64,000 bases of DNA from Faecalicatena absiana (lineage in GTDB: Bacteria; Bacillota; Bacilli; Lactobacillales; Lactobacillaceae). Within the stretch, counting starts at the first letter, position 1. Every line of letters begins with the position of its first letter. Below, in pieces: positions 1 to 64,000 of this stretch. A program made the translations under genes and the position numbers. The stretch lies in assembly GCA_017309015.1 (NCBI GenBank), contig JAEDAG010000001.1, forward strand, positions 1 through 64,000, in the 5' to 3' direction. Under the pieces are notes generated by a model. It was not told where the DNA came from. It worked only from the letters and a program-made list of their open reading frames with translations, and did no database searches.

Positions 1-141
1 TTTTTAATCTGCTCCAGATTATTGCTTGCGAATTGACTTCGCTTATTTGTTTGGATTCAAGTAAACTTGAACCCGCACACTGCGAAACTTTGTTCAGTTT
101 TCAAAGTACCAACTTGTTGCCTGCCTTTCGGCGACGCAACG
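1..141 (-). other. rRNA operon 5' leader (16S gene begins just outside the window)
   Basis: Read on the minus strand, positions 83-108 give the block ACTTTGAAAACTGAACAAAG, which is typical of Firmicutes rRNA leaders and spacers. It lies downstream of two consensus promoters and no protein gene intervenes. I infer that the 16S rRNA gene starts immediately left of position 1 on the minus strand. The rRNA itself is not visible, so this rests on the leader motif and promoter strength. Confidence 0.7.
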
Positions 142-147
142 TTTTAT

Positions 148-176
148 ATCTTAGCAAGATGATGAATCCTTGTCAA
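148..176 (-). promoter_or_regulatory. rrn promoter P2 (proximal)
   Basis: On the minus strand there is a perfect -35 TTGACA (171-176) and a -10 TAAGAT (148-153) with a 17-nt spacer. It points toward the rRNA leader. Confidence 0.8.
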
Positions 177-238
177 CATCTTTTTAAGATTTTGTTTCCT
201 TAGGAAAACGCTTCGGCTTTCCCGCGGGAGCAAATAAT

Positions 239-267
239 ACTTTACCTGCATTTTGCTTTTAAGTCAA
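239..267 (-). promoter_or_regulatory. rrn promoter P1 (distal)
   Basis: On the minus strand a -35 TTGACT (262-267) and -10 TAAAGT (239-244) are separated by 17 nt, about 90 bp upstream of P2. The tandem arrangement is usual for rRNA operons. Positions 268-483 are AT-rich and hold no gene I can support. Confidence 0.7.
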
Positions 268-483
268 ATTGCCCTTTTCATTCGTTTTGTACCATAAACG
301 CACGGATGCGTTGTAACACGCTATTGATTTAAGCTTTGTAAAGCATCGCCTTGCAATGTTAATCTCTTCTATTTTTCTCGCTGATTGTTCGGAAATTACC
401 GATTTTATCCTTTAAAATTTCCCAAACTTTTTTCTTTTTTTGTTTTTTCAAGCAAAAAAATTAAGAAAATACGGTAAAAAAAC

Positions 484-516
484 AAAAAAGAAGCCGGCGC
501 CTGCCGGCTTCTTTTT
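484..516 (-). terminator. Terminator of pckA, probably bidirectional
   Basis: A 9-bp GC-rich stem (490-498 with 503-511, GAAGCCGGC) has a GCCT loop and A/T tracts on both sides. It ends pckA on the minus strand and could also block plus-strand read-through. Confidence 0.85.
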
Positions 517-600
517 GCTTGTTCAGTTGCTTTGTCTTCATTTTTTCTTTTAGTTTGTAAAATTGGCCGTTTGGAAACTATGCCGGATTCTGCTGCTTTA

Positions 601-2250
601 TCAGCTGAGTTCCTTGATGATGCCTTGCAATGTTTCCTTTGCCTCATTTGGCAATGGATTTTCCGGATTCTTGTCATTGTAGTCGTTGACCCAGTCAAGC
701 CGGTCCTGCATTCTCGCCACCAAGGTCTTCTTGTAGTCTGGATCATCCAGCTTGACCTCAAAGCCTGCCAGCGGCATGTAGGAAACGCCCTTGAAGTCGC
801 CAAACGGCTTCCACTCATCAGTATCGTCAGCCAGGTATTCCAGGATCTTCATGGTCAGCTCCTTAGGAATGTCCTTGCCCATGAAGGCATCCGTATTCAA
901 AACGTAGCAGGCCGCGTGACGCTCAGTGAACAGTTCCTTAAAGTCGCCGTAGTCGCCAGCCACTGGGTAGGCTCTGAACGGGTCAGCAAATGGCTCGATG
1001 ACCAAGGTGTTCATGTCAAAGCCCTTTGGCAGGTTTTCCGCGGAAGTCCGCTTGGTGGCCAAAGTCAAGCCCATGGTCGTGGCCAGGACCGGATCGTCAA
1101 TCTTCAAGACTGGCGGCAAAGAGTTGTCCTTCATGATCCAGAACAAGGCCGTGATTGGATCCTTCTCCACGTCTACCCGGTTGGCGGAAGTGTAGCGGCT
1201 CTTGATCACCCGGCCGTTGTGGTTGCGCAGGTCCTCAGTCACCAAGACCTTTCTCCCGGCTTCATCCTGGGTCACCGCGCAGTTCATCACTACCGTATAG
1301 TACTCGGTTTCGTGGTGGCCGGCTGGATAATCGTGGGTCTTGTCAAAGTAGGCTGGCTCAAGGGCTACGGATGAACCGTCTTCTCTTGAGATAATGAAGG
1401 CGTCATCGTGCAGCACCGTGATGTCATACTTGCCGCCATGGGTCGCGTGGGTCAGGGTTGACTTGCCTGAGCCTGACAAGCCGTAAAAAGCAAAGACCTT
1501 GTCGTTCTTGTCCTTGAAGTGGAAGGCCTTTTCCCCGCCGTGGCAGGCCGCGTAGCCGTGGCGGTGGGCCATGGCCCAGGCCAAGGTCAAAGTCCCCTTC
1601 TTCAGCTCCCCGAAGTAGCGCAGGCCAAAGACCGCGGCCGCGTTGTGGGGAGCGTCAAAGACGCCAAAGCCCTTTGGATAGTCAGGATCAGTGACGTTAG
1701 GGTCAAAGTAGAAGTAGATATCGCCCTCATCATATGCCTTTGAGTTCTTGTACATCTTGGCTGCTTCCTCATCAAAGAACTGGAAGTTCAAAATGTAGCT
1801 CAAAAGGTTGAAAGCCTGGTCTTCCGGCATCATCACGTGCGCCTTGACCGTGAATGATTCATCAAGACCTACCAGGACCGTCGCCTTCAAGTACCGTTGC
1901 TCATGGCCAGCATAAATATCTTCATACAGGTTGCTTGCCAAGGCTGCCGGGTCTTCCTTTGGATCGTCGACAAAGTGCCGGGCGCTGGCCGTCCGGCCCA
2001 AGATCTTGCCGTGGTTGTAAACAAGCTGGGTGGCTCCCATTGGCAAGCCTAATTCCTTAGTGTGCAGGATTGGCAGGTCAGTCACGATCACTCCTGACTG
2101 CTTCTTTGCCAATTCATAGGCTTCAGCGACGCTGGTCACCTCATGCACGTTGTTGCCGTAAAAGGCACTTTCGATCGTCGCGCGCACGCGGCTGAAGACC
2201 GGGTTGGATCTTTTTAGTTCATTTTGCTTAAAACGTTCTTGCGTACTCAT
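601..2250 (-). CDS. pckA: Phosphoenolpyruvate carboxykinase (ATP)
   Basis: This 549-residue cytosolic enzyme interconverts oxaloacetate plus ATP with PEP, CO2 and ADP. The ATP-type P-loop GLSGSGKST is at about residues 257-265 and the metal-binding LHDDAF at 280-285; length fits the ATP-dependent family. I start at the ATG at 2250 because GGAAGGAA (2259-2266) lies 8 nt upstream; an ATG nine codons earlier would place this ribosome site inside the gene. A good promoter and a cre-like box precede it. The next upstream gene is a fumarate-reductase-type flavoprotein with its own terminator. In a fermentative lactobacillus the enzyme may run toward oxaloacetate and feed a reductive C4 branch, which is inference. 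Family assignment is firm. Confidence 0.95.
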   Translation of the reverse strand: MSTQERFKQNELKRSNPVFSRVRATIESAFYGNNVHEVTSVAEAYELAKKQSGVIVTDLPILHTKELGLPMGATQLVYNHGKILGRTASARHFVDDPKEDPAALASNLYEDIYAGHEQRYLKATVLVGLDESFTVKAHVMMPEDQAFNLLSYILNFQFFDEEAAKMYKNSKAYDEGDIYFYFDPNVTDPDYPKGFGVFDAPHNAAAVFGLRYFGELKKGTLTLAWAMAHRHGYAACHGGEKAFHFKDKNDKVFAFYGLSGSGKSTLTHATHGGKYDITVLHDDAFIISREDGSSVALEPAYFDKTHDYPAGHHETEYYTVVMNCAVTQDEAGRKVLVTEDLRNHNGRVIKSRYTSANRVDVEKDPITALFWIMKDNSLPPVLKIDDPVLATTMGLTLATKRTSAENLPKGFDMNTLVIEPFADPFRAYPVAGDYGDFKELFTERHAACYVLNTDAFMGKDIPKELTMKILEYLADDTDEWKPFGDFKGVSYMPLAGFEVKLDDPDYKKTLVARMQDRLDWVNDYNDKNPENPLPNEAKETLQGIIKELS

Positions 2251-2274
2251 CTTTCTGGTTCCTTCCGTATTTTT

Positions 2275-2288
2275 CAAAAGCGGTTACA
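2275..2288 (-). promoter_or_regulatory. cre-like box (possible CcpA site) in the pckA leader
   Basis: Minus-strand TGTAACCGCTTTTG matches the catabolite-responsive consensus TGWAANCGNTNWCA except for the last two positions. It sits between the predicted transcription start (about 2298) and the ribosome site, where CcpA would act as a roadblock. Sequence match only. Confidence 0.45.
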
Positions 2289-2304
2289 TTTTATCCTTGT
2301 CTTA

Positions 2305-2333
2305 ATCATAGCAAGTTCTTTGTGAAGAATCAA
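2305..2333 (-). promoter_or_regulatory. pckA promoter
   Basis: Minus-strand -35 TTGATT (2328-2333), 17-nt spacer, and -10 TATGAT (2305-2310) give a leader of about 48 nt. Confidence 0.7.
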
Positions 2334-2414
2334 ACATTAGCTCAAACTCTTGCAAGAATCTTATGAAATCGCTTCAATTTAGTTAAATTCACGGTAATTC
2401 TTTGTAAAAACGCA

Positions 2415-2445
2415 AAAGAAAAAGCACTTCGGACTGAAGTGCTTT
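2415..2445 (-). terminator. Terminator of the fumarate-reductase-type gene
   Basis: A 10-bp stem (2421-2430 with 2436-2445, AAAGCACTTC) is followed on the minus strand by a T-rich tract (2415-2423). Confidence 0.8.
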
Positions 2446-2477
2446 CAGAGACTATTCATTGAAAATGTCTTACAAAA

Positions 2478-3872
2478 CTAGTTGCCACGGACGTACTTCA
2501 CGGCTTGGATGCCGGCTTGCCGGCCAAAGACAACCGTCTCCGCGATTGAGTTCCCGCCAATCCGGTTGTTGCCGTGCAGCCCCCCGGAAACCTCACCAGC
2601 AGCGTAGAGGCCAGGAATTTCGTGACCGTTGGTGTCCAGGACTTCGGTTTCAGGCGTGATGTGGATCCCGCCCATCGTGTAGTGGATGGCTGGGTGAATG
2701 TGGATGGCGAAGAATGGCGCGTCAGTCACGCCGCGGTCCATCCCCGTGGTTCTGCCAAAGGCTTGGTCGTCATGCTTTTCAACCGTCCCGTTCCAGGCAG
2801 CCACCGTGGCTTCCAGGCCAGCAGCGTCGACGCCGATCTTGCCGGCCAGTTCTTCCAGGCTTTGGCCATGTTCAACCAAGCCGACTGAATCATAGAACTC
2901 AACCGCCTTCACGTGATCCCGAATGCCTTGGTCAAAGATCAGGTAGGCCCCATCCTCATTCAAACCGGTGATGGCCGCTGAAACGACTTTCCGGGTGTCC
3001 AGTTCGTTGACGAAGCGCTGGCCGGCCTGGTTGACCAAAATAGCGCCTTCCCCGCGGACTGCTTCGCCGATCAAGAAGGTTCTAGGGCCATCGGTTTGGG
3101 CCGTTGGGTGTACTTGGATAAAACGCATCTGGATCAGCTGGGCGTCTACCCCTTCCGCCAGCAGTAGGCCGTCACCAGTCGCGCCAGCCTGGTTGGTCGT
3201 CTTGTAGTCAGCCAGGTCAGGCCGGTATTTCTTGATGATTTCCTTAGAAGCGCCAAAGCCCCCCGTCGCCAGGATCACGGCCTTGGCCTTCACGGTTCTG
3301 CGGCCGTCAGGGCCAGCAATCTCAACCCCGGTAATTCGTTTGCTTTCATCCTGCAGCAGCTTGGTGACCTTGGCCTGGTTGAAAACAGAGATTCTTTCCT
3401 TTTCAACGCTCTTGAGCAGGCCCGTCACCAGGTAGCCGCCAACTGGAGCCATGGAAGCCGGACGGTGGGCCCGCTTCTGGCTCATCCCCCCAGTGATGGT
3501 CAAATCGGAAAGCTCAATCTCGTGTTCCTTAAGCCAGTCAATCGCCAAAGGCGCATGATCGACAAAGTAATGGAGCATCTCGGTATCGTTCAGGCAGCCA
3601 CCGCCCTTTAAGGTTTCCTTGTAGAAGTCAGCCTTGTTGTCAATGATCCCATGATCGTATTGCACCAGGGATTCAGCCGCGTTCATGCCGGAAGAAGCCT
3701 TGTTGGTGTTGCCGCCAAGGGCCTCATTCTTTTCAAAAACGGCCACGCTGGCACCCAGTTCATGTGCCTGCAAGGCAGCTGACAAGCCAGTGCCGCCGGC
3801 GCCAATAATTACTATGTCATAGCTCGGGTTGATCAAATCAATTGGACTTGTTTTGAATACGTATTTTGCCAT
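2478..3872 (-). CDS. Soluble fumarate reductase / FAD-binding flavoprotein
   Basis: A 464-residue protein of the fumarate reductase/succinate dehydrogenase flavoprotein superfamily, probably reducing fumarate to succinate in the cytoplasm. The N-terminal FAD dinucleotide fold has GAGGTG at 24-29, followed by the GGNTNKASSGMNAA block. An internal VRGEGAILVN region would supply the active-site Arg, and a C-terminal HYTMGGI...LYAAGEVSGG...NSIAETVVFG segment closes the FAD site. No haem-binding or FMN domain is present, so the electron donor is unknown. AGAGGAAA precedes the ATG. A -10-like TATAAT (3913-3918 complement) lies upstream without a clear -35. Substrate could be another unsaturated acid; urocanate reductases and ketosteroid dehydrogenases share the fold. 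Its position beside pckA suggests a C4 role. Confidence 0.85.
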   Translation of the reverse strand: MAKYVFKTSPIDLINPSYDIVIIGAGGTGLSAALQAHELGASVAVFEKNEALGGNTNKASSGMNAAESLVQYDHGIIDNKADFYKETLKGGGCLNDTEMLHYFVDHAPLAIDWLKEHEIELSDLTITGGMSQKRAHRPASMAPVGGYLVTGLLKSVEKERISVFNQAKVTKLLQDESKRITGVEIAGPDGRRTVKAKAVILATGGFGASKEIIKKYRPDLADYKTTNQAGATGDGLLLAEGVDAQLIQMRFIQVHPTAQTDGPRTFLIGEAVRGEGAILVNQAGQRFVNELDTRKVVSAAITGLNEDGAYLIFDQGIRDHVKAVEFYDSVGLVEHGQSLEELAGKIGVDAAGLEATVAAWNGTVEKHDDQAFGRTTGMDRGVTDAPFFAIHIHPAIHYTMGGIHITPETEVLDTNGHEIPGLYAAGEVSGGLHGNNRIGGNSIAETVVFGRQAGIQAVKYVRGN

Positions 3873-4004
3873 GTCTTTTCCTCTACTTAAAATTATTTCT
3901 GCTTACACTCTCATTATAAGCTGCTTTTTGTATTTTTTAAAATCAAAAAAGATTATTTTAAAATATTCAAATAATTGCCGCTAGAGTTTAAAAGCTTGAC
4001 AAAC

Positions 4005-4035
4005 GCAAAAAAGACTCTCTAACGGAGAGTCTTTT
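4005..4035 (-). terminator. Terminator of the metQNI operon
   Basis: An 11-bp stem (4009-4019 with 4025-4035, AAAAGACTCTC) is followed on the minus strand by a T-run. Confidence 0.85.
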
Positions 4036-4053
4036 GCAGAGCTTGCTTAATAA

Positions 4054-4764
4054 TTAGCGGTGCTGGTGGTTGAGCTTCTTGGCCAAGAAGTCGCCGACGA
4101 CTTGCACGATGAAGATCATGATGACAACCAGCAGCGTTGCCAGGAAGGTTACGTCGGTCGCAAAGTCGCGGTAGCCGTATTGGATAGCCGTCGTACCCAA
4201 GCCGCCGGCCCCAACGGCCCCAGCCATGGCGGTCAAGCCGATCAGGCTGATGATGGAGACGGTGGATACGCGGACGATTTCGGACCGGGTTTCCTTCAAG
4301 TAGACGTCAAAGATAATGTCCCAGTTGGAAGCCCCCAAGCTCTTGGCGGCTTCAACCTTGCCTGGGTCCAGGCTTTCCAAGGCAACTTGGACCTGGCGGG
4401 CATAGAATGGGAAGATCCCCAAGGTCAACGGCACCAAAGCCGCGGTATCGCCGATTTCAGTCCCGACGATCAAGCGGGTCAAAGGTGACACGAAGGCCAG
4501 CAAAATAATGAACGGGACGGCCCGCAGGATGGAAACCAGCTTGTCGCACACGTTGTACCAGAACTTGTTTTCCAAAATGCCGCCGGGTTCAGTCAAGACC
4601 AGGACGACCCCGAAGAAAAGCCCCAGGATGCCCCCAAAGACAGATGGCCAAAAGGTCATGTAAATGATCTGCATGATGGAGGTACCCCAGCCGGTGTCCC
4701 CGCTCCAGCCTAAGTTGTAAATGTTAGGGAAGTTGACAGCGATCCAATGTACAAATGCGTTCAT
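4054..4764 (-). CDS. metI: Methionine ABC transporter permease
   Basis: This 236-residue inner-membrane permease of the MetI family has about five to six hydrophobic segments. The cytoplasmic EAA coupling motif (EAAKSLGASNWDIIF) lies at roughly 137-151 and contacts the MetN ATPase. Its ATG overlaps the metN stop codon by one base (TAATG at 4762-4766), so the two are translationally coupled. It is the last gene of metQ-metN-metI and is followed by a clear terminator. The T-box ahead of metQ reads a Met codon, which supports methionine rather than another substrate. Confidence 0.93.
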   Translation of the reverse strand: MNAFVHWIAVNFPNIYNLGWSGDTGWGTSIMQIIYMTFWPSVFGGILGLFFGVVLVLTEPGGILENKFWYNVCDKLVSILRAVPFIILLAFVSPLTRLIVGTEIGDTAALVPLTLGIFPFYARQVQVALESLDPGKVEAAKSLGASNWDIIFDVYLKETRSEIVRVSTVSIISLIGLTAMAGAVGAGGLGTTAIQYGYRDFATDVTFLATLLVVIMIFIVQVVGDFLAKKLNHQHR

Positions 4765-5819
4765 TATAAGCGATTGCCCCTTTCATCCAATTCAGTAACC
4801 GTAACCCCTTGCTCGTTCAGGAACTTGACCGTGGCCTTTTGCTGGTCGGCATCCCCCTTGGCGGTGATCAGCAGCGTGCCGACCGGCTCGTCGGCCAGAA
4901 TCTCCACATTCCCGTACAGCATGGAGGCCTCAACGCCCAGCTGCCGGTAAAGCTCAATGATGATTGACTTTTCCACGTTGTTCAAGTTGTAGACCAGTTG
5001 GTAGAGGGCCTCGTTTTCGTGCAGGGTAATGTCCAGCCCCTTCAAGGTGTCCACGACTTGCAATGAGCCGCCCACGAACTTCTGGGTCAATTCCTTTTGC
5101 GGGTGCAGGAAGACTTCCCGCAGGTTGCCCTTTTCGATGACTTTCCCGTTTTCCATGACGGCAACCTTGTTGGCTACCTTCTTGACGGCGTCCATTTCGT
5201 GGGTGATCAAGACGATGGTCAGGCCCAGTTCCTTGTTCAATTTCTTGAGCAGGTCCAGGATCTGGATGGTGGTCTGCGGGTCCAGGGCACTCGTGGCTTC
5301 GTCTGACAAAAGGATATCTGGATCGTTGGCCAAAGCCCGGGCAATAGCCACCCGCTGCTGCTGGCCGCCGGACAACTGGGCCGGATATGCCTCCGCCTTG
5401 TCTTCCAGGTCAACCAGCTTCAAGAGCTTGCGGCATTTGGCTTCCAGGTCTTCATCGCTCAAGCCGGAGTGCTTGAGGGCGAAGGCAATGTTTTCAATGA
5501 CCGTGGTCTCGTTCAACAGGTTGAACTGCTGGAAGATCATGCCAATCTTTCGTCTATGAGCACGCAGGTCCTTTTCGGAAATGACTTGCTTGCCGTCTTT
5601 TACGAATTCTACCCCGTCAACCGTGACGCTGCCGGCAGATGGCTTTTGCAGCAGGTTGATGGTGCGGACCAGGGTCGACTTGCCGGCACCTGAGAAGCCA
5701 ACGATCCCGTAGATGTCCCCTTTTTCAATGTGCAGGGTAACGTCCTGCACGGCTTTAACGTCCTCTTCCTTCTTGCGCTTAAAAGTCACGCTGACATGGT
5801 CTAGTTGAATAATGCTCAT
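4764..5819 (-). CDS. metN: Methionine ABC transporter ATP-binding protein
   Basis: A 351-residue ATPase that powers methionine import. Walker [10 protein letters not shown] is at 41-49, the Q-loop in IFQQFN near 96-100, the signature LSGGQ at 149-153 and Walker B ILLSDE at 169-174. The C-terminal 75 or so residues form the NIL domain typical of MetN, which binds methionine and inhibits transport when the amino acid is plentiful inside the cell. It starts 40 bp after metQ and overlaps metI by one base. Complete and unremarkable in length. Confidence 0.95.
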
Positions 5820-5859
5820 AGATGACCGTCCTTTTGTTGATTATGCTTGCTTAGTTGGC

Positions 5860-6720
5860 TTAGAACTTAGCGTCCCAAGCTGCTTCTTGCTTAGTGCCGT
5901 AGTACTTCTTGTACAGCTTCTTGGTCTTCGCGGTTTGGTATGCCTTTACGACATCCTTGTAAGCCTGCTTGTTCTTGTCCTTCTTGTTGGCAACGATGAT
6001 GTTGATCCATTGGAATGAGTCCTTGTTGATTGGCTCAACGTAGATGGTTTGCTTGTCGCCAAGGCCAGCTGGGTTAGCGTAGTCGTTGTTGACAACGGCG
6101 GCGTCAACTGACTTCAAAACGCGGGCAGCTTGTTCAGTTGCAACTTCCTTGATCTTGAAGTTCTTCGGGTTGCTCTTGATGTCAGCAACTGAGTAAATCT
6201 TGGTTGCGCTGGTCCCTTTCAGGGTAATCAGGCCGGCGTTCTTCAATACCAGCAGGGCCCGGGCTTCGTTGGTTGCATCGTTAGGAATGGCAATCGTCGC
6301 GCCCTTTGGCAGAGCCTTGAGTGACTTGTACTTCAGTGAGTAAAGACGGATTGGGGCAATGTAGGTCTTGCCGATGGCTACCAGGTTGCCCTTGTTGGCC
6401 TTGTTCCAGTTGTTCAGGAAGTTGTAGTGCTGGAAAGCGTTCAGGTCCAGGTCGCCTGACTTCAAGGCACTGTTTGGCTGGTTGTAGTCAGAGAAGTTCT
6501 TGATCTTGACGATCACGTTGTACTTCTTCTTGGCGGTTTGCGCCACGCTCTTCCAGATGGCCCGTTCAGCCTTAGTCGCGCCAACGACGCCGACCGTTAC
6601 GGTCTCGCTCTTGGCTGAGTCGTTTGAGCCCTTCTTACCGAATGACAGCCAGCCGATCAAGACCAAGGCCACTACGACAACGACGGCAATAATAATATTT
6701 CTTTGCTTCTTTTTCTTCAT
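5860..6720 (-). CDS. metQ: Methionine-binding protein (NlpA family) with uncleaved membrane anchor
   Basis: A 286-residue extracellular substrate-binding protein of the NlpA/MetQ family. It opens with a lysine-rich stretch and one hydrophobic segment at about 9-26, followed directly by the domain beginning TVTVGVVGATKAE. The family blocks GDLDLNAFQHYNF and NNDYANPAG are present. There is no cysteine anywhere in the N-terminal region, so no lipobox; the protein is probably held by an uncleaved transmembrane anchor rather than lipidation. GGGAGGA sits 8 nt before the ATG. It is first in the T-box-controlled operon. Confidence 0.9.
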   Translation of the reverse strand: MKKKKQRNIIIAVVVVVALVLIGWLSFGKKGSNDSAKSETVTVGVVGATKAERAIWKSVAQTAKKKYNVIVKIKNFSDYNQPNSALKSGDLDLNAFQHYNFLNNWNKANKGNLVAIGKTYIAPIRLYSLKYKSLKALPKGATIAIPNDATNEARALLVLKNAGLITLKGTSATKIYSVADIKSNPKNFKIKEVATEQAARVLKSVDAAVVNNDYANPAGLGDKQTIYVEPINKDSFQWINIIVANKKDKNKQAYKDVVKAYQTAKTKKLYKKYYGTKQEAAWDAKF

Positions 6721-6815
6721 TTTGAAGATCCTCCCATACTTTTATTTTCAGATTAAATAAACTCTTATCTCTAAAAACACTAATTTCTACAAGTCATCGC
6801 GATTGGCCGAGCGGT

Positions 6816-7110
6816 GATAAAAAAAGCGCTCCGTCCCTCTGTAAAGGACGAAGCGCTTCGTGTTACCACCTTTAGTTCATTCACCGCTTGCACAGCGAAT
6901 CTCACCAACTGTCTCCCCAATTCATCAGGGAACCAGCTTGCTTGTTTAACGAGAGCAACCCCGGAGCCGGCTAAATATCACCGGCCCATATCATTCCAAG
7001 CCCATCTTCGCCAAGTAGCTTCTGTCGCCTTTCACCAACCGGCGACTCTCTGTGAAGAAGCTTGCTCCAGCTACTCTGCTTTTCGAGATAACTTGTATTT
7101 CATTTGATGT
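6816..7110 (-). promoter_or_regulatory. T-box riboswitch, predicted Met specifier, upstream of metQNI
   Basis: Minus-strand leader with a T-box core AAAGGTGGTAACACG (complement of 6859-6873). A strong terminator follows: stem 6823-6836 with 6846-6858 and a T-run at 6816-6823. The distal Stem I hairpin GTCGCC/GGCGAC carries the GGTTGGTGAAA loop. The specifier region reads GCGAAG-ATG-GGC, with ATG as the complement of 7003-7005. Uncharged tRNA-Met would stabilise the antiterminator and turn on the importer. The specifier was assigned by position and by comparison with the ileS leader in this window, not by folding. Confidence 0.85.
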
Positions 7111-7114
7111 TTAT

Positions 7115-7143
7115 AATCTATCATCATTTTTTAAGGTCGTCAA
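7115..7143 (-). promoter_or_regulatory. Promoter of the metQNI T-box leader
   Basis: Minus-strand -35 TTGACG (7138-7143), 17-nt spacer, -10 TAGATT (7115-7120). Confidence 0.65.
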
Positions 7144-7144
7144 G

Positions 7145-7184
7145 AAACAATATTAAAAAAGCCCGGATTTTTTTAATATTGTTT
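7145..7184 (-). terminator. AT-rich terminator of the P-type ATPase gene
   Basis: A 16-bp inverted repeat (7145-7160 with 7169-7184), almost entirely A/T, around a GC-rich loop just after the ATPase stop codon. Long U and A runs make it a plausible bidirectional terminator. Confidence 0.65.
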
Positions 7185-7187
7185 TTC

Positions 7188-9593
7188 CTATAGTTCACCG
7201 GCATCCTTGCGGTAAGCCTTGATAATGTCGCCGACCTTGGCCTCACGGCCCTTTTCGCTGATGACATTGGAGACTTCTTTAATCCCGTCGCAGATCCGGG
7301 ACATGCCCCTGAACAAGGTCATGCCGGCAAAGAAGAGGACGATGATCGTGAAGACTGCCCGCTTCGACAGAGCTGAGAGCCTGAAGAAGCCGGGGATGAA
7401 GATGATCGACAAGATGATGCAGACCGCGGAGACCGCCATTACCAGCAGCCGGTACTTGTTCAGCGGCCGCGAGATCCAGAAGAGCACCATCATGCCTACC
7501 AAGACCAAGAGGATGGTTGACGAGGTTCCTACTTCCTTAGAGCCGATATTGATAAATTTGTCGGTCAAGACCAGGATACTGACGGCCAGCCAGTCGGTAA
7601 TCCCGCCAGGAATGGACTTGGTCAGGATATTGACCGTAAAGTTGCCGCGAATGCGCTTATGGTTGGTCTCAAGTGCCAAAAGGAAGGATGGCAGGCCAAT
7701 GGTAAAGCTGGAAATCAGGGTGATCTGGGCTGGCTTGAGCGGGTAATTAATGGTCAAGATCAAGGACATCAAGGCCATCAACAAAGAGAAGATGTTCTTG
7801 ACCAAAAACAGGCCAGCCGAGCGCTCGATGTTGTTGACTACCTGCCGGCCTTCATTGACGACCTGCGGCATCTTGGCAAAGTTGGAGTCCAGCAAGACGA
7901 CCTGCGAGGCCTGTACGGCCGCGCTGTTGCCTGAGGCCATGGCAATTGAGCAGTCGGCTTCTTTCATGGCCAGGATGTCGTTGACCCCGTCGCCAGTCAT
8001 GGCCACCGTCTTGCCCTGCTTTTGCAAGGCATTGACGAACTTCTTCTTCTGTTCCGGCTTGACCCGGCCAAAGACATTGTAGTCAGCAACGGCTTTTTCA
8101 TATTCGCCGTCTTTGATCGTCTGGGCGTCAAGATACTTGTCCGCCCCGGCAATGCCAGCCTGGGCCGCGACTCTGGAGACGGTCACCGGGTTGTCCCCGG
8201 AAATGACCTTGATGTCCACGCCCTGCTTGGCGAAGTACTGGAAGGTATCCTTGGCCTCGCGTCTGATCGGGTTGGACAAAAGCACGTAGCCCAGAACTTC
8301 CACCGGCTGGGTCAGGGCTTCTTTTTCATCTGTCATCTCCAGTGGATAGCGGCAAAAGGCCAGAACCCGGTAGCCTTCTTCAGGATATTTGGCAAATTCT
8401 TCCTGGTATTCCGGCAGCTCGCCTTGCAAGAGCATTTCAGGTGCTCCCATCAGCAGTGTATAGCCGTCAAAAACCGCCCCGCTGTACTTGTTCACGGAAG
8501 TGAACGGAATAATTGCCTTGGCTTTGCCGCCGCCCTCTTGGCCATACTTTTGGCTCAGGGCTTCGGCCGTAATGTTGTCCACTGGCATGCTGGCGGCATA
8601 GTCGGTCAACAGTGCCTCTAAGTCCCGGCCTTGGTAGTGGGGGGACTGGATGGCTTTTTCAACTGCCATTTTCGGTTCCGTAATCGTCCCCGTCTTGTCA
8701 ACGCAGAGGACGTTGACCCGGGCCAAGGTCTCCACGCTCTTCATGTCGTGCAGCATGACCTGGTTGCGGGCCAGGCGCATTGCAGCCAGGGCCAGGGCCA
8801 CGGTCGTCAGCAGGTAGAGTCCTTCCGGAATCATCCCGATAATGGCCGCTTCCATGGAACTGATGGATTCCGCGAAGCCCTGATGGTTCATGAAGTAGGC
8901 TTGGGCAAACAGGGCCACGCCAAGGGGAATGATAATGATCCCGACCCACTTGATCAAGCGGTTGATCGCGCGGATCATGGCCGACTCTTCTCCGCCGCCC
9001 ATGGCTTTGGCCTGGGCTGTCAGCTTGGCGATGTAGGAATCGGCGCCAACCTTGACCAGCTGGGCTAAAACCTTGCCGGAAACGATAAAGGAGCCAGACA
9101 ATAGCTGGTCGCCTGGGCTCTTGGCAATTTCATCGGCTTCCCCCGTCAGCAGGGACTCATTGACGTGGACTTCCCCGTCAACGACGACCGCGTCAGCTGG
9201 AATCTGGTCCCCGGTCTTCAGCAGGACCAGATCATCAGCCACCAATTGGTCAATCGGGACCCGAACCCGCTTCTTGCCGCGGATGGCCACCACTTCGGCC
9301 TGGTTCAGGACGCTCAGCTTGCTTAAGACCGACTTGGCCCGGATTTCCTGAACGATCCCAATCACCGTGTTCAAGATAATGACCGGCAGGAAGGTCAGGT
9401 CCCGGATGTCCCCGGCAATCAGCAACAGGATGGTCAAGACCAGGAAAATCAGGTTGAAGTAGGTAAAGACGTTCTCCCTGATAATCTGCTTGTTGGTCTT
9501 GAACTCATCATCAATCGCGACGTTGACCTTGCCGGCCGCGACCCGCTGGTCAACCTCGGCTTGGGTCAAGCCCGTCTCAACATTCGTTTTCAT
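7188..9593 (-). CDS. P-type cation-transporting ATPase (CtpE/Exp7-like)
   Basis: An 801-residue integral membrane ion pump. The actuator motif LLTGEA is at 148-153, the intramembrane IPEGL at 255-259 (replacing the PEGL-P of SERCA-type pumps), the phosphorylated Asp in DKTGTIT at 299-305, and the hinge motif TGDGVND near 545. Membrane segments lie at about 42-60, 65-82, 216-232 and 245-275, with a C-terminal set of six. The family resembles streptococcal Exp7 and mycobacterial CtpE, for which calcium transport has been proposed; the ion here cannot be read from sequence alone. GAGGGTGA precedes the ATG. It lies 55 bp after folA and may be co-transcribed with thyA-folA. Confidence 0.88.
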   Translation of the reverse strand: MKTNVETGLTQAEVDQRVAAGKVNVAIDDEFKTNKQIIRENVFTYFNLIFLVLTILLLIAGDIRDLTFLPVIILNTVIGIVQEIRAKSVLSKLSVLNQAEVVAIRGKKRVRVPIDQLVADDLVLLKTGDQIPADAVVVDGEVHVNESLLTGEADEIAKSPGDQLLSGSFIVSGKVLAQLVKVGADSYIAKLTAQAKAMGGGEESAMIRAINRLIKWVGIIIIPLGVALFAQAYFMNHQGFAESISSMEAAIIGMIPEGLYLLTTVALALAAMRLARNQVMLHDMKSVETLARVNVLCVDKTGTITEPKMAVEKAIQSPHYQGRDLEALLTDYAASMPVDNITAEALSQKYGQEGGGKAKAIIPFTSVNKYSGAVFDGYTLLMGAPEMLLQGELPEYQEEFAKYPEEGYRVLAFCRYPLEMTDEKEALTQPVEVLGYVLLSNPIRREAKDTFQYFAKQGVDIKVISGDNPVTVSRVAAQAGIAGADKYLDAQTIKDGEYEKAVADYNVFGRVKPEQKKKFVNALQKQGKTVAMTGDGVNDILAMKEADCSIAMASGNSAAVQASQVVLLDSNFAKMPQVVNEGRQVVNNIERSAGLFLVKNIFSLLMALMSLILTINYPLKPAQITLISSFTIGLPSFLLALETNHKRIRGNFTVNILTKSIPGGITDWLAVSILVLTDKFINIGSKEVGTSSTILLVLVGMMVLFWISRPLNKYRLLVMAVSAVCIILSIIFIPGFFRLSALSKRAVFTIIVLFFAGMTLFRGMSRICDGIKEVSNVISEKGREAKVGDIIKAYRKDAGEL

Positions 9594-9648
9594 TTTTTCA
9601 CCCTCTCATCTTTCCGTGCAGCTCGTCTTCATTCATCGCCGCGCGTTT

Positions 9649-10155
9649 TTAGTGCTTGCGCTGGTAGCTTTCAAAAACATAAGGGTACTTGTTCTTGGCA
9701 TCCGGCTCATGGCTTTCAGCAGCCACCAGGTCAAACTGCCCGTAGTCAATGGCCGGCATGTAGGTGTCGGCTACAAAGGCCGCCTTGATCACCGTCCGCT
9801 CCAGCCGATCAGCCCGGCTGGCCAGCATTTCAAACAGGCTGGCCCCGCCGATGGCGCAGACTTCCACGTCCGCGTTCGCCGCCAGCCACTGGTTCATGGC
9901 CTCCTGGCTGGTCAAGACGAGCACGCGGTCATTGTCCGCGTATTTTCGGGCAAAATCCGCGCTCCGGGTCAAAACGACGTGAACCCGGCCCGGCAGCAGC
10001 TTGGGGAAGGAGGCAAAGGTCTTGCGCCCCATCAGCATTGGATGGCCCATGGTCTTGTCTTTAAAGTGGTGCAGGTCAGCGGGCAGATGCCAGGGCAAGT
10101 GACCATTCAGCCCGATCGCCCCGTTTTCGTCTTCCGCCCAGACAAAAGTAATCAT
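9649..10155 (-). CDS. folA: Dihydrofolate reductase
   Basis: A 168-residue cytosolic NADPH-dependent enzyme that regenerates tetrahydrofolate from dihydrofolate. Visible features are the substrate-binding LPWHLPADLHHFK segment at about 19-31, with an acidic residue at the usual catalytic place, the MGRKTF cofactor motif, and the IGGASLF motif near 115. AAAGGAG lies 7 nt before the ATG. It follows thyA by 32 bp, a common pairing because thymidylate synthase produces the dihydrofolate that this enzyme recycles. Confidence 0.95.
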   Translation of the reverse strand: MITFVWAEDENGAIGLNGHLPWHLPADLHHFKDKTMGHPMLMGRKTFASFPKLLPGRVHVVLTRSADFARKYADNDRVLVLTSQEAMNQWLAANADVEVCAIGGASLFEMLASRADRLERTVIKAAFVADTYMPAIDYGQFDLVAAESHEPDAKNKYPYVFESYQRKH

Positions 10156-10187
10156 TTGAATCTCCTTTGACTAGATATAGAAAGCAA

Positions 10188-11144
10188 TTATACCGCTACT
10201 GGCGCCTTAATGGTGCCATGGTGCTTATAGTCAAGGACCTTGATGTCCTTCATCTCAAAGTCAGCCACCGCCCGCTTTTCCGGGTTGAGCCACAAGGTTG
10301 GGGCGTCATATGGCTGCCTGGTCAGCTGCTCCTTGACTTGGTTAAAGTGGTTGCGGTAGATGTGGGCATCGCCCAAGGTGTGCACGAATTCGCCCACTTC
10401 CAGGCCGGTTTCCCTAGCCACCAGCGACAAAAGCAAAGAATAGCTGGCAATGTTGAAAGGCACGCCCAGGAACATGTCGCCTGATCTTTGGTAGAGCTGC
10501 AAGGAGAGCTTGCCGTCGGCCACGTAGAACTGGAACAAGACGTGGCAAGGCGGCAAAGCGCTGGCTGGCACGTCTTCGGGATTCCAGGCAGTGACGATCA
10601 TCCGGCGGGAGTCCGGCGTGGTCTTGATCTGCTCGATCACGTTGGCAATCTGGTCGATAAAGCCGCCGCCCCGCTTGCCCCAATGACGCCACTGGGCCCC
10701 ATAGACGTCGCCCAGATCGCCGTATTTTTGGGCAAAGTCGCTGTCATCCAATATCCGCTGGCAGAACTTGCCCATCTCATCATCGTAGACCTGCTTGAAA
10801 TCCGGGTCCGTTTGACTGCGCAGGCCAAAGTCAGTCATGTCCGGACCTTGATATTCCGGGCTGGTGACCCAGTTCTTGAAGGCCCACTCATCCCAAATGT
10901 GGTTCTTGTGCTGGAGCAGGAAGCGGATGTTGGTGTCCCCGCGCAGGAACCAGAGCAGCTCGCTCTTAATCAAGCCAAAAGGCACCCGCTTGGTCGTCAA
11001 AAGCGGAAAGCCCTGGCTCAGGTCAAAGCGCATCTGGGCCCCAAACAGGCTCCGCGTCCCCGTTCCAGTCCGATCGCTCTTGTCGTGGCCTTCTTCCATG
11101 ATTTTTCTAAGCAAATCCAAATATTGTTGATCTTGATTAGCCAT
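10188..11144 (-). CDS. thyA: Thymidylate synthase
   Basis: A 318-residue cytosolic enzyme that methylates dUMP to dTMP using methylene-tetrahydrofolate. The catalytic cysteine is C200 within [14 protein letters not shown], and RTGTGT near 25-30 binds the phosphate. The length, with the insertion typical of lactobacilli (about residues 90-140), matches the long ThyA form. AAAGGACG lies upstream of the ATG at 11144. It is the first gene of thyA-folA, possibly continuing into the P-type ATPase, as no terminator separates them. Confidence 0.96.
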
Positions 11145-11338
11145 CGATACGTCCTTTTCTAAAACTCTAAAATAAAAATGGTTAAGTCTTTTTCCCCCTC
11201 AAGTCTAACAGACTTTTTGCCGCAAAAAGCAAATTTAGATGTTCTTTAAGCTCTTTCTTGGCTATAATATTGTCCATATCCAAAAAGTATTATGGATATT
11301 ATTGCATCATTTTTTATTTACAATCTGGAGGATTGCCA

Positions 11339-12217
11339 ATGATTATTGTAAGGATTTTATTGATCGTCTTAGTCTTGGTCCTGCTGGCCGCGGGCATCAG
11401 AATCGTACCGCAGAATTCCGAAGGGCTGATTGAAACCTTGGGCCGCTACAGCCGGACCGTAAAAGCCGGACCTACCCTGCTCATCCCCTTCATCCAGCGC
11501 TTAAGAAAAGTTTCCCTGGCCCTGCAGCCGCTGGAAATCTCCAAGTACTCCATCATCACCAAGGACAACGCGGAGATTACCACCAGCCTGACCTTGAACT
11601 ACCTGGTCACCGATTCCTACAAGTACTTTTACAACAACACCGATTCCGTTGAATCCATGGTTCAGCTGATCCGCGGCCACCTGCGCGACATCATCGGGCG
11701 GATGGAACTGAACGAGGCCTTAGGCTCAACCAGCCAAATCAACGCCCAATTGTCCGACGCTATCGGCGACTTGACCGACATCTACGGGATTCGCGTGGTC
11801 CGGGTCAACGTCGATGAGCTCCTGCCCAGCCCGGAAATTCAAAAGGCCATGGACAAGCAATTGACGGCTGACCGGGAAAAGACTGCTGCCATTGCCCGCG
11901 CTGAAGGGGAAGCCCGCAATATCGAGCTGACCACCAAGGCCAAGAACGACGCCCTGGTAGCCACCGCCAAGGCCAAGGCGGAGGCCATCCGCACCCAAGC
12001 CGATGCTGACGCCTACCGGATCAGCAAGCTGGAAGAAGCCTTAAGCCAGGCTGGTGAAGGCTACTTCAGAAACCAGAGCCTGGACTCCTTCAACAACCTG
12101 GCGGCCGGTCCCAACAACCTGATCATCCTGGACAAGGACGAGATCGGCGACTTGGGCAAGATTCCTGCCGCGGCCCAGATCTGGGACAAGAGCAGCCAGC
12201 AGAAGCCGCAAGCTTAA
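11339..12217 (+). CDS. SPFH/Band 7 (stomatin-like) membrane protein
   Basis: A 292-residue protein with one N-terminal hydrophobic anchor at about 3-20 followed by the SPFH domain (IVPQNSEGLIETLGRY onward) and a long Ala/Glu/Lys-rich helical region (about 180-245) expected to oligomerise. Family members (QmcA, stomatin) form ring scaffolds on the cytoplasmic membrane. I start at the ATG at 11339 since GGAGG (11327-11331) is 7 nt upstream. A consensus -10 TATAAT (11263-11268) lies upstream without a clear -35. No NfeD or FtsH partner is adjacent. A strong terminator follows. Confidence 0.9.
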   Translation: MIIVRILLIVLVLVLLAAGIRIVPQNSEGLIETLGRYSRTVKAGPTLLIPFIQRLRKVSLALQPLEISKYSIITKDNAEITTSLTLNYLVTDSYKYFYNNTDSVESMVQLIRGHLRDIIGRMELNEALGSTSQINAQLSDAIGDLTDIYGIRVVRVNVDELLPSPEIQKAMDKQLTADREKTAAIARAEGEARNIELTTKAKNDALVATAKAKAEAIRTQADADAYRISKLEEALSQAGEGYFRNQSLDSFNNLAAGPNNLIILDKDEIGDLGKIPAAAQIWDKSSQQKPQA

Positions 12218-12224
12218 CAGTCCA

Positions 12225-12259
12225 AAAAAAGCCGGAGACCAGTTCTCTCCGGCTTTTTT
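12225..12259 (+). terminator. Terminator of the SPFH gene, bidirectional
   Basis: A 14-bp stem (12225-12238 with 12246-12259) with six A and six T at the ends. It can also stop the minus-strand dehydrogenase transcript. Confidence 0.9.
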
Positions 12260-12334
12260 GGCGCTTATCGTCTATTCGCTCTATTTTGCAAGCTGTATTT
12301 CTCTATTTTTTCTTTCCCTGTATTTTGATTTTGT

Positions 12335-13330
12335 CTATTTTACTTGGAAGATAGCCGCCTGGCCGTCCAAAGTGCGCTGGATGTCGGTCATGCTTTGGAA
12401 GAACATGTTCTTGACCGCCATCTTGGTGTAGTAGGCTGAGTGCGGCGACATGACCACGTTCGGCATGTTGATCAGTTCAGTATAGTCTTCAGGCAGTGAG
12501 CCCACGTCTTCAAACTTGCGGCCAAAAATCTTGCTTTCCCCTTCAAGCACGTCCAAAGCCGCCCCGCCAATTTCGTGGTACTTCAAGGCCACGATCAGGG
12601 CCTTGGTGTCGATCAATTCCCCGCGGGATTCATTGACGATGATCGCGTCATCCTTCATTTCCGCGAATTCGTTGGCGCTGAACATCCCCACGTTGTCCTT
12701 GGTCAACGGAATATGCAGCTGGATGATGTCCGCCGTCTTGATCAAGGTCTCCAGATCAACGAAGTCCAGAAAAGGCTCCAAAGATGCATTATAGACCGGA
12801 TCATAGCCAATCACGCGGGCCCCAAGGGCATGATAGAGTTCCGCCGCGGCTGACCCGATCCGGCCCAGGCCGACGATCCCGACCGTCTGGTTGAAGATTT
12901 CATCGCTCATCAGCTCAACTGGCCGGGTAAAGTCCCCGCGCCGCATCTTGCGGTGGTAGTAGCCCCATTTGCGCAGCAGGTACATGGCCCCGGTCAGCCC
13001 GTTTTCGGCAATGGCGCGCGGTGAATAGGCCGGAACGTTTGAAACGACGATGCCATACTTCTTGGCCAGCTTCAAGTCCACGATATCGACGCCGACCTGG
13101 CGGATGGCCAAGTGCTTGATCCCATTGTCTGCCAAGGCCTTATAGATCTTTTCATCTTTAATTTGCTCCATCTGCTGAACGGAGACGGCATCAAAGCCCT
13201 TGGTCAGGTCAACGGTGTCGTCCGTCAATGGACTGGTGGTATATTTGATTTCATCATCAGCATGCTGGTCTTCCCATTCTTGAAAGAACCGTTCCTCAAC
13301 GGGAGACAGGCTGAATACGTAAGCTTTCAT
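12335..13330 (-). CDS. D-2-hydroxyacid dehydrogenase (D-LDH / D-HicDH family)
   Basis: A 331-residue NAD-dependent cytosolic dehydrogenase that reduces a 2-keto acid to the D-2-hydroxy acid. The NAD motif GLGRIG is at 154-159. The catalytic triad is Arg236 (in NESRG), Glu265 (in VLEGE) and His297 (in SPHSAYY). Length and the NVPAYSPRAIAE block fit the D-lactate/D-2-hydroxyisocaproate group. It reads as a paralogue rather than the main D-LDH of this species, whose N-terminus differs as I recall it. GGAAGGAG lies before the ATG. A perfect inverted repeat sits in the promoter region. Confidence 0.9.
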   Translation of the reverse strand: MKAYVFSLSPVEERFFQEWEDQHADDEIKYTTSPLTDDTVDLTKGFDAVSVQQMEQIKDEKIYKALADNGIKHLAIRQVGVDIVDLKLAKKYGIVVSNVPAYSPRAIAENGLTGAMYLLRKWGYYHRKMRRGDFTRPVELMSDEIFNQTVGIVGLGRIGSAAAELYHALGARVIGYDPVYNASLEPFLDFVDLETLIKTADIIQLHIPLTKDNVGMFSANEFAEMKDDAIIVNESRGELIDTKALIVALKYHEIGGAALDVLEGESKIFGRKFEDVGSLPEDYTELINMPNVVMSPHSAYYTKMAVKNMFFQSMTDIQRTLDGQAAIFQVK

Positions 13331-13374
13331 TTTATTCTCCTTCCAGACTTTTTGCCTATATTATTACAAAAAAA

Positions 13375-13417
13375 TGAGAAAGATTCCAGCCCTATTTTGC
13401 TATTTTAATCTTTCTCA
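13375..13417. repeat. Perfect 11-bp inverted repeat, operator-like
   Basis: TGAGAAAGATT (13375-13385) and its exact complement AATCTTTCTCA (13407-13417) are 21 nt apart, 45-87 bp upstream of the dehydrogenase start and close to AT-rich -10-like sequence. It lies upstream of the probable transcription start, so a protein-binding site is more likely than an RNA hairpin. Confidence 0.6.
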
Positions 13418-13552
13418 CTTAATCCGGAAAACAGCAGATTTCTTTAAATAAATTTTAAGCGTAATTAACCTGCCCCAGCCAAGGCAAATAGGCGCCTGCG
13501 TGTTAAAATAGAACACGCAAAACTCAGTCAGCAGATCATTATTGGAGGAAAA

Positions 13553-13918
13553 ATGTCAGCAGAACACCGCTACGTGCAGCCGCAAAATGCCCAAGAAGCC
13601 ATGGAGCTGATTCAAAAGCTCTTCAACCAGTACCGTCACGCTCCCCTGACTCCGGAGCTAATGGCCTACCACAACAACCTGATCGCCCGCCTTGAAGGCG
13701 ACATCCGTCAAGCCGCCGCTGAAGGCAGCCAGGAGCGGCTAAAAGATTTGGACAGCATGACCAGCCTGATGAAAGACTGGACTTCCATCCGCCTGTCCGG
13801 CCGCCCCTTCGCCGGAAAAATGCGGCATTTCAAGTTTGTCTCTGACCAGCACCAGCACTTCAAGCGCCGGGTTCACAAGATTAAAGGCACGAGCGACCAC
13901 CGGGCTACCCGGCACTAA
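13553..13918 (+). CDS. Conserved hypothetical protein, basic C-terminus
   Basis: A 121-residue soluble protein that I do not recognise. GGAGG lies 5 nt before the ATG in the usual place. The first 80 residues are predicted mainly helical and of mixed charge; the last 40 are rich in His, Arg and Lys (FKRRVHKIKGTSDHRATRH), which could contact nucleic acid or acidic surfaces. A possible -10 TAAAAT lies about 50 bp upstream. A strong terminator follows, so it is probably transcribed alone. No signal peptide or membrane segment. Confidence 0.7.
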   Translation: MSAEHRYVQPQNAQEAMELIQKLFNQYRHAPLTPELMAYHNNLIARLEGDIRQAAAEGSQERLKDLDSMTSLMKDWTSIRLSGRPFAGKMRHFKFVSDQHQHFKRRVHKIKGTSDHRATRH

Positions 13919-13932
13919 AAACGGCATATGAC

Positions 13933-13971
13933 AAAAGGACGCAGATCTCACAGCATGATCTGCGCCCTTTT
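13933..13971 (+). terminator. Terminator of the 121-residue protein gene
   Basis: Stem AAAAGG-CGCAGATC (13933-13947, one mismatch) pairs with 13957-13971, ending in TTTT. Confidence 0.8.
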
Positions 13972-13988
13972 GCTTTTACACAAATATC

Positions 13989-14273
13989 TTGCCAGCAACC
14001 ATCCCCCACATGAAAGAAATCAAGGTCAGCGACCGGGCCACGATCTTCAACCTCATGGTTGGCCTTAACGGCTACACCATCAGTTCCGGGATCATCTCCA
14101 GCAAGCTGAACGACGACAAGATCGTCGCGATCCCCCTGGACCTGGACGACCCGATTACTTTAGGCGTGGCCTGCCACCAGCATGCCCGCCTGAGCCACCT
14201 GGCACAAAGGTACCTGCAGCTGCTCAAGAACCACATTCGCGGCTATGGCTTCAAGATTATCGGCGAAGACTAA
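13989..14273 (+). pseudogene. Remnant of a LysR-type regulator (C-terminal part only)
   Basis: About 90 codons encode the end of a LysR effector-binding domain. ATIFNLMVGLNGYTISSGI corresponds to the segment where family members sense ligand access, and IPLDLDDPITLGV followed by LSHLAQRYLQLLKNHI to the last strand and helix. The winged-helix DNA-binding half and first effector subdomain are absent. There is no ribosome site before any start, and the preceding gene's terminator lies directly upstream. I read this as a decayed gene rather than a small protein. Assignment to the family rests on pattern recognition. Confidence 0.6.
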
Positions 14274-14306
14274 AAAAACAAGCACCGGCCTCGGTGCTTG
14301 TTTTTT
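14273..14306 (-). terminator. Terminator of oppA, bidirectional
   Basis: A 15-bp stem (14273-14287 with 14292-14306) with loop GCCT, flanked by A6 and T6. It serves oppA on the minus strand and would also end any plus-strand transcript through the LysR remnant. Confidence 0.9.
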
Positions 14307-14317
14307 GCTTGAACGCT

Positions 14318-15967
14318 TTATTGGATATAAGCGTACTTGTAGCTCCACTGGGTCCCGGCATTGTTGTGAATGACGCCCTTGACCTTGCTCTTTTGCAGGT
14401 AGGCCGTGGTCTGCTGGTAGATCGGCGTGATAGCCTGCTCGCTGTTGACCAGGCGGGCCGCAGCCACCAGATCATTCCAGCGTTTTTGCGGGTCATTGGC
14501 GTCTTGGTTCAATGCCCGCTTGATCAGGGCGTCGTACTTGGCGCTGGTCCACTTGCCGTAGTTGTAGGAAGTGCCGCTTTCCATGATCTGCATGAAGGTC
14601 ATCGGGTCGTTGAAGTCCCCGCCCCAGCCGGAAACGTAAACGTCAAAGTCGCCATCGCCGGCCTTGGCATAGGCATTTTTGCCGGGGATGCTGGAAACCT
14701 TGACGCTGATTCCCTTCAAGACCTTGGTCCATTGGGACTGGATGTACTGGGTCAGCGCGTCGGCGTTGGTTGACTCGTTTGAAGCAAGCAGGGTAATCGT
14801 CAGCTTCTTGCTGCCCAGCGCCTTCAAGCCGGCCTTCCAGTGCTTTTCCGCCAGTTTTTCATCGTAGTCGACGGTATTAGCCACTTCCTGCTCGTCAGCG
14901 AAATCCCGCTTGCTTGCTGGATCGTAAGCCAGGCCTGAGGAAACGAAGCCCTTAGGCACGGTTGAGCCATCGCCAAAGACCTTGGTCGTCAAAATCTTGC
15001 GGTCAAGGGCCAGGGACATGGCCAAGCGGATGTCCTTGTTGCTGAGTGCCTTTTTGACCAACGGATCCTTGGCCTTGAAATTGTAGGCCAGAAAGGCTAC
15101 GTAAGAATAGCCGTAGGTTCTGTAGTCCTTGCTGGTCTTAAGCTGCTTGACCTGCTCGCTTGACAGGGGCGTCAAGTCCAGCTTGCCCTGCTGATAGAGC
15201 TGGTAGCCGGTGTTGGTCGTCTTGACCACTTGGTAGTTGATCTTCTGCAGCTTGACGGCCTGCTTGTCCCAGTACTGGCCGTTCTTGACAAACGACCAGC
15301 TGTCATTGGTTCCCTTCCAGCCAGTCATTTTAAACGGGCCGGAATAAAGCATGTACTTGGAGCTGGTCGCGTACTTCTTGCCAGTCTTCTTGATGAAGGC
15401 CTCGTTTTGCGGTCCAAAGAGCGGGTAGGCCATCAGGACCTTAAAGTAGGCGATCGGCTTGTCCAGCTTGACGATGACCGTGTCCTGGCCCTTGGCGGAA
15501 ATACCCAGCGAACTCGGACGCTTTTTGCCCGCGATGATCGCGTCCGCGTTCTTTATGCCTGAAAACAGGTAGGAATATGGGGACGCGGTCTTGGGATTGA
15601 TCGTCCGGCGCCAGGAGTAGACAAAGTCCTGCGCCGTGATCTTTTCGCCATTGGACCATTTGGCATTGGAGCGGATTTTGAACGTCCAGGTCTTCCCGTC
15701 CTTGGAAACTCGGCCTTCCTTTGCCAGGCCAGGTGCCGGCGTCCCCTTCTTGCCCAAGCGGTAGAAGCTTTCAAAGACATTCCCCGTCTGTCCATAGCCC
15801 GTGGCCTTGCTGATGTCGATGGTGTCCAGGGGGGCCGTCGCCGACAGGTTCAAGACCTGCTTGTCCCTACTAGTCTTTTGGGCCGCGCCATTCGTGCCGC
15901 AGGCAGCCAGCAACAAGGCCGCGCTGACGCTCAAGCCGGCGGCCGCCAATTTCTTAAACTTGCTCAT
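14318..15967 (-). CDS. oppA: Oligopeptide-binding lipoprotein, orphan
   Basis: A 549-residue extracellular solute-binding protein of the OppA (SBP family 5) type. The signal peptide ends in the lipobox LLAAC with the lipidated Cys at 23. Family blocks are visible: GLAKEGRVSKDGKTWTFKIR near 80-99, LAMSLALDR near 315-323, and the C-terminal YNYGKWTSAKYDALI. It would deliver peptides to an Opp permease. No oppB, C, D or F lies nearby, so it must use a permease encoded elsewhere. GGAGG (complement of 15975-15979) precedes the ATG. A promoter, structured leader and intrinsic terminator stand upstream, implying conditional read-through. Confidence 0.93.
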   Translation of the reverse strand: MSKFKKLAAAGLSVSAALLLAACGTNGAAQKTSRDKQVLNLSATAPLDTIDISKATGYGQTGNVFESFYRLGKKGTPAPGLAKEGRVSKDGKTWTFKIRSNAKWSNGEKITAQDFVYSWRRTINPKTASPYSYLFSGIKNADAIIAGKKRPSSLGISAKGQDTVIVKLDKPIAYFKVLMAYPLFGPQNEAFIKKTGKKYATSSKYMLYSGPFKMTGWKGTNDSWSFVKNGQYWDKQAVKLQKINYQVVKTTNTGYQLYQQGKLDLTPLSSEQVKQLKTSKDYRTYGYSYVAFLAYNFKAKDPLVKKALSNKDIRLAMSLALDRKILTTKVFGDGSTVPKGFVSSGLAYDPASKRDFADEQEVANTVDYDEKLAEKHWKAGLKALGSKKLTITLLASNESTNADALTQYIQSQWTKVLKGISVKVSSIPGKNAYAKAGDGDFDVYVSGWGGDFNDPMTFMQIMESGTSYNYGKWTSAKYDALIKRALNQDANDPQKRWNDLVAAARLVNSEQAITPIYQQTTAYLQKSKVKGVIHNNAGTQWSYKYAYIQ

Positions 15968-15987
15968 GTTTTTTCCTCCATGCTGAC

Positions 15988-16024
15988 AAAAAAAGCAGCC
16001 GTCTCCAAAGTTGGAAACAGCTGC
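15988..16024 (-). terminator. Intrinsic terminator inside the oppA leader (attenuator)
   Basis: Minus-strand stem (16011-16024 with 15995-16008, about 12-14 pairs including two G-U) is followed by seven T (15988-15994). It lies between the oppA promoter and start codon, about 20 nt before the ATG, so it must be overcome for oppA expression. Confidence 0.8.
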
Positions 16025-16214
16025 TCGTTCTCTGCCATTACTGATAATTTCGCTGATAGTGACCCTTGGCCAGCTACCTGCTTGGCAAATCCGTTTGAAA
16101 GGCTAAATCCAATTTGGGCATCACAAATGAGTCGTATGCGAGACACATACAACATGCTGACATAAGTTGACAGTTTTGTGATGCAAACATTGACTTAGCT
16201 CCTTTCACCGATTT
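16025..16214 (-). promoter_or_regulatory. Structured oppA leader RNA, unassigned class
   Basis: The leader between promoter and terminator contains a perfect 10-bp pair: GCATCACAAA (complement of 16175-16184) with TTTGTGATGC (complement of 16118-16127). A nested GTATG/CATAC hairpin lies inside it and further complementary TTGGC/GCCAA segments follow. It carries no T-box core. I cannot match it to a known riboswitch, and I could not identify a clear antiterminator by eye. Confidence 0.55.
16074..16190 (-). CDS. Possible Cys-rich leader peptide upstream of oppA
   Basis: A 38-codon reading frame starts at an ATG with AAAGGAG (complement of 16199-16205) placed 8 nt upstream, as good a ribosome site as any in the window. 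The peptide starts MFASQNCQLMSACCMCLAYD and has four Cys and four Met, with three Cys in the four codons 13-16, against very few Cys in neighbouring proteins. It ends 50 nt before the terminator stem. It may be a stalling peptide that senses Cys or Met supply before peptide import. This is inference; the frame could also be chance within a structured RNA. Confidence 0.4.
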   Translation of the reverse strand: MFASQNCQLMSACCMCLAYDSFVMPKLDLAFQTDLPSR

Positions 16215-16220
16215 AGTTAA

Positions 16221-16249
16221 ATCATACCGATCAGCTTACTAAAAGTCAA
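16221..16249 (-). promoter_or_regulatory. oppA promoter
   Basis: Minus-strand -35 TTGACT (16244-16249), 17-nt spacer, -10 TATGAT (16221-16226). The -35 lies in the arm of a perfect 9-bp inverted repeat (16241-16249 with 16260-16268, AAAAGTCAA), which may bind a regulator. Confidence 0.75.
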
Positions 16250-16275
16250 TAACTTTTGGTTGACTTTTGTAACTT

Positions 16276-16935
16276 TTATTTTTTCAGGGTCAAGACCTGG
16301 TCAAGCGGGCAGCGGGGCGCGTCATAGCCATTGACGTAGTGGTCCTTTGGATAGCCCAGGCCAATCCCCATAGCAACCCATTGGTCATCAGGGATGCCCA
16401 TGACGGCGCGGACTTCATCCGGGTATTTGACGAATTCATAGGCCGGCATGGAGGATACCCCCAAGCCTTGGGCCGCCAGGGCCAAAGTCTGGCCAAAGGC
16501 CCCCAGGTCATAGATGGACCACTGGTTGGAGATCTTTGGCAAAGTCAGGTAGGCAATGGCTGGGGCATCAAAGAGCTGCTTTTGCAAGGTGACCCCTCTG
16601 AGTTCCTTGAGTTCTGGCGTGTTCAGGTATGCGGCCGTGGCCTCGTTGTGCTTGGCCATGTTGGCCTGCGGGAAGGGATCCCAGTCCGTGCGGTGGGTCG
16701 TTGGCCAGTCAGGCGCGGCTTCCCGGCCACTGGCAACATTGTCCAGGTGCCTTTGCCGCAGGGCCTTCAGGCTCTCCCCAGTCGCGAGATAGACCCGCCA
16801 AGGCTGGGAGTCAACCCAGGATGGAGCTCTTTGCGCCAAAGCGACGATTTCGCGCAAGGTTGCCTCTGGCACTTCCTTGTCCTTGTCAAACCAGCGGATG
16901 CTGCGGCGGTTCTTGATTGCTTCAATTGCGTCCAT
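16276..16935 (-). CDS. Nitroreductase family protein
   Basis: A 219-residue FMN-dependent oxidoreductase of the nitroreductase superfamily, cytosolic, probably a homodimer using NAD(P)H. The N-terminal RRSIRWF motif binds FMN phosphate, APSWVDSQPWRVY is the classical loop near 37-49, and the C-terminal AMGIGLGYP motif is present. The physiological substrate cannot be predicted. A promoter (-35 TTGCGT at 17002-17007, -10 TATATT at 16978-16983, 18-nt spacer, minus strand) lies upstream and is divergent from the small-protein gene. The stop codon is 27 bp before the oppA -35. Confidence 0.88.
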   Translation of the reverse strand: MDAIEAIKNRRSIRWFDKDKEVPEATLREIVALAQRAPSWVDSQPWRVYLATGESLKALRQRHLDNVASGREAAPDWPTTHRTDWDPFPQANMAKHNEATAAYLNTPELKELRGVTLQKQLFDAPAIAYLTLPKISNQWSIYDLGAFGQTLALAAQGLGVSSMPAYEFVKYPDEVRAVMGIPDDQWVAMGIGLGYPKDHYVNGYDAPRCPLDQVLTLKK

Positions 16936-16991
16936 TGCTTGCCTCTTTCTTTTTCATGACGATGCTTACTTTTCGTTAATATAGCACAGAA

Positions 16992-17021
16992 TTGGCTTTT
17001 CACGCAAAGAATCGCTATAAT
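16992..17021 (+). promoter_or_regulatory. Promoter of the 51-residue protein gene
   Basis: Plus-strand -35 TTGGCT (16992-16997), 18-nt spacer, consensus -10 TATAAT (17016-17021). It overlaps the oppositely directed nitroreductase promoter. Confidence 0.7.
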
Positions 17022-17054
17022 TGATTCAAAAGCTGACCAAAGGAGGAGAAACAG

Positions 17055-17210
17055 ATGGGCTTGACCTTTAGAAACAACAATGACCTGGACCGCTTGTTCG
17101 ACAAGTTTGCCAGCGTCCCTGACCCAAAGAAGACGCCAAAAGGCGCGGGCAAGGGCAAGGACGCAAAAGACACCAAGAAAGACGATAAAGCCGCGGACGA
17201 ACACAAGTAA
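17055..17210 (+). CDS. Small highly charged protein, 51 residues (SPJ_0845-like)
   Basis: A short gene with an almost perfect ribosome site (AAAGGAGGAG, 17039-17048) 6 nt before the ATG, a promoter about 30 bp upstream and a terminator directly after. The protein starts MGLTFRNNNDLDRLFDKFAS and continues with a Lys/Asp/Gly-rich tail likely to be disordered. The N-terminal pattern, hydrophobic residues around NNDLDRLFDKF, resembles the small SPJ_0845-type family of streptococci and lactobacilli as I remember it. No function is known. Strong signals at both ends make this a real gene. Confidence 0.8.
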   Translation: MGLTFRNNNDLDRLFDKFASVPDPKKTPKGAGKGKDAKDTKKDDKAADEHK

Positions 17211-17217
17211 GCTGCCT

Positions 17218-17244
17218 GACCATCAACTGATGGTCTCTTTTTTT
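17218..17244 (+). terminator. Terminator of the 51-residue protein gene
   Basis: An 8-bp stem GACCATCA/TGATGGTC (17218-17235) followed by a T-rich tract. Confidence 0.85.
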
Positions 17245-17375
17245 GCCATTTTTTGACCTCTAATTTTTTCTAAAGGCAGGTAAAAATTATGCGTTTTCAT
17301 CCCCGCCATCACTACATTTAGGCTAAAATAAAAATTAGAAGAAGCAATCGACTATGCGTTAGGAAGTGAGCGGCA

Positions 17376-18989
17376 ATGGACAATGACAACAGCAACCTGC
17401 TGACCTATTTGGAATGGCGTGGCGACATCCCCCTGGACAAGTCGCCATTCAATGAGATCGACGCCTTGGTGCTGGCAATTTTTTCATATTTGAACTTAGA
17501 GGACTACATTCCGGCGGGGAAGAAATACGTTACTCTGGACAGTGCCGCCAAGAAATACTTCGCCAAAGAAGAGCATGAGCGCGACGCGTCCCAGTACCAG
17601 CAGCTCTTCCGCCTGATGTCGGAGGCTGACCGCTTCAAAAAGGCCAAGCTGTCGCACTTTAACACGACTTTGACCGACCAAAGCCAATTCAGCGCCGTCA
17701 AGGTGGTCCTGGAGGATGATACCCACTTCGTGGCCTTCCGCGGCACTGACGACACCCTGGTGGGCTGGAAGGAAGACTTTGAGATTTCCTTTAAGGAGAC
17801 CAGGGCACAGACGATGAGCGTCAGGTACATGACCAAGATCCTGAACGAAGACAGCGCCTCATATATCTTGGGGGGCCACTCCAAGGGCGGCAACCTGGCC
17901 GAGTACGCGGCCATTCACCTGGCCAGCCAGTACCATGACCGGATCAAGGCCGTCTATACTTTTGACAGTCCTGGCCTGGCCGATGAAGTGTCCGGCGACT
18001 GCAACGGCGACTATCTCAAGCGAATTCTGCACCGCTATGTGCCAGACTACTCCATCATTGGCCGCTTGTTTGAGCCAAAGGACATTGAGCCTACGATCGT
18101 CTATTCAACCAACGGCAACCTGGCCCAGCACGACACCTACTCCTGGCAGATCAAGGGCCACCAGTTCGTGACCCGCAAGCGGCCCAACTCAGAATCGCGA
18201 ATCTACAACCAGTTGATCAGCCAATGGATCGGTGAAGCCAAGCTGGACGAGCGTGAGGCCTTGACCAACGACCTGTTTGATGCCCTAGCTGCCAGTGGGT
18301 CAACCAAGATCAACCAGCTGGATAAGAACGGTTTTGGCGGCTTTGGGGCCATCCTTTTGTCAGTGGCCAACTCCTCCAGAAGAACCAAGTTCGTCCTGGG
18401 CAACCTGTTCAGCTCCATCTGGAGAATGATCAAGGACCAGCAGATCGGTTCGGCCCTCTTCTCCAGAGACAGCCTGACCGGCTGGCTCTTGGTCCTGGCC
18501 GGCATCATCAGCTTGACCGCGCCTAACTATGCCTTTAAAGCCTTCGGCGTTCTGGTAGCCGCTGGCGGGATCATGTTCAGCTTCAACCATATCCTGAAAG
18601 TTTCCGTCTCCGCCTTTAAGCCCCAGCAGAAGCGCTTTTTCATCATCACCTACCTGATCCTGTTCGCGGTCTCGGTTGCCCTTTTGTCCAACAACCAGCT
18701 GCTGATCTTCCTGGCCCACTACTTCCTGGGGATCTTCCTCCTCTTTTATGCCTACGGCCGCAGCCGGAAGATCATCCTCCACAAGGAGCATGGCATTTTC
18801 CGGATGATCATTACGGGGGCTGAAGCCCTGATTTCCTTTGCCCTGGGCATCGTGGTGATCATCAATCCGGAATACTTCAACCACCGGTCAATCATCATCA
18901 TCGGCGCCCTTCTGATTGCTTATGGGGCCTTCAAGCTGCTTGGCGAGCTCTTCACCCACCGGCCAAAGATGCCAAAACGGCACCGGTAA
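17376..18989 (+). CDS. Lipase-like (Mbeg1/DUF2974) hydrolase fused to a membrane domain
   Basis: A 537-residue protein of two parts. Residues 1-290 form an alpha/beta-hydrolase of the Mbeg1-like/DUF2974 type with the nucleophile elbow GGHSKGGN (Ser169) and FRGTDDTLVGWKEDF near 121-135, as in class 3 lipases. Residues 370-525 hold about six hydrophobic segments arranged in repeats, like DUF308 membrane proteins. It would be a membrane-tethered esterase or lipase facing the cytoplasm; there is no signal peptide, so the side is inferred. The ribosome site (AGGAAGTGAG) is mediocre. The substrate is unknown. Confidence 0.8.
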   Translation: MDNDNSNLLTYLEWRGDIPLDKSPFNEIDALVLAIFSYLNLEDYIPAGKKYVTLDSAAKKYFAKEEHERDASQYQQLFRLMSEADRFKKAKLSHFNTTLTDQSQFSAVKVVLEDDTHFVAFRGTDDTLVGWKEDFEISFKETRAQTMSVRYMTKILNEDSASYILGGHSKGGNLAEYAAIHLASQYHDRIKAVYTFDSPGLADEVSGDCNGDYLKRILHRYVPDYSIIGRLFEPKDIEPTIVYSTNGNLAQHDTYSWQIKGHQFVTRKRPNSESRIYNQLISQWIGEAKLDEREALTNDLFDALAASGSTKINQLDKNGFGGFGAILLSVANSSRRTKFVLGNLFSSIWRMIKDQQIGSALFSRDSLTGWLLVLAGIISLTAPNYAFKAFGVLVAAGGIMFSFNHILKVSVSAFKPQQKRFFIITYLILFAVSVALLSNNQLLIFLAHYFLGIFLLFYAYGRSRKIILHKEHGIFRMIITGAEALISFALGIVVIINPEYFNHRSIIIIGALLIAYGAFKLLGELFTHRPKMPKRHR

Positions 18990-19006
18990 TCCGAAAGAAA
19001 AGACTA

Positions 19007-19041
19007 AAAAAACTGTTGCGCTTGCCGCGCAACAGTTTTTT
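19007..19041. terminator. Bidirectional terminator between the hydrolase gene and engB
   Basis: A 15-bp stem (19007-19021 with 19027-19041) with A6 and T6 ends, suited to both convergent genes. Confidence 0.9.
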
Positions 19042-19076
19042 GTTTTTATCTTTTTGACTGCTTAATATGCATCTGC

Positions 19077-19673
19077 CTAGTCTTCCTGCAGGCGATCGTC
19101 AATCCACTTGCCCAATTCATCCACGTGGAGCTTATCCACGGATGAAAAGCACAGGAAGTCGACATTGTCCAGCTTGCTCAGGCCCAAGGCCTTGTTAAAG
19201 GCGGAATAGGTCTTGTTGAAGGCATTCTTCTTAACCTTGTCCATCTTGGTCGCCACTACCAGAATTGGCAGCTTCAGGTACTGGGCATAGTCAAACATCG
19301 CGATGTCATCATCAGTTGGGGCATGGCGGCCATCAATCAAGATGATTAAGCCCTTCAGGTAGGCCCGGGTTTCCAGGTAGTCCTGGATCATCTGGCCAAA
19401 TTCTTCCCGCTGCTTCTTTGACACCTTGGCGTAGCCATAGCCTGGCACGTCGACCAGGTAAAAGTCGCCATTGACCTTGTAGAAGTTCAAAGTCTGGGTC
19501 TTGCCCGGCGATGATGAGGTTCTGGCCAGGTTCTTCCGCTTCAGCAGGGTATTGATCAGGCTGGACTTGCCGACATTGGAACGGCCAGCCAAAGCGATCT
19601 CATCCAAGCCATCGGTTGGATACTGGCTCTCATAGACCGCGCTGGTCGTAAATTCGCTGCTTTTAACGATCAT
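19077..19673 (-). CDS. engB: Ribosome biogenesis GTPase EngB/YsxC
   Basis: A 198-residue Era-like GTPase needed for large-subunit assembly. G1 GRSNVGKSS is near 31-39, G3 [10 protein letters not shown] near 75-84, and G4 in ATKMDKVKK near 143-151. Length is typical. The start ATG lies within the last codons of clpX (11-bp overlap), so translation is coupled. The clpX-engB pair is conserved in Firmicutes. Confidence 0.95.
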
Positions 19674-20916
19674 CGGCGACCTCTTTCAATTCTCGGCGGA
19701 CAATCTTTGGCTTGCCCATCCCGCTGATGGTTTCCGGCGTAATGATGACCTTGGCAATGTCCTTTTCGCTAGGCGTCTTGTACATGACGTCCATCAGGGA
19801 GTTTTCAATGATGGTCCGCAGGCCTCTAGCCCCCATCTTGCGCTCAATGGCCAGGTTGGCAATTTCCCGCACGGCGGCAGGTTCAAATTCCAGGTCAACC
19901 CCGTCAAGAGACAAGAGCTTCTGGTATTGCTTGACCAAGGCATTCTTTGGCTCAGTCAGAATCCGGACCAGGTCATCCGCGTCCAGCCGGTCAAGGGTTG
20001 TGATGATTGGAATCCGGCCGATGAATTCCGGAATCAGCCCAAACTTGACCAAGTCGCCCGTCGTCAGGAACTGGTTCCAGTTGTCATCATCAACCTTGCC
20101 AGCCTCTTGCTCAGCCCCAAAGCCGATCGTCTTCTTGCCTAAGCGGTTCTTGACGATCTGTTCGATCCCGTCAAAGGCACCGCCGACGATGAAGAGAATG
20201 TTGGTCGTATCCATCCGGATCATTTCCTGCTGCGGGTGCTTGCGGCCGCCCTGCGGCGGAACGGAAGCGATCGTGCCTTCCAAGATCTTCAAAAGCGCCT
20301 GCTGCACGCCTTCCCCAGAAACGTCCCGGGTAATTGAGACGTTTTCCGACTTCTTGGAGATCTTGTCGATTTCATCAATGTAGATAATCCCGCGCTGAGC
20401 TCTTTCCAAGTCGTAGTCAGCGTTTTGCAAGAGCTTGAGCAGAATGTTCTCCACGTCTTCACCCACATAGCCGGCTTCAGTCAAAGTCGTGGCATCCGCG
20501 ATCGCGAATGGCACGTTCAAGATTCTGGCCAGAGTTTGGGCCAGGTAGGTCTTGCCTGAGCCAGTCGGCCCGATCAAGGCAATGTTGGACTTTTGCAATT
20601 CCGTTGAAGAATCCACGTCCATTTGGCTGATCCGCTTGTAATGGTTGTAAACGGCCACGGACAACACGCGCTTGGCTCTGTCCTGCCCGATCACGTATTG
20701 GTCAAGCTGCTGCTTGATTTCCATTGGCTTTGGCAGCTCCCGCGCTTCCTTGAGCGAATCCAGTCGCAATTCATCATCGATAATATGCTTGGCGAGGTCA
20801 ACGTCCTCGTTGCAGATATACACGCCGTTGCCGGCGATCATCTTCTTAACTTGGCTGGCAGATTTCCCGCAGAATGAGCATCTCACTTCTTCTGGATCTG
20901 TAAACTTTGTAGCCAT
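19663..20916 (-). CDS. clpX: ATP-dependent unfoldase ClpX (zinc domain lacks one Cys)
   Basis: A 417-residue AAA+ unfoldase that delivers proteins to ClpP. The N-terminal zinc-binding domain has C13-x2-C16 and C35, but the fourth ligand position is Asp38 (CNED) where the family has Cys. Walker [11 protein letters not shown] is near 116-125, Walker B YIDEIDK near 178-184, the pore loop GYVGEDVE near 149-156, and the IGF-type ClpP contact IGFGAE near 264-269. All ATPase and ClpP-docking features are intact. GAGGAGG lies just before the ATG. Separated from tig by a terminator; clpX probably has its own promoter around 20940-20990, which I could not define well. Confidence 0.96.
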
Positions 20917-21004
20917 GTATTCCCTCCTCTATTTGCTAAAGACTAGATTAGCATAAAAGAGCCTTCATTGCCTAAATTAAGCATTAAAAAGGCTAAAAAG
21001 GTCC

Positions 21005-21043
21005 AAAGAAAAACCCCGCATGGCCCAGAGCCATTACGGGGTT
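21005..21043 (-). terminator. Terminator of tig
   Basis: Stem AACCCCG (21012-21018) with CGGGGTT (21037-21043), plus an inner ATGGC pairing, followed on the minus strand by a T-rich run. Confidence 0.8.
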
Positions 21044-21075
21044 CCAAATAAATCTAAGCTAGCAGCTTAAATTCA

Positions 21076-22404
21076 TTAGTCTTCTGACTGTTCGTCATCG
21101 CTGCCTTCTTCAAGCTTAGCTTTAGCAACTTGCTTTGCGGAGTCAGTGATCAAGTCCATGGCCTTGCGAACGTTGATGTCGTGTGACAGCATTTCGTTGC
21201 TCAAAGTGTTGCGAACAACCTTTTCGTCCATGTTGTATTCGTGGGCCAATTCCTTGATTTCGTTGTCGATTTCTTCTTCAGAAGCAGTGAAGCCTTCAGC
21301 CTTAACGATTGCTTCAAGAACCAGGTTGGTCTTAACGCGTTCAGCAGCGTTGGCTGAAAGTTGCTTGCGCAGCTGGTCTTCAGTGGTATTGGTCAGCTTG
21401 AAGTAAGTAGCTGGGTCAATTCCTTGACGTTGCATGTCGCCCAAGTATTGGTTGAGTTGCGTGTCAACGTCTTCTTGGATCATGACGTCAGGAATTTCGT
21501 CTACAGTAGCGTTCTTAACGGCAGTGGTGATTGCTGCTTCTTGGATAGCGCGCTTAGCGGCTTCTTCCTTGTCAGCCTTCAGGTCAGCCTTGATCTTGTC
21601 CTTCAATTCGTCCAAGGTTTCAACTGAGTCGTCAACGTCCTTAGCGAATTCGTCGTCAAGTTCTGGCAATTGCTTTGACTTGACTTCGTGGATCTTGGTT
21701 TGGAAGTGAGCTTCCTTGCCAGCCAAGTCCTTAGCGCCGTAGTCTTCTGGGAAGGTAACGACTACGTCTACTTCGTCGCCGGCTTCATGGCCAACAAGTT
21801 GGTCTTCAAAGCCAGGAATGAAGGTTTGTGAGCCCAATTCCAGTGAGTAGTTTTGAGCTGAGCCGCCGTCAAATTCCTTGCCGTCTACAGTCCCAACGTA
21901 ATCGATCGTAACAGTGTCGCCGTTTTCAGCCTTGCCGTTCTTCAAGACCATTTCAGCGTTTTGTTCTTGGCGCTTAGTCAGTTCAGCGTCGATGTCCTTT
22001 TGGTAGACACGGGTGTTTTGCTTTGGAACTTCGATTTCCTTGTATTGGCCAAGCTTGACTTCTGGTTCGACAGTCACAGTAGCCTTCATTTCCCAAGCCT
22101 TGCCCTTTTCCAATGAAATAGGGGCGATTTGCGGTTGGCCAACAGCCTTGATGCCAGCTTCTTTAACGGCTTCTGAGTAAGCCTTTGGCAAAGCAATGTT
22201 CAAAGCGTCTTCGTAAAGTGCTTCTTCACCGTAGTATTGGTCAAAGATTACGCGGGAAACGTGACCCTTACGGAAGCCAGGCACGCGCAGGTTCTTCTTG
22301 ACGCGCTTGAAAGCCTGGTCCAAGCTCTTCTTTACTTCATCTTGAGAAATTTCGAAAGTAAGTTCACCAGTGGTCTTACCGGTGGTTTTCCAATTAGCAG
22401 ACAT
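21076..22404 (-). CDS. tig: Trigger factor
   Basis: A 442-residue ribosome-bound chaperone and peptidyl-prolyl isomerase. The N-terminal ribosome-binding domain carries the signature GFRKGHVSR near 44-52. The FKBP-type PPIase domain spans about 160-245 ([20 protein letters not shown]), and a long helical substrate-binding domain follows. The C-terminus is acidic (SDDEQSED). Codon choice is biased toward a highly expressed set. GGAGG lies 10 nt before the ATG. An insertion sequence sits immediately upstream of the predicted -35. Confidence 0.97.
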
Positions 22405-22458
22405 TAATCAAATACCTCCAATGTCTATTTTGAGTTTGCTACTTTGCATACTTTAAAT

Positions 22459-22487
22459 ATATTACCTTAAAGACGGGCAAAAAACAA
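22459..22487 (-). promoter_or_regulatory. tig promoter, abutted by an IS insertion
   Basis: Minus-strand -35 TTGTTT (22482-22487), 17-nt spacer, -10 TAATAT (22459-22464). The target duplication of the insertion element begins at 22488, so the core promoter is intact but everything upstream of -35 has been displaced. Confidence 0.65.
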
Positions 22488-22515
22488 TGAAACTGCCTCA
22501 AAATAGCGAATATTT
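22488..22515. repeat. Left 28-bp target-site duplication
   Basis: Identical to 24056-24083. Begins TGAAACTGCC and ends GCGAATATTT. Long duplications (about 27 bp) are a hallmark of the IS1202 group. Confidence 0.9.
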
Positions 22516-22597
22516 TGTGTTTAACAAGTGATAATGTCTTAAGTATTAACAAAGGAAAATGTCTGGCATAATCTCCATATATCGGAGGTTACAGACA

Positions 22598-23989
22598 ATG
22601 AAGAAAGTTAGGTTAACTATGAAATACGAAGAACAATACAAAGTCATTAAAGAGTTGGTTGATCATGGCGGGAACAAGAAAAGAGCTGCACTGATCTTAG
22701 GCATCTCTGTCAGACAGCTAAACAGAAGAATTAACCAGTATCGAAGCAAAGGAAAAGCGGCCTTTGTTCATGGGAACACTGGCCGCTCACCTGTTAATTG
22801 TCTCACCACAGAAATTAACAAACAAATTGTAACCCTATATCGTACCAAATATCAAGACTGCAACTTGACCCACTTTGTCGAGTTGCTCGAGGAGATCGAA
22901 CACATTTCTGTTTCCTACACCAAGGTCTACAACCTGCTCAAAGACAACTACATCCTTTCGCCCAAACCTTGGAGACAGACAAAGCGGAAAATGGCCAAAA
23001 AGAAGTGGTATCGGGATCACCCAAAACAGGCTGCCAAAGTTTCTGAAGTGGTTATCGATCATCAAATAGCTATAGAAGATGCTCATCCACGTCACGAGCG
23101 CTGTAAATACTTCGGCGAAGAAATCCAAATGGACGCCTCTTCTCTGCTTTGGTTTGGCGATAAGAAGGCTCACCTGCACCTGGCAATAGACAACGCCACA
23201 GGCAACCTGGTTGGCGCCTACTTCGACTGGCAGGAGACCCTGAAAGCCTATTACCACGTCTATGAGCAGATTCTCGTGAATTATGGCATTCCTCTTAGAT
23301 TCAAAACCGACAATCGAACCGTTTTTAATTATGAGACGGCTAAAACCAAAGCAGAGCACAAAGACGTTCTTACGCAATTTGGATATGCCTGCAAGACCTT
23401 GGGAACAGATATCGTAACCACTAGTGTCTCACAGGCCAAGGGCATGGTGGAACGGGCAAACCAGACTGTACAAAGCCGTTTGAAGCCCGAACTGAGGCTT
23501 CACAATATAACTACAATCGAAGATGCCAACAAGTATCTGCGGGAGATTTTTGTGCCGAAATTCAACGACAAGTTCGGGCAGGATATTCACAGATTTGAAT
23601 CAGTTTTCGCAGACAGCCCTGACAACGAGAAGATCAACTATACGCTAGCGGTATTGTCTCCACGTACGTTTGACAGTGGATCAGCCATCTCCTACAAGAA
23701 TCACTATTATCAAGCTACAGACGCCTCAAACAAGCTTATCTGCTTTGCCAAAGGCACTAAATGCCTGGTTATTCAAGCATTAGATGGTCAATTGTTGGTC
23801 ACCGTTGACGAGAAAGTGTATGCCTTGACCGAGATTCCGAAGAATGCCAGAGTCTCACCAGATATCGATTTTGAGACCGAGAAAAAGAAACAGCGGAAAA
23901 AGTATATTCCACCGATGTCCCATCCTTGGAAGCGTACTTCGTTCATCGCGCAGCAGAACAAAGCGCACAAGTATCACAAATTCACATAA
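22598..23989 (+). CDS. Transposase, ISNCY (IS1202-like), DDE type
   Basis: A 463-residue transposase. The N-terminal helix-turn-helix (NKKRAALILGISVRQLNRRI, about 25-44) would bind the terminal repeats. The integrase-like catalytic core has candidate acidic residues in EIQMDAS (near 182), RFKTDNRTVF (near 246) and GMVERANQ (near 296). I chose the ATG at 22598, with GGAGG (22584-22588) 9 nt upstream, over an in-frame start at 22559 that precedes the ribosome site. The frame is intact with no stops, so the element may be active. Confidence 0.92.
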   Translation: MKKVRLTMKYEEQYKVIKELVDHGGNKKRAALILGISVRQLNRRINQYRSKGKAAFVHGNTGRSPVNCLTTEINKQIVTLYRTKYQDCNLTHFVELLEEIEHISVSYTKVYNLLKDNYILSPKPWRQTKRKMAKKKWYRDHPKQAAKVSEVVIDHQIAIEDAHPRHERCKYFGEEIQMDASSLLWFGDKKAHLHLAIDNATGNLVGAYFDWQETLKAYYHVYEQILVNYGIPLRFKTDNRTVFNYETAKTKAEHKDVLTQFGYACKTLGTDIVTTSVSQAKGMVERANQTVQSRLKPELRLHNITTIEDANKYLREIFVPKFNDKFGQDIHRFESVFADSPDNEKINYTLAVLSPRTFDSGSAISYKNHYYQATDASNKLICFAKGTKCLVIQALDGQLLVTVDEKVYALTEIPKNARVSPDIDFETEKKKQRKKYIPPMSHPWKRTSFIAQQNKAHKYHKFT

Positions 23990-23992
23990 AAA

Positions 23993-24022
23993 TAGCGGGG
24001 AATTTTCCCCGCTAATAATTTA
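23993..24022 (+). terminator. Terminator of the transposase gene
   Basis: A perfect 10-bp stem TAGCGGGGAA/TTCCCCGCTA (23993-24014) with a TT centre, right after the stop codon, followed by AT-rich sequence. Confidence 0.75.
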
Positions 24023-24055
24023 ATTTTTTCGGGACATTATCCCAAGTTATTGACA

Positions 24056-24083
24056 TGAAACTGCCTCAAAATAGCGAATATTT
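24056..24083. repeat. Right 28-bp target-site duplication
   Basis: Identical to 22488-22515. Reconstructing the empty site joins the tuf terminator to the tig promoter with one copy of this segment. Confidence 0.9.
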
Positions 24084-24090
24084 ACAATAA

Positions 24091-24123
24091 AAAAGGCGTT
24101 CTTCAGAGAAGAACGTCTTTTTC
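24091..24123 (-). terminator. Terminator of tuf
   Basis: Stem CGTTCTTC (24097-24104) with GAAGAACG (24108-24115), flanked by A4 and T-rich tracts; on the minus strand it follows the tuf stop codon by about 40 bp. Confidence 0.85.
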
Positions 24124-24159
24124 TTACTGTTAGAACTAATAAATTATTGAACTAATCAA

Positions 24160-25350
24160 TTAGTCGTCAATTTCAGTAACTTGGCCGGCACCAACAGTTC
24201 TACCACCTTCACGGATAGTGAACTTAGTACCAACTTCGATAGCGGCTGGCTTGATCAGAGTAACTGAGAATTCAGTGTTGTCACCAGGCATAACCATTTC
24301 AGTACCTTCTGGCAATTCGATTTCACCAGTAATGTCAGTGGTGTGGAAGTAGAATTGTGGACGGTAGTCTGAGAAGAATGGAGTGTGACGGCCACCTTCG
24401 TCCTTGCTCAAGATGTAGACTTGACCCTTGAAAGTTTCGTGAGTCTTGATTGAGCCTGGAGCTGCCAGAACTTGACCACGAACAACTTGGTCACGGTCGA
24501 TACCACGCAGCAATACACCAACGTTGTCGCCGGCTTCACCCAAGTCAAGAGTCTTGTGGAACATTTCCAAACCAGTTACAACTGACTTAAGAACCTTTTC
24601 TACCAAACCAACGATTTCAACTTCGTCGCCGACCTTAACAGTACCACGGTCGATACGACCTGAAGCAACAGTACCACGACCAGTGATAGTGAAGACGTCT
24701 TCAACTGGCATCAAGAATGGCTTGTCAGTGTCACGTTCTGGAGTTGGGATGTATTCGTCAACAACGTCCATCAATTCTTCGATCTTCTTTTGAGCTTCTT
24801 CATCGCCTTCAAGGGCCTTCAAAGCTGAACCACGAACAACAGGAACGTCGTCACCAGGGTAACCGTATTCTGAAAGCAAGTCTCTTACTTCCATTTCAAC
24901 CAGGTCGATCAATTCTGGGTCGTCAACAAGGTCGCACTTGTTCAAGAAGACAACGATGTATTTAACACCAACCTGACGAGCCAACAAAATGTGTTCACGA
25001 GTTTGTGGCATAGGACCGTCAGTTGCGGCAACAACCAAGATGGCACCATCCATTTGAGCCGCACCAGTGATCATGTTCTTGATGTAGTCGGCGTGGCCTG
25101 GGGCGTCCATGTGGGCGTAGTGGCGCTTTTCAGTTTCGTATTCAACGTGGGCAGTGTTGATAGTGATACCACGTTCCTTTTCTTCTGGAGCAGCGTCGAT
25201 TTGTGAGTAATCTTCAGCTTGTGCCAAACCCTTCTTAGCCAACACAGTAGTGATAGCTGCGGTTAAAGTAGTCTTACCGTGGTCAACGTGGCCAATAGTA
25301 CCAATGTTAACGTGTGGCTTAGTTCTAACGTAATGTTCTTTTTCTGCCAT
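24160..25350 (-). CDS. tuf: Elongation factor Tu
   Basis: A 396-residue GTPase that brings aminoacyl-tRNA to the ribosome. G1 GHVDHGKT is at 19-26, G3 DAPGHADY near 81-88 and G4 NKCD near 136-139. The conserved domain 2 and 3 motifs are all present. Codon use is strongly biased, as expected for the most abundant cell protein. AGGAGG precedes the ATG by about 9 nt. It is transcribed alone from a strong promoter with a leader of about 130 nt. Confidence 0.98.
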
Positions 25351-25488
25351 TAAAATGACCCTCCTGAAATTTTACAAGAAGTCCGTTGAGACAAAACTAA
25401 CGGATGATTCTCTGTTGAATATTGTACTACTTTCATCAGAGATACGCTAGTATGAAATGCGCATCTCCTTTGAAAATGTCCAAAAATG

Positions 25489-25516
25489 ATTATACTAAAT
25501 GCACCCTAAATGTAAA
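25489..25516 (-). promoter_or_regulatory. tuf promoter
   Basis: Minus-strand -35 TTTACA (25511-25516), 16-nt spacer, perfect -10 TATAAT (25489-25494). The leader from about 25482 to 25351 includes a TCCGTT/AACGGA hairpin. Confidence 0.75.
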
Positions 25517-25521
25517 GTAAT

Positions 25522-26364
25522 TTACTCAAAACTGGCCGCATTTTTTTGATAGATCCGGTCAAGCAGGTCCTGATACTCAAATCCGCCCTGCTTTTGCAGG
25601 TAGCTCAGCAAGGCTTTGGCAAATGAATCCGGGTTGGATACATAGTCTGCAATAAACGGATACAGGGATCCCAGCGCTAGGTTGGCTTCATTCAAGTATA
25701 GCGGCAATTCGCTGGGCCGGCGGCGCAGCTTGTCCGCCACTGAGCCGATTGCCTCCCGGTAGACCGGGTCTTGGCGCAAGAGGCTGGCCGTGCTTGGCAC
25801 GAAAGTCTTGACCTCGCCCAAGGTCAAGACGCTGATTTTCTGGTCAATTCCCAGCTTGACCAGATCCTCGCAAAGCGCCAGGCGCAAGGCAAAGCCCTGG
25901 CTTGGATCAAGCAGCAGGCTATGGACAAAGGGCAGGTAGCTGGGCAAATCCAGTTTAAAAAGGCTTTGATAGTGGACGTTGGTGACGACCGCGGCTTTGC
26001 GGAAATCCTGCATGATCTCTTGCTGCTGGGCCAAGCTGGCCGCTTCAACCGGAATTTCCAACTGGCCGCCGGTAAGGTGCTTGACCTGCAAGGCTTCAAT
26101 CAAATAGTGATTGGCCTTTAGCGTTTGCTGGTATTCTTCAAACAAGGCCTGGTCAGAAAAAAGATCAGGCGCCGTCTTTAAAACGGCATATGCCTGATCT
26201 TCTTGTCCGTTAAGGCGGTAGACTTTCGCCAATTCAGCCCCTACGGCATTGTCAAAGCCAGAGCGCAGGGCCTCTTCCAGATTGGCAATGGCCCCTTCGC
26301 TGTCGCCTTTGGCTTCACAAGCCCGGGCTAAAGCCAGCAGGTTCGCTTGACTAACGTTTGTCAT
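25522..26364 (-). CDS. TPR-repeat protein linked to RNase J2
   Basis: A 280-residue cytosolic protein. The first 100 residues read as tetratricopeptide-type helix pairs (NLLALARACEAKGDSEGAIA, then AELAKVYRLNGQEDQAYAVL), suggesting protein-protein binding. The remaining part has no motif I recognise. It starts 2 bp after the RNase J2 stop codon, so the two are surely co-transcribed. The coupling suggests an accessory role with RNase J2, which is inference. No terminator is evident before the tuf promoter, which begins within its last codons. Confidence 0.75.
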   Translation of the reverse strand: MTNVSQANLLALARACEAKGDSEGAIANLEEALRSGFDNAVGAELAKVYRLNGQEDQAYAVLKTAPDLFSDQALFEEYQQTLKANHYLIEALQVKHLTGGQLEIPVEAASLAQQQEIMQDFRKAAVVTNVHYQSLFKLDLPSYLPFVHSLLLDPSQGFALRLALCEDLVKLGIDQKISVLTLGEVKTFVPSTASLLRQDPVYREAIGSVADKLRRRPSELPLYLNEANLALGSLYPFIADYVSNPDSFAKALLSYLQKQGGFEYQDLLDRIYQKNAASFE

Positions 26365-26366
26365 CC

Positions 26367-28256
26367 TTATTCCTTGCCTGCCTTCTGTCCTTGGGGCTTG
26401 CCGGTCTTCTTGGCGCTTCTGGGCTTTTGGCCAGGCTTGCCTTTGCCGTTTTTCGGAGCCTTCTTGTTTTGGGCGTGCTTCTTAGCAGCCTTGCCAGTCT
26501 TCTTGGTCCCTTTCTTGCTTGGGGTCTTGCCAGCCTCTTCGCCCTTCTCTTGGTCTTCAGTCCGCTTTTGCATCGCGCGGTGGCGGTTCTGGTTGACTTC
26601 CATTACGACTGGCAGAACGACTGGGTGCCGATTGGTCTGCTTGTAGAGGAACTTTTCCAGGTTGTTGCGGATATCCTGCTTGAGCTCAGACCAGTCAAAC
26701 TTCTTGTGTTCAAAGTTGGCTTGGATGGCGTCCTTGATGACCTGAATCGAGTCTTCCATCAGCTTGTGGTTGGCCTTGATGTAGACAAAGCCCCGGCTGG
26801 TGACTTGCGGCTCGGCAATGATCTTCTTCTTCTTGCGGTCAATCGTCACCACGGCGATGAAGATCCCGTCATCTGACAAGACTTCCCGGTCGCGCAGGAC
26901 GATATTGCCGACGTCGCCGACGCCGGAGCCATCGATCATGGTGTCTTCGCCTGGCACGGCAGCATCACGGACCAAGCGGTCACGCTTTTCATCATAGGCC
27001 AGGCAATCGCCGTTTTGGGTGATGAAGACGTTGTCAGCCGGCATGCCGGTTTCCTCGGCCAAATCCTTGACCTTTTCCAGCAGCCGGTAGTCGCCGATGA
27101 CTGGAATCAGGAACTTCGGCTTGAGCAGGTCGATCATGGTCTGGATGTCGCGGCCAGTAGCATGGCCGCTGGTGTGCATGTTGCGGCCCAGTTCAATGAC
27201 CGTGCCACCAGCCCGGTAAACCATGTCGCTGGTAACGGCAACCGTGGTTTCCACAGCATGGGACGGGGTAGTCGCGATGAAGACCAGGTCGCCTGAGTGG
27301 ATCTTGATCATCCGGTGGCGGTTGTTAGCCATCTTCTGCAAGGAGTGGAGCGGCTCGCCCATGCGGCCGGTTTCCAGAATGACCGTCTTCTCTTCAGGCA
27401 CGTCCTTGAGCTCCTTGACCTTCATCAGCAAGCCGTCTGGCACTTCCAGGTAGCCCAGCTTCATAGCCGTGTGCACGATCTTGGCCACGTCCCGGCCAGT
27501 CAGCAGAACCCGGCGGCCAGTCGCGGCCGCGGCGCTGATGACCTGCTGCACCCGGTTGAGATTGGAAGCCTTGGCGGCAACGATGATTCTGCCGCTGGCA
27601 TTGCGGAAGACGTTGGTAATGTAAGTGCCGACTTCATTTTCACTGGCATTTGGGAAGTTGGCTTCCGCGTTTGAAGAGTCGCTCAGCAGGGCTAAGACGC
27701 CGCCCTCTTGGATTTCAGCCAAGCGGCCCATGTCGGTCCGGTAGTCCGGCCGGGCTGATGGATCGAACTTGAAGTCGCCAGTATAGACGACCTCGCCCAT
27801 TGGCGTGTGGACTACGACCCCCAGTGAGTCAGGCACTGAGTGGGTCGTGTGGAAGAAGGAAACGGACGCGTTTCTGAAGTCAATTTCCGTGTCGGCATCG
27901 ATCACGTTGAACAAGTCATTGTTTCTGCGCTTGTTTTCTCTTTGAACGTCAATCTTGGCCAGCTCGATGGTCAGCTTGGACCCGAAGACCGGGATGTCCC
28001 AGTTGCGCAAGATGTACGGCAAGGCACCGATTGAGTCGGCATGCCCGTGGGTCAGGAAGATCCCCGCCACCTGGTCGCCGTATTGCTTAAAGAATTCCAT
28101 GTCTGGAATCACGACGTCGATCCCGAACAAGGAGCTGTCAGGGTACTTCAGCCCTGCATCAAGCACGAAGATCTCGTCCTTAACTTGCACTGCGAACATA
28201 TCCTTGCCCTGTTCGCGCACGCCGCTTAATATCATGATTTTTAGTTGGTCTGACAT
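26367..28256 (-). CDS. rnjB: Ribonuclease J2 with Lys-rich tail
   Basis: A 629-residue metallo-beta-lactamase/beta-CASP ribonuclease. The metal motif reads HGHADSIGA (70-78) in place of the HGHEDHIGG of RNase J1, typical of the weakly active J2 subunit, which works in a J1-J2 complex in mRNA and rRNA processing. The beta-CASP and C-terminal domains run to about 560. A highly basic, Lys/Gly-rich, probably disordered extension of some 65 residues follows and could bind RNA. I start at the ATG at 28256 because GGGGAG lies just upstream; an earlier ATG at 28277 would contain the ribosome site. Confidence 0.93.
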   Translation of the reverse strand: MSDQLKIMILSGVREQGKDMFAVQVKDEIFVLDAGLKYPDSSLFGIDVVIPDMEFFKQYGDQVAGIFLTHGHADSIGALPYILRNWDIPVFGSKLTIELAKIDVQRENKRRNNDLFNVIDADTEIDFRNASVSFFHTTHSVPDSLGVVVHTPMGEVVYTGDFKFDPSARPDYRTDMGRLAEIQEGGVLALLSDSSNAEANFPNASENEVGTYITNVFRNASGRIIVAAKASNLNRVQQVISAAAATGRRVLLTGRDVAKIVHTAMKLGYLEVPDGLLMKVKELKDVPEEKTVILETGRMGEPLHSLQKMANNRHRMIKIHSGDLVFIATTPSHAVETTVAVTSDMVYRAGGTVIELGRNMHTSGHATGRDIQTMIDLLKPKFLIPVIGDYRLLEKVKDLAEETGMPADNVFITQNGDCLAYDEKRDRLVRDAAVPGEDTMIDGSGVGDVGNIVLRDREVLSDDGIFIAVVTIDRKKKKIIAEPQVTSRGFVYIKANHKLMEDSIQVIKDAIQANFEHKKFDWSELKQDIRNNLEKFLYKQTNRHPVVLPVVMEVNQNRHRAMQKRTEDQEKGEEAGKTPSKKGTKKTGKAAKKHAQNKKAPKNGKGKPGQKPRSAKKTGKPQGQKAGKE

Positions 28257-28356
28257 GACTCTCCCCTTTTCTCGCAAAATAAATAGCTTAATTGCATTAC
28301 TGTCTTAAAAAATATGGATCTAAAGCGATCACAACGTTTTGAATCTTATTAATTTT

Positions 28357-28385
28357 ATCATAAACATCATGTCCGCGGTAGTCGA
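28357..28385 (-). promoter_or_regulatory. Possible rnjB promoter
   Basis: Minus-strand -35 TCGACT (28380-28385), 17-nt spacer, -10 TATGAT (28357-28362). Leader of about 95 nt. Positions 28386-28454 show a CTGGC/GCCAG hairpin and nothing else I can support. Confidence 0.5.
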
Positions 28386-28454
28386 GAGGCCCTGGCAAAA
28401 AATTAGCCAGCCACAAGCAGCAGCGAAGAAAGGCAAACAGGAAAAGAAACAAAA

Positions 28455-28492
28455 GAGAAAAAATAAAAGAGGCTGGGGAAACCCAGCCTCTT
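28455..28492 (-). terminator. Terminator of rpsO
   Basis: An 11-bp stem (28467-28477 with 28482-28492, AAGAGGCTGGG) with a GAAA tetraloop and T-rich minus-strand tail. Confidence 0.88.
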
Positions 28493-28511
28493 AACGCGAT
28501 CTTTGTCAGAA

Positions 28512-28781
28512 TTAACGACGCAGACCCAAGCGAGCGATCAATGCGCGGTAGCGTTCCAAGTCGTTTTCTTGCAGGTAACGAAGCAAGTTACGACGGTGAC
28601 CGATCTTCTTCAACAGACCAACGTATGAGTGGTGGTCGTGTGAGTGTTGACGCATGTGTTCAGTCAAGTTGTTGATGTCTTCAGTCAAAACAGCAACTTG
28701 TACTTCTACTGAGCCAGTGTCGCCTTCGTGGGTTGCGTATTCCTTGATGATTTCGTTCTTTCTTTCTTTTGAAACAGCCAT
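28512..28781 (-). CDS. rpsO: 30S ribosomal protein S15
   Basis: An 89-residue primary 16S rRNA-binding protein of the small-subunit platform. The conserved [20 protein letters not shown] segment is at about 46-65, in the RNA-binding loop and helix. AAAGGTG precedes the ATG. Single-gene transcript with its own promoter and terminator. S15 often represses its own mRNA; the leader of about 90 nt (28782-28870) is a place to look for such a site, but I did not find a clear one. Confidence 0.97.
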
Positions 28782-28875
28782 TCTGTTTGCACCTTTCTGA
28801 TTAAAAATTGCCCATTAACAGCGTCCGCCGTCAGGTGGAGCGAGCAGACAACGTTAGGGGTTCATAACAAGTTTA

Positions 28876-28903
28876 ATGATACCTGTTTTTCGAAAAAAAG
28901 CAA
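28876..28903 (-). promoter_or_regulatory. rpsO promoter
   Basis: Minus-strand -35 TTGCTT (28898-28903), 16-nt spacer, -10 TATCAT (28876-28881). Confidence 0.55.
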
Positions 28904-28945
28904 GCCAAATCTGCCAATTGCTTTTAAAAAAAGCAAAATTTGTCC

Positions 28946-28974
28946 TTGCATAACCCTCTGGCTTTAAGTATAAT
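28946..28974 (+). promoter_or_regulatory. rpsT promoter
   Basis: Plus-strand -35 TTGCAT (28946-28951), 17-nt spacer, perfect -10 TATAAT (28969-28974). A TTGCTTTT/AAAAGCAA inverted repeat lies just upstream. Confidence 0.75.
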
Positions 28975-29013
28975 AATTGAGTGAATTTTAAACAATTATT
29001 GGAGGTGAATCTA

Positions 29014-29265
29014 ATGCCACAAATCAAATCTGCTATCAAGCGTGTTAAGACCCAAGCTGCTGCTAACAAGCGCAACGCCGCTCAATTGAGCGAAATGAGA
29101 ACTGCTGTCAAGAAGTTCAAGGCTGCTTCAGCTGCTGGCGCAGACAACGCCTCCGAATTACACCTTGCTGCTGTTCGTGAATTGGACAAGGCTGCTTCAA
29201 AGGGCTTGATCCACAAGAACAAGGCTAACCGTGACAAGAGTCGTTTGGCTAAGCTTGCTAAGTAA
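29014..29265 (+). CDS. rpsT: 30S ribosomal protein S20
   Basis: An 83-residue basic, all-helical protein that binds 16S rRNA. The N-terminal [20 protein letters not shown] and the C-terminal [19 protein letters not shown] are the family blocks. I chose the ATG at 29014 because GGAGG (29001-29005) lies 8 nt upstream; an in-frame upstream start would include the ribosome site. It is divergent from rpsO and expressed alone. Confidence 0.97.
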
Positions 29266-29285
29266 TCAATAGCAACGAAATCAAG

Positions 29286-29320
29286 AAAGGACGAGAAACG
29301 CAATGTTTCCCGTCCTTTTT
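29286..29320 (+). terminator. Terminator of rpsT
   Basis: Stem AAAGGACG-GAAAC (29286-29299, one mismatch) with 29305-29318, followed by T-runs. May also end holA on the other strand. Confidence 0.8.
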
Positions 29321-29341
29321 ATTTTTCCTTTTTTCTGTCCT

Positions 29342-30328
29342 TCAGCAAGACAGGATGAAGACCTCCAAAACCTTGGCATCCCGGTAGGTCCCATTCTTGT
29401 ACTTGTAGTCCAGGTCGATCAATCGGCCCAGCATCCGCTCCAGCTGCTTGACCCCAATGCGGGTCCGCAGGGCCGTCTTGACCCGGTACGGGTGGGCGCC
29501 CAGCTCCTTGACGATCTCGCTTTCGCTTCTGCGCCGCTGGCTCAAGACCTTGACGCAGGTCAAAAATTCAACTTGGCTGATGAAGACGGCCACCAGCTGG
29601 ACCGGGTAGGTCCCTTCTCTAAGCTGCGCCTGCAGGCGGTCGCTGGCTTCCTGGTAGTTGTGGGCCAAAGCTGCCTCCAGGATGGCAAAGACGTTCTGGG
29701 CCAGGCTCATGTCAACGTTCCGGTCAACCAATTCCTTTGAGATGGTCTTCGAGTTGCTGATGGCCTTCAGCTTGTTGTAGTTGCCCAAGGCCGCGTCGAC
29801 AACCTGGTCGCTGCGCTCAAGGAGCAGGTCAAGGGCTGGCCGGTCGATGCGGTAGCCTTCCGCCGCGATCAGAGCCTGCATGAACTTGCCGCTTTCATAG
29901 GACTTGATGGCCGTCTTGACCGTGTTCAGCCCCTTTTCCACGCTCTTGGTGAGCTTCTTGCGCCGGTCCAGCTTCTCATAGCTGGCCACGATGACCACAA
30001 TATCGTCGATCTGGTCGACATGGTCAAAAATCGCCTGCAGCTGGTCAGCCTGCTTTTTGTACTTGGCTGGCATTTTCCCAGTCAAAAAAATCGGGTTCTT
30101 GATCAAGACCAATTTCTGGGTAGCAAACAGGCTGGCTTCCGCCAAATCGGCCACCAGGTCATCCAGCGAGTCCGCCTCACAGTCGACCATCACCTTTTCC
30201 AAGCCGTCAAAGCGTGGGTCGCTGACGTAGTCGCGGGCCAGGTAGTCGTTCAAAAAAGCATCCGGCCCCTGCAAGAGGACGTTGGGATTATTGGGCTGAC
30301 TGTTGGAAAATAGTGACAATAGACTCAT
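29342..30328 (-). CDS. holA: DNA polymerase III delta subunit
   Basis: A 328-residue clamp-loader subunit that opens the sliding clamp ring. The N-terminal QGPDAFLNDYL region (about 20-30) and C-terminal QVEFLTCVKVLSQRRRSESE and LIDLDYKYKNGTYRD segments match the family. I start at the ATG at 30328 with GGAG about 7 nt upstream; the reading frame stays open further back into comEC but without a ribosome site. It follows comEC by 43 bp, the usual comEA-comEC-holA order in Firmicutes. Confidence 0.93.
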   Translation of the reverse strand: MSLLSLFSNSQPNNPNVLLQGPDAFLNDYLARDYVSDPRFDGLEKVMVDCEADSLDDLVADLAEASLFATQKLVLIKNPIFLTGKMPAKYKKQADQLQAIFDHVDQIDDIVVIVASYEKLDRRKKLTKSVEKGLNTVKTAIKSYESGKFMQALIAAEGYRIDRPALDLLLERSDQVVDAALGNYNKLKAISNSKTISKELVDRNVDMSLAQNVFAILEAALAHNYQEASDRLQAQLREGTYPVQLVAVFISQVEFLTCVKVLSQRRRSESEIVKELGAHPYRVKTALRTRIGVKQLERMLGRLIDLDYKYKNGTYRDAKVLEVFILSC

Positions 30329-30371
30329 GACTGGACTCCGTTTCTCTAAGCTAACCTTTACTTTATCATAT

Positions 30372-32735
30372 TTACGGATCAGCCGGCAGTCTGCCGCGCA
30401 GAAAGGAAGCAAAATATGGCTTAGTGCCTAATCCATAGTACCAGCTGATCATCCCGCAGTCCTGGGTTGAATAATAAGGGATGCCCAGCTGGCGCAAAGC
30501 AGCCAGGGTTTCCGGCTTAGGGTGGTGGTAGCGGTTGTTGCGGCCAGCGGAAATAAAGACCAGCTGGGGATTGATCCTTTGCAGGAAGTCCGGGGCTGAC
30601 GACGTGTCGCTGCCATGGTGGCCCAGCTTGAAGTAGTCGACTTTTAAATCGGGCATCCGCTCCAGAATCTGCCGCTCCCCAGCCTGGTCCAAGTCGCCCG
30701 TAAAAGCCCAGGTCTTGCCGGCCAAGCTGCAGGCCAGGGACAGGGAGTCCTTGTTTTCGCCTGGTCCCCCTGCCAAGGGATGCAGGACCAGAAAGTCGAT
30801 TCCGTGCCCGCCCTGATCCAAGACCCGCATTCCGGCCTGCAGCTCCACCAGCTTGGTCTGCTTGATCCTCCCGGCCAGGCGTTTTTGAAAGCCGGGATTT
30901 TGCAGCAGGCCCTTGCCAAAGTACAGGCGGTCAACCTGGATCTCACTCAGTAGCGGCCCCAGATCACCGACATGGTCAGCATCCTGGTGGCTGACGAAGA
31001 CGGCATCGATCTTGCTGATGCCCTGTGATTTCAAAAAAGGGAGGGTAATCGACTCAATCTGGGGCTTTGGCTTTGGCCGCTTTTGGCCGCCAAAAGCCAC
31101 CTTCCCGCCCGTATCGATCAAGTAGACCTTGCGCAAAAGCGGCGTCGTCAGCAGAATGCTGTCCCCCTGCCCCACATCGATAAAGGTCACCTGCCCTTTC
31201 AAAGGAAAATGAATCCCCAGGTACAAGAGCAAATAGCAGCTGCCCAGGACATATGTCAGGCGCTTAGCCAGCTGACCGCGAGCGGTCAGCTTTTTCTTTG
31301 CCCTTATTTCGCCTTTCTCTCTTGGTGCTTTTGAAAGCAAGGCCAAGATGGCGGCCGTCAGCGTGAAAAGTCCCGCCAGCTGCAAGGCCGTAATCTGGCC
31401 AAAAATGAGCCGGCCGATCCCCAGCTGGGAAATTTTCCCCAGCAAGCCCTCAAGCAGCTCCAAGATGCTTTCAAAGATCCGCAGGATTCCTGGAAAAGGC
31501 CGCAAAAGCAGGCTGGCCAAGCTGACCGGCATGACCACCCAGTTGAAGTAGGGCACCACCAGGAAGTTGTAAAAAATCGTGCAGACATTGATCTGGTAAA
31601 AATTCTTGAGCAGAAAAGGGGTTAGCAGGAGGTTTAACCAGCAGGACTGGGCCAGCTTGGGCATCCCCGGCGTCAGCACCAAGCCCATAGCCAGGACGTA
31701 GCTTAAGACCGCCCCCGTCGACAGCAGGAGTCTGGGGCAGACGAGCAGGTGGAGCAGGAAAGTCAGCCCCAGCACGTCCGCCCCGGTCACCCGGACCTTT
31801 TTCAAGGAAAAAGCCTGCCGCAGGCCATAGGTCAGGCTGGCCCGGATGAAGCCCGGCTGCCAACCGCTTAAAAAGATCTCAAAAGCCAGAAAGAGCAGGC
31901 AGACGGCAAAAGTCTCCTCTTCCGTCAGCCGGCCCCAGGCACAGACCAGCGACAGGGCCATGACGTAAATCCCCACGTGCATCCCTGAGATGCTCAAAAT
32001 GTGAATCACGCCCAGGTCCCGGTAGTTGTTCATGTTGACCGCGTTTTCCTGGCTGGGATTTTGGGCCAGCAGGAGCTCGCTGGCAAAAAAGGCCAAAAGG
32101 CGCGGCAAGACCGCCAGGCGGCTGGCAATTTTTCGGCGCAGGCCGTGCAAACGGGCGACTGGCGAATTTTCCGTCCCTTCCAGGACCGCGCCCGTGAACT
32201 TCAGCCGCTGGCTGATGCCTTTAGCCGCGTAATAGGTCCGGTAGTCAAACTGCCCCTGGTTGGTCGCCGGCTCAAGCTCGCTGATCTCGCCCTCTCCAGG
32301 ACCAAGCAGCACGGTCTGCCCGGACATGACCAACCCCGCCAGCTGCTCGTCAGCCTTGCCAAAAACCACCAGCTTGCGGTCTTTTAAATGCCCAATGCCG
32401 GTCAGGCAGCCATCCTTGACTTGAACTTCATCGGGATAAAGGAGGACCGTCTCTGGATTCTGGGTCAGCAGAGCGGGCTTTCTCAAGCCAAAAAGCACAG
32501 CCAAGCCAATTATGGCCATAAAGGCAAACGCCAAAGCGCGCAGGCTGGAATACTTGTGCCAAAGCAGGCCGGCAAAATAGGCCGCAAACAAGCCCGCGGC
32601 CAGGCGGCTGGGCAGCTGGGGCAAGCAGATGCAGGCCGCCAGGGAAGCCGCGCACAGCGCGCATAAGCAGAAAAAGCCCGCCTCCAGGCTAGACCGTAAT
32701 TTGGTCCTTGAGCGCGTCGAAAGTCTTGTCGCCAA
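30372..32735 (-). CDS. comEC: Competence DNA channel ComEC
   Basis: A 787-residue membrane protein that carries single-stranded DNA across the membrane during transformation. About residues 1-100 hold N-terminal membrane helices and an OB-like domain. The competence domain with many helices follows (SISGMHVGIY near 245), then a metallo-beta-lactamase domain from about 510 (FIDVGQGDSILL, SHQDADHVGD, GHHGSD). The start is uncertain: the TTG at 32735 lies inside comEA, 47 bp before that gene's end, and no clear ribosome site was seen for it or later starts. The frame is complete and undamaged. Confidence 0.9.
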   Translation of the reverse strand: MATRLSTRSRTKLRSSLEAGFFCLCALCAASLAACICLPQLPSRLAAGLFAAYFAGLLWHKYSSLRALAFAFMAIIGLAVLFGLRKPALLTQNPETVLLYPDEVQVKDGCLTGIGHLKDRKLVVFGKADEQLAGLVMSGQTVLLGPGEGEISELEPATNQGQFDYRTYYAAKGISQRLKFTGAVLEGTENSPVARLHGLRRKIASRLAVLPRLLAFFASELLLAQNPSQENAVNMNNYRDLGVIHILSISGMHVGIYVMALSLVCAWGRLTEEETFAVCLLFLAFEIFLSGWQPGFIRASLTYGLRQAFSLKKVRVTGADVLGLTFLLHLLVCPRLLLSTGAVLSYVLAMGLVLTPGMPKLAQSCWLNLLLTPFLLKNFYQINVCTIFYNFLVVPYFNWVVMPVSLASLLLRPFPGILRIFESILELLEGLLGKISQLGIGRLIFGQITALQLAGLFTLTAAILALLSKAPREKGEIRAKKKLTARGQLAKRLTYVLGSCYLLLYLGIHFPLKGQVTFIDVGQGDSILLTTPLLRKVYLIDTGGKVAFGGQKRPKPKPQIESITLPFLKSQGISKIDAVFVSHQDADHVGDLGPLLSEIQVDRLYFGKGLLQNPGFQKRLAGRIKQTKLVELQAGMRVLDQGGHGIDFLVLHPLAGGPGENKDSLSLACSLAGKTWAFTGDLDQAGERQILERMPDLKVDYFKLGHHGSDTSSAPDFLQRINPQLVFISAGRNNRYHHPKPETLAALRQLGIPYYSTQDCGMISWYYGLGTKPYFASFLRGRLPADP

Positions 32736-33381
32736 TGCCTGACACTTCCTTTAATTCGTCAATAGATTTAAAGCCCCCTTTTTGCTCCCGGTAGGCAATA
32801 ATCTGTTCGGCTTTCCTTTCCCCGATCCCATTCAATTTTTGCAAGTCAGCAGCCGTGGCCGTATTCAGGTTGACCTTGCCGGCCGCGCTTGACGCGGCTG
32901 GGCCAGGAGAGCTGGAAGAACTGGACGCAGCTGCATTGCTGGCCATCCCCGCCGTTGGGGCTGCTGCGGTCTTTTCCCCCTTATAGGGGATGTAGACCTT
33001 GTCTTGGTCTTGCAGAAGCAGGCTGCGGTTGATGGCCTTGATCTGGGCCCGGGAAGTCAAGCCGCCCGCCGCGTCAATCAGGTCCTGCAGCCTGGCACCG
33101 CTTTTCAGGGTATAGACCCCTTCTTCCTTGACTGCCCCGGAAATATCGCAGACGACTTTGCCGCTGGCCGCGCTTGACGCGCTGGAGGCACCCGTCTGGC
33201 GGCTGGCCGCTGACTGACTGCTGGACTGCAGCTTTGTCTGGCTCAGGAGCGCTGAATTGTCGGCTGGCTGCGGCTTTTGCTGCCAGTAAAAGAAGGCACC
33301 CGCGGCCAAAACCACGGCCACGACGTAGACCTTCTTGTCCAGGAGCCAATCTTTGATCTGATCTGGATTGATTTTTTTCAT
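32689..33381 (-). CDS. comEA: Competence DNA-receptor ComEA
   Basis: A 230-residue membrane-anchored DNA-binding protein. One transmembrane segment at about 16-33 is followed by a Ser/Gln/Ala-rich linker, an SLBB domain (VVCDISGAVKEEGVYTLKSG), a second Ala/Ser-rich linker, and a C-terminal pair of helix-hairpin-helix motifs (LNTATAADLQKLNGIGERKA near 170-189). It would bind incoming double-stranded DNA outside the membrane and pass it to ComEC. Start at the ATG at 33381 with GAGGTG upstream. It overlaps comEC by 47 bp. Confidence 0.92.
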   Translation of the reverse strand: MKKINPDQIKDWLLDKKVYVVAVVLAAGAFFYWQQKPQPADNSALLSQTKLQSSSQSAASRQTGASSASSAASGKVVCDISGAVKEEGVYTLKSGARLQDLIDAAGGLTSRAQIKAINRSLLLQDQDKVYIPYKGEKTAAAPTAGMASNAAASSSSSSPGPAASSAAGKVNLNTATAADLQKLNGIGERKAEQIIAYREQKGGFKSIDELKEVSGIGDKTFDALKDQITV

Positions 33382-33454
33382 TTTTATCACCTCACTTACT
33401 AATACGCATTTTCACCCCCTTTTTACCGAAAAAATTTCAAAAAATTTTGCCAAG

Positions 33455-33485
33455 AAAAAAGCTGAAGAGCGCTTGCTCTTCAGCT
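33455..33485 (-). terminator. Terminator of the ftsW-to-sepM gene run
   Basis: An 11-bp stem (33460-33470 with 33475-33485, AGCTGAAGAGC) with a GCTT loop and an A-run on the plus strand, hence U-run on the minus-strand RNA. Confidence 0.88.
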
Positions 33486-33509
33486 AATTGGATTTGGCTT
33501 AATCTGGCC

Positions 33510-34556
33510 TTATTTGTAGTGCTGCTCCAAGTAGTGCAGCGCGTCTTCAAAATCAGCGACTGGAACGATCTTCATCTTGGTCCCCAGCTTCTTGGCCGTC
33601 CGCTTGGCTACGGCGTAGTTGGTCTGGGACTTCTTGACCCCGCCAGTCCGGTCGGTTGGGGCAAAGAAGACCTCTGCCCCCTCTTTGTCGGCCGCCACGA
33701 CCTTTTTGTCCACGCCGCCGATAATGCCAACCTTGCCTTGGGCGTCAATCGTCCCCGTCCCGGCCACCTTGTGGCCCTTGGTCAGGTTCTTGCCCGTAAA
33801 GTTCTGGTAGCAGCCCAGGCTGAACATCAATCCGGCTGACGGGCCGCCGATGTCACCGACTTCAATCGTGGTCTTCGGGCTGGTTTCCACCTTCACCCGC
33901 TCCACCATGGAAATCCCGATCCCCGGCTTGCCGGTCCCCTTGACCTTGACGATCTTACCGGAAAAACGCTTCTTTTGCCCGGAGCGCAAAACCGTGATCG
34001 TGACCTTGTCGCCGATCCGCTGCTTTTGCAAATAGCTCATGAAGCCCTTGGTTGACTGGAACTTGTGTCCATTGGCCGCGACAATGGTGTCGCCCATGAG
34101 CAGCTTGCCCTTAAAGGACGAGCGCTTCTGGACCTCCATTACGTAGACCCCCTGGTACTTCAGCTTGGCCTGCTTATGGGCCGCCTTGGCCGCGTAATAG
34201 ATGGCATTCTGCTGGCTGGTCTGCATGTACCATTCCTGCAGCTGCTCGTATTGGTCGCTGCTGGTGCCGCCCGTTGCCTCATCCCAGGTCAACCGCTCTT
34301 CATAAGGCTGGGTAAAGGACCAGAGATAGTCAGCCAGGACCGCCCGCCGCTCGCTGACGGTCACCAGATACAGGTTCTTCTGGCTTTTCACCCCGCTGGT
34401 CTTGATGTAGTCGCCCACCGGCAAGGCAGCCCCGGGCGCCTCAATCACGTACTTGGTTGGCAAGAGGGCCACCACCAACAGGGCCACGATGGCAGCAGCC
34501 CCCAGGAAGAGCTTTTTAGCCCGCTTAGCGAACTTATTCTTGTTCTTGATCTTCAT
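33510..34556 (-). CDS. SepM-type PDZ/Lon-like serine protease
   Basis: A 348-residue membrane-anchored protease. One N-terminal transmembrane helix (about 15-33), a PDZ domain near 125-205 (YVMEVQKRSSFKGKLLMGD), and a C-terminal Lon-like S16 protease domain with the catalytic Ser in GGPSAGLMFSL near 240 and Lys in GGVDKKVVAA near 283. SepM in streptococci trims an extracellular pheromone; YlbL in Bacillus degrades a division inhibitor. The substrate here is unknown. It overlaps coaD by 23 bp. Confidence 0.9.
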   Translation of the reverse strand: MKIKNKNKFAKRAKKLFLGAAAIVALLVVALLPTKYVIEAPGAALPVGDYIKTSGVKSQKNLYLVTVSERRAVLADYLWSFTQPYEERLTWDEATGGTSSDQYEQLQEWYMQTSQQNAIYYAAKAAHKQAKLKYQGVYVMEVQKRSSFKGKLLMGDTIVAANGHKFQSTKGFMSYLQKQRIGDKVTITVLRSGQKKRFSGKIVKVKGTGKPGIGISMVERVKVETSPKTTIEVGDIGGPSAGLMFSLGCYQNFTGKNLTKGHKVAGTGTIDAQGKVGIIGGVDKKVVAADKEGAEVFFAPTDRTGGVKKSQTNYAVAKRTAKKLGTKMKIVPVADFEDALHYLEQHYK

Positions 34557-35040
34557 TCTTCAGCCTCTTTTCCAGGGCCGCCGCGGCCTTTTTGGGCAAA
34601 AACTGGTCAACCCGGCCCCCATAGCGGGCCACTTCTTTGACCATGCTGGAGGCAACGGCCGCGTTTTCCGGCTTGGCCAAAAACAAGACCGTTGGCAGGT
34701 CAGGCGCCAATTTTCCGTTTACCCCGGCAATCTGCTGCTCGTACAGGAAGTCGGCGCTGTTGCGGACTCCCCGTACCAAGACGTCAGCCCCCAGCTCCCG
34801 GGCCAGGTCCACCGTCAATTGGGCTGGCCGGGCCAAGACCGTAACGTTGGTCAAGCCAGCTTCAGCCACCGCAGCTTGCAAAAAATCCGCCCGCTCCGCC
34901 GGCGTGAACAGCTGCTGCTTGCTTGTATTGGTCATCACGACCACATACAGGTGGTCAAAGGCTTTGGCCGCCTGCACGACCGTATCCATGTGTCCCTTGG
35001 TTACCGGATCAAAGCTTCCGGGAAAAAGTGCGTTCGTCAT
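34534..35040 (-). CDS. coaD: Phosphopantetheine adenylyltransferase
   Basis: A 168-residue cytosolic enzyme that adenylates 4'-phosphopantetheine to dephospho-CoA, the penultimate step of CoA synthesis. The nucleotidyltransferase motif GSFDPVTKGH is at 8-17, RGVRNSADFLYE near 90-101, and SSMVKEVARYGG near 131-142. Its start overlaps the rsmD stop codon (ATGA), a conserved rsmD-coaD pair. The C-terminus is slightly longer than usual, with a charged tail. Confidence 0.96.
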   Translation of the reverse strand: MTNALFPGSFDPVTKGHMDTVVQAAKAFDHLYVVVMTNTSKQQLFTPAERADFLQAAVAEAGLTNVTVLARPAQLTVDLARELGADVLVRGVRNSADFLYEQQIAGVNGKLAPDLPTVLFLAKPENAAVASSMVKEVARYGGRVDQFLPKKAAAALEKRLKNEDQEQE

Positions 35041-35591
35041 TCTGCTGCCTTTCGATAGAATCTCACTAAAGTCTTGCCCAGATGGTGCTCTTTCAGCAGG
35101 TCAAAGCCCGCGATGGCCGGCAAGTCGGTCTGGTCGTCAGTCTCGGCCACGACCAGCGCGCCGTCATTGAGCAAGTCCAGCTGCTTCATGGCCGTCATAT
35201 CCTTGACCATCTGCTGCTTGGCATATGGCGGGTCCAAAAAGACCAGGTCGAACTTGCGGCCCTTTTGGGCCAGGACTTTCAAGGCTACCTTGGCCGGCAT
35301 GTTGGTCACGTCAAAGCGATCCGCTTCCTTGGTCAAAGCCACGTTCTTCTTGATAATGGCCACCGCGGCCCGGCTGACGTCGTTTAAGACGGCATGGTCA
35401 CAGCCCCGCGACACGGCCTCAATCCCCAGGGCGCCAGAGCCGCCATACAGGTCCAGGACCTGGCCGCCAGCAAAGAACTGGCCCAGCGAATTGAACAAGG
35501 ATTCCTTGACCTTGTCGCTGGTTGGCCGGGTCTTCTGGCTCTTCAAAGTAAACAGGTTGCGCTTGGCATATTTGCCGGAAATGATTCTCAC
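35037..35591 (-). CDS. rsmD: 16S rRNA (guanine966-N2)-methyltransferase
   Basis: A 184-residue SAM-dependent methyltransferase acting on the small ribosomal subunit. Motif I appears as VLDLYGGSGALGIEA near 46-60 and the catalytic DPPY in FLDPPYAKQ near 121-129. The N-terminal RIISGKYAKRNL block is typical. The start is GTG at 35591, overlapping the ylbG stop codon (GTGA). It is part of the ftsW-ylbG-rsmD-coaD-sepM run. Confidence 0.94.
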   Translation of the reverse strand: MRIISGKYAKRNLFTLKSQKTRPTSDKVKESLFNSLGQFFAGGQVLDLYGGSGALGIEAVSRGCDHAVLNDVSRAAVAIIKKNVALTKEADRFDVTNMPAKVALKVLAQKGRKFDLVFLDPPYAKQQMVKDMTAMKQLDLLNDGALVVAETDDQTDLPAIAGFDLLKEHHLGKTLVRFYRKAAE

Positions 35592-35941
35592 TTGATCCAG
35601 TCCTCGCTTCTTTCGCCATTGTTGGCCGCGGCCAGTTTGGCTTCGGCCTCCTTGGCCATTTCAGTCAGCTGCTTTTCCGTGTCTTCGTTGTCCAGCTTGA
35701 GCTCGTCAGCCGCGGATAGGTCCACGCCCTTGACGAAGCTGAGCGCGCGCAGGCGGACGGCGGTCTCTTCTGCCTCACTGGCATTGACGTACATCACCAG
35801 GTAGTGCAGCTTTTTGGAAAAATAAACGATGTCCCCATAGCGGCGCAATTTGAATTGATCGTTGCTGGCATTGCGCAGATAGACGATCAGGCTCGTGCGC
35901 TGGGTGATGTCTTGCTCAGACAGTTCTTGGTTTACGCTCAT
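35588..35941 (-). CDS. ylbG: YlbG family (DUF2129) protein
   Basis: A 117-residue cytosolic protein. The first 80 residues match the YlbG/DUF2129 pattern (SLIVYLRNASNDQFKLRRYG, then VYFSKKLHYLVMYV). The last 35 are charged and helical, longer than the Bacillus form. Function unknown; gene order next to rsmD is conserved in Firmicutes. It overlaps ftsW by 26 bp and rsmD by 4. Confidence 0.88.
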   Translation of the reverse strand: MSVNQELSEQDITQRTSLIVYLRNASNDQFKLRRYGDIVYFSKKLHYLVMYVNASEAEETAVRLRALSFVKGVDLSAADELKLDNEDTEKQLTEMAKEAEAKLAAANNGERSEDWIK

Positions 35942-37124
35942 TGCTATGCTTCCTTGCTTTTAATTTGTCATCTTCAGCGATCACGTTCATGACCAAGCCG
36001 ATGCTGGCCGATAAAACGAAGAGGGAGGACCCGCCGTAGGAAATGAAGGGCAGGGTCACCCCGGTAATCGGCATCAAGCCCAATACGGCCCCGACGTTGA
36101 ACAGGATCTGGAAGAACATGATGGCCGAAACCCCGAAGCAGACCAAAGACGTGTACTGGGAACCAGCATTGACGCCGTTTTCCATGATCTGAATCAGGAG
36201 ATAGAACAGCAGGCCCAGAACCAGGAGAGCCCCAATTGAGCCGACTTCTTCGGCAATGATTGACAAAATGAAGTCAGTGTAAGGCTCTGGCAGGTAGCCC
36301 CGCTTTTGAATGGAATTGCCGATCCCGACCCCAAAGAGGCCGCCATTGTGGATGGCGTAGTAGGAGTTGACCAGCTGGGCCCCTTCATTGGCCGCCGTTT
36401 TGAATGGGTTCAAAAAGGCGATAAAACGCTTGAAGACGTAGACATGCTGCAAAAAGTCCGGATTCCACCTGACGATCAGGAAAAAGCCCCCGACCACTAG
36501 GACGGCAATGCCAAACAGGCTCAGCAGGGCGTAGCCTGATGGAATCCCGGAAACGGAGTACATGATCGCGACCAGGAAAAACAGAATCGCGGTCCCGCCG
36601 AAGTCTGGCTCAATCACGACCAGGAACATCATGCCCCCGGCGATGATCGCCGGCGGCAGCAACCGCTCCATGATGTGCCCGGGAACCAGGTGCCCGTCGG
36701 CCTTGGCCAGCATTTCAGCCAGATACAGGATCAAGGCCAGCTTGGCTAGTTCCAGCGGCTGCACGTTGACTACGCCCAGGTTGATCCAGCCCCTGGCCCC
36801 GTTGACCGCCTGGCCAAAGACGCGGACATAGATTAGCAGCCCCGTGGTCAGCGCAATCAGCAGAAACAGGTTCCGCCCGTTCTGCAGCCAGTCCAATTTG
36901 ATGGAGTATAAGCCCAGGCAGATAAAGACGCCAATGATTGCATACACCAGCTGCTTCATTCCGTAATAGGCAGCTGGCCGGCCGCTGATCATCAGTATTT
37001 CTGAACTGGCGGAGTAGACGGCAACCACCCCCATCGTCATCAGAATGATGTATGGCAGAAAGATGCGGTAGTTGATGCCCCGCAGCTTTTTCTTAAGCCA
37101 GGCCAATTTTGGATTTTCGTTCAC
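35916..37124 (-). CDS. ftsW: Septal peptidoglycan polymerase FtsW (SEDS family)
   Basis: A 402-residue membrane protein with about ten transmembrane helices. SEDS family blocks include QPLELAKLALILYLA near 143-157, EPDFGGT near 185-191 and PITGVTLPFISYGGSS near 355-370. SEDS proteins polymerise glycan from lipid II together with a class B penicillin-binding protein. I start at the GTG at 37124 with AGAGGG 7 nt upstream; the frame is open further back into terminator sequence. A -10 TATAAT (37159-37164) lies upstream. FtsW is favoured over RodA by gene order after typA, but the two are hard to separate. Confidence 0.9.
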   Translation of the reverse strand: MNENPKLAWLKKKLRGINYRIFLPYIILMTMGVVAVYSASSEILMISGRPAAYYGMKQLVYAIIGVFICLGLYSIKLDWLQNGRNLFLLIALTTGLLIYVRVFGQAVNGARGWINLGVVNVQPLELAKLALILYLAEMLAKADGHLVPGHIMERLLPPAIIAGGMMFLVVIEPDFGGTAILFFLVAIMYSVSGIPSGYALLSLFGIAVLVVGGFFLIVRWNPDFLQHVYVFKRFIAFLNPFKTAANEGAQLVNSYYAIHNGGLFGVGIGNSIQKRGYLPEPYTDFILSIIAEEVGSIGALLVLGLLFYLLIQIMENGVNAGSQYTSLVCFGVSAIMFFQILFNVGAVLGLMPITGVTLPFISYGGSSLFVLSASIGLVMNVIAEDDKLKARKHSNERKPRTV

Positions 37125-37166
37125 GTTTGATCCCTCTTTAAAACAATAGTTGCTTACTATTATAAA

Positions 37167-37203
37167 ACAAAAAAGCCCCTGCTTCATCGCTGAAGCAGAG
37201 ACT
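37167..37203 (-). terminator. Terminator of typA
   Basis: A 12-bp stem with G-U pairs (37174-37185 with 37192-37203) and a T-run on the minus strand, between the typA stop codon and the ftsW promoter. Confidence 0.82.
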
Positions 37204-37220
37204 TCTGAAAAAAACAAGAA

Positions 37221-39074
37221 TTACTTGCTTTCAGTCTTGGCCTTCTTCTTGTCGAACTTTTGACGTTCTGAAGTGTTCAGGATCTTCTTGCGCAGGCGCA
37301 GGCTTTCTGGAGTTACTTCACAGTATTCGTCATCGTTCAGGAATTCGATTGATTCTTCCAAAGTCATCTTCTTTGGAGTTCTGATGGCTGCGGCGTGGTC
37401 CTTGCCGGCAGCACGGGTGTTGGTCAGGTTCTTGCCCTTAGTGACGTTAACGGCAATGTCGCGGTCACGTGATGACATCCCCACGATCATCCCTTCGTAG
37501 ACTTGAACGCCGGCGCCGATGAACAAGGTACCGCGCTGTTCAACTGACTGCAGGGAGTAAGTGGTTGACTGACCTTGGTTGATGGAAACAAGGGCACCGT
37601 TGCGGCGGCCTGGGTTCCAGTTCTTAACGACTGGCTTGTATTCAGCAAAGGTGTGGTTCATGATCCCGTAGCCGCCAGTGGCTGACATAAATTCGTTGTT
37701 GTAGCCGATCAAGCCACGTGAAGGAACTGAGAATTCAAGGCGGGTTTGGCCGTTGCCCTTGGATTCCATGTTCTGCATTTCACCCTTGCGCTGGGACAGG
37801 CCATCGATAACTGAGCCAACGTATTCGTCTGGCACGTCGACTTGGACGTTTTCAAATGGTTCGCACAATTGGCCGTCAACTTCACGGTAGATAACCTTTG
37901 GACGTGACAATTGCAGTTCAAAGCCTTCACGGCGCATTTCTTCAACCAGGATTGACAAGTGCAGCTCACCACGGCCGGAAACAGTCCAGGCGTTCAATTG
38001 GTCAGTTGGCTCAACCTTCAGGGAAACGTCAGTCCGGGTTTGGCGCATCAAGCGTTCTTCCAGCTTGGCTGGGGTAACCTGGCTGCCTTCACGGCCAGCA
38101 AATGGTGAGTCGTTGGCAACGAAGTCCATTTGCAGGGTTGGCGGGTCGATCCGGAGGGCTGGCAGGGCTTCCGGATCATCCTTAGAAGCAATGGTTTCGC
38201 CGACGAAGATGTCGTTGATCCCACTAATGGCGATGATGTCGCCCGCCTTGGCTTCCTTGATTTCGTTGCGCTTCAGGCCGAAGTAGCCGAACAGCTTGGT
38301 CACGCGGAAGTTTTGCTTAGTGCCGTCAAGCTTCATCACCGTAACTTCGTCGCCGACCTTGATCTTGCCACGGAAGACGCGGCCAACGCCGATTCGGCCA
38401 ACGTAGTCGTCCCAGTCCAGCATGGTGATCTGGAATTGCAGCGGTTCGTCTTCGTTGTCCAGCGGCGCAGGAATGTTTTCCAGGATCGTATCGAAGATTG
38501 GATCCATGGTTTCTTCTTGGTCAGCTGGGTCGTCTGAGTAGCTTGAAGTACCATTCAGGGCAGAAGCGTAGACAACTGGGAATTCCAGTTGGTCATCGTT
38601 GGCACCAAGTTCAATGAACAGTTCCAGAACTTCGTCCAAGACTTCAGCTGGGCGGGCGCCTGGACGGTCGATCTTATTGACAACGACAACTGGCTTAACG
38701 CCGGCTTCCAAGGCCTTTTGCAAAACGAAGCGAGTTTGTGGCATTGGGCCTTCGTAGGCGTCAACCAAAAGCAAAGCACCGTCAACCATGTGCATGATCC
38801 GTTCAACTTCCCCACCAAAGTCGGCGTGGCCTGGCGTATCCAGGATGTTGATCGTGGTATCCTTGTACTTAACCGCGGTGTTCTTTGACAAAATCGTGAT
38901 CCCGCGTTCACGTTCAATGGCGTTGGAGTCCATTGCCCGGTCTTCCAGGTTCATGTGTTCTGGCAAAGTATCGGATTGCTTCAACAGCTGGTTGACCAAG
39001 GTAGTCTTACCGTGGTCGACGTGCGCAATAATCGCGATATTTCTAATGTTTTCTCTTCTCTTTTGATCTGCCAA
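37221..39074 (-). CDS. typA: Translational GTPase TypA/BipA
   Basis: A 617-residue ribosome-associated GTPase involved in stress and cold adaptation and in subunit assembly. G1 AHVDHGKT near 17-24, G3 [14 protein letters not shown] near 78-91, and G4 NKIDR near 133-137. EF-G-like C-terminal domains follow. I choose the TTG at 39074 as start, since GGGGAGG lies 8 nt upstream; an ATG at 39098 would read through that ribosome site. The leader contains a terminator-like hairpin. Codon bias suggests good expression. Confidence 0.95.
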
Positions 39075-39098
39075 AAATGTTTCCTCCCCGTTCCTCAT

Positions 39099-39126
39099 AA
39101 AAAGAACTGTGATTTAATCACAGTTC
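39099..39126 (-). terminator. Terminator-like hairpin in the typA leader
   Basis: A perfect 9-bp stem GAACTGTGA/TCACAGTTC (39118-39126 with 39104-39112), loop TTAAA, then TTTTT on the minus strand. It lies 25 nt before the typA start, so it could attenuate typA transcription. Confidence 0.65.
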
Positions 39127-39187
39127 CCTTTAGCCCTCTTATGATAAGGCTGGCCGAAGTAATCGTTGATAATTTTTACAATCATTT

Positions 39188-39216
39188 ATTGTACTACCTC
39201 CTTAGGGGCTGGTCAA
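39188..39216 (-). promoter_or_regulatory. typA promoter
   Basis: Minus-strand -35 TTGACC (39211-39216), 17-nt spacer, -10 TACAAT (39188-39193); start expected near 39181 and a leader of about 107 nt. Confidence 0.65.
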
Positions 39217-39331
39217 CAACTTCTCATTAGTTTAAACTAGTATTAGAACTGCTTTTGCCAAAATCATTTTGCATTCTGGCCAAAAGCAAATCAGCTCGAA
39301 GCTTAAACTATATTAAAAAGGAGAACCTACA

Positions 39332-39886
39332 TTGATCTTAATGAAAGATATTGTCCGCGACGGCGATCCGGTCCTGCGGCAAGTTGCTAAGAAATTGACC
39401 TTCCCATTGTCTGACCACTACAAGAAGCTGGCCGACGACATGATGGAATACTTGGTAAACTCACAAGATCCAAAGATCGCGGCTAAGCACCAATTGCGGG
39501 CCGGCGTTGGCCTGGCTGCCCCGCAGGTCGGCGAAGGGGTCTCAATGGCTGCCCTCCTGGTTCCAAACGACAAGGGCGAAATCATCTTCAAGGAAACCTA
39601 CGTCAACCCGGAAATCATTTCCGAATCAGTCCGCAAGACCTGCCTGGCTGAAGGCGAAGGCTGCCTGAGCGTTGACAAGGTCATCGACGGCTACGTTCCC
39701 CGGCCAAACAAGGTCACCATCCACTACTGGACGGTTGACGGCGAGGAAAAGACCATCCGCTTGAAGGGCTACCCAGCCATCGTTTCCGGCCACGAAATCG
39801 ACCACTTGAACGGTCACCTCTTCTACGACCGCATCAACAAGGAAAACCCGTTTGCCTTGGACGACGATACCATCGTAATCGCTTAG
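39332..39886 (+). CDS. def: Peptide deformylase
   Basis: A 184-residue metalloenzyme that removes the formyl group from nascent proteins. The three motifs are present: GVGLAAPQ near 61-68, EGCLSV near 108-113 and HEIDHLNG near 153-160, with the metal held by Cys and two His. Length fits the type II enzyme of Gram-positives. I use the TTG at 39332, with AAGGAG 8 nt upstream, giving the family-like N-terminus [11 protein letters not shown]; the ATG at 39341 would be too far from the ribosome site. Confidence 0.95.
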
Positions 39887-39906
39887 TTTCCTGAAAAGAC
39901 TTTTTT

Positions 39907-39948
39907 AAGATCCCACTTGCCTGCCGGCGGCTGGGATCTTTTCTCTTT
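39907..39948 (+). terminator. Terminator of def
   Basis: Stem AAGATCCCA/TGGGATCTT (39907-39915 with 39932-39940) followed by a T-rich tract. Confidence 0.82.
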
Positions 39949-40070
39949 TGCAAAAGCGCCTATTCTATACTTGCTTTTGCAAATATGTTAGAATTTATCT
40001 AGCTATTGAGTATTTTTGACAAATTTCTCACTGAGAACAAATCGACAACTAAATATTTAAGGAGATTTTT

Positions 40071-40301
40071 ATGATCTACAAAGTTTTGTACCAGAAGAAC
40101 AAGATTGTTAACCCACGTAGAGAAACCACCCAAACCCTCTACATGGAAGCAGACAATGTGGTAGAAGCTAGAACTCTTGTTGAACAAAACACCCCCTACA
40201 ACATTGAGCTCATCCAAGAATTGACTGGCAACTCCTTGAAGTACGAACAAGAACACGCGGACTTCAAGTTGACCACTTTTGACAAGCCAAGTGAAGATTA
40301 A
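40071..40301 (+). CDS. rpoY: RNA polymerase epsilon subunit
   Basis: A 76-residue small accessory subunit of Firmicutes RNA polymerase (formerly YkzG/DUF1447). The [20 protein letters not shown] start and the LYMEA...VRxLVE-like middle ([20 protein letters not shown]) match the family. AAGGAG lies 8 nt before the ATG. It is directly followed by rnjA with overlap, the conserved rpoY-rnjA pair. An extended -10 (TGTTAGAAT, 39986-39994) is a likely promoter. Confidence 0.92.
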
Positions 40302-41970
40302 AGACAACGAAGTTGCCGTTTTCGCCATTGGGGGATTGCACGAAATCGGCCGAAACATGTACTGCGTCCAGTACCAGGATGAAATCGTCATCATGGACTG
40401 CGGGATCAAGTTCCCGGAAGATGACCTCTTAGGGATCAACTACGTCATCTCCGACTACTCTTACCTGGTCAAGAACCGGGACAAGATCAAGGCCCTGGTT
40501 GTCAGCCACGGCCACGAAGACCACATCGGCGGGATTCCCTTCCTGCTGGAAAAGATCCCGGAAATCCCAGTTTACGCCACGCCTTTTGCCTTGGCCCTGA
40601 TCAAGAGCAAGTGCGAGGAACACGGAATTTTAAACAAGACTGAGCTTCATGAGGAATACGAGGACACGGTCCTCAAGTTTGACAAGCTGTCAGTCACTTT
40701 CTTCAGAACCACCCACTCCATCCCTGACACCTTGGGGATCGCGGTGCACACGCCGCTGGGGGCAGTGGTCTTTACTGGCGACTTCAAGTTCGACTTGACG
40801 CCAGTCATGAACCAGCCGGCACCAAACTTCCAAAGAATGGCCCAGCTGGGCAAAGAAGGCGTTTTGGCTCTGCTCTCTGACTCGACCAACGCTGAAGTGC
40901 CGCAATTTACCAAGTCCGAGCGTTTTGTCGCCGGCTCTTTGCACAATATCATCACCGGGATCAAGGGACGGATTATTTTTGCCACTTTTGCCTCCAACCT
41001 CTACCGGGTCTCAACGGCCATCAAGGCCGCGATCGACACTGGCCGCAAGGTTGCCGTCTTCGGGCGGAGCATGGAAAACGGCATCCAGAACGGGATTGAC
41101 CTGGGCTACCTGCACGTACCGGACGGCTTGATCGTCGACGCGGAAACCATCAACTCTCTGCCGCCTGAGAAGGTCATGATCCTGTGTACTGGCAGCCAAG
41201 GCGAACCCCTGGCCGCCTTGTCCAGAATCGCCAACGGCACCCACCGGCAGATCAAGCTGAAGCCAAAGGACACGGTCATCTTCTCATCCAACCCAATTCC
41301 AGGCAACACCTTGAGCGTCAACCACCTGATCAACAAGCTGATGGAAGGCGGCGCCAACGTCGTTCACGGCCGCATCAACAACGTCCACACTTCCGGTCAC
41401 GGCGGCCAGGAAGAACTGAAGCTGATGGTGGAATTGGCCAAGCCGAAGTACATGATTCCTGTCCACGGCGAATACCGCATGCAGGTCGTGCACGCCCACT
41501 TGGCTCAGCAAGCTGGCGTGCCTAAGGAAAACACCTTCGTCTTGAAGAACGGTGAAGTAGTCTGCTTTGGTCCTGAAGGCGCCAGAATCGCTGGCGACAT
41601 CCACGTCAAGGATGTCTTCGTCGATACTTCTGGCGCGGCTGACGTTGGCAACATCGTGGTCCGCGACCGGCAGATCCTGTCTGAAGAAGGTCTGGTAGTG
41701 GCCGTGGCCACCGTTGACTACAAGCACAAGCGGGTCTTGGCCGGGCCAGACATCCTCAGCCGGGGCTTTGTCTACATGCGCGAATCCCAAGACCTGATCA
41801 ACGCCGCCCAAAAGCATGTCTACCATGTCCTGAAGACGGAAATGGCTAAGAAGGAAAAGCCAAAGGACAGCGAGATCCGCAAGGCCATCATCGACAACCT
41901 GCAGGACTTCCTGTACTCCAAGACCGAGCGCCGGCCAATGATCCTGCCGATGCTGGTTGAAAAGAAATAA
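40291..41970 (+). CDS. rnjA: Ribonuclease J1
   Basis: A 559-residue metallo-beta-lactamase/beta-CASP ribonuclease with 5'-to-3' exonuclease and endonuclease activity, the main RNA-decay enzyme of Firmicutes lacking RNase E. The intact metal motif HGHEDHIGG is at 73-81, with HTTHS-type and SDST motifs after it. I use the GTG at 40291, which overlaps the end of rpoY by 11 bp and gives the family N-terminus (M/V)[14 protein letters not shown]. Its partner RNase J2 is encoded at 26367-28256. Confidence 0.95.
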
Positions 41971-41987
41971 AGCTTAATAGCCACAAG

Positions 41988-42020
41988 AAAAAGAGTGAAG
42001 CACAGCTTCACTCTTTTTTG
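41988..42020. terminator. Bidirectional terminator between rnjA and the RclA-like gene
   Basis: A 14-bp stem (41988-42001 with 42005-42018, AAAAAGAGTGAAGC) flanked by A and T runs, between convergent genes. Confidence 0.9.
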
Positions 42021-42058
42021 TTTTTTGCTTTATTTTTGCGGCTTGTGGCCATTCTTAC

Positions 42059-43390
42059 TTACTTGAACAGGTCGTTAAAGGCCTCGCTCATCGTCGGGTG
42101 GGTATAGTAGGCATCCCGCAGAACGGTATATGGCAGGCCAGCCCGCATGGCCAGCGCGATTTGGTTGATCAATTCATATGATTCAATTCCATACAAAGTT
42201 GCCCCCAGGATCAGGCCAGTCTCCGGATCAACCAGTGCCTTGAAGAGCCCGCGCGGGTCCTTGGCAACGCGGGCCTTGGGAATCGCCGCGACCGGCAGCT
42301 TGAAGAGCTGGTAGTTCTTTCCTGCCTGCTTGGCGCTTTTTTCATTCAAGCCAACGGCTGACAAGGCCGGATCGATAAAGACGCTGTACGGCAAGACCTT
42401 GCGGTCGCTGACACGCCGCTGGCCTGAGCCATGCAGCTGGTCCTTGATAATGCGGAAGTCATCCAGGGAAATGGGCGTAAACTGCAGGCCGCCCTTGACG
42501 TCCCCCAGCGCCCAGACGTTTTTCGCCGTGGTCTTTAATTGGTCATCGACTTTGATATTGCCCCGCTCATCCACTTGGATCCCGGCCTTTTCCAAATCCA
42601 AGCCGGCCGTATTGGCCTTGCGGCCAGTGGCGGCCAGAACGCGGTCGCCCTTGATGACTTTTGCCTGGCCAGCCAGCTCGTAAGTCAAGCTGACCTCCGC
42701 TTCTCCATCAGCGACGCCCTTGAGGTCAGCCCCTAAGATGAACTTGACGCCCAAGTCTTCCAGGTCTTTTTTGATTAAAGCGGCAATGTCCTCGTCTTCT
42801 CGAGGCAAAAAGACCGGATTGTGTTCAAGCACGGTTACCTTGCTGCCATACTTGGCAAACATGGCCGCGAATTCCAGGCCGATATAGCCTGCCCCGATGA
42901 TGAGCAGCCGCTTAGGCAGCTCTTGTTGATTCATGGCCGCAGTTGAATCCAGCAGGAATTTGCTGGACTTTAAGCCAGGGACGGGCAGAATCACCGGCAA
43001 AGAACCCGTGTTGATGAAAATTCTTTCGCCAGTAAAGTCTTCCCGCTGCCCATTTTTGGTCAGCACGCTCACGGCGTGGCTGCCAGTAAATTTCGCGGTT
43101 CCGTCCAAGACCGTGACGCTTGGTTCATCAGCCAGCATGTGATAGTTCTTGTTCCGCAAGAAGGCCGTCATTTTATTCTTTCCGCCGACCGCGTCAACGA
43201 ACTCCGTCCCCTCAGCGGCCTCAATGATCAGGCGCTTAGAGGGCAGGCAGGCAATGTTGATGCAGGTGCCGCCATACATTTGGGCTGACTTTTCAATGAC
43301 CAGGACTTCTTCGCCCTGCCCCGCCAAATACTTGGCCAGGGTCTTGCCCCCCTTGCCAAAGCCGATGATAATGTTCTTGACTTGCTTCAT
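42059..43390 (-). CDS. RclA-like FAD/NAD(P) disulfide oxidoreductase
   Basis: A 443-residue flavoprotein of the glutathione-reductase superfamily. FAD motif GFGKGGKTLA near 10-19, the redox pair in GGTCINIACLPSK near 40-52 (C-x4-C), NAD(P) motif GAGYIGLEFA near 163-172, second FAD motif WALGDVKGG near 290-298, and the C-terminal dimer interface with THPTMSE. The N-terminal GFGKxGKTLA plus MYGGTCIN pattern is characteristic of RclA, which reduces Cu(II) and protects against reactive chlorine in enteric bacteria. GAGGAG precedes the ATG at 43390. A long inverted repeat lies upstream. Mercuric reductase or dihydrolipoamide dehydrogenase are less likely. Confidence 0.85.
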   Translation of the reverse strand: MKQVKNIIIGFGKGGKTLAKYLAGQGEEVLVIEKSAQMYGGTCINIACLPSKRLIIEAAEGTEFVDAVGGKNKMTAFLRNKNYHMLADEPSVTVLDGTAKFTGSHAVSVLTKNGQREDFTGERIFINTGSLPVILPVPGLKSSKFLLDSTAAMNQQELPKRLLIIGAGYIGLEFAAMFAKYGSKVTVLEHNPVFLPREDEDIAALIKKDLEDLGVKFILGADLKGVADGEAEVSLTYELAGQAKVIKGDRVLAATGRKANTAGLDLEKAGIQVDERGNIKVDDQLKTTAKNVWALGDVKGGLQFTPISLDDFRIIKDQLHGSGQRRVSDRKVLPYSVFIDPALSAVGLNEKSAKQAGKNYQLFKLPVAAIPKARVAKDPRGLFKALVDPETGLILGATLYGIESYELINQIALAMRAGLPYTVLRDAYYTHPTMSEAFNDLFK

Positions 43391-43597
43391 TGTTTTCTCC
43401 TCAATGCGTATTTTTCCAAGATAAACGTAATAAATGGTAAGAGACAATCAAGAAAAAATACGCTGCCTTTGCACATGGTTAGCTAAAGATACTTACTTTT
43501 TGTAACCACTGCTTAGAGGATACCACACTCGCCGCCTGCCGTCAGCTGCCAGGAAGCAAATTGTCAAACTGTTGCAATTTATGGCGGGAATTTTCGC

Positions 43598-43641
43598 AAA
43601 AAGACTGCATTAGCTCAAAATGAGTCAATGCAGTCTTTTTT
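43598..43641 (-). terminator. Terminator of the recD2 operon
   Basis: A 14-bp stem (43598-43611 with 43627-43640) enclosing a smaller CTCA/TGAG hairpin, ending in a T-run on the minus strand. Confidence 0.85.
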
Positions 43642-43652
43642 CATGCCAGTGC

Positions 43653-46001
43653 TTATTGGCCGCGCTTGGCAATGACTTCTTGCAGATTTTCGCAGCCGGC
43701 GGTAAGCTCCTCCATCCCGATCATCGGCGAAATCATGCCCGAATGAATCAATTCCGGCGTCAGATAGGCGGCTGCCTCTGCTGCTTCAGAAATTGGCGCT
43801 GCTGCCTTTTCTTCTGCTGGCTCGCCAAACTTCTCCCGCAGCAAATAGACCAGGCTGGTCTGCCGCTGGTTGCCTTCCTGCTTCATCGCCTGCGAGAAGG
43901 CCCGCGGATCGCCGACCATTACCAGCTTGCTTGAAGCCCGGGTAATGGCCGTGTACAACAGATTCCGCTTGAGCATGATGAAGTTCTGCATGGTCAAGCA
44001 GAGGATCACCAGTGGAAATTCTGACCCTTGGGACTTGTGGATGGTGACCGCGTAGGCCCGGGTCAGGTTGTTCAGGTCGTTAGGGGCAAAAGCCAGCTCT
44101 TTGCCATCAAAATTGGCCAGCAGCCGCTCTTCCTTGTCCTCAGGGTTGACGGCAATGACCTTGCCAATCTGCCCGTTGAAGATGCCCTTTTCCGGATCAT
44201 TCTGCAGCTGCAGGATCCGGTCGCCGGCCCGGAAGACCTCATCGTGCACCTGCAAGAGCTTGCTTTTGGCCTGAGGCGGATTCAAGACTTCCTGCAGGAC
44301 GTCGTTGAGGCGGTTGATTCCGGCATCCCCCCGGTACATGGCCCCCAAGACCTGGATGTCGTCAGCCGGAAAGCCGCTCTTCAAGGCTGCCGCGGCAATC
44401 TGGCCGACAACGGACGCGGCCTGACTGGGCGGGCACTTGATAAAGGAGTAGCTCTTGGTCTTTTGGAACAAAAGCTGGTCGTCCTTGCCCTCGTTGACGG
44501 CGTGGGCCAGAGGAATGATGGTTGACCCGTCCTTTTGCCGGTGCACGACCGTCAACTTAGCCGTCGGAAAGTGCTGACAGGCAATCAGGTCACTGAAGAC
44601 GTTCCCGGCCCCGACTGATGGCAATTGGTCCTTGTCCCCCACCAAAACGATATGGGAAACATAGCTGATGCAGGACAAAAGCTTCTTGAAGAGGTAAATG
44701 TCAACCATGGACATTTCGTCAATGATCAAAATGGCCCCTTCCAGCTCCTTCAAGTCGTCAAGCTCCGTCCCGTCAATTCCCAGCCCAATCAGACGGTGGA
44801 TGGTCTTGGCCTCATAGCCGGTCACTTCGCTCATCCGCTTGGCGGCCCGGCCGGTCGGCGCGGCCAAAAGGAAGTCTTCTTCAGCCTCTTCTTCGTCCAG
44901 ATCGGCTAGTTCCTTGAGCGCGAGTAGGATCCCGTCGATAATGGTCGTCTTGCCGCTGCCCGGCCCCCCAGTCAGAATTGACATGGGCTGGGTTACCGCG
45001 TTTTTGACCGCCTGCTTTTGCTCTTCATCATAAGTGATGCCCAGGCTGGCTTCTGCGTGGGCAATTGCCCGATCGACCGCGCGGGCGGAATAGGCATTCT
45101 TCAGCGGCTGGCTGACCCGCTCCAGCTCTTCCGTGATTTCCACTTCAACCTTAAAGGCTGACCCTAGGGCCGCCCGATTTTCCTGGACCACGACCTTGCC
45201 CTGCTCTTGCAGGGCATTGACGGCTTCCGCCACCAAATCGTAGTCTTCAACCTGCAGGAGGCTGACCGTATCTTGAACCAGCTTGTCCAAAAGCACGTAG
45301 GTATCGCCCTCCCGGGTCAAGGCCAGGCTCAAAACCTCAATTACCGCCCCTTGGGCCCGCTTTGGCGAATTCGGAGCGATCCCGAAGTGCTGGGCCAAGC
45401 GGTCCGCGGCTTTGAAAGAGTAGCCGGACACGTCCCCCAAAGGCGCGTAGGGGTCTTCCTGCAGCTTGGAAAGGGCCTGCTCATGGTATTTCTTGTAGAG
45501 CTGGCCAGCGGTCCGCTTATTGATGCCCCAGTTGGCCAATTCCACCAGCATTTCCGACAGGTTGTCCGTGTCCCGCAGGCCGTTTAAGAGGCTCTGCTTC
45601 TGCTTGGGCTTCAGGCCCAGCTGGTCAATCTTGGCCGGGTCGCTTTGCAAAAGCTTAAGGGCATTTGGCCCCAGGGCCTGGACGATCTTTTCCGCCGCCT
45701 TCTTGCCGATCCCGGGAAACTTGTCGCTGGCCAGGTACTTCTCCACCCCGCCGCTTTCGCTGGGCAAAACCCGCGTGCAGGAGTCAGCCTGAAACTGGGT
45801 CCCGTACTTGGGGTGCTCAACCAGCTGGCCGCTGAAGCGGTAGTCCCCGTCTTCCTCCAGGTCGCCGAAATTGCCGGTCACCTTGATCTCGTCATCAGCG
45901 TAGTCAGCCAATTCGCCCTGGATCTCCACGACCAAAATCTTGAAGAGGCTGTCAGCGCTCTCAAAGATGATGCTTTTCAGTTTTCCGGTAAATTCGGTCA
46001 T
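43653..46001 (-). CDS. recD2: ATP-dependent DNA helicase RecD2
   Basis: A 782-residue 5'-to-3' superfamily 1B helicase of the RecBC-independent RecD2 type, acting in DNA repair. N-terminal helix-hairpin-helix region (FPGIGKKAAEKIV near 94-106), Walker A GGPGSGKTT near 347-355, Walker B LIIDEMSMVD near 428-437, and a C-terminal VTIHKSQGSEFP motif VI region. A linker and alanine-rich tail follow. Start at the ATG at 46001 with AAGGAG 7 nt upstream. It begins 1 bp before the end of the TPR gene, in one operon. Confidence 0.94.
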   Translation of the reverse strand: MTEFTGKLKSIIFESADSLFKILVVEIQGELADYADDEIKVTGNFGDLEEDGDYRFSGQLVEHPKYGTQFQADSCTRVLPSESGGVEKYLASDKFPGIGKKAAEKIVQALGPNALKLLQSDPAKIDQLGLKPKQKQSLLNGLRDTDNLSEMLVELANWGINKRTAGQLYKKYHEQALSKLQEDPYAPLGDVSGYSFKAADRLAQHFGIAPNSPKRAQGAVIEVLSLALTREGDTYVLLDKLVQDTVSLLQVEDYDLVAEAVNALQEQGKVVVQENRAALGSAFKVEVEITEELERVSQPLKNAYSARAVDRAIAHAEASLGITYDEEQKQAVKNAVTQPMSILTGGPGSGKTTIIDGILLALKELADLDEEEAEEDFLLAAPTGRAAKRMSEVTGYEAKTIHRLIGLGIDGTELDDLKELEGAILIIDEMSMVDIYLFKKLLSCISYVSHIVLVGDKDQLPSVGAGNVFSDLIACQHFPTAKLTVVHRQKDGSTIIPLAHAVNEGKDDQLLFQKTKSYSFIKCPPSQAASVVGQIAAAALKSGFPADDIQVLGAMYRGDAGINRLNDVLQEVLNPPQAKSKLLQVHDEVFRAGDRILQLQNDPEKGIFNGQIGKVIAVNPEDKEERLLANFDGKELAFAPNDLNNLTRAYAVTIHKSQGSEFPLVILCLTMQNFIMLKRNLLYTAITRASSKLVMVGDPRAFSQAMKQEGNQRQTSLVYLLREKFGEPAEEKAAAPISEAAEAAAYLTPELIHSGMISPMIGMEELTAGCENLQEVIAKRGQ

Positions 46002-46002
46002 G

Positions 46003-46650
46003 CTACTGCTCCTTCTTGTCCTTGCCGGCAACCAGCTTCATGATGCTGGCATATTGGTCCCGTGCCTGCTTGTAGTACTTGGGATCCATTTTCTTGGCTC
46101 TGGCAAAAAATTTCTCCGCCCGGTCCCGGTCGCGGCCATGCCAGCTGACGCCAAGGAGAAAATTGACCTTGGCCGTCCGCTGCTTTTCCGGAATGCTGGC
46201 ATAAGAAGCACTGGCCGCCTTCAGCTCGCCAAGGGCCAGCCAGATGTCGCCTAAGAGCTCCTTCACGTGGTCGTCCACCCGCTTGATGGACAAGGCGTGA
46301 GCCAGGGCTTTTTCATTCTGTCCCGTCTTCAGGTAGACCAAGGCCTTCTGGTAAAGGGTGTCGTCATCATTGGGAATCTGATTCAAAAGCGCCAGGGACT
46401 TATTGAACTCCCCTTGGGCATAGTAGGCAACCGCCAAGTCATAATCCACGTCCTGGGGATTTTTGATTAAGCCCTTGGCCTGGACCAAGAGCTTCTGCGC
46501 CTGCTCCGGGCTGCCCTGCTCCAAGAGGTAGGAAGCCAGCTGCAGGTAGTTGTCGGTCTCGCGCGGATCGGCATCGATTTTTCCAATCAAGGCGTGAATG
46601 GCCTCGTTAACCTTGCCGTCCGCGTACATTTCAGCGATCTGCTTATCCAT
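46003..46650 (-). CDS. TPR-repeat protein
   Basis: A 215-residue soluble protein built almost entirely of tetratricopeptide-type repeats (for example NYLQLASYLLEQGSPEQAQK, VAYYAQGEFNKSLALLNQ, ALVYLKTGQNEKALAHAL). Such proteins act as binding scaffolds. It sits between a histidine phosphatase gene and recD2, overlapping the first by one base (TAATG at 46648-46652). The same order is common in lactobacilli. Function unknown. Confidence 0.85.
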   Translation of the reverse strand: MDKQIAEMYADGKVNEAIHALIGKIDADPRETDNYLQLASYLLEQGSPEQAQKLLVQAKGLIKNPQDVDYDLAVAYYAQGEFNKSLALLNQIPNDDDTLYQKALVYLKTGQNEKALAHALSIKRVDDHVKELLGDIWLALGELKAASASYASIPEKQRTAKVNFLLGVSWHGRDRDRAEKFFARAKKMDPKYYKQARDQYASIMKLVAGKDKKEQ

Positions 46651-47309
46651 TAGAGTCCATCCGTTTCTGACATTTGCTTGCCTAAAGGCGTGACGTCGGA
46701 CCACTTGACCAGGTCGAAGTACTGCCCGTCCGGCCGGCTGGCCAGGATGGTTACGCTGGTGTTGTAGATGACCCCGTTCTGTCTGACGTGCTTGACGTCA
46801 TAGCCCAAAAGCGCCCCCATGATGGCAGACAGAACCGCCCCATGGCTGACGACCAGAATCTTGTCTTCCTTGCTCGGGTACTTCATAGACATTTCCCGGC
46901 CAAATGACAAGCCGCGCTCCATGGCGTGCGGATAGGATTCAGCATCGATTGACGCGGCATCGAACTTTTCCGGGTGGTGCCAGAAGTCGTCAATCTGTTC
47001 TGGATAAAGCTCGGCGATCTTGTCGAACTTCTCCCCTTCCATCTTGCCCAGGTTCATCTCCCGCAAGCGCTCGTCAATATGAACGGGCAGGCTGCAGTTC
47101 ATGGCCTCCTCCAGCTTCAAGGCCGTGGTCCGCGCCCTTTCCAGGGGACTGGCATAGACGGCCCGGAACTTGGTCTTGCGCAGGTACTTGCCCAGTTTTT
47201 CAATGTCGGCGTAGCTTTCCGGCAGCAAGTGGGAATCCCCGTGCCCGCCTTGGAAGCGCCTTTCCAAATTCCATTCAGTCTTGCCGTGTCTTACAAAATA
47301 AATTTCCAT
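46650..47309 (-). CDS. Histidine phosphatase (phosphoglycerate mutase-like) family protein
   Basis: A 219-residue cytosolic protein with the phosphohistidine motif VRHGKTEWN at 6-14 and second catalytic His in VVSHGAVLS near 153-161; ASPLERARTT near 53-62 is also typical. Broad-specificity phosphatases and cofactor-dependent mutases share these motifs. Genome context gives no substrate. First gene of the phosphatase-TPR-recD2 operon, with promoter upstream. Confidence 0.88.
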   Translation of the reverse strand: MEIYFVRHGKTEWNLERRFQGGHGDSHLLPESYADIEKLGKYLRKTKFRAVYASPLERARTTALKLEEAMNCSLPVHIDERLREMNLGKMEGEKFDKIAELYPEQIDDFWHHPEKFDAASIDAESYPHAMERGLSFGREMSMKYPSKEDKILVVSHGAVLSAIMGALLGYDVKHVRQNGVIYNTSVTILASRPDGQYFDLVKWSDVTPLGKQMSETDGL

Positions 47310-47341
47310 AATTTTTATCGCCTCTCGTAACTATCGCTACT

Positions 47342-47370
47342 ATTATAGCAATCTCCGGCAAAAGGGCCAA
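47342..47370 (-). promoter_or_regulatory. Promoter of the phosphatase-TPR-recD2 operon
   Basis: Minus-strand -35 TTGGCC (47365-47370), 17-nt spacer, perfect -10 TATAAT (47342-47347). Confidence 0.7.
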
Positions 47371-47376
47371 AGCAAA

Positions 47377-47408
47377 CGAAAAAAGATGGGGCCAAATTGG
47401 TCCCATCT
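47377..47408 (-). terminator. Terminator of mnmA and the ileS-to-mnmA run
   Basis: Stem AGATGGG-CC (47384-47393) with GG-CCCATCT (47399-47408), then a T-run on the minus strand. No other terminator is visible back to the ileS leader. Confidence 0.82.
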
Positions 47409-47428
47409 CTGGCAATTCTGCTGATTCA

Positions 47429-48562
<1,134 letters not shown>

Positions 48563-48570
48563 TCAATCCT

Positions 48571-48909
48571 TTACTTAACTTCTACTAAAATCTTGCGGTC
48601 CTCGAGGTCTTTGAGGATATAGTCCAAAAGCTCCACCGTAGGTGCCAGCTGCTTGTTCTTAAAGATGTTTACTTTCTGCAGGCCGCTAGGATCAGTGACG
48701 ACCATGGTCAAGCGGCTCAAGTCGCTGGTGACGGTCATCTTCAGCTCCGTCGTCGCGTTGTATGGCGATTCATTGTAAAGCGGGTGCTTGTACACGAAAT
48801 TGCCGCGCGGCGTCTTTTGAAAGCCGGCATCGATCAAGGCGTAGAGCTTGATGTCTGGTGCCAGGGTAAACTTGCGTTTGTCGCCATTGATATTCACAGT
48901 ATTAGCCAT
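48571..48909 (-). CDS. DUF1831 family protein
   Basis: A 112-residue soluble protein of the DUF1831 type, found in lactobacilli next to cysteine desulfurase and mnmA, exactly as here. It has no Cys, so it is unlikely to carry sulfur itself. It may assist the desulfurase or the thiolation enzyme; this is inference from position. Complete, with an upstream ribosome site AAGTGAGG. Confidence 0.82.
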   Translation of the reverse strand: MANTVNINGDKRKFTLAPDIKLYALIDAGFQKTPRGNFVYKHPLYNESPYNATTELKMTVTSDLSRLTMVVTDPSGLQKVNIFKNKQLAPTVELLDYILKDLEDRKILVEVK

Positions 48910-48964
48910 AAAGTAAAAACCTCACTTGTAAATTGTAAGTAACTCTGCTTAAAAAAGCAACCAT

Positions 48965-50137
48965 TTAGTCTTTGGCCTGCCGGGCCTTGATCTTTTCCAC
49001 GATTTCCACCAAGGCGTCGGCAAAGGCCTGGACTTCCTCAGCCGTGTTGTAGCGGCCAAAGGATACCCGGATTGATTCGCTGACCCGCGGCGACTTGGCC
49101 CCAAACATCGCGGTCAAGACGTGCGATGGGGTCAGGCTGCCGGCCGTGCAGGCTGAACCGCCAGAGACGGCAAAGCCGGCCAGGTCCAGGTTGGCAATCA
49201 GGACATAGGTGGACACCCCGTTCAAGCGGAGATTCAAGACGTGGTGGGAAACCAGGCCAGTCAAGGGACTGTTGACTTCATATGCCACCCCGTTTTGGTC
49301 CAGCGTGTCCAGGATCAGCTTCTGAAAGCCAGCATACTTGGCCTGCAGGTCAGCCTTGGCCACTTCCTGCACTTCTTCAACTGCCTTGCCAAAGCCGGCA
49401 ATGCCAGGCACGTTCTCCGTGCCGGCCCGCCGCTTCATTTCCTGATCCCCGCCGTAAATCCGGTTGGGCACGCGGATGCCGTCGCGCTCATACAGGAAGC
49501 CCAAGAACTTGGGCCCATTGATCTTGTGGGCTGACGTTGACAAAAAGTCGATGTTCATGTCCTGGACGTCAATGTCAATATTGCCCAGGCCTTGAACGGC
49601 ATCAACGTGGAAGTAGGCATTGGAGTCCTTGACGATCTCGCCGATCTCCTTGAGCGGGTTGACTGAGCCGACCTCGTTGTTGACAGCCATGACCGACACC
49701 AGAATCGTGTCCGGGGTCAAGGCTTCCTTAAGCTGGTCCAGGTCAATGTGGCCCGTCTCGTCCACGTCCAGGTAGGTCACGTCAAAACCCAGCTCTTCCA
49801 GGTGCTGCATGGACTTTAAGACTGACTCATGCTCAATCTTGGTCGTGATCAGGTGCTTGCCCGCTTTTTGCCGCATTTCGGCCACGCCAAAAATCACGGT
49901 GTTGTTTGATTCAGACCCGCCTGAAGTAAAGATGATCTCCTGATCCTTGGCGTTGATCGCCTTGGCAATGGTCTGGCGGGCATGCTCAACCACGCGTCTA
50001 GCCTCGCGGCCAAAACTGTGGGTGCTTGAGGCATTGCCGAAATCATTCCGCATCTCATCCGCGATCAGGTCGACCACGCTTGGTGACATCGGAGTCGTGG
50101 CCGCGTTGTCCAAATAAACGTTCTTGCTTAAACTCAA
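48965..50137 (-). CDS. iscS: Cysteine desulfurase
   Basis: A 390-residue PLP enzyme that converts cysteine to alanine and releases sulfur as a persulfide. PLP-lysine in SAHKINGPK near 201-209, HVDAVQGLG near 178-186, and the active-site Cys in GGSACTAGSLTPSHVL near 325-340. The start is TTG at 50137, with AAGGAG 8 nt upstream, overlapping the mtnN stop (TTGA). It serves tRNA thiolation by MnmA downstream and possibly Fe-S assembly. The class with a Cys-containing loop of this length is NifS/IscS-like. Confidence 0.93.
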   Translation of the reverse strand: MSLSKNVYLDNAATTPMSPSVVDLIADEMRNDFGNASSTHSFGREARRVVEHARQTIAKAINAKDQEIIFTSGGSESNNTVIFGVAEMRQKAGKHLITTKIEHESVLKSMQHLEELGFDVTYLDVDETGHIDLDQLKEALTPDTILVSVMAVNNEVGSVNPLKEIGEIVKDSNAYFHVDAVQGLGNIDIDVQDMNIDFLSTSAHKINGPKFLGFLYERDGIRVPNRIYGGDQEMKRRAGTENVPGIAGFGKAVEEVQEVAKADLQAKYAGFQKLILDTLDQNGVAYEVNSPLTGLVSHHVLNLRLNGVSTYVLIANLDLAGFAVSGGSACTAGSLTPSHVLTAMFGAKSPRVSESIRVSFGRYNTAEEVQAFADALVEIVEKIKARQAKD

Positions 50138-50832
50138 AGCTTGTTCTCCTTCAGATAGTCAACAATCAGTTCAGCTGCCTTGGCACCAACTTCCTTGACA
50201 AAGGCCACGAAATCGCTGTCGGCATTCTCATCGCCATTGTCGGAAATCGCGCGCAGGGCAATCAGCGGGGTGCCAAAGTGGTAGGCAACCTGGGCAAAGG
50301 CCGCCCCTTCCATTTCAACGGCCAGGGCGTCTGGGAAGTTCTTCAGGATCGCGGCTTTTTGGGCTTGCGAAGAAATGAAGGAATCGCCAGTGACTATCAG
50401 TCCTTCCTTGTAGGCCACGCCCTTTCTTTGCAGGTAGTGCTTGAAGTCTTCTCTTTCCGGGCTGTCCAGGAGGAAGCGCGCAGGCTCTTGCGGAATCTGT
50501 CCCTCAACGTAGTTGCCGGCGCTGGTGTTGTGGGCATCATGGTAGGCAAAGGCGTTTGGCAAGATCAGGTCCTTGCGGTGGACATCTTTTTGCAAAGAGC
50601 CTGCTGACCCGGTCAAAATGACCAGGTCGATTTTCTCACAGGCCAGGAGGCTGGACAGGTTCATCGCCGCCTGGACCTTGCCGATCCCTGTCAGCCCCAG
50701 GTAGAGATCATTCCCCTGAACAGAAAAATGTTCGAATTCTGTCGAACCGAACATTTCCTTCTTTTCAGAGGAAAAATAATGACGATAAAACTCGGCTTCT
50801 TCAGCCATTGGTACTACGATCGCAATCTTCAT
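50134..50832 (-). CDS. mtnN: MTA/SAH nucleosidase
   Basis: A 232-residue cytosolic enzyme that cleaves methylthioadenosine and S-adenosylhomocysteine, clearing the by-products of SAM use. VVPMAEEAEFY near 6-16 holds a catalytic Glu, VEMEGAAFAQVA near 171-182 the second Glu, and RAISDNGDE near 193-201 the catalytic Asp. It overlaps iscS by 4 bp. The pairing fits sulfur metabolism in this run. Confidence 0.95.
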   Translation of the reverse strand: MKIAIVVPMAEEAEFYRHYFSSEKKEMFGSTEFEHFSVQGNDLYLGLTGIGKVQAAMNLSSLLACEKIDLVILTGSAGSLQKDVHRKDLILPNAFAYHDAHNTSAGNYVEGQIPQEPARFLLDSPEREDFKHYLQRKGVAYKEGLIVTGDSFISSQAQKAAILKNFPDALAVEMEGAAFAQVAYHFGTPLIALRAISDNGDENADSDFVAFVKEVGAKAAELIVDYLKENKL

Positions 50833-50853
50833 ATATATTTCCTCAATTCAATT

Positions 50854-51105
50854 TTAAAGCTTAAACAAAATCAGCAAAACTGCCACGATTAATAGACACA
50901 CGATAAGGATAGCAAAGTTTAGTCTTTTTTTCAGCCTTTGCGCCTTATCCTCGCTGGAGAGGCTGGTCTTTAGCTGATTTTGTCTGCTTTTGCCTGGGCC
51001 ATGAGCAGAAGAAGCAGCTGAACCAGCTGCTTCCTCCTGATCATCAAGCCAAGGGCTTTTTTCTTGCGCCTGCCGGCGCCGGTAGTCTGAACGTTTCTCT
51101 GACAT
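50854..51105 (-). CDS. Small membrane protein, unknown function
   Basis: An 83-residue protein: about 60 hydrophilic, charged residues (MSEKRSDYRRRQAQEKSPWL start) and one C-terminal transmembrane helix (about 64-81, NFAILIVCLLIVAVLLIL). It is a tail-anchored topology with the long part probably in the cytoplasm. Located between the nudix and mtnN genes with short gaps, so co-transcribed. Similar short proteins occur at this place in other lactobacilli as I recall. Confidence 0.75.
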   Translation of the reverse strand: MSEKRSDYRRRQAQEKSPWLDDQEEAAGSAASSAHGPGKSRQNQLKTSLSSEDKAQRLKKRLNFAILIVCLLIVAVLLILFKL

Positions 51106-51112
51106 GGAACCT

Positions 51113-51670
51113 CTAACCTTCTGAACCGGTCAGCAGCATGTTTTCCCATACGGAAATCGCGTATATGGTCTTGGCATCAACGATTTTGCCCTCTGTCAAC
51201 AGGTTCTTCAATTCTTCCAAGCTGTACCAGCTGGCAGTCAAAAACTCGTCGTCGTCAAGCGGCGCCTTGTCTTCGGCTACGGTCAGCGTATCGCAGTAGT
51301 AGAGGTACAGCTTTTCATTGCTAAAGCCGGGAGAGGTGTAGAATTCCCCCACCTGCTCCCAATAGTCGGCCTTGAGACCGCCTTCTTCGTTTAACTCCCG
51401 TTTCATTGCATCCAAAGGACTCACGTCAGTGTCGTCGATCATTCCGGCTGGAATTTCGAGCGTGAGCTGCTTGATGGCCTCACGCCACTGCTCAACCAGG
51501 AGCATCTCCTTTTGGTCGTTGATGCAGATGGCCGCGGCGGCTGGACCATGGTCGACAAGCTCGCGGGTAGCAGTCTTGCCATTTGGCAGCCGCACCGTAT
51601 TCACATGAAGGGAGATGAAGCCTCCATGGAAAAGCTCTTTGGACGAAACTTCAGTTTCCTTTAATTCCAT
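51113..51670 (-). CDS. NUDIX hydrolase (ADP-ribose pyrophosphatase type)
   Basis: A 185-residue cytosolic hydrolase. The N-terminal LFHGGFISLHVNTVRLPNGK and the nudix region AGMIDDTDVSPLDAMKREL (about 95-113) place it near YqkG/NudF ADP-ribose pyrophosphatases. The nudix box is slightly off consensus: the first Glu is Asp and there is one extra residue before REL, while the metal-binding RELNEEGG remains. It would cleave ADP-ribose to AMP and ribose phosphate. Confidence 0.88.
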   Translation of the reverse strand: MELKETEVSSKELFHGGFISLHVNTVRLPNGKTATRELVDHGPAAAAICINDQKEMLLVEQWREAIKQLTLEIPAGMIDDTDVSPLDAMKRELNEEGGLKADYWEQVGEFYTSPGFSNEKLYLYYCDTLTVAEDKAPLDDDEFLTASWYSLEELKNLLTEGKIVDAKTIYAISVWENMLLTGSEG

Positions 51671-51686
51671 ACATTAATTCCTTTGC

Positions 51687-51896
51687 TTAGTCTTTGGCCA
51701 AGTAAACATTGATGCATTGCAGGCCGTTCTTGCCCTGAGCCAGCTGATAGCGCACGCGCTGGCCTGCTTCCAGTCTCTTATAGCCCTCCTCCTTGATGGC
51801 GGTATAAAAGACGAAATATGACTTGTGGTTTTGGTCGTCTTCGATGAAGCCAAAGCTGGCCTTTGGCTCAAACTGCTTTACAACTCCCGTGCGCAT
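51687..51896 (-). CDS. Divergent cold-shock-domain protein
   Basis: A 69-residue protein with a cold-shock fold. The RNP1-like region reads ASFGFIEDD instead of KGFGFI, and the RNP2-like region YFVFYTAIKEEGYK replaces VFVHFSAI. Two of the usual aromatic or His contacts are changed, so nucleic-acid binding may be altered. Its start overlaps the ileS stop codon by one base (TAATG at 51894-51898), which couples it to ileS. Confidence 0.85.
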   Translation of the reverse strand: MRTGVVKQFEPKASFGFIEDDQNHKSYFVFYTAIKEEGYKRLEAGQRVRYQLAQGKNGLQCINVYLAKD

Positions 51897-54691
51897 TAGT
51901 TTTCAAAACCTTCCTCTACGGCTTCTGGGAAGTCGGTTTCAATGATCTTGGCGCAGCGGCCGCAGAATTCTGGCAGCTTGGCGTCAACGCCGACGTCACT
52001 TCTGTACATCCGGCAGCGTGGGCAGACCTCGCCTTCAGCATGGCTAACGGCCACGCTGGAGTGGTCCAGCTTTTGGGCGCTGGCTGGAGCTTCCCCTTGG
52101 CCAAACTTCAGGTCGGAAACGATCAAGATTTCGCGGAAGTCTTCATCGCCAATGGCTTCCAAGGCCTGCTTGACTTCGTCATCTGGGTAGACGGTCACGC
52201 TGGCTTCAAATGACTTACCGATCAGCTTGGAATTTCTGGCTTCTTCCAAAGCCTTAAGGACGTCGTCCCGCAGCTTCATGAATTCATGCCAGTTGGCCTT
52301 CAGCTCGTCTGCATCCGGGTAGTCAGCAACTTCAGGGAAGTTTGCCAGGTAGACGTCATCTTCATCTTCCTTGAGGTATTGCCAAACTTCACCCATGGTG
52401 TGCGGCAGAATTGGCGCCAGGATCTTGGCCAATTTGACTACCGTGTCGTAGATCACGGTCTGCATTGACCGACGGTCAAAGGAATCCTTGGATTCGATGT
52501 AAAGAACGTCCTTGGCAAAGTCAAGGTAGAAGGCGGACAAGTCGTTGGTGATGTACTTGAAGACTGACTTGTAGACGTCGTTGAAGTCGTAGCTGTCATA
52601 GCTTACCCGGCTTTCAGCGATCAGGTCGTTCAGCTTCACTTCCATGTACTTGTCGATTGAACGCATGTCTTTGTAGGCCACCCGGTTCTTGGCCGGATCA
52701 AAGTCAGTGGTGTTGGCCAGCATGAAGCGGAAGGTGTTTCTGATCTTCCGGTAGGCTTCTGACATTTGGCGGAAGATATCCATTGAAACCGCCACGTCAC
52801 CGGAAGCGTCAACTGAAGCAACCCACAGGCGGATGATTTCCGCCCCCATCTTGGCGATGACTTCGTTAGGAACGATGACGTTGCCCAGGGACTTGGACAT
52901 CTTGCGGCCCTTGTCATCCAAGGTAAAGCCCTGGGACAGGATTGACTTGTATGGAGCCACGCCGTTAGTGGCAACGGAAGTGATCAAACTTGAGTTGAAC
53001 CAGCCACGGTATTGGTCGGACCCTTCCAGGTACATTGAGGTCGGGTATTCCATGTCGGCGCCCAAAGCCCGGGTGCCGGCCCATGACGTCCCTGAGTCGA
53101 ACCAAACGTCCAAGATGTCGGTTTCCTTGGTGAACTTGCCGTTTGGTGAGTGCTCGGAAGTAAAGCCTGCTGGCAGCAGGTCTTCTACCGGGTGGGTGAA
53201 CCAGGCGTTTGACCCTTCCTTGGCAAACAGGTTGGCAACGTGGTCAATGGTTTCTGGAGTTACGATGGCCGTGCCGTCTTCAGCGTAGAAGATTGGCAAT
53301 GGCACGCCCCAGGCCCGCTGGCGGGAAATTACCCAGTCGCCGCGGTCCTTGATCATGTTGTACAAACGGGTCTTGCCCCATGATGGGTAGAAGCTGGTCT
53401 TTTCGATCTGGTCCAAAATCTGGTCTCTGAACTTGGAAATTGACGCAAACCATTGGGTCGTTGCCCGGTAGACGACTGGCTTCTTGGTACGCCAGTCGTG
53501 GGCGGCTGAGTGGACAAAAGTGCTGTAGTGAAGCAGATTGCCGGCAGCGGCCAGCTTGTCCTTGACGATCTCGTTGGTATCCGTGTAGAACTTGCCAATC
53601 AGGTCCTTGTCAGGGATTTCTTCAGTAAAGCAGCCTTTGGCATCCATTGGTGAAAGCACCTTGAAGCCATAGCGCATGGCGGTGTTGTAGTCGTCTTCAC
53701 CAAAGCCGGAAGCGGTGTGAACCAAGCCGGTACCGTCTTCGGCAGTAACGTAGACGGCTTCCATCAAAAGGCTTTCGCGGCCTTCGATGTATGGGTGCTT
53801 GGCCACCATGTATTCCATGTCAGTCCCCTTGAGGTGCTGAACGACTTCGTAGTCTTCCCAGTTCAAGATCTTGGCTACGGCTTCCAGGCGGTCAGTGCCG
53901 ACAACGTAGCGGCGGTCGCCAACCTTGACGACTGAGTAGTCGAACTTCGGGTTGACGGCGATCCCTTGGTTTGAAGGGATAGTCCATGGAGTAGTCGTCC
54001 AAATCAGGAAGTAGGTGTCCTTTTCATCCAGCTTGCCCTTGCCGTCCTTAACTGGGAAGGAGATGTAGATGGATGGGGATTCAACGTCATGGTATTCAAC
54101 TTCGGCTTCAGCCAGGGTTGATTCGCTTGACCATGACCAGTAGACTGGCTTCTTGCCTTGGTAGATGTAGCCATTTTCGTACATCTTGCCGAAGACGCGG
54201 ACTTCAGCTGCTTCAAATTCCGGCAGCAAGGTAATGTATGGGTGCTTCCAGTCGCCGATTACGCCCAGGCGCTTGAAGTCAGTCCGCTGCTTTTCAATCT
54301 GTTCCATGGCAAATTGCCGGCAAAGCTCCCGGTAAGCAGCCCGGTCCATGGTCTTGCGGTCAACGCCCTGCTTGGTCAATTGCTGCTCAATTGGCAGGCC
54401 GTGGGTATCCCAGCCAGGAATGTATGGGGCATAGTAGCCTTCCATGTTCTTGGTCCGGACGATGATGTCCTTGGTAATCTTGTTCAAAGCGTGACCCATG
54501 TGGATGTTCCCGTTGGCAAATGGCGGGCCATCGTGCAGGTCAAAGCGTTCGTGGCCTTCGTTAAGCTTCAAACGTCTTTCATACAGCTTATTGTCTTCCC
54601 ATTGCTTTTCCCATTCAGCTTCCCGCTTAGGCAGGTTGCCGCGCATTGGGAACTTGGTCTTGCCCAGGTTAAGAGTATCCTTTACGCGCAT
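51896..54691 (-). CDS. ileS: Isoleucyl-tRNA synthetase
   Basis: A 931-residue class I synthetase that charges tRNA-Ile. HMGH (HIGH motif) at 64-67, KMSKS in the segment [10 protein letters not shown] near 600, the editing domain between, and a C-terminal zinc site CPRC...CGRC near 885-915. AAAGGAC precedes the ATG. Expression is controlled by a T-box with the Ile codon ATC as specifier. It heads a long run without visible terminators down to mnmA. Confidence 0.97.
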
Positions 54692-54706
54692 GGCTAAGTC
54701 CTTTCA

Positions 54707-54748
54707 AAACTAAAAATACTAGAAACTAAAAATACTAGAAACTAAAAC
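54707..54748. repeat. Short tandem repeat, 16-bp unit, about 2.6 copies
   Basis: AAACTAAAAATACTAG occurs at 54707-54722 and 54723-54738, then a partial copy to 54748. It lies between the T-box terminator and the ileS start, so length changes here would alter the spacing to the ribosome site. Confidence 0.9.
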
Positions 54749-54783
54749 AACTGAACAGCAAACGTGGAATAGCGGACCTAAAC

Positions 54784-55040
54784 AAAAAAGTCTCGTCCCC
54801 AATAGGACGAGACAATCGTGGTACCACCTAAATTGGGCCTCAAAGAGACCCCGCTTGTATCCGCGTATCGTGCGGACCACCGGTCAAACCAATTGGCAGC
54901 CGATCGCTCGCTGGACTATTGTCAGCCTCGCACCCTCGCTGACTCGCTGCTCGCGTCCTTGAGCTTACTGTCGGTTTGCTTGTTATTCCAAGTTAAGCTG
55001 ACAGGCGCTACCGTTTCTTTGTAGCGTCTGTCTACAGTAA
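54784..55040 (-). promoter_or_regulatory. T-box riboswitch, predicted Ile (ATC) specifier, upstream of ileS
   Basis: Minus-strand T-box core AGGTGGTACCACG (complement of 54817-54829), then a terminator: stem 54790-54798 with 54805-54813 and a T-run at 54784-54789. Distal Stem I hairpin GTCAGC/GCTGAC with loop GAGGGTGCGAG. The specifier region reads GCGAGCG-ATC-GGC, with ATC as the complement of 54902-54904, aligning with GCGAAG-ATG-GGC in the metQ leader. An extra 12-bp hairpin (55000-55011 with 55021-55032) precedes Stem I. Confidence 0.88.
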
Positions 55041-55043
55041 TGA

Positions 55044-55073
55044 AGTTTACGGCATGACAGGCCGCTTTGTCAA
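55044..55073 (-). promoter_or_regulatory. Promoter of the ileS T-box leader
   Basis: Minus-strand perfect -35 TTGACA (55068-55073), 18-nt spacer, -10 TAAACT (55044-55049), directly after the ylmH stop codon. Confidence 0.65.
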
Positions 55074-55077
55074 ATAA

Positions 55078-55878
55078 TTATTTGCTGCCAGACCGCCAAA
55101 GCTGGTAGTCCAGGTGCAGGCGCCCCTTTTTGGTAGGCTTGATGTCACTGATTTGCAAGCGGCCAAAATGCCGGAGACTGATCATGTCGCCGATGGCGGC
55201 AATTTTCTCTGGGGCAGCCTCCTCATGCCAGTTCAGCTTGACGTCACCAGCCGTGAAGGCTTCTTTAAGCTGGGACCGGCTCTTGCCTGTGATGGCCGCT
55301 AAAAGCGCGTCTAAGCGCATTGACGAGGCTACAGCACTCTCAGTCACTGAATTGTCCTCAATGGCTGTCAGCTCTTTTAAAGGCACTTGGTGAAGACGGA
55401 CGCGGGTCCGCCCAATCCGGTCGATCTGCCGGTCAAAGAAGTCGCTCAGCTCAGCTTCCGCGAAGAACTGCCACGTTCCCTGCCCATCAGTGACAATATC
55501 GCCAAAAGTGGCCACTTCCACCCCGGAATTGGCGAGGCTGCCCAAGATCTGCCCATGACGCAGCTGAGCAAACTTTTGCGGATAATCAATCTGATAGAGA
55601 ACGATTTTGTAATCATCCGGTTTAAGGTTTTCCCAGTCCTCGCTTAGATAGACCCGCTTTTTCTCAGCTGCCTGGTAGCCGCCAAATTCCTGCAGCAAGG
55701 CCTCGCCCCCAACGACCGTCTCCAGGATCTCGCGTTCGCGCGGGTCAAGGAAGTGGGTCAGAATGGCTTCATCCTTAAAAATCAGCCGATTAAAAAGACC
55801 AACAAAGTAGTCAATTGTTGGTCTTTCTTCTGGTTCAAAATGTGGATAAAAAGCGCTGGCTTGTCTGCGCTGCATCAT
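55078..55878 (-). CDS. ylmH: YlmH family RNA-binding protein (S4 domain)
   Basis: A 266-residue cytosolic protein. Residues 1-180 form the YlmH-specific part, and an S4 RNA-binding domain occupies about 190-250 (SMRLDALLAAITGKSRSQLK, then VKLNW). YlmH homologues bind ribosomes or tRNA-containing complexes and have been linked to rescue of stalled large subunits. It overlaps yggT by a few bases. In many Firmicutes divIVA follows; here the ileS leader follows directly. Confidence 0.9.
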   Translation of the reverse strand: MMQRRQASAFYPHFEPEERPTIDYFVGLFNRLIFKDEAILTHFLDPREREILETVVGGEALLQEFGGYQAAEKKRVYLSEDWENLKPDDYKIVLYQIDYPQKFAQLRHGQILGSLANSGVEVATFGDIVTDGQGTWQFFAEAELSDFFDRQIDRIGRTRVRLHQVPLKELTAIEDNSVTESAVASSMRLDALLAAITGKSRSQLKEAFTAGDVKLNWHEEAAPEKIAAIGDMISLRHFGRLQISDIKPTKKGRLHLDYQLWRSGSK

Positions 55879-56174
55879 GCAAAAATCCTCGCTAAGATAT
55901 TGTACAGCCAGCCAAGCGCGTAGCTCTGAACGAAATAGATCAGAAACAGGGCAATCACTGGCGAAATATCGATTCCGGTAGCGTACATCAGTTTTAAGAG
56001 CGGGCCCTGTCTGAACAAGCGCACGTATGGCTCAACCATCCGGTCAATGAACTGGCCCAGGCTCGAGTTGCGGATTGACGGCACCCATGACATCAGGGCG
56101 TCAATGACGATCACGAAGCTGTAAATTTCCAGCAGATAGTACAGAATCCTGTACAGCGTGTATAAAAAGTTCAT
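55875..56174 (-). CDS. yggT: YggT family membrane protein
   Basis: A 99-residue protein with two hydrophobic segments (about 5-27 and 65-88) around a conserved loop (LMSWVPSIRNSSLGQFIDRM, then EPYVRLFRQ). Located between sepF and ylmH as usual in Gram-positive division clusters. Its role is unclear; a link to division or osmotic stress has been suggested for relatives. Starts on the sepF stop codon (TAATG). Confidence 0.9.
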   Translation of the reverse strand: MNFLYTLYRILYYLLEIYSFVIVIDALMSWVPSIRNSSLGQFIDRMVEPYVRLFRQGPLLKLMYATGIDISPVIALFLIYFVQSYALGWLYNILARIFA

Positions 56175-56614
56175 TAGCTCAAGTTGTCTTTCTTGTCGAG
56201 CAATTCAGTTACCTTGCCATCGGTTTGGAAGTTCTTTGGCGTTGCCAGGAAGATCTTGTTGCCGACGCGCTGGATTTCCCCTTCAAGGGCGTAAACGGTC
56301 CCAGTGATGAAGTCGACTACCCGGCGGGCAGAGCCGTCATCCATCCGGCTGAAGTTGATGATGATCGCCTTGTCGTGCAGCAGGTTCTGCGCGATTTCCT
56401 TGGCATCTGAATAAACCCGTGGCTCATAGATCACGATTTCGCTCTTTTGCTTGCTGCTCAAGCCAGACTTGATTGAAACGACATTGTTGGCGTTGCTTGC
56501 ATTGCTGGCGTAGCTGCTTTCAGCCTGGACCTCTTCGTCATCATAATAGTCTTCATTTGGCTGTTCTGGATCTTCAAAGCCAAAGAACTTAGAAAAAGTA
56601 CCTTTACCTGCCAT
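56174..56614 (-). CDS. sepF: Cell division protein SepF
   Basis: A 146-residue cytosolic protein that binds FtsZ and shapes the Z-ring at the membrane. A short N-terminal amphipathic stretch with FSKFFGF is the membrane anchor. An acidic linker (EDYYDDEEV) is followed by the SepF core (EIVIYEPRVYSDAKEIAQNL, FSRMDDGSARRVVDF, AxxGE-type FATPK end). AAAGGAGG precedes the ATG. Follows ftsZ by 14 bp. Confidence 0.95.
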   Translation of the reverse strand: MAGKGTFSKFFGFEDPEQPNEDYYDDEEVQAESSYASNASNANNVVSIKSGLSSKQKSEIVIYEPRVYSDAKEIAQNLLHDKAIIINFSRMDDGSARRVVDFITGTVYALEGEIQRVGNKIFLATPKNFQTDGKVTELLDKKDNLS

Positions 56615-56628
56615 TTGCCTAACCTCCT

Positions 56629-57981
56629 TTAACGGTCACGACGATGCTTGAAGAATGGGATGTCGTCGTCATCATCGTCATCGTCGTAGTCCGTGTTGAT
56701 ATCGATTTGTGAAATGCTGTCTTGCCCCTTGTCGTCAAAAGCTGGCTCTTCAGCCTGCTTTTCTTCGGCCCGGTCAGCAGTCCCGCGGCGGTCATAGTCG
56801 TCGTTCAAGCCCCAGACGCTGGTTGGATCCACCATGCTGCTTGCTTGGCGCGGCTCTGATTCCTTGGCCTTTGGCGCTTCTGGAACTGGTTCTGGCGCCG
56901 GCGCTTCTGGAGCTGATGCTTCTTCAGCCAAAATCTTTGGCGCTGCCTTGACCGTCTTTTCTTCAGCGTGGGCGGCAACTTGGTGACCGCGCCCCGGCAG
57001 CTGCTTGGAAGCTTCTTCTTCAGCTTCATCGTCAATCCCGGTGGCAATTACCGTAACCACGACTTCATCGCCCAAGTTAGGATTGATGGAAGTACCGAAG
57101 ATGATGTTGACGTCTTCGCCAGCCGCGTTGGCCACGATTTCTGAGGCGTCTTGCGCTTCAAACAAGGTCAAGTCCGGACCGCCAGTGATGTTCAGCAGCA
57201 CCTGCTTGGCCCCGTCGATTGAGACTTCCAAAAGCGGTGAGGAAATCGCCATCTTGGTAGCTTCGACGGTTCTGTTCTCGCCGCTGGCACGGCCGATCCC
57301 CATCAAAGCTGCCCCTTGGTTCTCCATGACCGTCTTTACGTCGGCAAAGTCCAAGTTCACGTAGTCGGTTGAAGTGATCAGGTCGGAAATGCCTTGCACC
57401 CCTTGCTTGAGGACGTTGTCGGCTTCCTTGAAGGCTTCCATCATCGGCGTCTTCTTGTCGACGATTTCCAGCAGACGGTTGTTGGCAACGATGACCAAAG
57501 TGTCAACGTATTCCTTCAGCTTGGCAATCCCTTCAGCAGCGTTCTTTGACCGCTTAGGACCTTCAAAGCTGAATGGCCGGGTAACGACGCCGACCGTCAA
57601 GGCACCGGTTTCCCGGGCAATCTTGGCAATGACTGGAGCGGCACCAGTCCCAGTCCCGCCGCCCATGCCGGCGGTGATGAAGATCATGTCCGCGCCTTTC
57701 AAGGCTTCTTCAATCGTTTCTTCGCTTTCTTCGGCTGCCTTCTGACCGGTTTCTGGATGAGAGCCTGCCCCCAGTCCCCGGGTCAGCTTTGGCCCCAATT
57801 GAATCTTCACTTCAGCATTGTTGCTGTTGAGCGCTTGCACGTCAGTGTTGGCCGCGATGAAGGACACGCCTTGGACGCCGTCTTCGATCATCCGGTTGAC
57901 CGCGTTGCCGCCGGCACCACCGACGCCGATCACCTTGATCACTGCGTTATTGTTGTCGTCTGAATCAAAAGTAAAATCCAT
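56629..57981 (-). CDS. ftsZ: Cell division protein FtsZ
   Basis: A 450-residue tubulin-like GTPase that forms the division ring. GTP-binding [10 protein letters not shown] at 21-30, the tubulin signature GGGTGTG at 107-113, and T7-loop [11 protein letters not shown] near 208-218. A long acidic, Pro/Ala-rich linker from about 320 leads to a C-terminal peptide [11 protein letters not shown] preceded by seven Asp. That peptide should bind FtsA and SepF. The linker is longer than in Bacillus. Confidence 0.98.
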
Positions 57982-57993
57982 CTACTACCACCC

Positions 57994-59385
57994 TTAATCA
58001 AAGAACTTTCTGAAAAATGCAGCTAAGCCTTTGTCTTTATTTTTGTTATTATTTGTATCCGTTTCTGGCTCATCGTCCAGATCATGAGCAGCTTCCTGCT
58101 CAGCATGCTTAGTATCATTATAAGCTACTTTTGCTTGAGTTTCAGTACTTACCGCTGGTCTTTTAGCAATTTTTGGCCGGCTGGCAGCAGAAACTCCCGC
58201 TTCATTGGAGGCATATGCCCGGTCGTCATAGAGCACGCTGTTGGCCAAGTAGCCGATATCGGCTAACTGATGGGCATAGTTGACCAGCCCGTAGGCAACC
58301 GCGTAGACCGGATTGCGCAGGCCAATCTGGGCTGGCTGATAGATCTTGGCTTTGACGTCATAGTCCTCCGCTACCAGCTCATCGATTCCCTGCAAAAGAG
58401 CGCTGCCGCCAGTAATGATCACGCCAGCTGGCAGGGACAGAGCACCATGCTTGTAAAGGCCCTTGCCAACCCGGCGCAGGATCTGTTGCAGGCGGGCATT
58501 GATGATCTCGCTGAGATACTTGTCGCTGACCATGGTCTCCTTGTCCTGGCCCACGGCCTTGACGGCAAACTTCTCATTTTCTGAGGCCAGGCTTGGCAAA
58601 GCATAGCCGTAGTCGCGCTTAAGGGCTTCCGCGTCGCTCATGGTCGTTGACAGAACCACGGAAATGTCGTGGGTGATGTCGCTGGCCCCCTTGAGGTCAA
58701 CGGTCGCGTACTTGATCTGGCTGTCCCGGATCACGGTCGCGGTCGTCGTGCCGCCGCCCATGTCAAGCAGGATGGCGCCAAAAGTGCGCTCAGCCTCATC
58801 CAGGGCAACCGCGGAAATCGCCATTGGAGCCGGCACGAAGAAGTTGTTGCCGATTCCGGCATGCTTGAGCACGGAGTTGATGTTGTGCAGGTCAGCCGCC
58901 GGCGCGGTCATCATGACCCCGCGAACGACCAGGGACCGGGCCATCATGGTCCGGGGATCGTCGACTTCCTTCTCGCCGTCAATCACGAAGCGGCTTGGGA
59001 AAAAGGCCACGGCCCGCCGGTCCTTCTTTTGCCCAGCCTTGATGGCCGAACGGATCGCGTTTCTGACGTCTTCGTCGCTTACTTCATGCTCTGTCTCATT
59101 GATGTTGATCAGTCCAGCCACGTTCTCCAGCTGCAGCAGGCTGACTGGCAGGGCGGTCACTACCCGGTAGATCTTGCTGTTGGTCTTCTCAGCTGCCAGG
59201 CGAATGGCATTTCTGACGGAATCAGCGGCCTGATCGATATCGACAATCTTGCCGTGGCGCATCCCCTTGGTAGGAGCGGCAACCGCGCCAATAACCTGCA
59301 GCCCCTGCCGGCTGGCGTCAGCCACGACAACTTTGATGGAGGTAGTCCCCATGTCTAAGCCTACCAAAAGATTTGAATTGTCCAA
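57994..59385 (-). CDS. ftsA: Cell division protein FtsA
   Basis: A 463-residue actin-like protein that tethers FtsZ to the membrane. Phosphate-binding LDMGTTSIKVVV near 8-19, second motif LLDMGGGTTTATV near 209-221, and adenosine motif GVIITGGSALLQGI near 331-344. The C-terminal GLAAFFRKFFD is the amphipathic membrane helix. I start at the TTG at 59385 since GGAGG (complement of 59394-59398) is 8 nt upstream. A long polar linker (about 395-450) precedes the helix. Confidence 0.95.
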   Translation of the reverse strand: MDNSNLLVGLDMGTTSIKVVVADASRQGLQVIGAVAAPTKGMRHGKIVDIDQAADSVRNAIRLAAEKTNSKIYRVVTALPVSLLQLENVAGLININETEHEVSDEDVRNAIRSAIKAGQKKDRRAVAFFPSRFVIDGEKEVDDPRTMMARSLVVRGVMMTAPAADLHNINSVLKHAGIGNNFFVPAPMAISAVALDEAERTFGAILLDMGGGTTTATVIRDSQIKYATVDLKGASDITHDISVVLSTTMSDAEALKRDYGYALPSLASENEKFAVKAVGQDKETMVSDKYLSEIINARLQQILRRVGKGLYKHGALSLPAGVIITGGSALLQGIDELVAEDYDVKAKIYQPAQIGLRNPVYAVAYGLVNYAHQLADIGYLANSVLYDDRAYASNEAGVSAASRPKIAKRPAVSTETQAKVAYNDTKHAEQEAAHDLDDEPETDTNNNKNKDKGLAAFFRKFFD

Positions 59386-59451
59386 GCTACATTCCTCCAA
59401 TTACTCACTCATAATATAAAGATAATCATACACTATTTTTCCACTGAAAAG

Positions 59452-60300
59452 CTAAGAAATCCCGTAGGCTTTTTTCTCTTCGGCAGTCAAAGGTCTGGTA
59501 AAGGCCCCGACTTCCATGTCGATGACGCTCTTTTCCGTCAAGTCCTGCTTGATGGCATTGTAGTACTTGACCTTGGAACGGATGGTCGCGATGTTGCCGA
59601 TGATGACGTTGCCATCTTTCATGACCATGATCATCTGGGTCTTGCGGCGGGTGTTGCCCGACAGCATCTTGACCTGATCCTTGAAGTAGTCAGGGAAAGA
59701 GTTAAAGATCTTTAGATTGGTCTTTAAGGAGACGGTCTTGCTGTAGCCGATAAACAGGGGCTTGTCATGGTCGACCTCGCTCCAGGACAGGGCCTTGGTT
59801 CCAAGTCCTCCATTAGAGAGAATCTTGCGGTAGACTGACCCCGTCTTGACGTAACCAATCACCTTGCGCTCTTTAACCTTGAAGTTCAAGGTGTTCAGTC
59901 CAGACAGGGTCAACTTGACCGAACCGACTTCAGGGAAGGTCTTCGATAATTTTCTGCTGATCTTCTGGTTGCTGCGCAAGGAGTCAAGCACCTTGTCAGA
60001 GGCAGTGATCTCACTGGCCCTGACCAGGCTTTTGGCATCCAGGTCGCCGGCCCCATAAATCCTGACCGTGGAGACGTCCGCGTAAGGCGAGACGTAATAG
60101 GCCAAGGCACAGATAACGAGCAGGCAGACCACAATGATTGAGCCCAAGCGCGTCAGCAGGCTCCGCCGTCTTTCCCGCTGCAATGAGGGAAGCTGGGAGG
60201 AAACCTTGCGGTGATCCTCCTTTTGCTGGTTGCGCTCCTCATCGTGACGGAGGAATTTTGACAGTTCTTCTTTCGGGTCTTTCTTGGTGATGCGCGCCAT
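59452..60300 (-). CDS. ftsQ: Cell division protein FtsQ/DivIB
   Basis: A 282-residue bitopic protein of the septal complex. A charged cytoplasmic N-terminus of about 48 residues, a transmembrane helix near 50-69 (LGSIIVVCLLVICALAYYV), and then the POTRA domain (DVSTVRIYGAGDLDAKSLV near 75-93) and beta domain outside. It partners with FtsL and FtsB. Length is typical of the DivIB form. Follows murG closely. Confidence 0.93.
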   Translation of the reverse strand: MARITKKDPKEELSKFLRHDEERNQQKEDHRKVSSQLPSLQRERRRSLLTRLGSIIVVCLLVICALAYYVSPYADVSTVRIYGAGDLDAKSLVRASEITASDKVLDSLRSNQKISRKLSKTFPEVGSVKLTLSGLNTLNFKVKERKVIGYVKTGSVYRKILSNGGLGTKALSWSEVDHDKPLFIGYSKTVSLKTNLKIFNSFPDYFKDQVKMLSGNTRRKTQMIMVMKDGNVIIGNIATIRSKVKYYNAIKQDLTEKSVIDMEVGAFTRPLTAEEKKAYGIS

Positions 60301-60325
60301 TGGCTCCCCTCCTTTCTACAAGCGG

Positions 60326-61435
60326 CTAGTTCTTGGCAATGTCTTCCATCACCTGGATGACTTGGTCAGAAGCATCCGGGACACCCAGCTTCTTGGAGGC
60401 TTCGCGCATCTTTTCAGAGCAGCTTTCATCCAAGAGCAGGTGGTCGATGGATGAGACGAAAGTGTTCTCGTTCAAGTCGTCTTCAGCAATCAAGAGTGCG
60501 GCCCCCGCCTTTTCCAAGTCCTGGGCATTCTTCATCTGGTGGTTGTGAGTCACGTTTGGACTAGGAATCAGGATGACCGGCACGCCCAAGGCCGTAAATT
60601 CAGCCAGGCTGGTCGCGCCAGACCGGGAAACGACGCAGGTCATTTCTGGCAAAAGGCCCGGCATGTTGGCAATGTATGGCACGATCTTGATTGACTGGCC
60701 ATAGTCGATGTCCTTAAGCTTCTTTTCAATCGCGTCATAGTAGTAGGTCCCAGTGGCCCAGATGACTTGGTAAGGCTTCTTCTTCAATTCCATCAGGCTC
60801 TTGAGCATGACTCTGTTGATGGCCAAAGCCCCGCGTGAGCCCCCAAAGACCAGCACGGTCGGCACTGATGGATTCAAGCCCAGCTCTTTTTCCAGGTCAA
60901 CCGGCTTGGCGTTGACGCTCAAAACCTGTTGGGAGCGGGGGTTGCCAGTCTTGACCAGCTTCTTCTTTTCCGGAAATTCCTTAGCGGCGTCATCAAAGGT
61001 GTAGCAGATCTTGTCCACGAAGTGGCCTAAGAACTTGTTGGCCACGCCGACGACCGAGTTGGATTCATGAATCATGGTCGGGATCTTCATCCGGCTGGCT
61101 TCATAGACGATCGCGCCTGAGACGTAGCCGCCAGTTCCCAGAACGACGTCTGGCTTGAAGTCCTTCAAAATCTTGCGGGCACTCTTGGTGGCCTGCATGA
61201 ACAAGCTGATGGTCTTGAAGTTTCTGAGCGGGTGCTTGCGGTCAAAGCCCTGGATGTCGATGGTTGTAAAATTGACGCCCGCGGCAGGAACGATCTTTGA
61301 TTCCAGCCCCTTCTTGGTTCCGACAAAGAGGATTTCATCATTGGTGCTGATGCCCCGTTCCTTGAGCCGGTCAATCAAGGCCATGATTGGATAGATGTGG
61401 CCGCCAGTGCCGCCGCCTGAAAAAATAACTCTCAT
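60326..61435 (-). CDS. murG: UDP-GlcNAc transferase MurG (lipid II synthesis)
   Basis: A 369-residue peripheral membrane glycosyltransferase (GT28) that adds GlcNAc to lipid I. N-terminal glycine-rich FSGGGTGGHIYP at 5-16, HESNSVVGVANK near 121-132, FGGSRGALAIN near 195-205 and the C-terminal SRSGATSLAE near 266-275. Complete. Lies between murD and ftsQ as usual. Confidence 0.97.
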   Translation of the reverse strand: MRVIFSGGGTGGHIYPIMALIDRLKERGISTNDEILFVGTKKGLESKIVPAAGVNFTTIDIQGFDRKHPLRNFKTISLFMQATKSARKILKDFKPDVVLGTGGYVSGAIVYEASRMKIPTMIHESNSVVGVANKFLGHFVDKICYTFDDAAKEFPEKKKLVKTGNPRSQQVLSVNAKPVDLEKELGLNPSVPTVLVFGGSRGALAINRVMLKSLMELKKKPYQVIWATGTYYYDAIEKKLKDIDYGQSIKIVPYIANMPGLLPEMTCVVSRSGATSLAEFTALGVPVILIPSPNVTHNHQMKNAQDLEKAGAALLIAEDDLNENTFVSSIDHLLLDESCSEKMREASKKLGVPDASDQVIQVMEDIAKN

Positions 61436-61471
61436 TTTGTTCTGCTTCTCTTCTCTATTCTGATCTTTCTT

Positions 61472-62863
61472 TTACTTTTCTTCTTTGGCTTTCAATTCTT
61501 CAATGTACTGCATGAACAAGTCGCCGCGCTGCTCAAAGGTCTTGAACTGATCCCAGGAAGCGCAGGCTGGCGAGAACAGGAGCACCTCACCGGACTTGAC
61601 CAGCTTGGCCGCTGCCAGAACCCCTTCCTTAAGGTTATCGACGATCACGATATCCTTAATGCCGGCCTTGCGGGCTGCATCAGCCAGCAGGTAGCGGGTT
61701 TCGCCGTAAAGGACGATTGCTCTGACGTGCTTCTTGAAGAGCTCAACCAGGTCATCAAAGACGAAGCCCCGGTCCAAGCCGCCGGCCAGCAGGACTTCCG
61801 GCTGGTCAAATGACGGAATGGCTACCGTGGCGGCTTCAATGTTGGTTGACTTGGAGTCGTTGTAGACGCGGGCGCCATGCAGGGTCGTCACGTATTGCAG
61901 ACGGTGGCGGGCCCCCTTGAAAGTTGACAAGACCGCGGAGATGTCATCCTTGTCAGCCCCCATCAAGGTGCTGATGCCGATGGCAACCAAGGAGTTCTGC
62001 AGGTTGTGGATGCCTGGCAGCTTGATGTCGGCAATCTTCATCATCTTGTCATCCTTGTGCATCAAGTAGCCATCGCCAATGTAGAAGTCGGCACTCGGAT
62101 CACTCTCGCTGAAGGTCAGAATCTTGGCCTTAGTTGCTGCTTGCTCCTGAGCCAGGATGTCCTTCTGGTCAAAGTTGGCCAGGAAGAAGTCGTCCTCCTT
62201 TTGGAAGCGGGCTACGTTCAGCTTGGCATTCACGTAGTTTTCAAAGGTCTTGTGGTAGTCCAGGTGGACGTTGTGGTAGATGTCCACGATGGCAGCCACC
62301 TTTGGATCAATGTCAGTCACGCCCAGCAATTGGAAGCTGGACATTTCACAGACCAGAATGTCGTCCTTGTCAGCCTTGTCCAGCACGACCTCTGAAATCG
62401 GAATCCCGATATTGCCCACCGCGTAAGCGTGGTGGCCGGACTTGGCCAGGAAGTGGTCCAGAATCCGCGCGGTCAGCATGACCGTGGTGGTCTTGCCGTT
62501 TGAGCCGGTGACGCAGACGTACTTGGAATCAGCCGCGCTCAGCGCGACTTCTGGTTCGGTGATGATTGGCACCTGCTTTTCCTGGGCCTTGACGACCATT
62601 GGGTTTTCGTAAGGAATCCCCGGGTTCTTGACCAGGTAGTCAAAGTGCTCTTCATCAAACAGCTCGACTGGGTGCTTGCCGCCAATCACGCGGACGCCGG
62701 CAGCCGCAAGCTCCTTGGCTTTGGGATCGTCAGTCAGGTCAGCCTTGTCGTTCAAGGTCAGCTTGGCCCCTAAAGCCAGCAAAAGCTTGGAAACGGCAAA
62801 GCCGCTACGGCCCAAGCCTAATACCAGAATGTTTTTCTGATCGAATTTCTTGATCTGTTTCAT
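61472..62863 (-). CDS. murD: UDP-MurNAc-L-Ala:D-Glu ligase
   Basis: A 463-residue cytosolic Mur ligase that adds D-glutamate to the peptidoglycan precursor. N-terminal LVLGLGRSGFAVSKLL near 14-29, ATP P-loop VTGSNGKTTT near 116-125, and central motif DIYHNVHLDYHKTFENY near 190-206. Starts 38 bp after the end of mraY. Ribosome site GGAGAG is set back about 12 nt. Confidence 0.97.
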   Translation of the reverse strand: MKQIKKFDQKNILVLGLGRSGFAVSKLLLALGAKLTLNDKADLTDDPKAKELAAAGVRVIGGKHPVELFDEEHFDYLVKNPGIPYENPMVVKAQEKQVPIITEPEVALSAADSKYVCVTGSNGKTTTVMLTARILDHFLAKSGHHAYAVGNIGIPISEVVLDKADKDDILVCEMSSFQLLGVTDIDPKVAAIVDIYHNVHLDYHKTFENYVNAKLNVARFQKEDDFFLANFDQKDILAQEQAATKAKILTFSESDPSADFYIGDGYLMHKDDKMMKIADIKLPGIHNLQNSLVAIGISTLMGADKDDISAVLSTFKGARHRLQYVTTLHGARVYNDSKSTNIEAATVAIPSFDQPEVLLAGGLDRGFVFDDLVELFKKHVRAIVLYGETRYLLADAARKAGIKDIVIVDNLKEGVLAAAKLVKSGEVLLFSPACASWDQFKTFEQRGDLFMQYIEELKAKEEK

Positions 62864-62901
62864 TTTTCTATGAATCTCTCCAACTAGAATCTGCTAAATT
62901 T

Positions 62902-63861
62902 TTAACCCCAAATTGCCAGGTAGATGGCGCTGCCGATCAGCCCAACGATCCAGAAAACAATGTCGACCTTCCATTCGCTCCACCCCAGCATTTCGAAGTG
63001 GTGGTGAATTGGGGTCATCTTGAAGATCCGCTTGCCCGTCGTCTGGAAGGAAATTACCTGCAGGATGACTGAGGCCGTCTCACAAACAAAGACAATGCCG
63101 ACCAGCAAGAGCGACCATGGCCGGTTGAGCAGAATTGACACGGCCGCCAAGCCGCCCCCCAAGGCCAATGAGCCCGCGTCGCCCATGAAGATCTTGGCTG
63201 GCTTATGGTTGTACATGAAGAAGGCAGCCAAGCCCCCCATGACGGCCAGGCAGAAGATCAAAACGCCTGCCTGCCCGGCCTTGAAGGCCAGCCAGGCATA
63301 GGTCCCGTAGGCGATAAAGGACAGGCCGGTTGCCAGCCCATCCAGGCCGTCTGACAGGTTGACCGCGTTTGAGAAGCCAACCAGCCAGAAAATGACAAAG
63401 AAGATGAACAAGGCCGTGCTGGTGACCACGCCCGCGAATGGAAGATACAAGGCGAACTTGAAGTGGTCACTGGCGGCCAAGGCCACGATAATTGCAGCCA
63501 AGACCAGCTGCAAGGCAAACTTTTGCCAAGCCCGCAGGCCCAGGTTCCGCTTGTAGAAAAGCTTCAGACCATCATCCAGGAAGCCGATGATCCCGTAGCC
63601 CAAGAGAGCCACGATCAGCATCCAGACTGACTTGGTCAGCTGGCCGGTCATAGCGCAGGCCACGATGGTGATTATGGAAGCGACCAGCACGAAGACCGTC
63701 CCGCCCATGGTTGGGGTCCCGGACTTCTTGGCGTGCCACTTTGGACCTTCGCCGCGGATCTGCTGACCCTCATCATGGCTGCGCATGTAGATAATCATCC
63801 ATGGCAATATCAAGGCGCTCAGCACCAAGGAAACAATAAAAGCAATAGTAGCTGCTAGCAT
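62902..63861 (-). CDS. mraY: Phospho-MurNAc-pentapeptide transferase
   Basis: An integral membrane enzyme (319-320 residues, about ten helices) that links the peptidoglycan precursor to undecaprenyl phosphate, making lipid I. Conserved loops: KSGTPTMGG near 46-54, LDDGLK near 99-104 (the DD motif), [12 protein letters not shown] near 169-180 and [12 protein letters not shown] near 228-239, plus the HHH motif in [12 protein letters not shown] near 284-295. The start is either ATG 63861 or the preceding TTG 63864; AAAGGAG lies upstream of both. Confidence 0.96.
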
Positions 63862-63868
63862 CAACGAT

Positions 63869-64000
63869 TTACTCCTTTAAAACAACTTTCAACTTCATCC
63901 CCGGCTTAAGCTGGCTGCCGGCCGAAAGACTCTGCGATTTGACCTTGCCGGTCCCAGTCAGCTTCAGCTTGAGACCAGCCAGGCTGGCATAATTTTCAAC
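63869..64000 (-). CDS. Penicillin-binding protein 2X-like, C-terminal end (partial)
   Basis: The last 43 codons of a gene that continues beyond the right edge. The peptide (starting [20 protein letters not shown], ending [10 protein letters not shown]) has the form of a PASTA domain, which in Gram-positives ends the division transpeptidase PBP2X/FtsI. Its place immediately before mraY is where that gene lies in the cluster. The stop codon is 5-8 bp from the mraY start. The catalytic domain is outside the window. Confidence 0.85.

Follow-up and report, generated by a model that had tools for sequence, protein, structure and literature searches.

A probable cysteine-responsive leader-peptide attenuator upstream of oppA and a family of related leaders in Lactobacillaceae

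In Bacillota, tRNA sensing before amino-acid genes is mostly credited to T-boxes, and attenuation through leader peptides is thought to be rare, at least in the account given in PMC2965389. Cysteine T-box leaders, such as that described for the glnP2 operon of L. paracasei (PMC6004538), couple tRNA charging to terminator read-through upstream of genes related to cysteine. The oppA leader reported here would do likewise, but it has no T-box match and sensing would go via translation of a leader peptide. A predicted case of such attenuation replacing a T-box in bacilli is that of the His leader peptides preceding hisS and hisZ, likened here by their description (PMC2965389); these differ in the amino acid, histidine, and in preceding tRNA synthetase genes. 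For cysteine, uORFC-8-2 of Rhodobacterales is described as an upstream frame with tandem Cys codons, usually codons 14 and 15, located in a first stem and followed by an intrinsic terminator, and ribosome-mediated attenuation has been proposed for it (PMC8632094). By that description, on which the likeness to the oppA leader rests, uORFC-8-2 belongs to Alphaproteobacteria and precedes cysS only, whereas the present leaders occur in Lactobacillaceae before several import and synthesis operons, carry CCC or CCxCC motifs, and form a hairpin that includes the Shine-Dalgarno of the frame. Mycobacterial polycysteine short ORFs (Canestrari et al. 2020, via PMC13236596; predicted in PMC1262725) likewise lie upstream of cysteine genes, with Cys-codon runs and cysteine-responsive attenuation. 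As presented in these two sources, they are leaderless, lack a conserved terminator hairpin and are suspected of Rho-dependent termination, in contrast with the oppA leader, which possesses a Shine-Dalgarno frame and an intrinsic terminator. The principle is a known one, while the leader family is apparently undescribed: no earlier description of a Cys leader-peptide family was found in the open-licence PMC full texts, the domain of the search, and Rfam 15 gives no match.

The oppA leader is very likely a cysteine-responsive, ribosome-mediated transcription attenuator operating via a Cys-rich leader peptide. It displays the features of this class, namely a short frame, a cluster of Cys codons, and an intrinsic terminator between the frame and the gene. 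A downstream gene in cysteine metabolism is found for the cysK-type operons of the family (see below) and is inferred for oppA. Likewise, we infer that the leader is translated, that ribosomes stall in it, that a switch follows, and that OppA imports Cys-containing peptides.

The window, i.e., the whole 64,000 nt stretch of DNA analysed, carries the promoter, leader, terminator, and oppA on its minus strand. OppA is a 549 aa protein (14318..15967, minus strand) assigned by profile to solute-binding protein family 5 (SBP_bac_5), and the leader between a promoter-like site and the gene is ~230-250 nt long. The promoter (16221..16249, minus strand) combines a -35 TTGACT (16249-16244), a 17-nt spacer, and a -10 TATGAT (16226-16221). 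The original prediction had called it a consensus promoter; it does match the consensus at 10 of 12 positions, but such sites are no more frequent than chance in 14000-17400 (2, against 1.5 +/- 1.1 in shuffles), and the promoter alone does not stand out. By eye, a -35 of the TTGAC type is also seen upstream of related leaders. The leader frame (16074..16190, minus strand), MFASQNCQLMSACCMCLAYDSFVMPKLDLAFQTDLPSR, counts 38 codons plus a stop, and follows a Shine-Dalgarno, AAAGGAG (16199..16205, minus strand), that is mostly paired within the hairpin P1 described below. Cys codons occupy positions 7 (16172-16170), 13-14 (16154-16149), and 16 (16145-16143). The ribosome site, the frame length, three Cys within codons 13-16, and the four Met in total had been read in the same way from the sequence by the original prediction, and all are borne out. 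The strong terminator that it announced is also present: a stem formed by 16026-16012 and 16007-15993, together with a U tract (15987..16026, minus strand), at -24.8 kcal/mol. Between P1 and the terminator, a local hairpin, P3, is predicted (16052..16081, minus strand), and by eye a hairpin is predicted at this place in most of the 22 oppA leaders introduced below. Taken as a whole, the leader (258 nt) has a predicted folding energy of -92.7 kcal/mol; its shuffles average -64 +/- 4.7 (z -6.05), none of the 200 being as good. A T-box (RF00230) was rejected for the window leader, which its covariance model does not match, in agreement with the earlier remark that no T-box core is visible.

The hairpin P1 (16097..16206, minus strand), which emerges from predicted folds and covariation, encloses the Cys codons. 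Its helices pair 16206-16202 with 16101-16097, 16199-16192 with 16109-16102, 16191-16189 with 16113-16111, and, in the upper part, 16184-16175 with 16127-16118. The last of these is the perfect 10-bp pairing noticed from the start, and it is exact. What had been overlooked is that this helix caps a more extended hairpin, P1, whose lower part (16206-16189 with 16113-16097) pairs most of the leader frame's own Shine-Dalgarno, and that a tip hairpin, P2 (16131..16153, minus strand; 16153-16144 with 16140-16131), overlaps the Cys codons 13, 14, and 16. The P2 pairs are kept across leaders, as the two tip helices of the larger alignment.

A first MAFFT/RNAalifold consensus of 20 leaders contained 13 pairs only; P1 was then written by hand from single-sequence folds and tested. 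On these 20 MAFFT-aligned leaders, 80.8% of the cells are paired, whereas sliding the partners lowers this share to 32-50%; both-side changes affect 37 cells, the shuffles giving 16.5, and neither value was matched in 500 shuffles. The number of pairs showing a both-side change is not unusual in this set (11 against 9.1, reached in 71 of the 500 shuffles). When 63 distinct leaders are aligned so as to fit the model, 82.2% of the cells are paired (32-48% when slid), both-side changes affect 343 cells (116 in shuffles), and 26 pairs show such changes against 20.8, the counts from alignments A3 and A4 leaning towards P1 because the structure comes from the same sequences and the alignments were fitted to it. 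Of the 65 loci given to A4, 64 were aligned, L201 having no match, and the near-duplicates L099, L147, L178, L179, and L181 had been excluded beforehand.

Conservation of the frame was assessed on a set chosen by protein only. A search for OppA in 75 genomes of the genus yielded 23 loci with at least 62% identity, the window included. At 22 of these 23 loci, a Shine-Dalgarno precedes a frame containing at least three Cys, for example MLARQAQLQANECCCYSNIYLSCSNV, MLARTNKMQNRECCCTSCSLFVVLNVQCVS, and, in L032, MFAMQENQTVCVCCMSLMSYDCFVLPKLDLAQTK; the conservation of frame and Cys codons in relatives, suggested earlier as a check, is observed at orthologous loci. When the same rule is applied throughout, requiring an ATG, a Shine-Dalgarno, a length of 15-60 codons, and three Cys within eight codons, 22 of the 23 upstream regions pass, against a mean of 0.19 and a maximum of 1 in dinucleotide shuffles. 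Where the ribosome site is followed by two in-frame ATGs, the start was chosen by hand; the frame of L035 was corrected. In all 22 leaders, the region of the ribosome site and start is predicted to pair, over 15-22 bases, with a segment around +61 to +98 that lies upstream of, at, or just beyond the stop of the frame. Direct DNA similarity (E <= 1e-11) reaches just 4 of the 74 other genomes of the genus, at 70-73% identity, and no DNA match to the window leader was found in plasmid records. Pausing at either Cys or Met codons had been envisaged; by eye, Cys forms the recurring cluster, and Met was discarded as the signal, no Met cluster being seen across the leader frames.

Two loci deserve a separate mention. 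L051, the single oppA ortholog lacking a leader, retains what by eye is a TTGACAAAAAGTAAG-type promoter immediately upstream of the gene, and is perhaps a natural loss of the attenuator. In genome G008 (L174), two tandem oppA copies, 55% and 62% identical to that of the window, each have their own, different Cys leader.

A stable covarying structure followed by a terminator is also what a riboswitch for cysteine or a related compound would present, the frame being then incidental. The covarying part, however, is a long hairpin whose lower helix changes freely in sequence, and the most constant letters across 20 leaders are the start codon, the letters of the Cys codons, and the TTTG of an upper P1 helix, so that there is no sign of a junction built around a conserved unpaired core. 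The start of the Cys cluster moves between codons 8 and 16 while the frame stays open, and a Cys frame is present at 22 of 23 loci where 0.2 would be expected by chance. Rfam adds no candidate: Rfam 15 shows no riboswitch or leader family at gathering threshold in the window, the oppA leader included, a permissive scan of 451 bases returns five matches at chance level (best E 0.45), and over the leaders of 13 loci the sole match is a tRNA in L194. A riboswitch is hence most unlikely, and a ligand-binding RNA or a protein-controlled leader, both left standing by the original prediction, are less likely than attenuation by a translating ribosome.

This attenuation would proceed as follows. Transcription would start near 16214, and a ribosome would then begin the Cys-rich frame. 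With enough Cys-tRNA, the ribosome would pass the Cys cluster and reach the stop; segment 1 (the Shine-Dalgarno and start region, 16206-16189) would then pair with segment 2 (16113-16097) to form P1, and segment 3 (the terminator 5' arm, 16026-16012) would pair with segment 4, leading to termination before oppA. When Cys-tRNA is scarce, the ribosome would stall at codons 13-16, at the tip of P1, and hold this hairpin open. Segment 2 would then be available for segment 3 (16112-16097 with 16026-16011), the terminator would not form, and oppA would be transcribed. If the frame is not translated, P1 would form and oppA would be off. Since a single stalled ribosome leaves the 5' arm of the lower P1 uncovered, opening of P1 would require steric hindrance or a second ribosome.

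No antiterminator had been found by eye in the original prediction, and a candidate can now be proposed. On the basis of sequence and predicted pairing, the antiterminator is probably formed by the 3' arm of P1 (TTGGA, TAGC, and TTC; 16097..16112, minus strand) as its 5' strand and by the terminator 5' arm (16011..16026, minus strand) as its 3' strand, 16112-16097 pairing with 16026-16011. The candidate is a family-level result applied to the window leader, because the window figures alone are not significant: at -11.7 kcal/mol, its pairing is no better than that of dinucleotide shuffles (z +0.42, p 0.62), and weakly better than that with swapped partners (share 0.10). The family was represented by 33 leaders, obtained by clustering at 75% identity the 68 collected ones (66 Cys, 2 Arg). 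All 68 possess a terminator, and a coarser scan finds a hairpin of -13 kcal/mol or below before a T run in 32 of the 33 representatives, against 7 of 165 shuffles. In the 68 leaders, randomising everything that lies between stall site and terminator gives a mean z of -0.85 only. In regions that were set after this result had been seen, native segments 2 and 3 pair better than swapped partners (mean share of others as good 0.215, rank p 8e-6) and better than when segment 2 is dinucleotide-shuffled (mean z -1.46, p 2e-7), and the midpoint of the best partner of the terminator arm falls at +68 to +100, within the P1 3' arm, in 30 of 33 representatives against 14.7 expected. Folds of the stalled state, in which the 5' side was masked to 14 nt beyond the first Cys codon of the cluster, show that pairing of the terminator 5' arm, whatever the partner, increases in 19 of the 22 oppA leaders, in several of them slightly, and decreases in L032-L034; the usual partner of this arm is the P1 3' arm.

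The pairing of the frame's Shine-Dalgarno within P1 may evoke translational control, in which the leader would act just by masking ribosome sites and the terminator would be the regular 3' end of a small RNA. The sequestered site, however, belongs to the leader frame and not to oppA, the terminator stands before the gene in every collected leader, and high read coverage is reported for the 5' UTR of the L. paracasei cysK2-ctl1-cysE2 operon (PMC6004538). Translational control is extremely unlikely, and the leader-peptide attenuator remains the preferred reading.

The leader family extends well beyond oppA. Trained on 20 of the 22 oppA leaders, a covariance model recovered all 22 as well as new places at weak scores, with frames such as MLNFELSAELCATCCLCCNKLFDMPKVQ and MAYHQSLTMYNCCPCCKNYNILFDVPVLK. 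Once rebuilt, the model identified 52 places in the 75 genomes of the genus; of the 51 read (all but that in G049), 41 have a frame with three or more Cys in eight codons, 2 have an Arg-rich frame, and 8 have neither. At E up to 0.004, all 39 places have a Cys frame, 27 of them having trained the model. Among 201 genomes of the family, 30 places were identified, of which 23 have a Cys frame, one (L162) two Cys, and 6 none. A search of 295 genomes of the order returned 8 places outside the family, one of which (L194) has a Cys frame. The large searches scored just 10-53 candidates per genome, so that absence from them means little. As the models contain a TGTTGT consensus, the Cys frames among their matches are partly built in; the ribosome site, the open frame, the terminator, and the gene context are not. 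Cys leaders are found in nine genera of the family (g1, g4, g5, g6, g15, g16, g23, g31, and g38).

Three or more Cys in eight codons are present in 32 of the 33 representatives, a count that is partly circular outside the oppA set. The cluster starts at codons 8 to 16, the recurrent motifs are CCxCC and CCC, and Cys makes up 13% of the residues of these peptides. In-frame TGN triplets number 101 TGT, 42 TGC, and 3 TGG, against 110 TGY, 51 TGA, and 25 TGG in the other two frames; the absence of in-frame TGA is definitional and most leaders had been retained because of their Cys; the independent part is the low number of TGG. Two leaders of the same shape (L180 in G060 and L181 in G004) harbor instead an Arg-rich frame, MLESQSALTVELRRRHQNDGLFVILNYGVRRS, followed by a terminator and a gene whose product looks by eye like a lipoprotein. 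They may represent a sister leader for arginine; their peptides are identical and therefore give no independent conservation.

The genes located behind the Cys leaders are diverse. Ten were named by profile: OppA-type SBP_bac_5 proteins (L103, L105, L106, and L116), amino-acid ABC permeases (L098, L100, and L104), an SDF symporter (L095), and members of the HTS/MetA family (L108 and L112). For the remainder, the identification was made by eye from the start of the protein. A metA-cysK pair lies near the Cys leaders of G147 and G272; in G147 it is followed by a binding protein whose best model, below cut-off, is cystine-binding, while the binding proteins of two other operons score best with the Lys/Arg/Orn type. 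In G608, a cysK-like gene (below cut-off) is accompanied by a cystathionine gamma-synthase, a third frame, and luxS, and the leader L194, from another family of the order, precedes a cysK-like operon. No relative of the SDF symporter was found in the window genome, in a search run without positive control. Leaders before genes of cysteine synthesis and transport, together with the conserved frame and Cys codons, support the idea of attenuation by ribosome pausing with which the original prediction began.

Among 21 OppA-type genes behind Cys leaders (L103 to L191; the oppA set, L180, and L208 being set aside), 16, including L174 of the same genus, are 53-67% identical to the window OppA, and 5 (four of g31, and L191) are 36-39% identical. 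The OppA paralogs of the window genome, among those listed, do not exceed 47%. The leader family, if the attenuator reading is correct, would offer a substrate prediction for one OppA subfamily, that with 53-67% identity to the window protein.

Published data exist for one operon type of this kind. The operon cysK2-ctl1-cysE2 of L. paracasei FAM18149 is reported to be upregulated without cysteine (PMC6004538), the tabulated values being ~3, taken here as log2, between cysteine- and methionine-deficient media. The same report mentions a high coverage of its 5' UTR, a Rho-independent terminator, and no T-box; its authors propose cis and antisense control, and the part dealing with this operon names no sensor. 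If the attenuator reading is right, a Cys leader is expected before such cysK operons. With the CysK-like protein of L194, 37 plasmid records were found, of which 4, from strains other than FAM18149, were read. Those of L. paracasei, L. rhamnosus, and L. casei harbor cysK, a PLP enzyme, and a serine acetyltransferase; the fourth copy is on an L. fermentum plasmid. All four display a Shine-Dalgarno and a CCC frame (MTQSMFNAINCCCRTTRFWRCSAC, MSQSMFNAINCCCRTTRFWRCSAC, MTQSMFNAINCCCRTTLFWRCSAC, and MTNVFTKQAVCCCGARQLRGSTLWRSLKRG), behind which lies a GC-rich inverted repeat with T's, whereas 0.02 of 4 would have such a frame in shuffles; being near-identical, the first three are taken as a single lineage. 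The palindrome published for FAM18149 corresponds to this inverted repeat, the L. rhamnosus copy being exact in arms and spacing, and is presented in PMC6004538 as related to one proposed by Liu et al. 2012. At the level of sequence, the prediction of a Cys leader before cysK operons of the cysteine-repressed type has held. The leader is also a candidate sensor for the L. paracasei cysteine response, to which PMC6004538, in the sections concerned, assigns none.

These operons bear on a further explanation, according to which the peptide product itself acts through its thiols, as a metal, redox, or oxidative-stress sensor, rather than by reporting Cys-tRNA. CCxCC and CCC do resemble metal- or redox-binding runs, and the Cys content of the peptides is high, at the 13% given above. 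Judged by eye, however, the parts of the peptides outside the Cys cluster vary from genus to genus; genes for cysteine synthesis figure among those behind the leaders, and the operon type for which expression has been published goes up in cysteine-free medium (PMC6004538, as tabulated for FAM18149). A thiol-acting peptide is accordingly very unlikely, and control by Cys-tRNA through attenuation is favored.

A second Cys frame is found in the window genome itself. Upstream of its metA-cysK pair, AAGGAGG precedes a Cys-rich frame identified by eye, MFNNALQNMNFVNTCCCGLCLKQSTVWRTINSN, and an inverted repeat, AAGACGCGAAA...TTTCGCGTCTT, with T's lies after the frame and before metA. With a z of -4.75 this stretch is unusually stable, but that terminator is absent from its minimum-energy fold, as is a family-type P1, and none of the covariance models matches it; frame and position, rather than the fold, make it a Cys leader. 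The L. paracasei gene annotated metA encodes a serine acetyltransferase according to PMC6004538, citing Bogicevic 2016, and metA-cysK is therefore plausibly a cysteine operon. The presence of this pair also makes doubtful the premise of an auxotrophic bacterium on which the original prediction had leaned.

T-boxes coexist with these leaders. The window genome has 22 T-box candidates, 4 of them over cut-off and none at the oppA leader. One of the four (C18:24508-24775; L123, L208) is located directly upstream of an oppA paralog with 40% identity, so that members of one gene family within a single genome seem to rely on both types of tRNA sensing. Within the window, two T-box-like matches occur on the minus strand, at 6841-7095 (87.0 bits) and 54800-54985 (43.6 bits), both missing from the gathering-score scan because they are below the 93-bit cut-off. 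More broadly, one may propose an undescribed cysteine-starvation regulon of Lactobacillales, in which hairpin-enclosed CCC/CCxCC attenuators act in place of T-boxes or regulators, are exchanged with T-boxes upstream of genes of the same families, and have sister leaders for other amino acids, such as the Arg-rich one of two genomes, its targets being peptide-binding proteins, amino-acid ABC transporters, symporters, and cysteine synthesis operons; the odds for this proposal seem to us evenly balanced. A conserved family of such Cys leaders would explain how lactobacilli tune peptide and amino-acid uptake to cysteine.

Two further observations were made. In the window, a 476-aa frame on the plus strand (22559-23989), near clpX and tig, has by eye the look of an integrase-type transposase. 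Lastly, an element AGTAA(G/C), or its reverse complement, often occurs as TTGACAAAAAGTAAG at the -35 hexamer, as in the window at 16249-16230. It is present upstream of 20 of the 33 representative leaders, against ~4.5 in shuffles or random stretches, and is perhaps the site of a common regulator or a promoter habit of the family.
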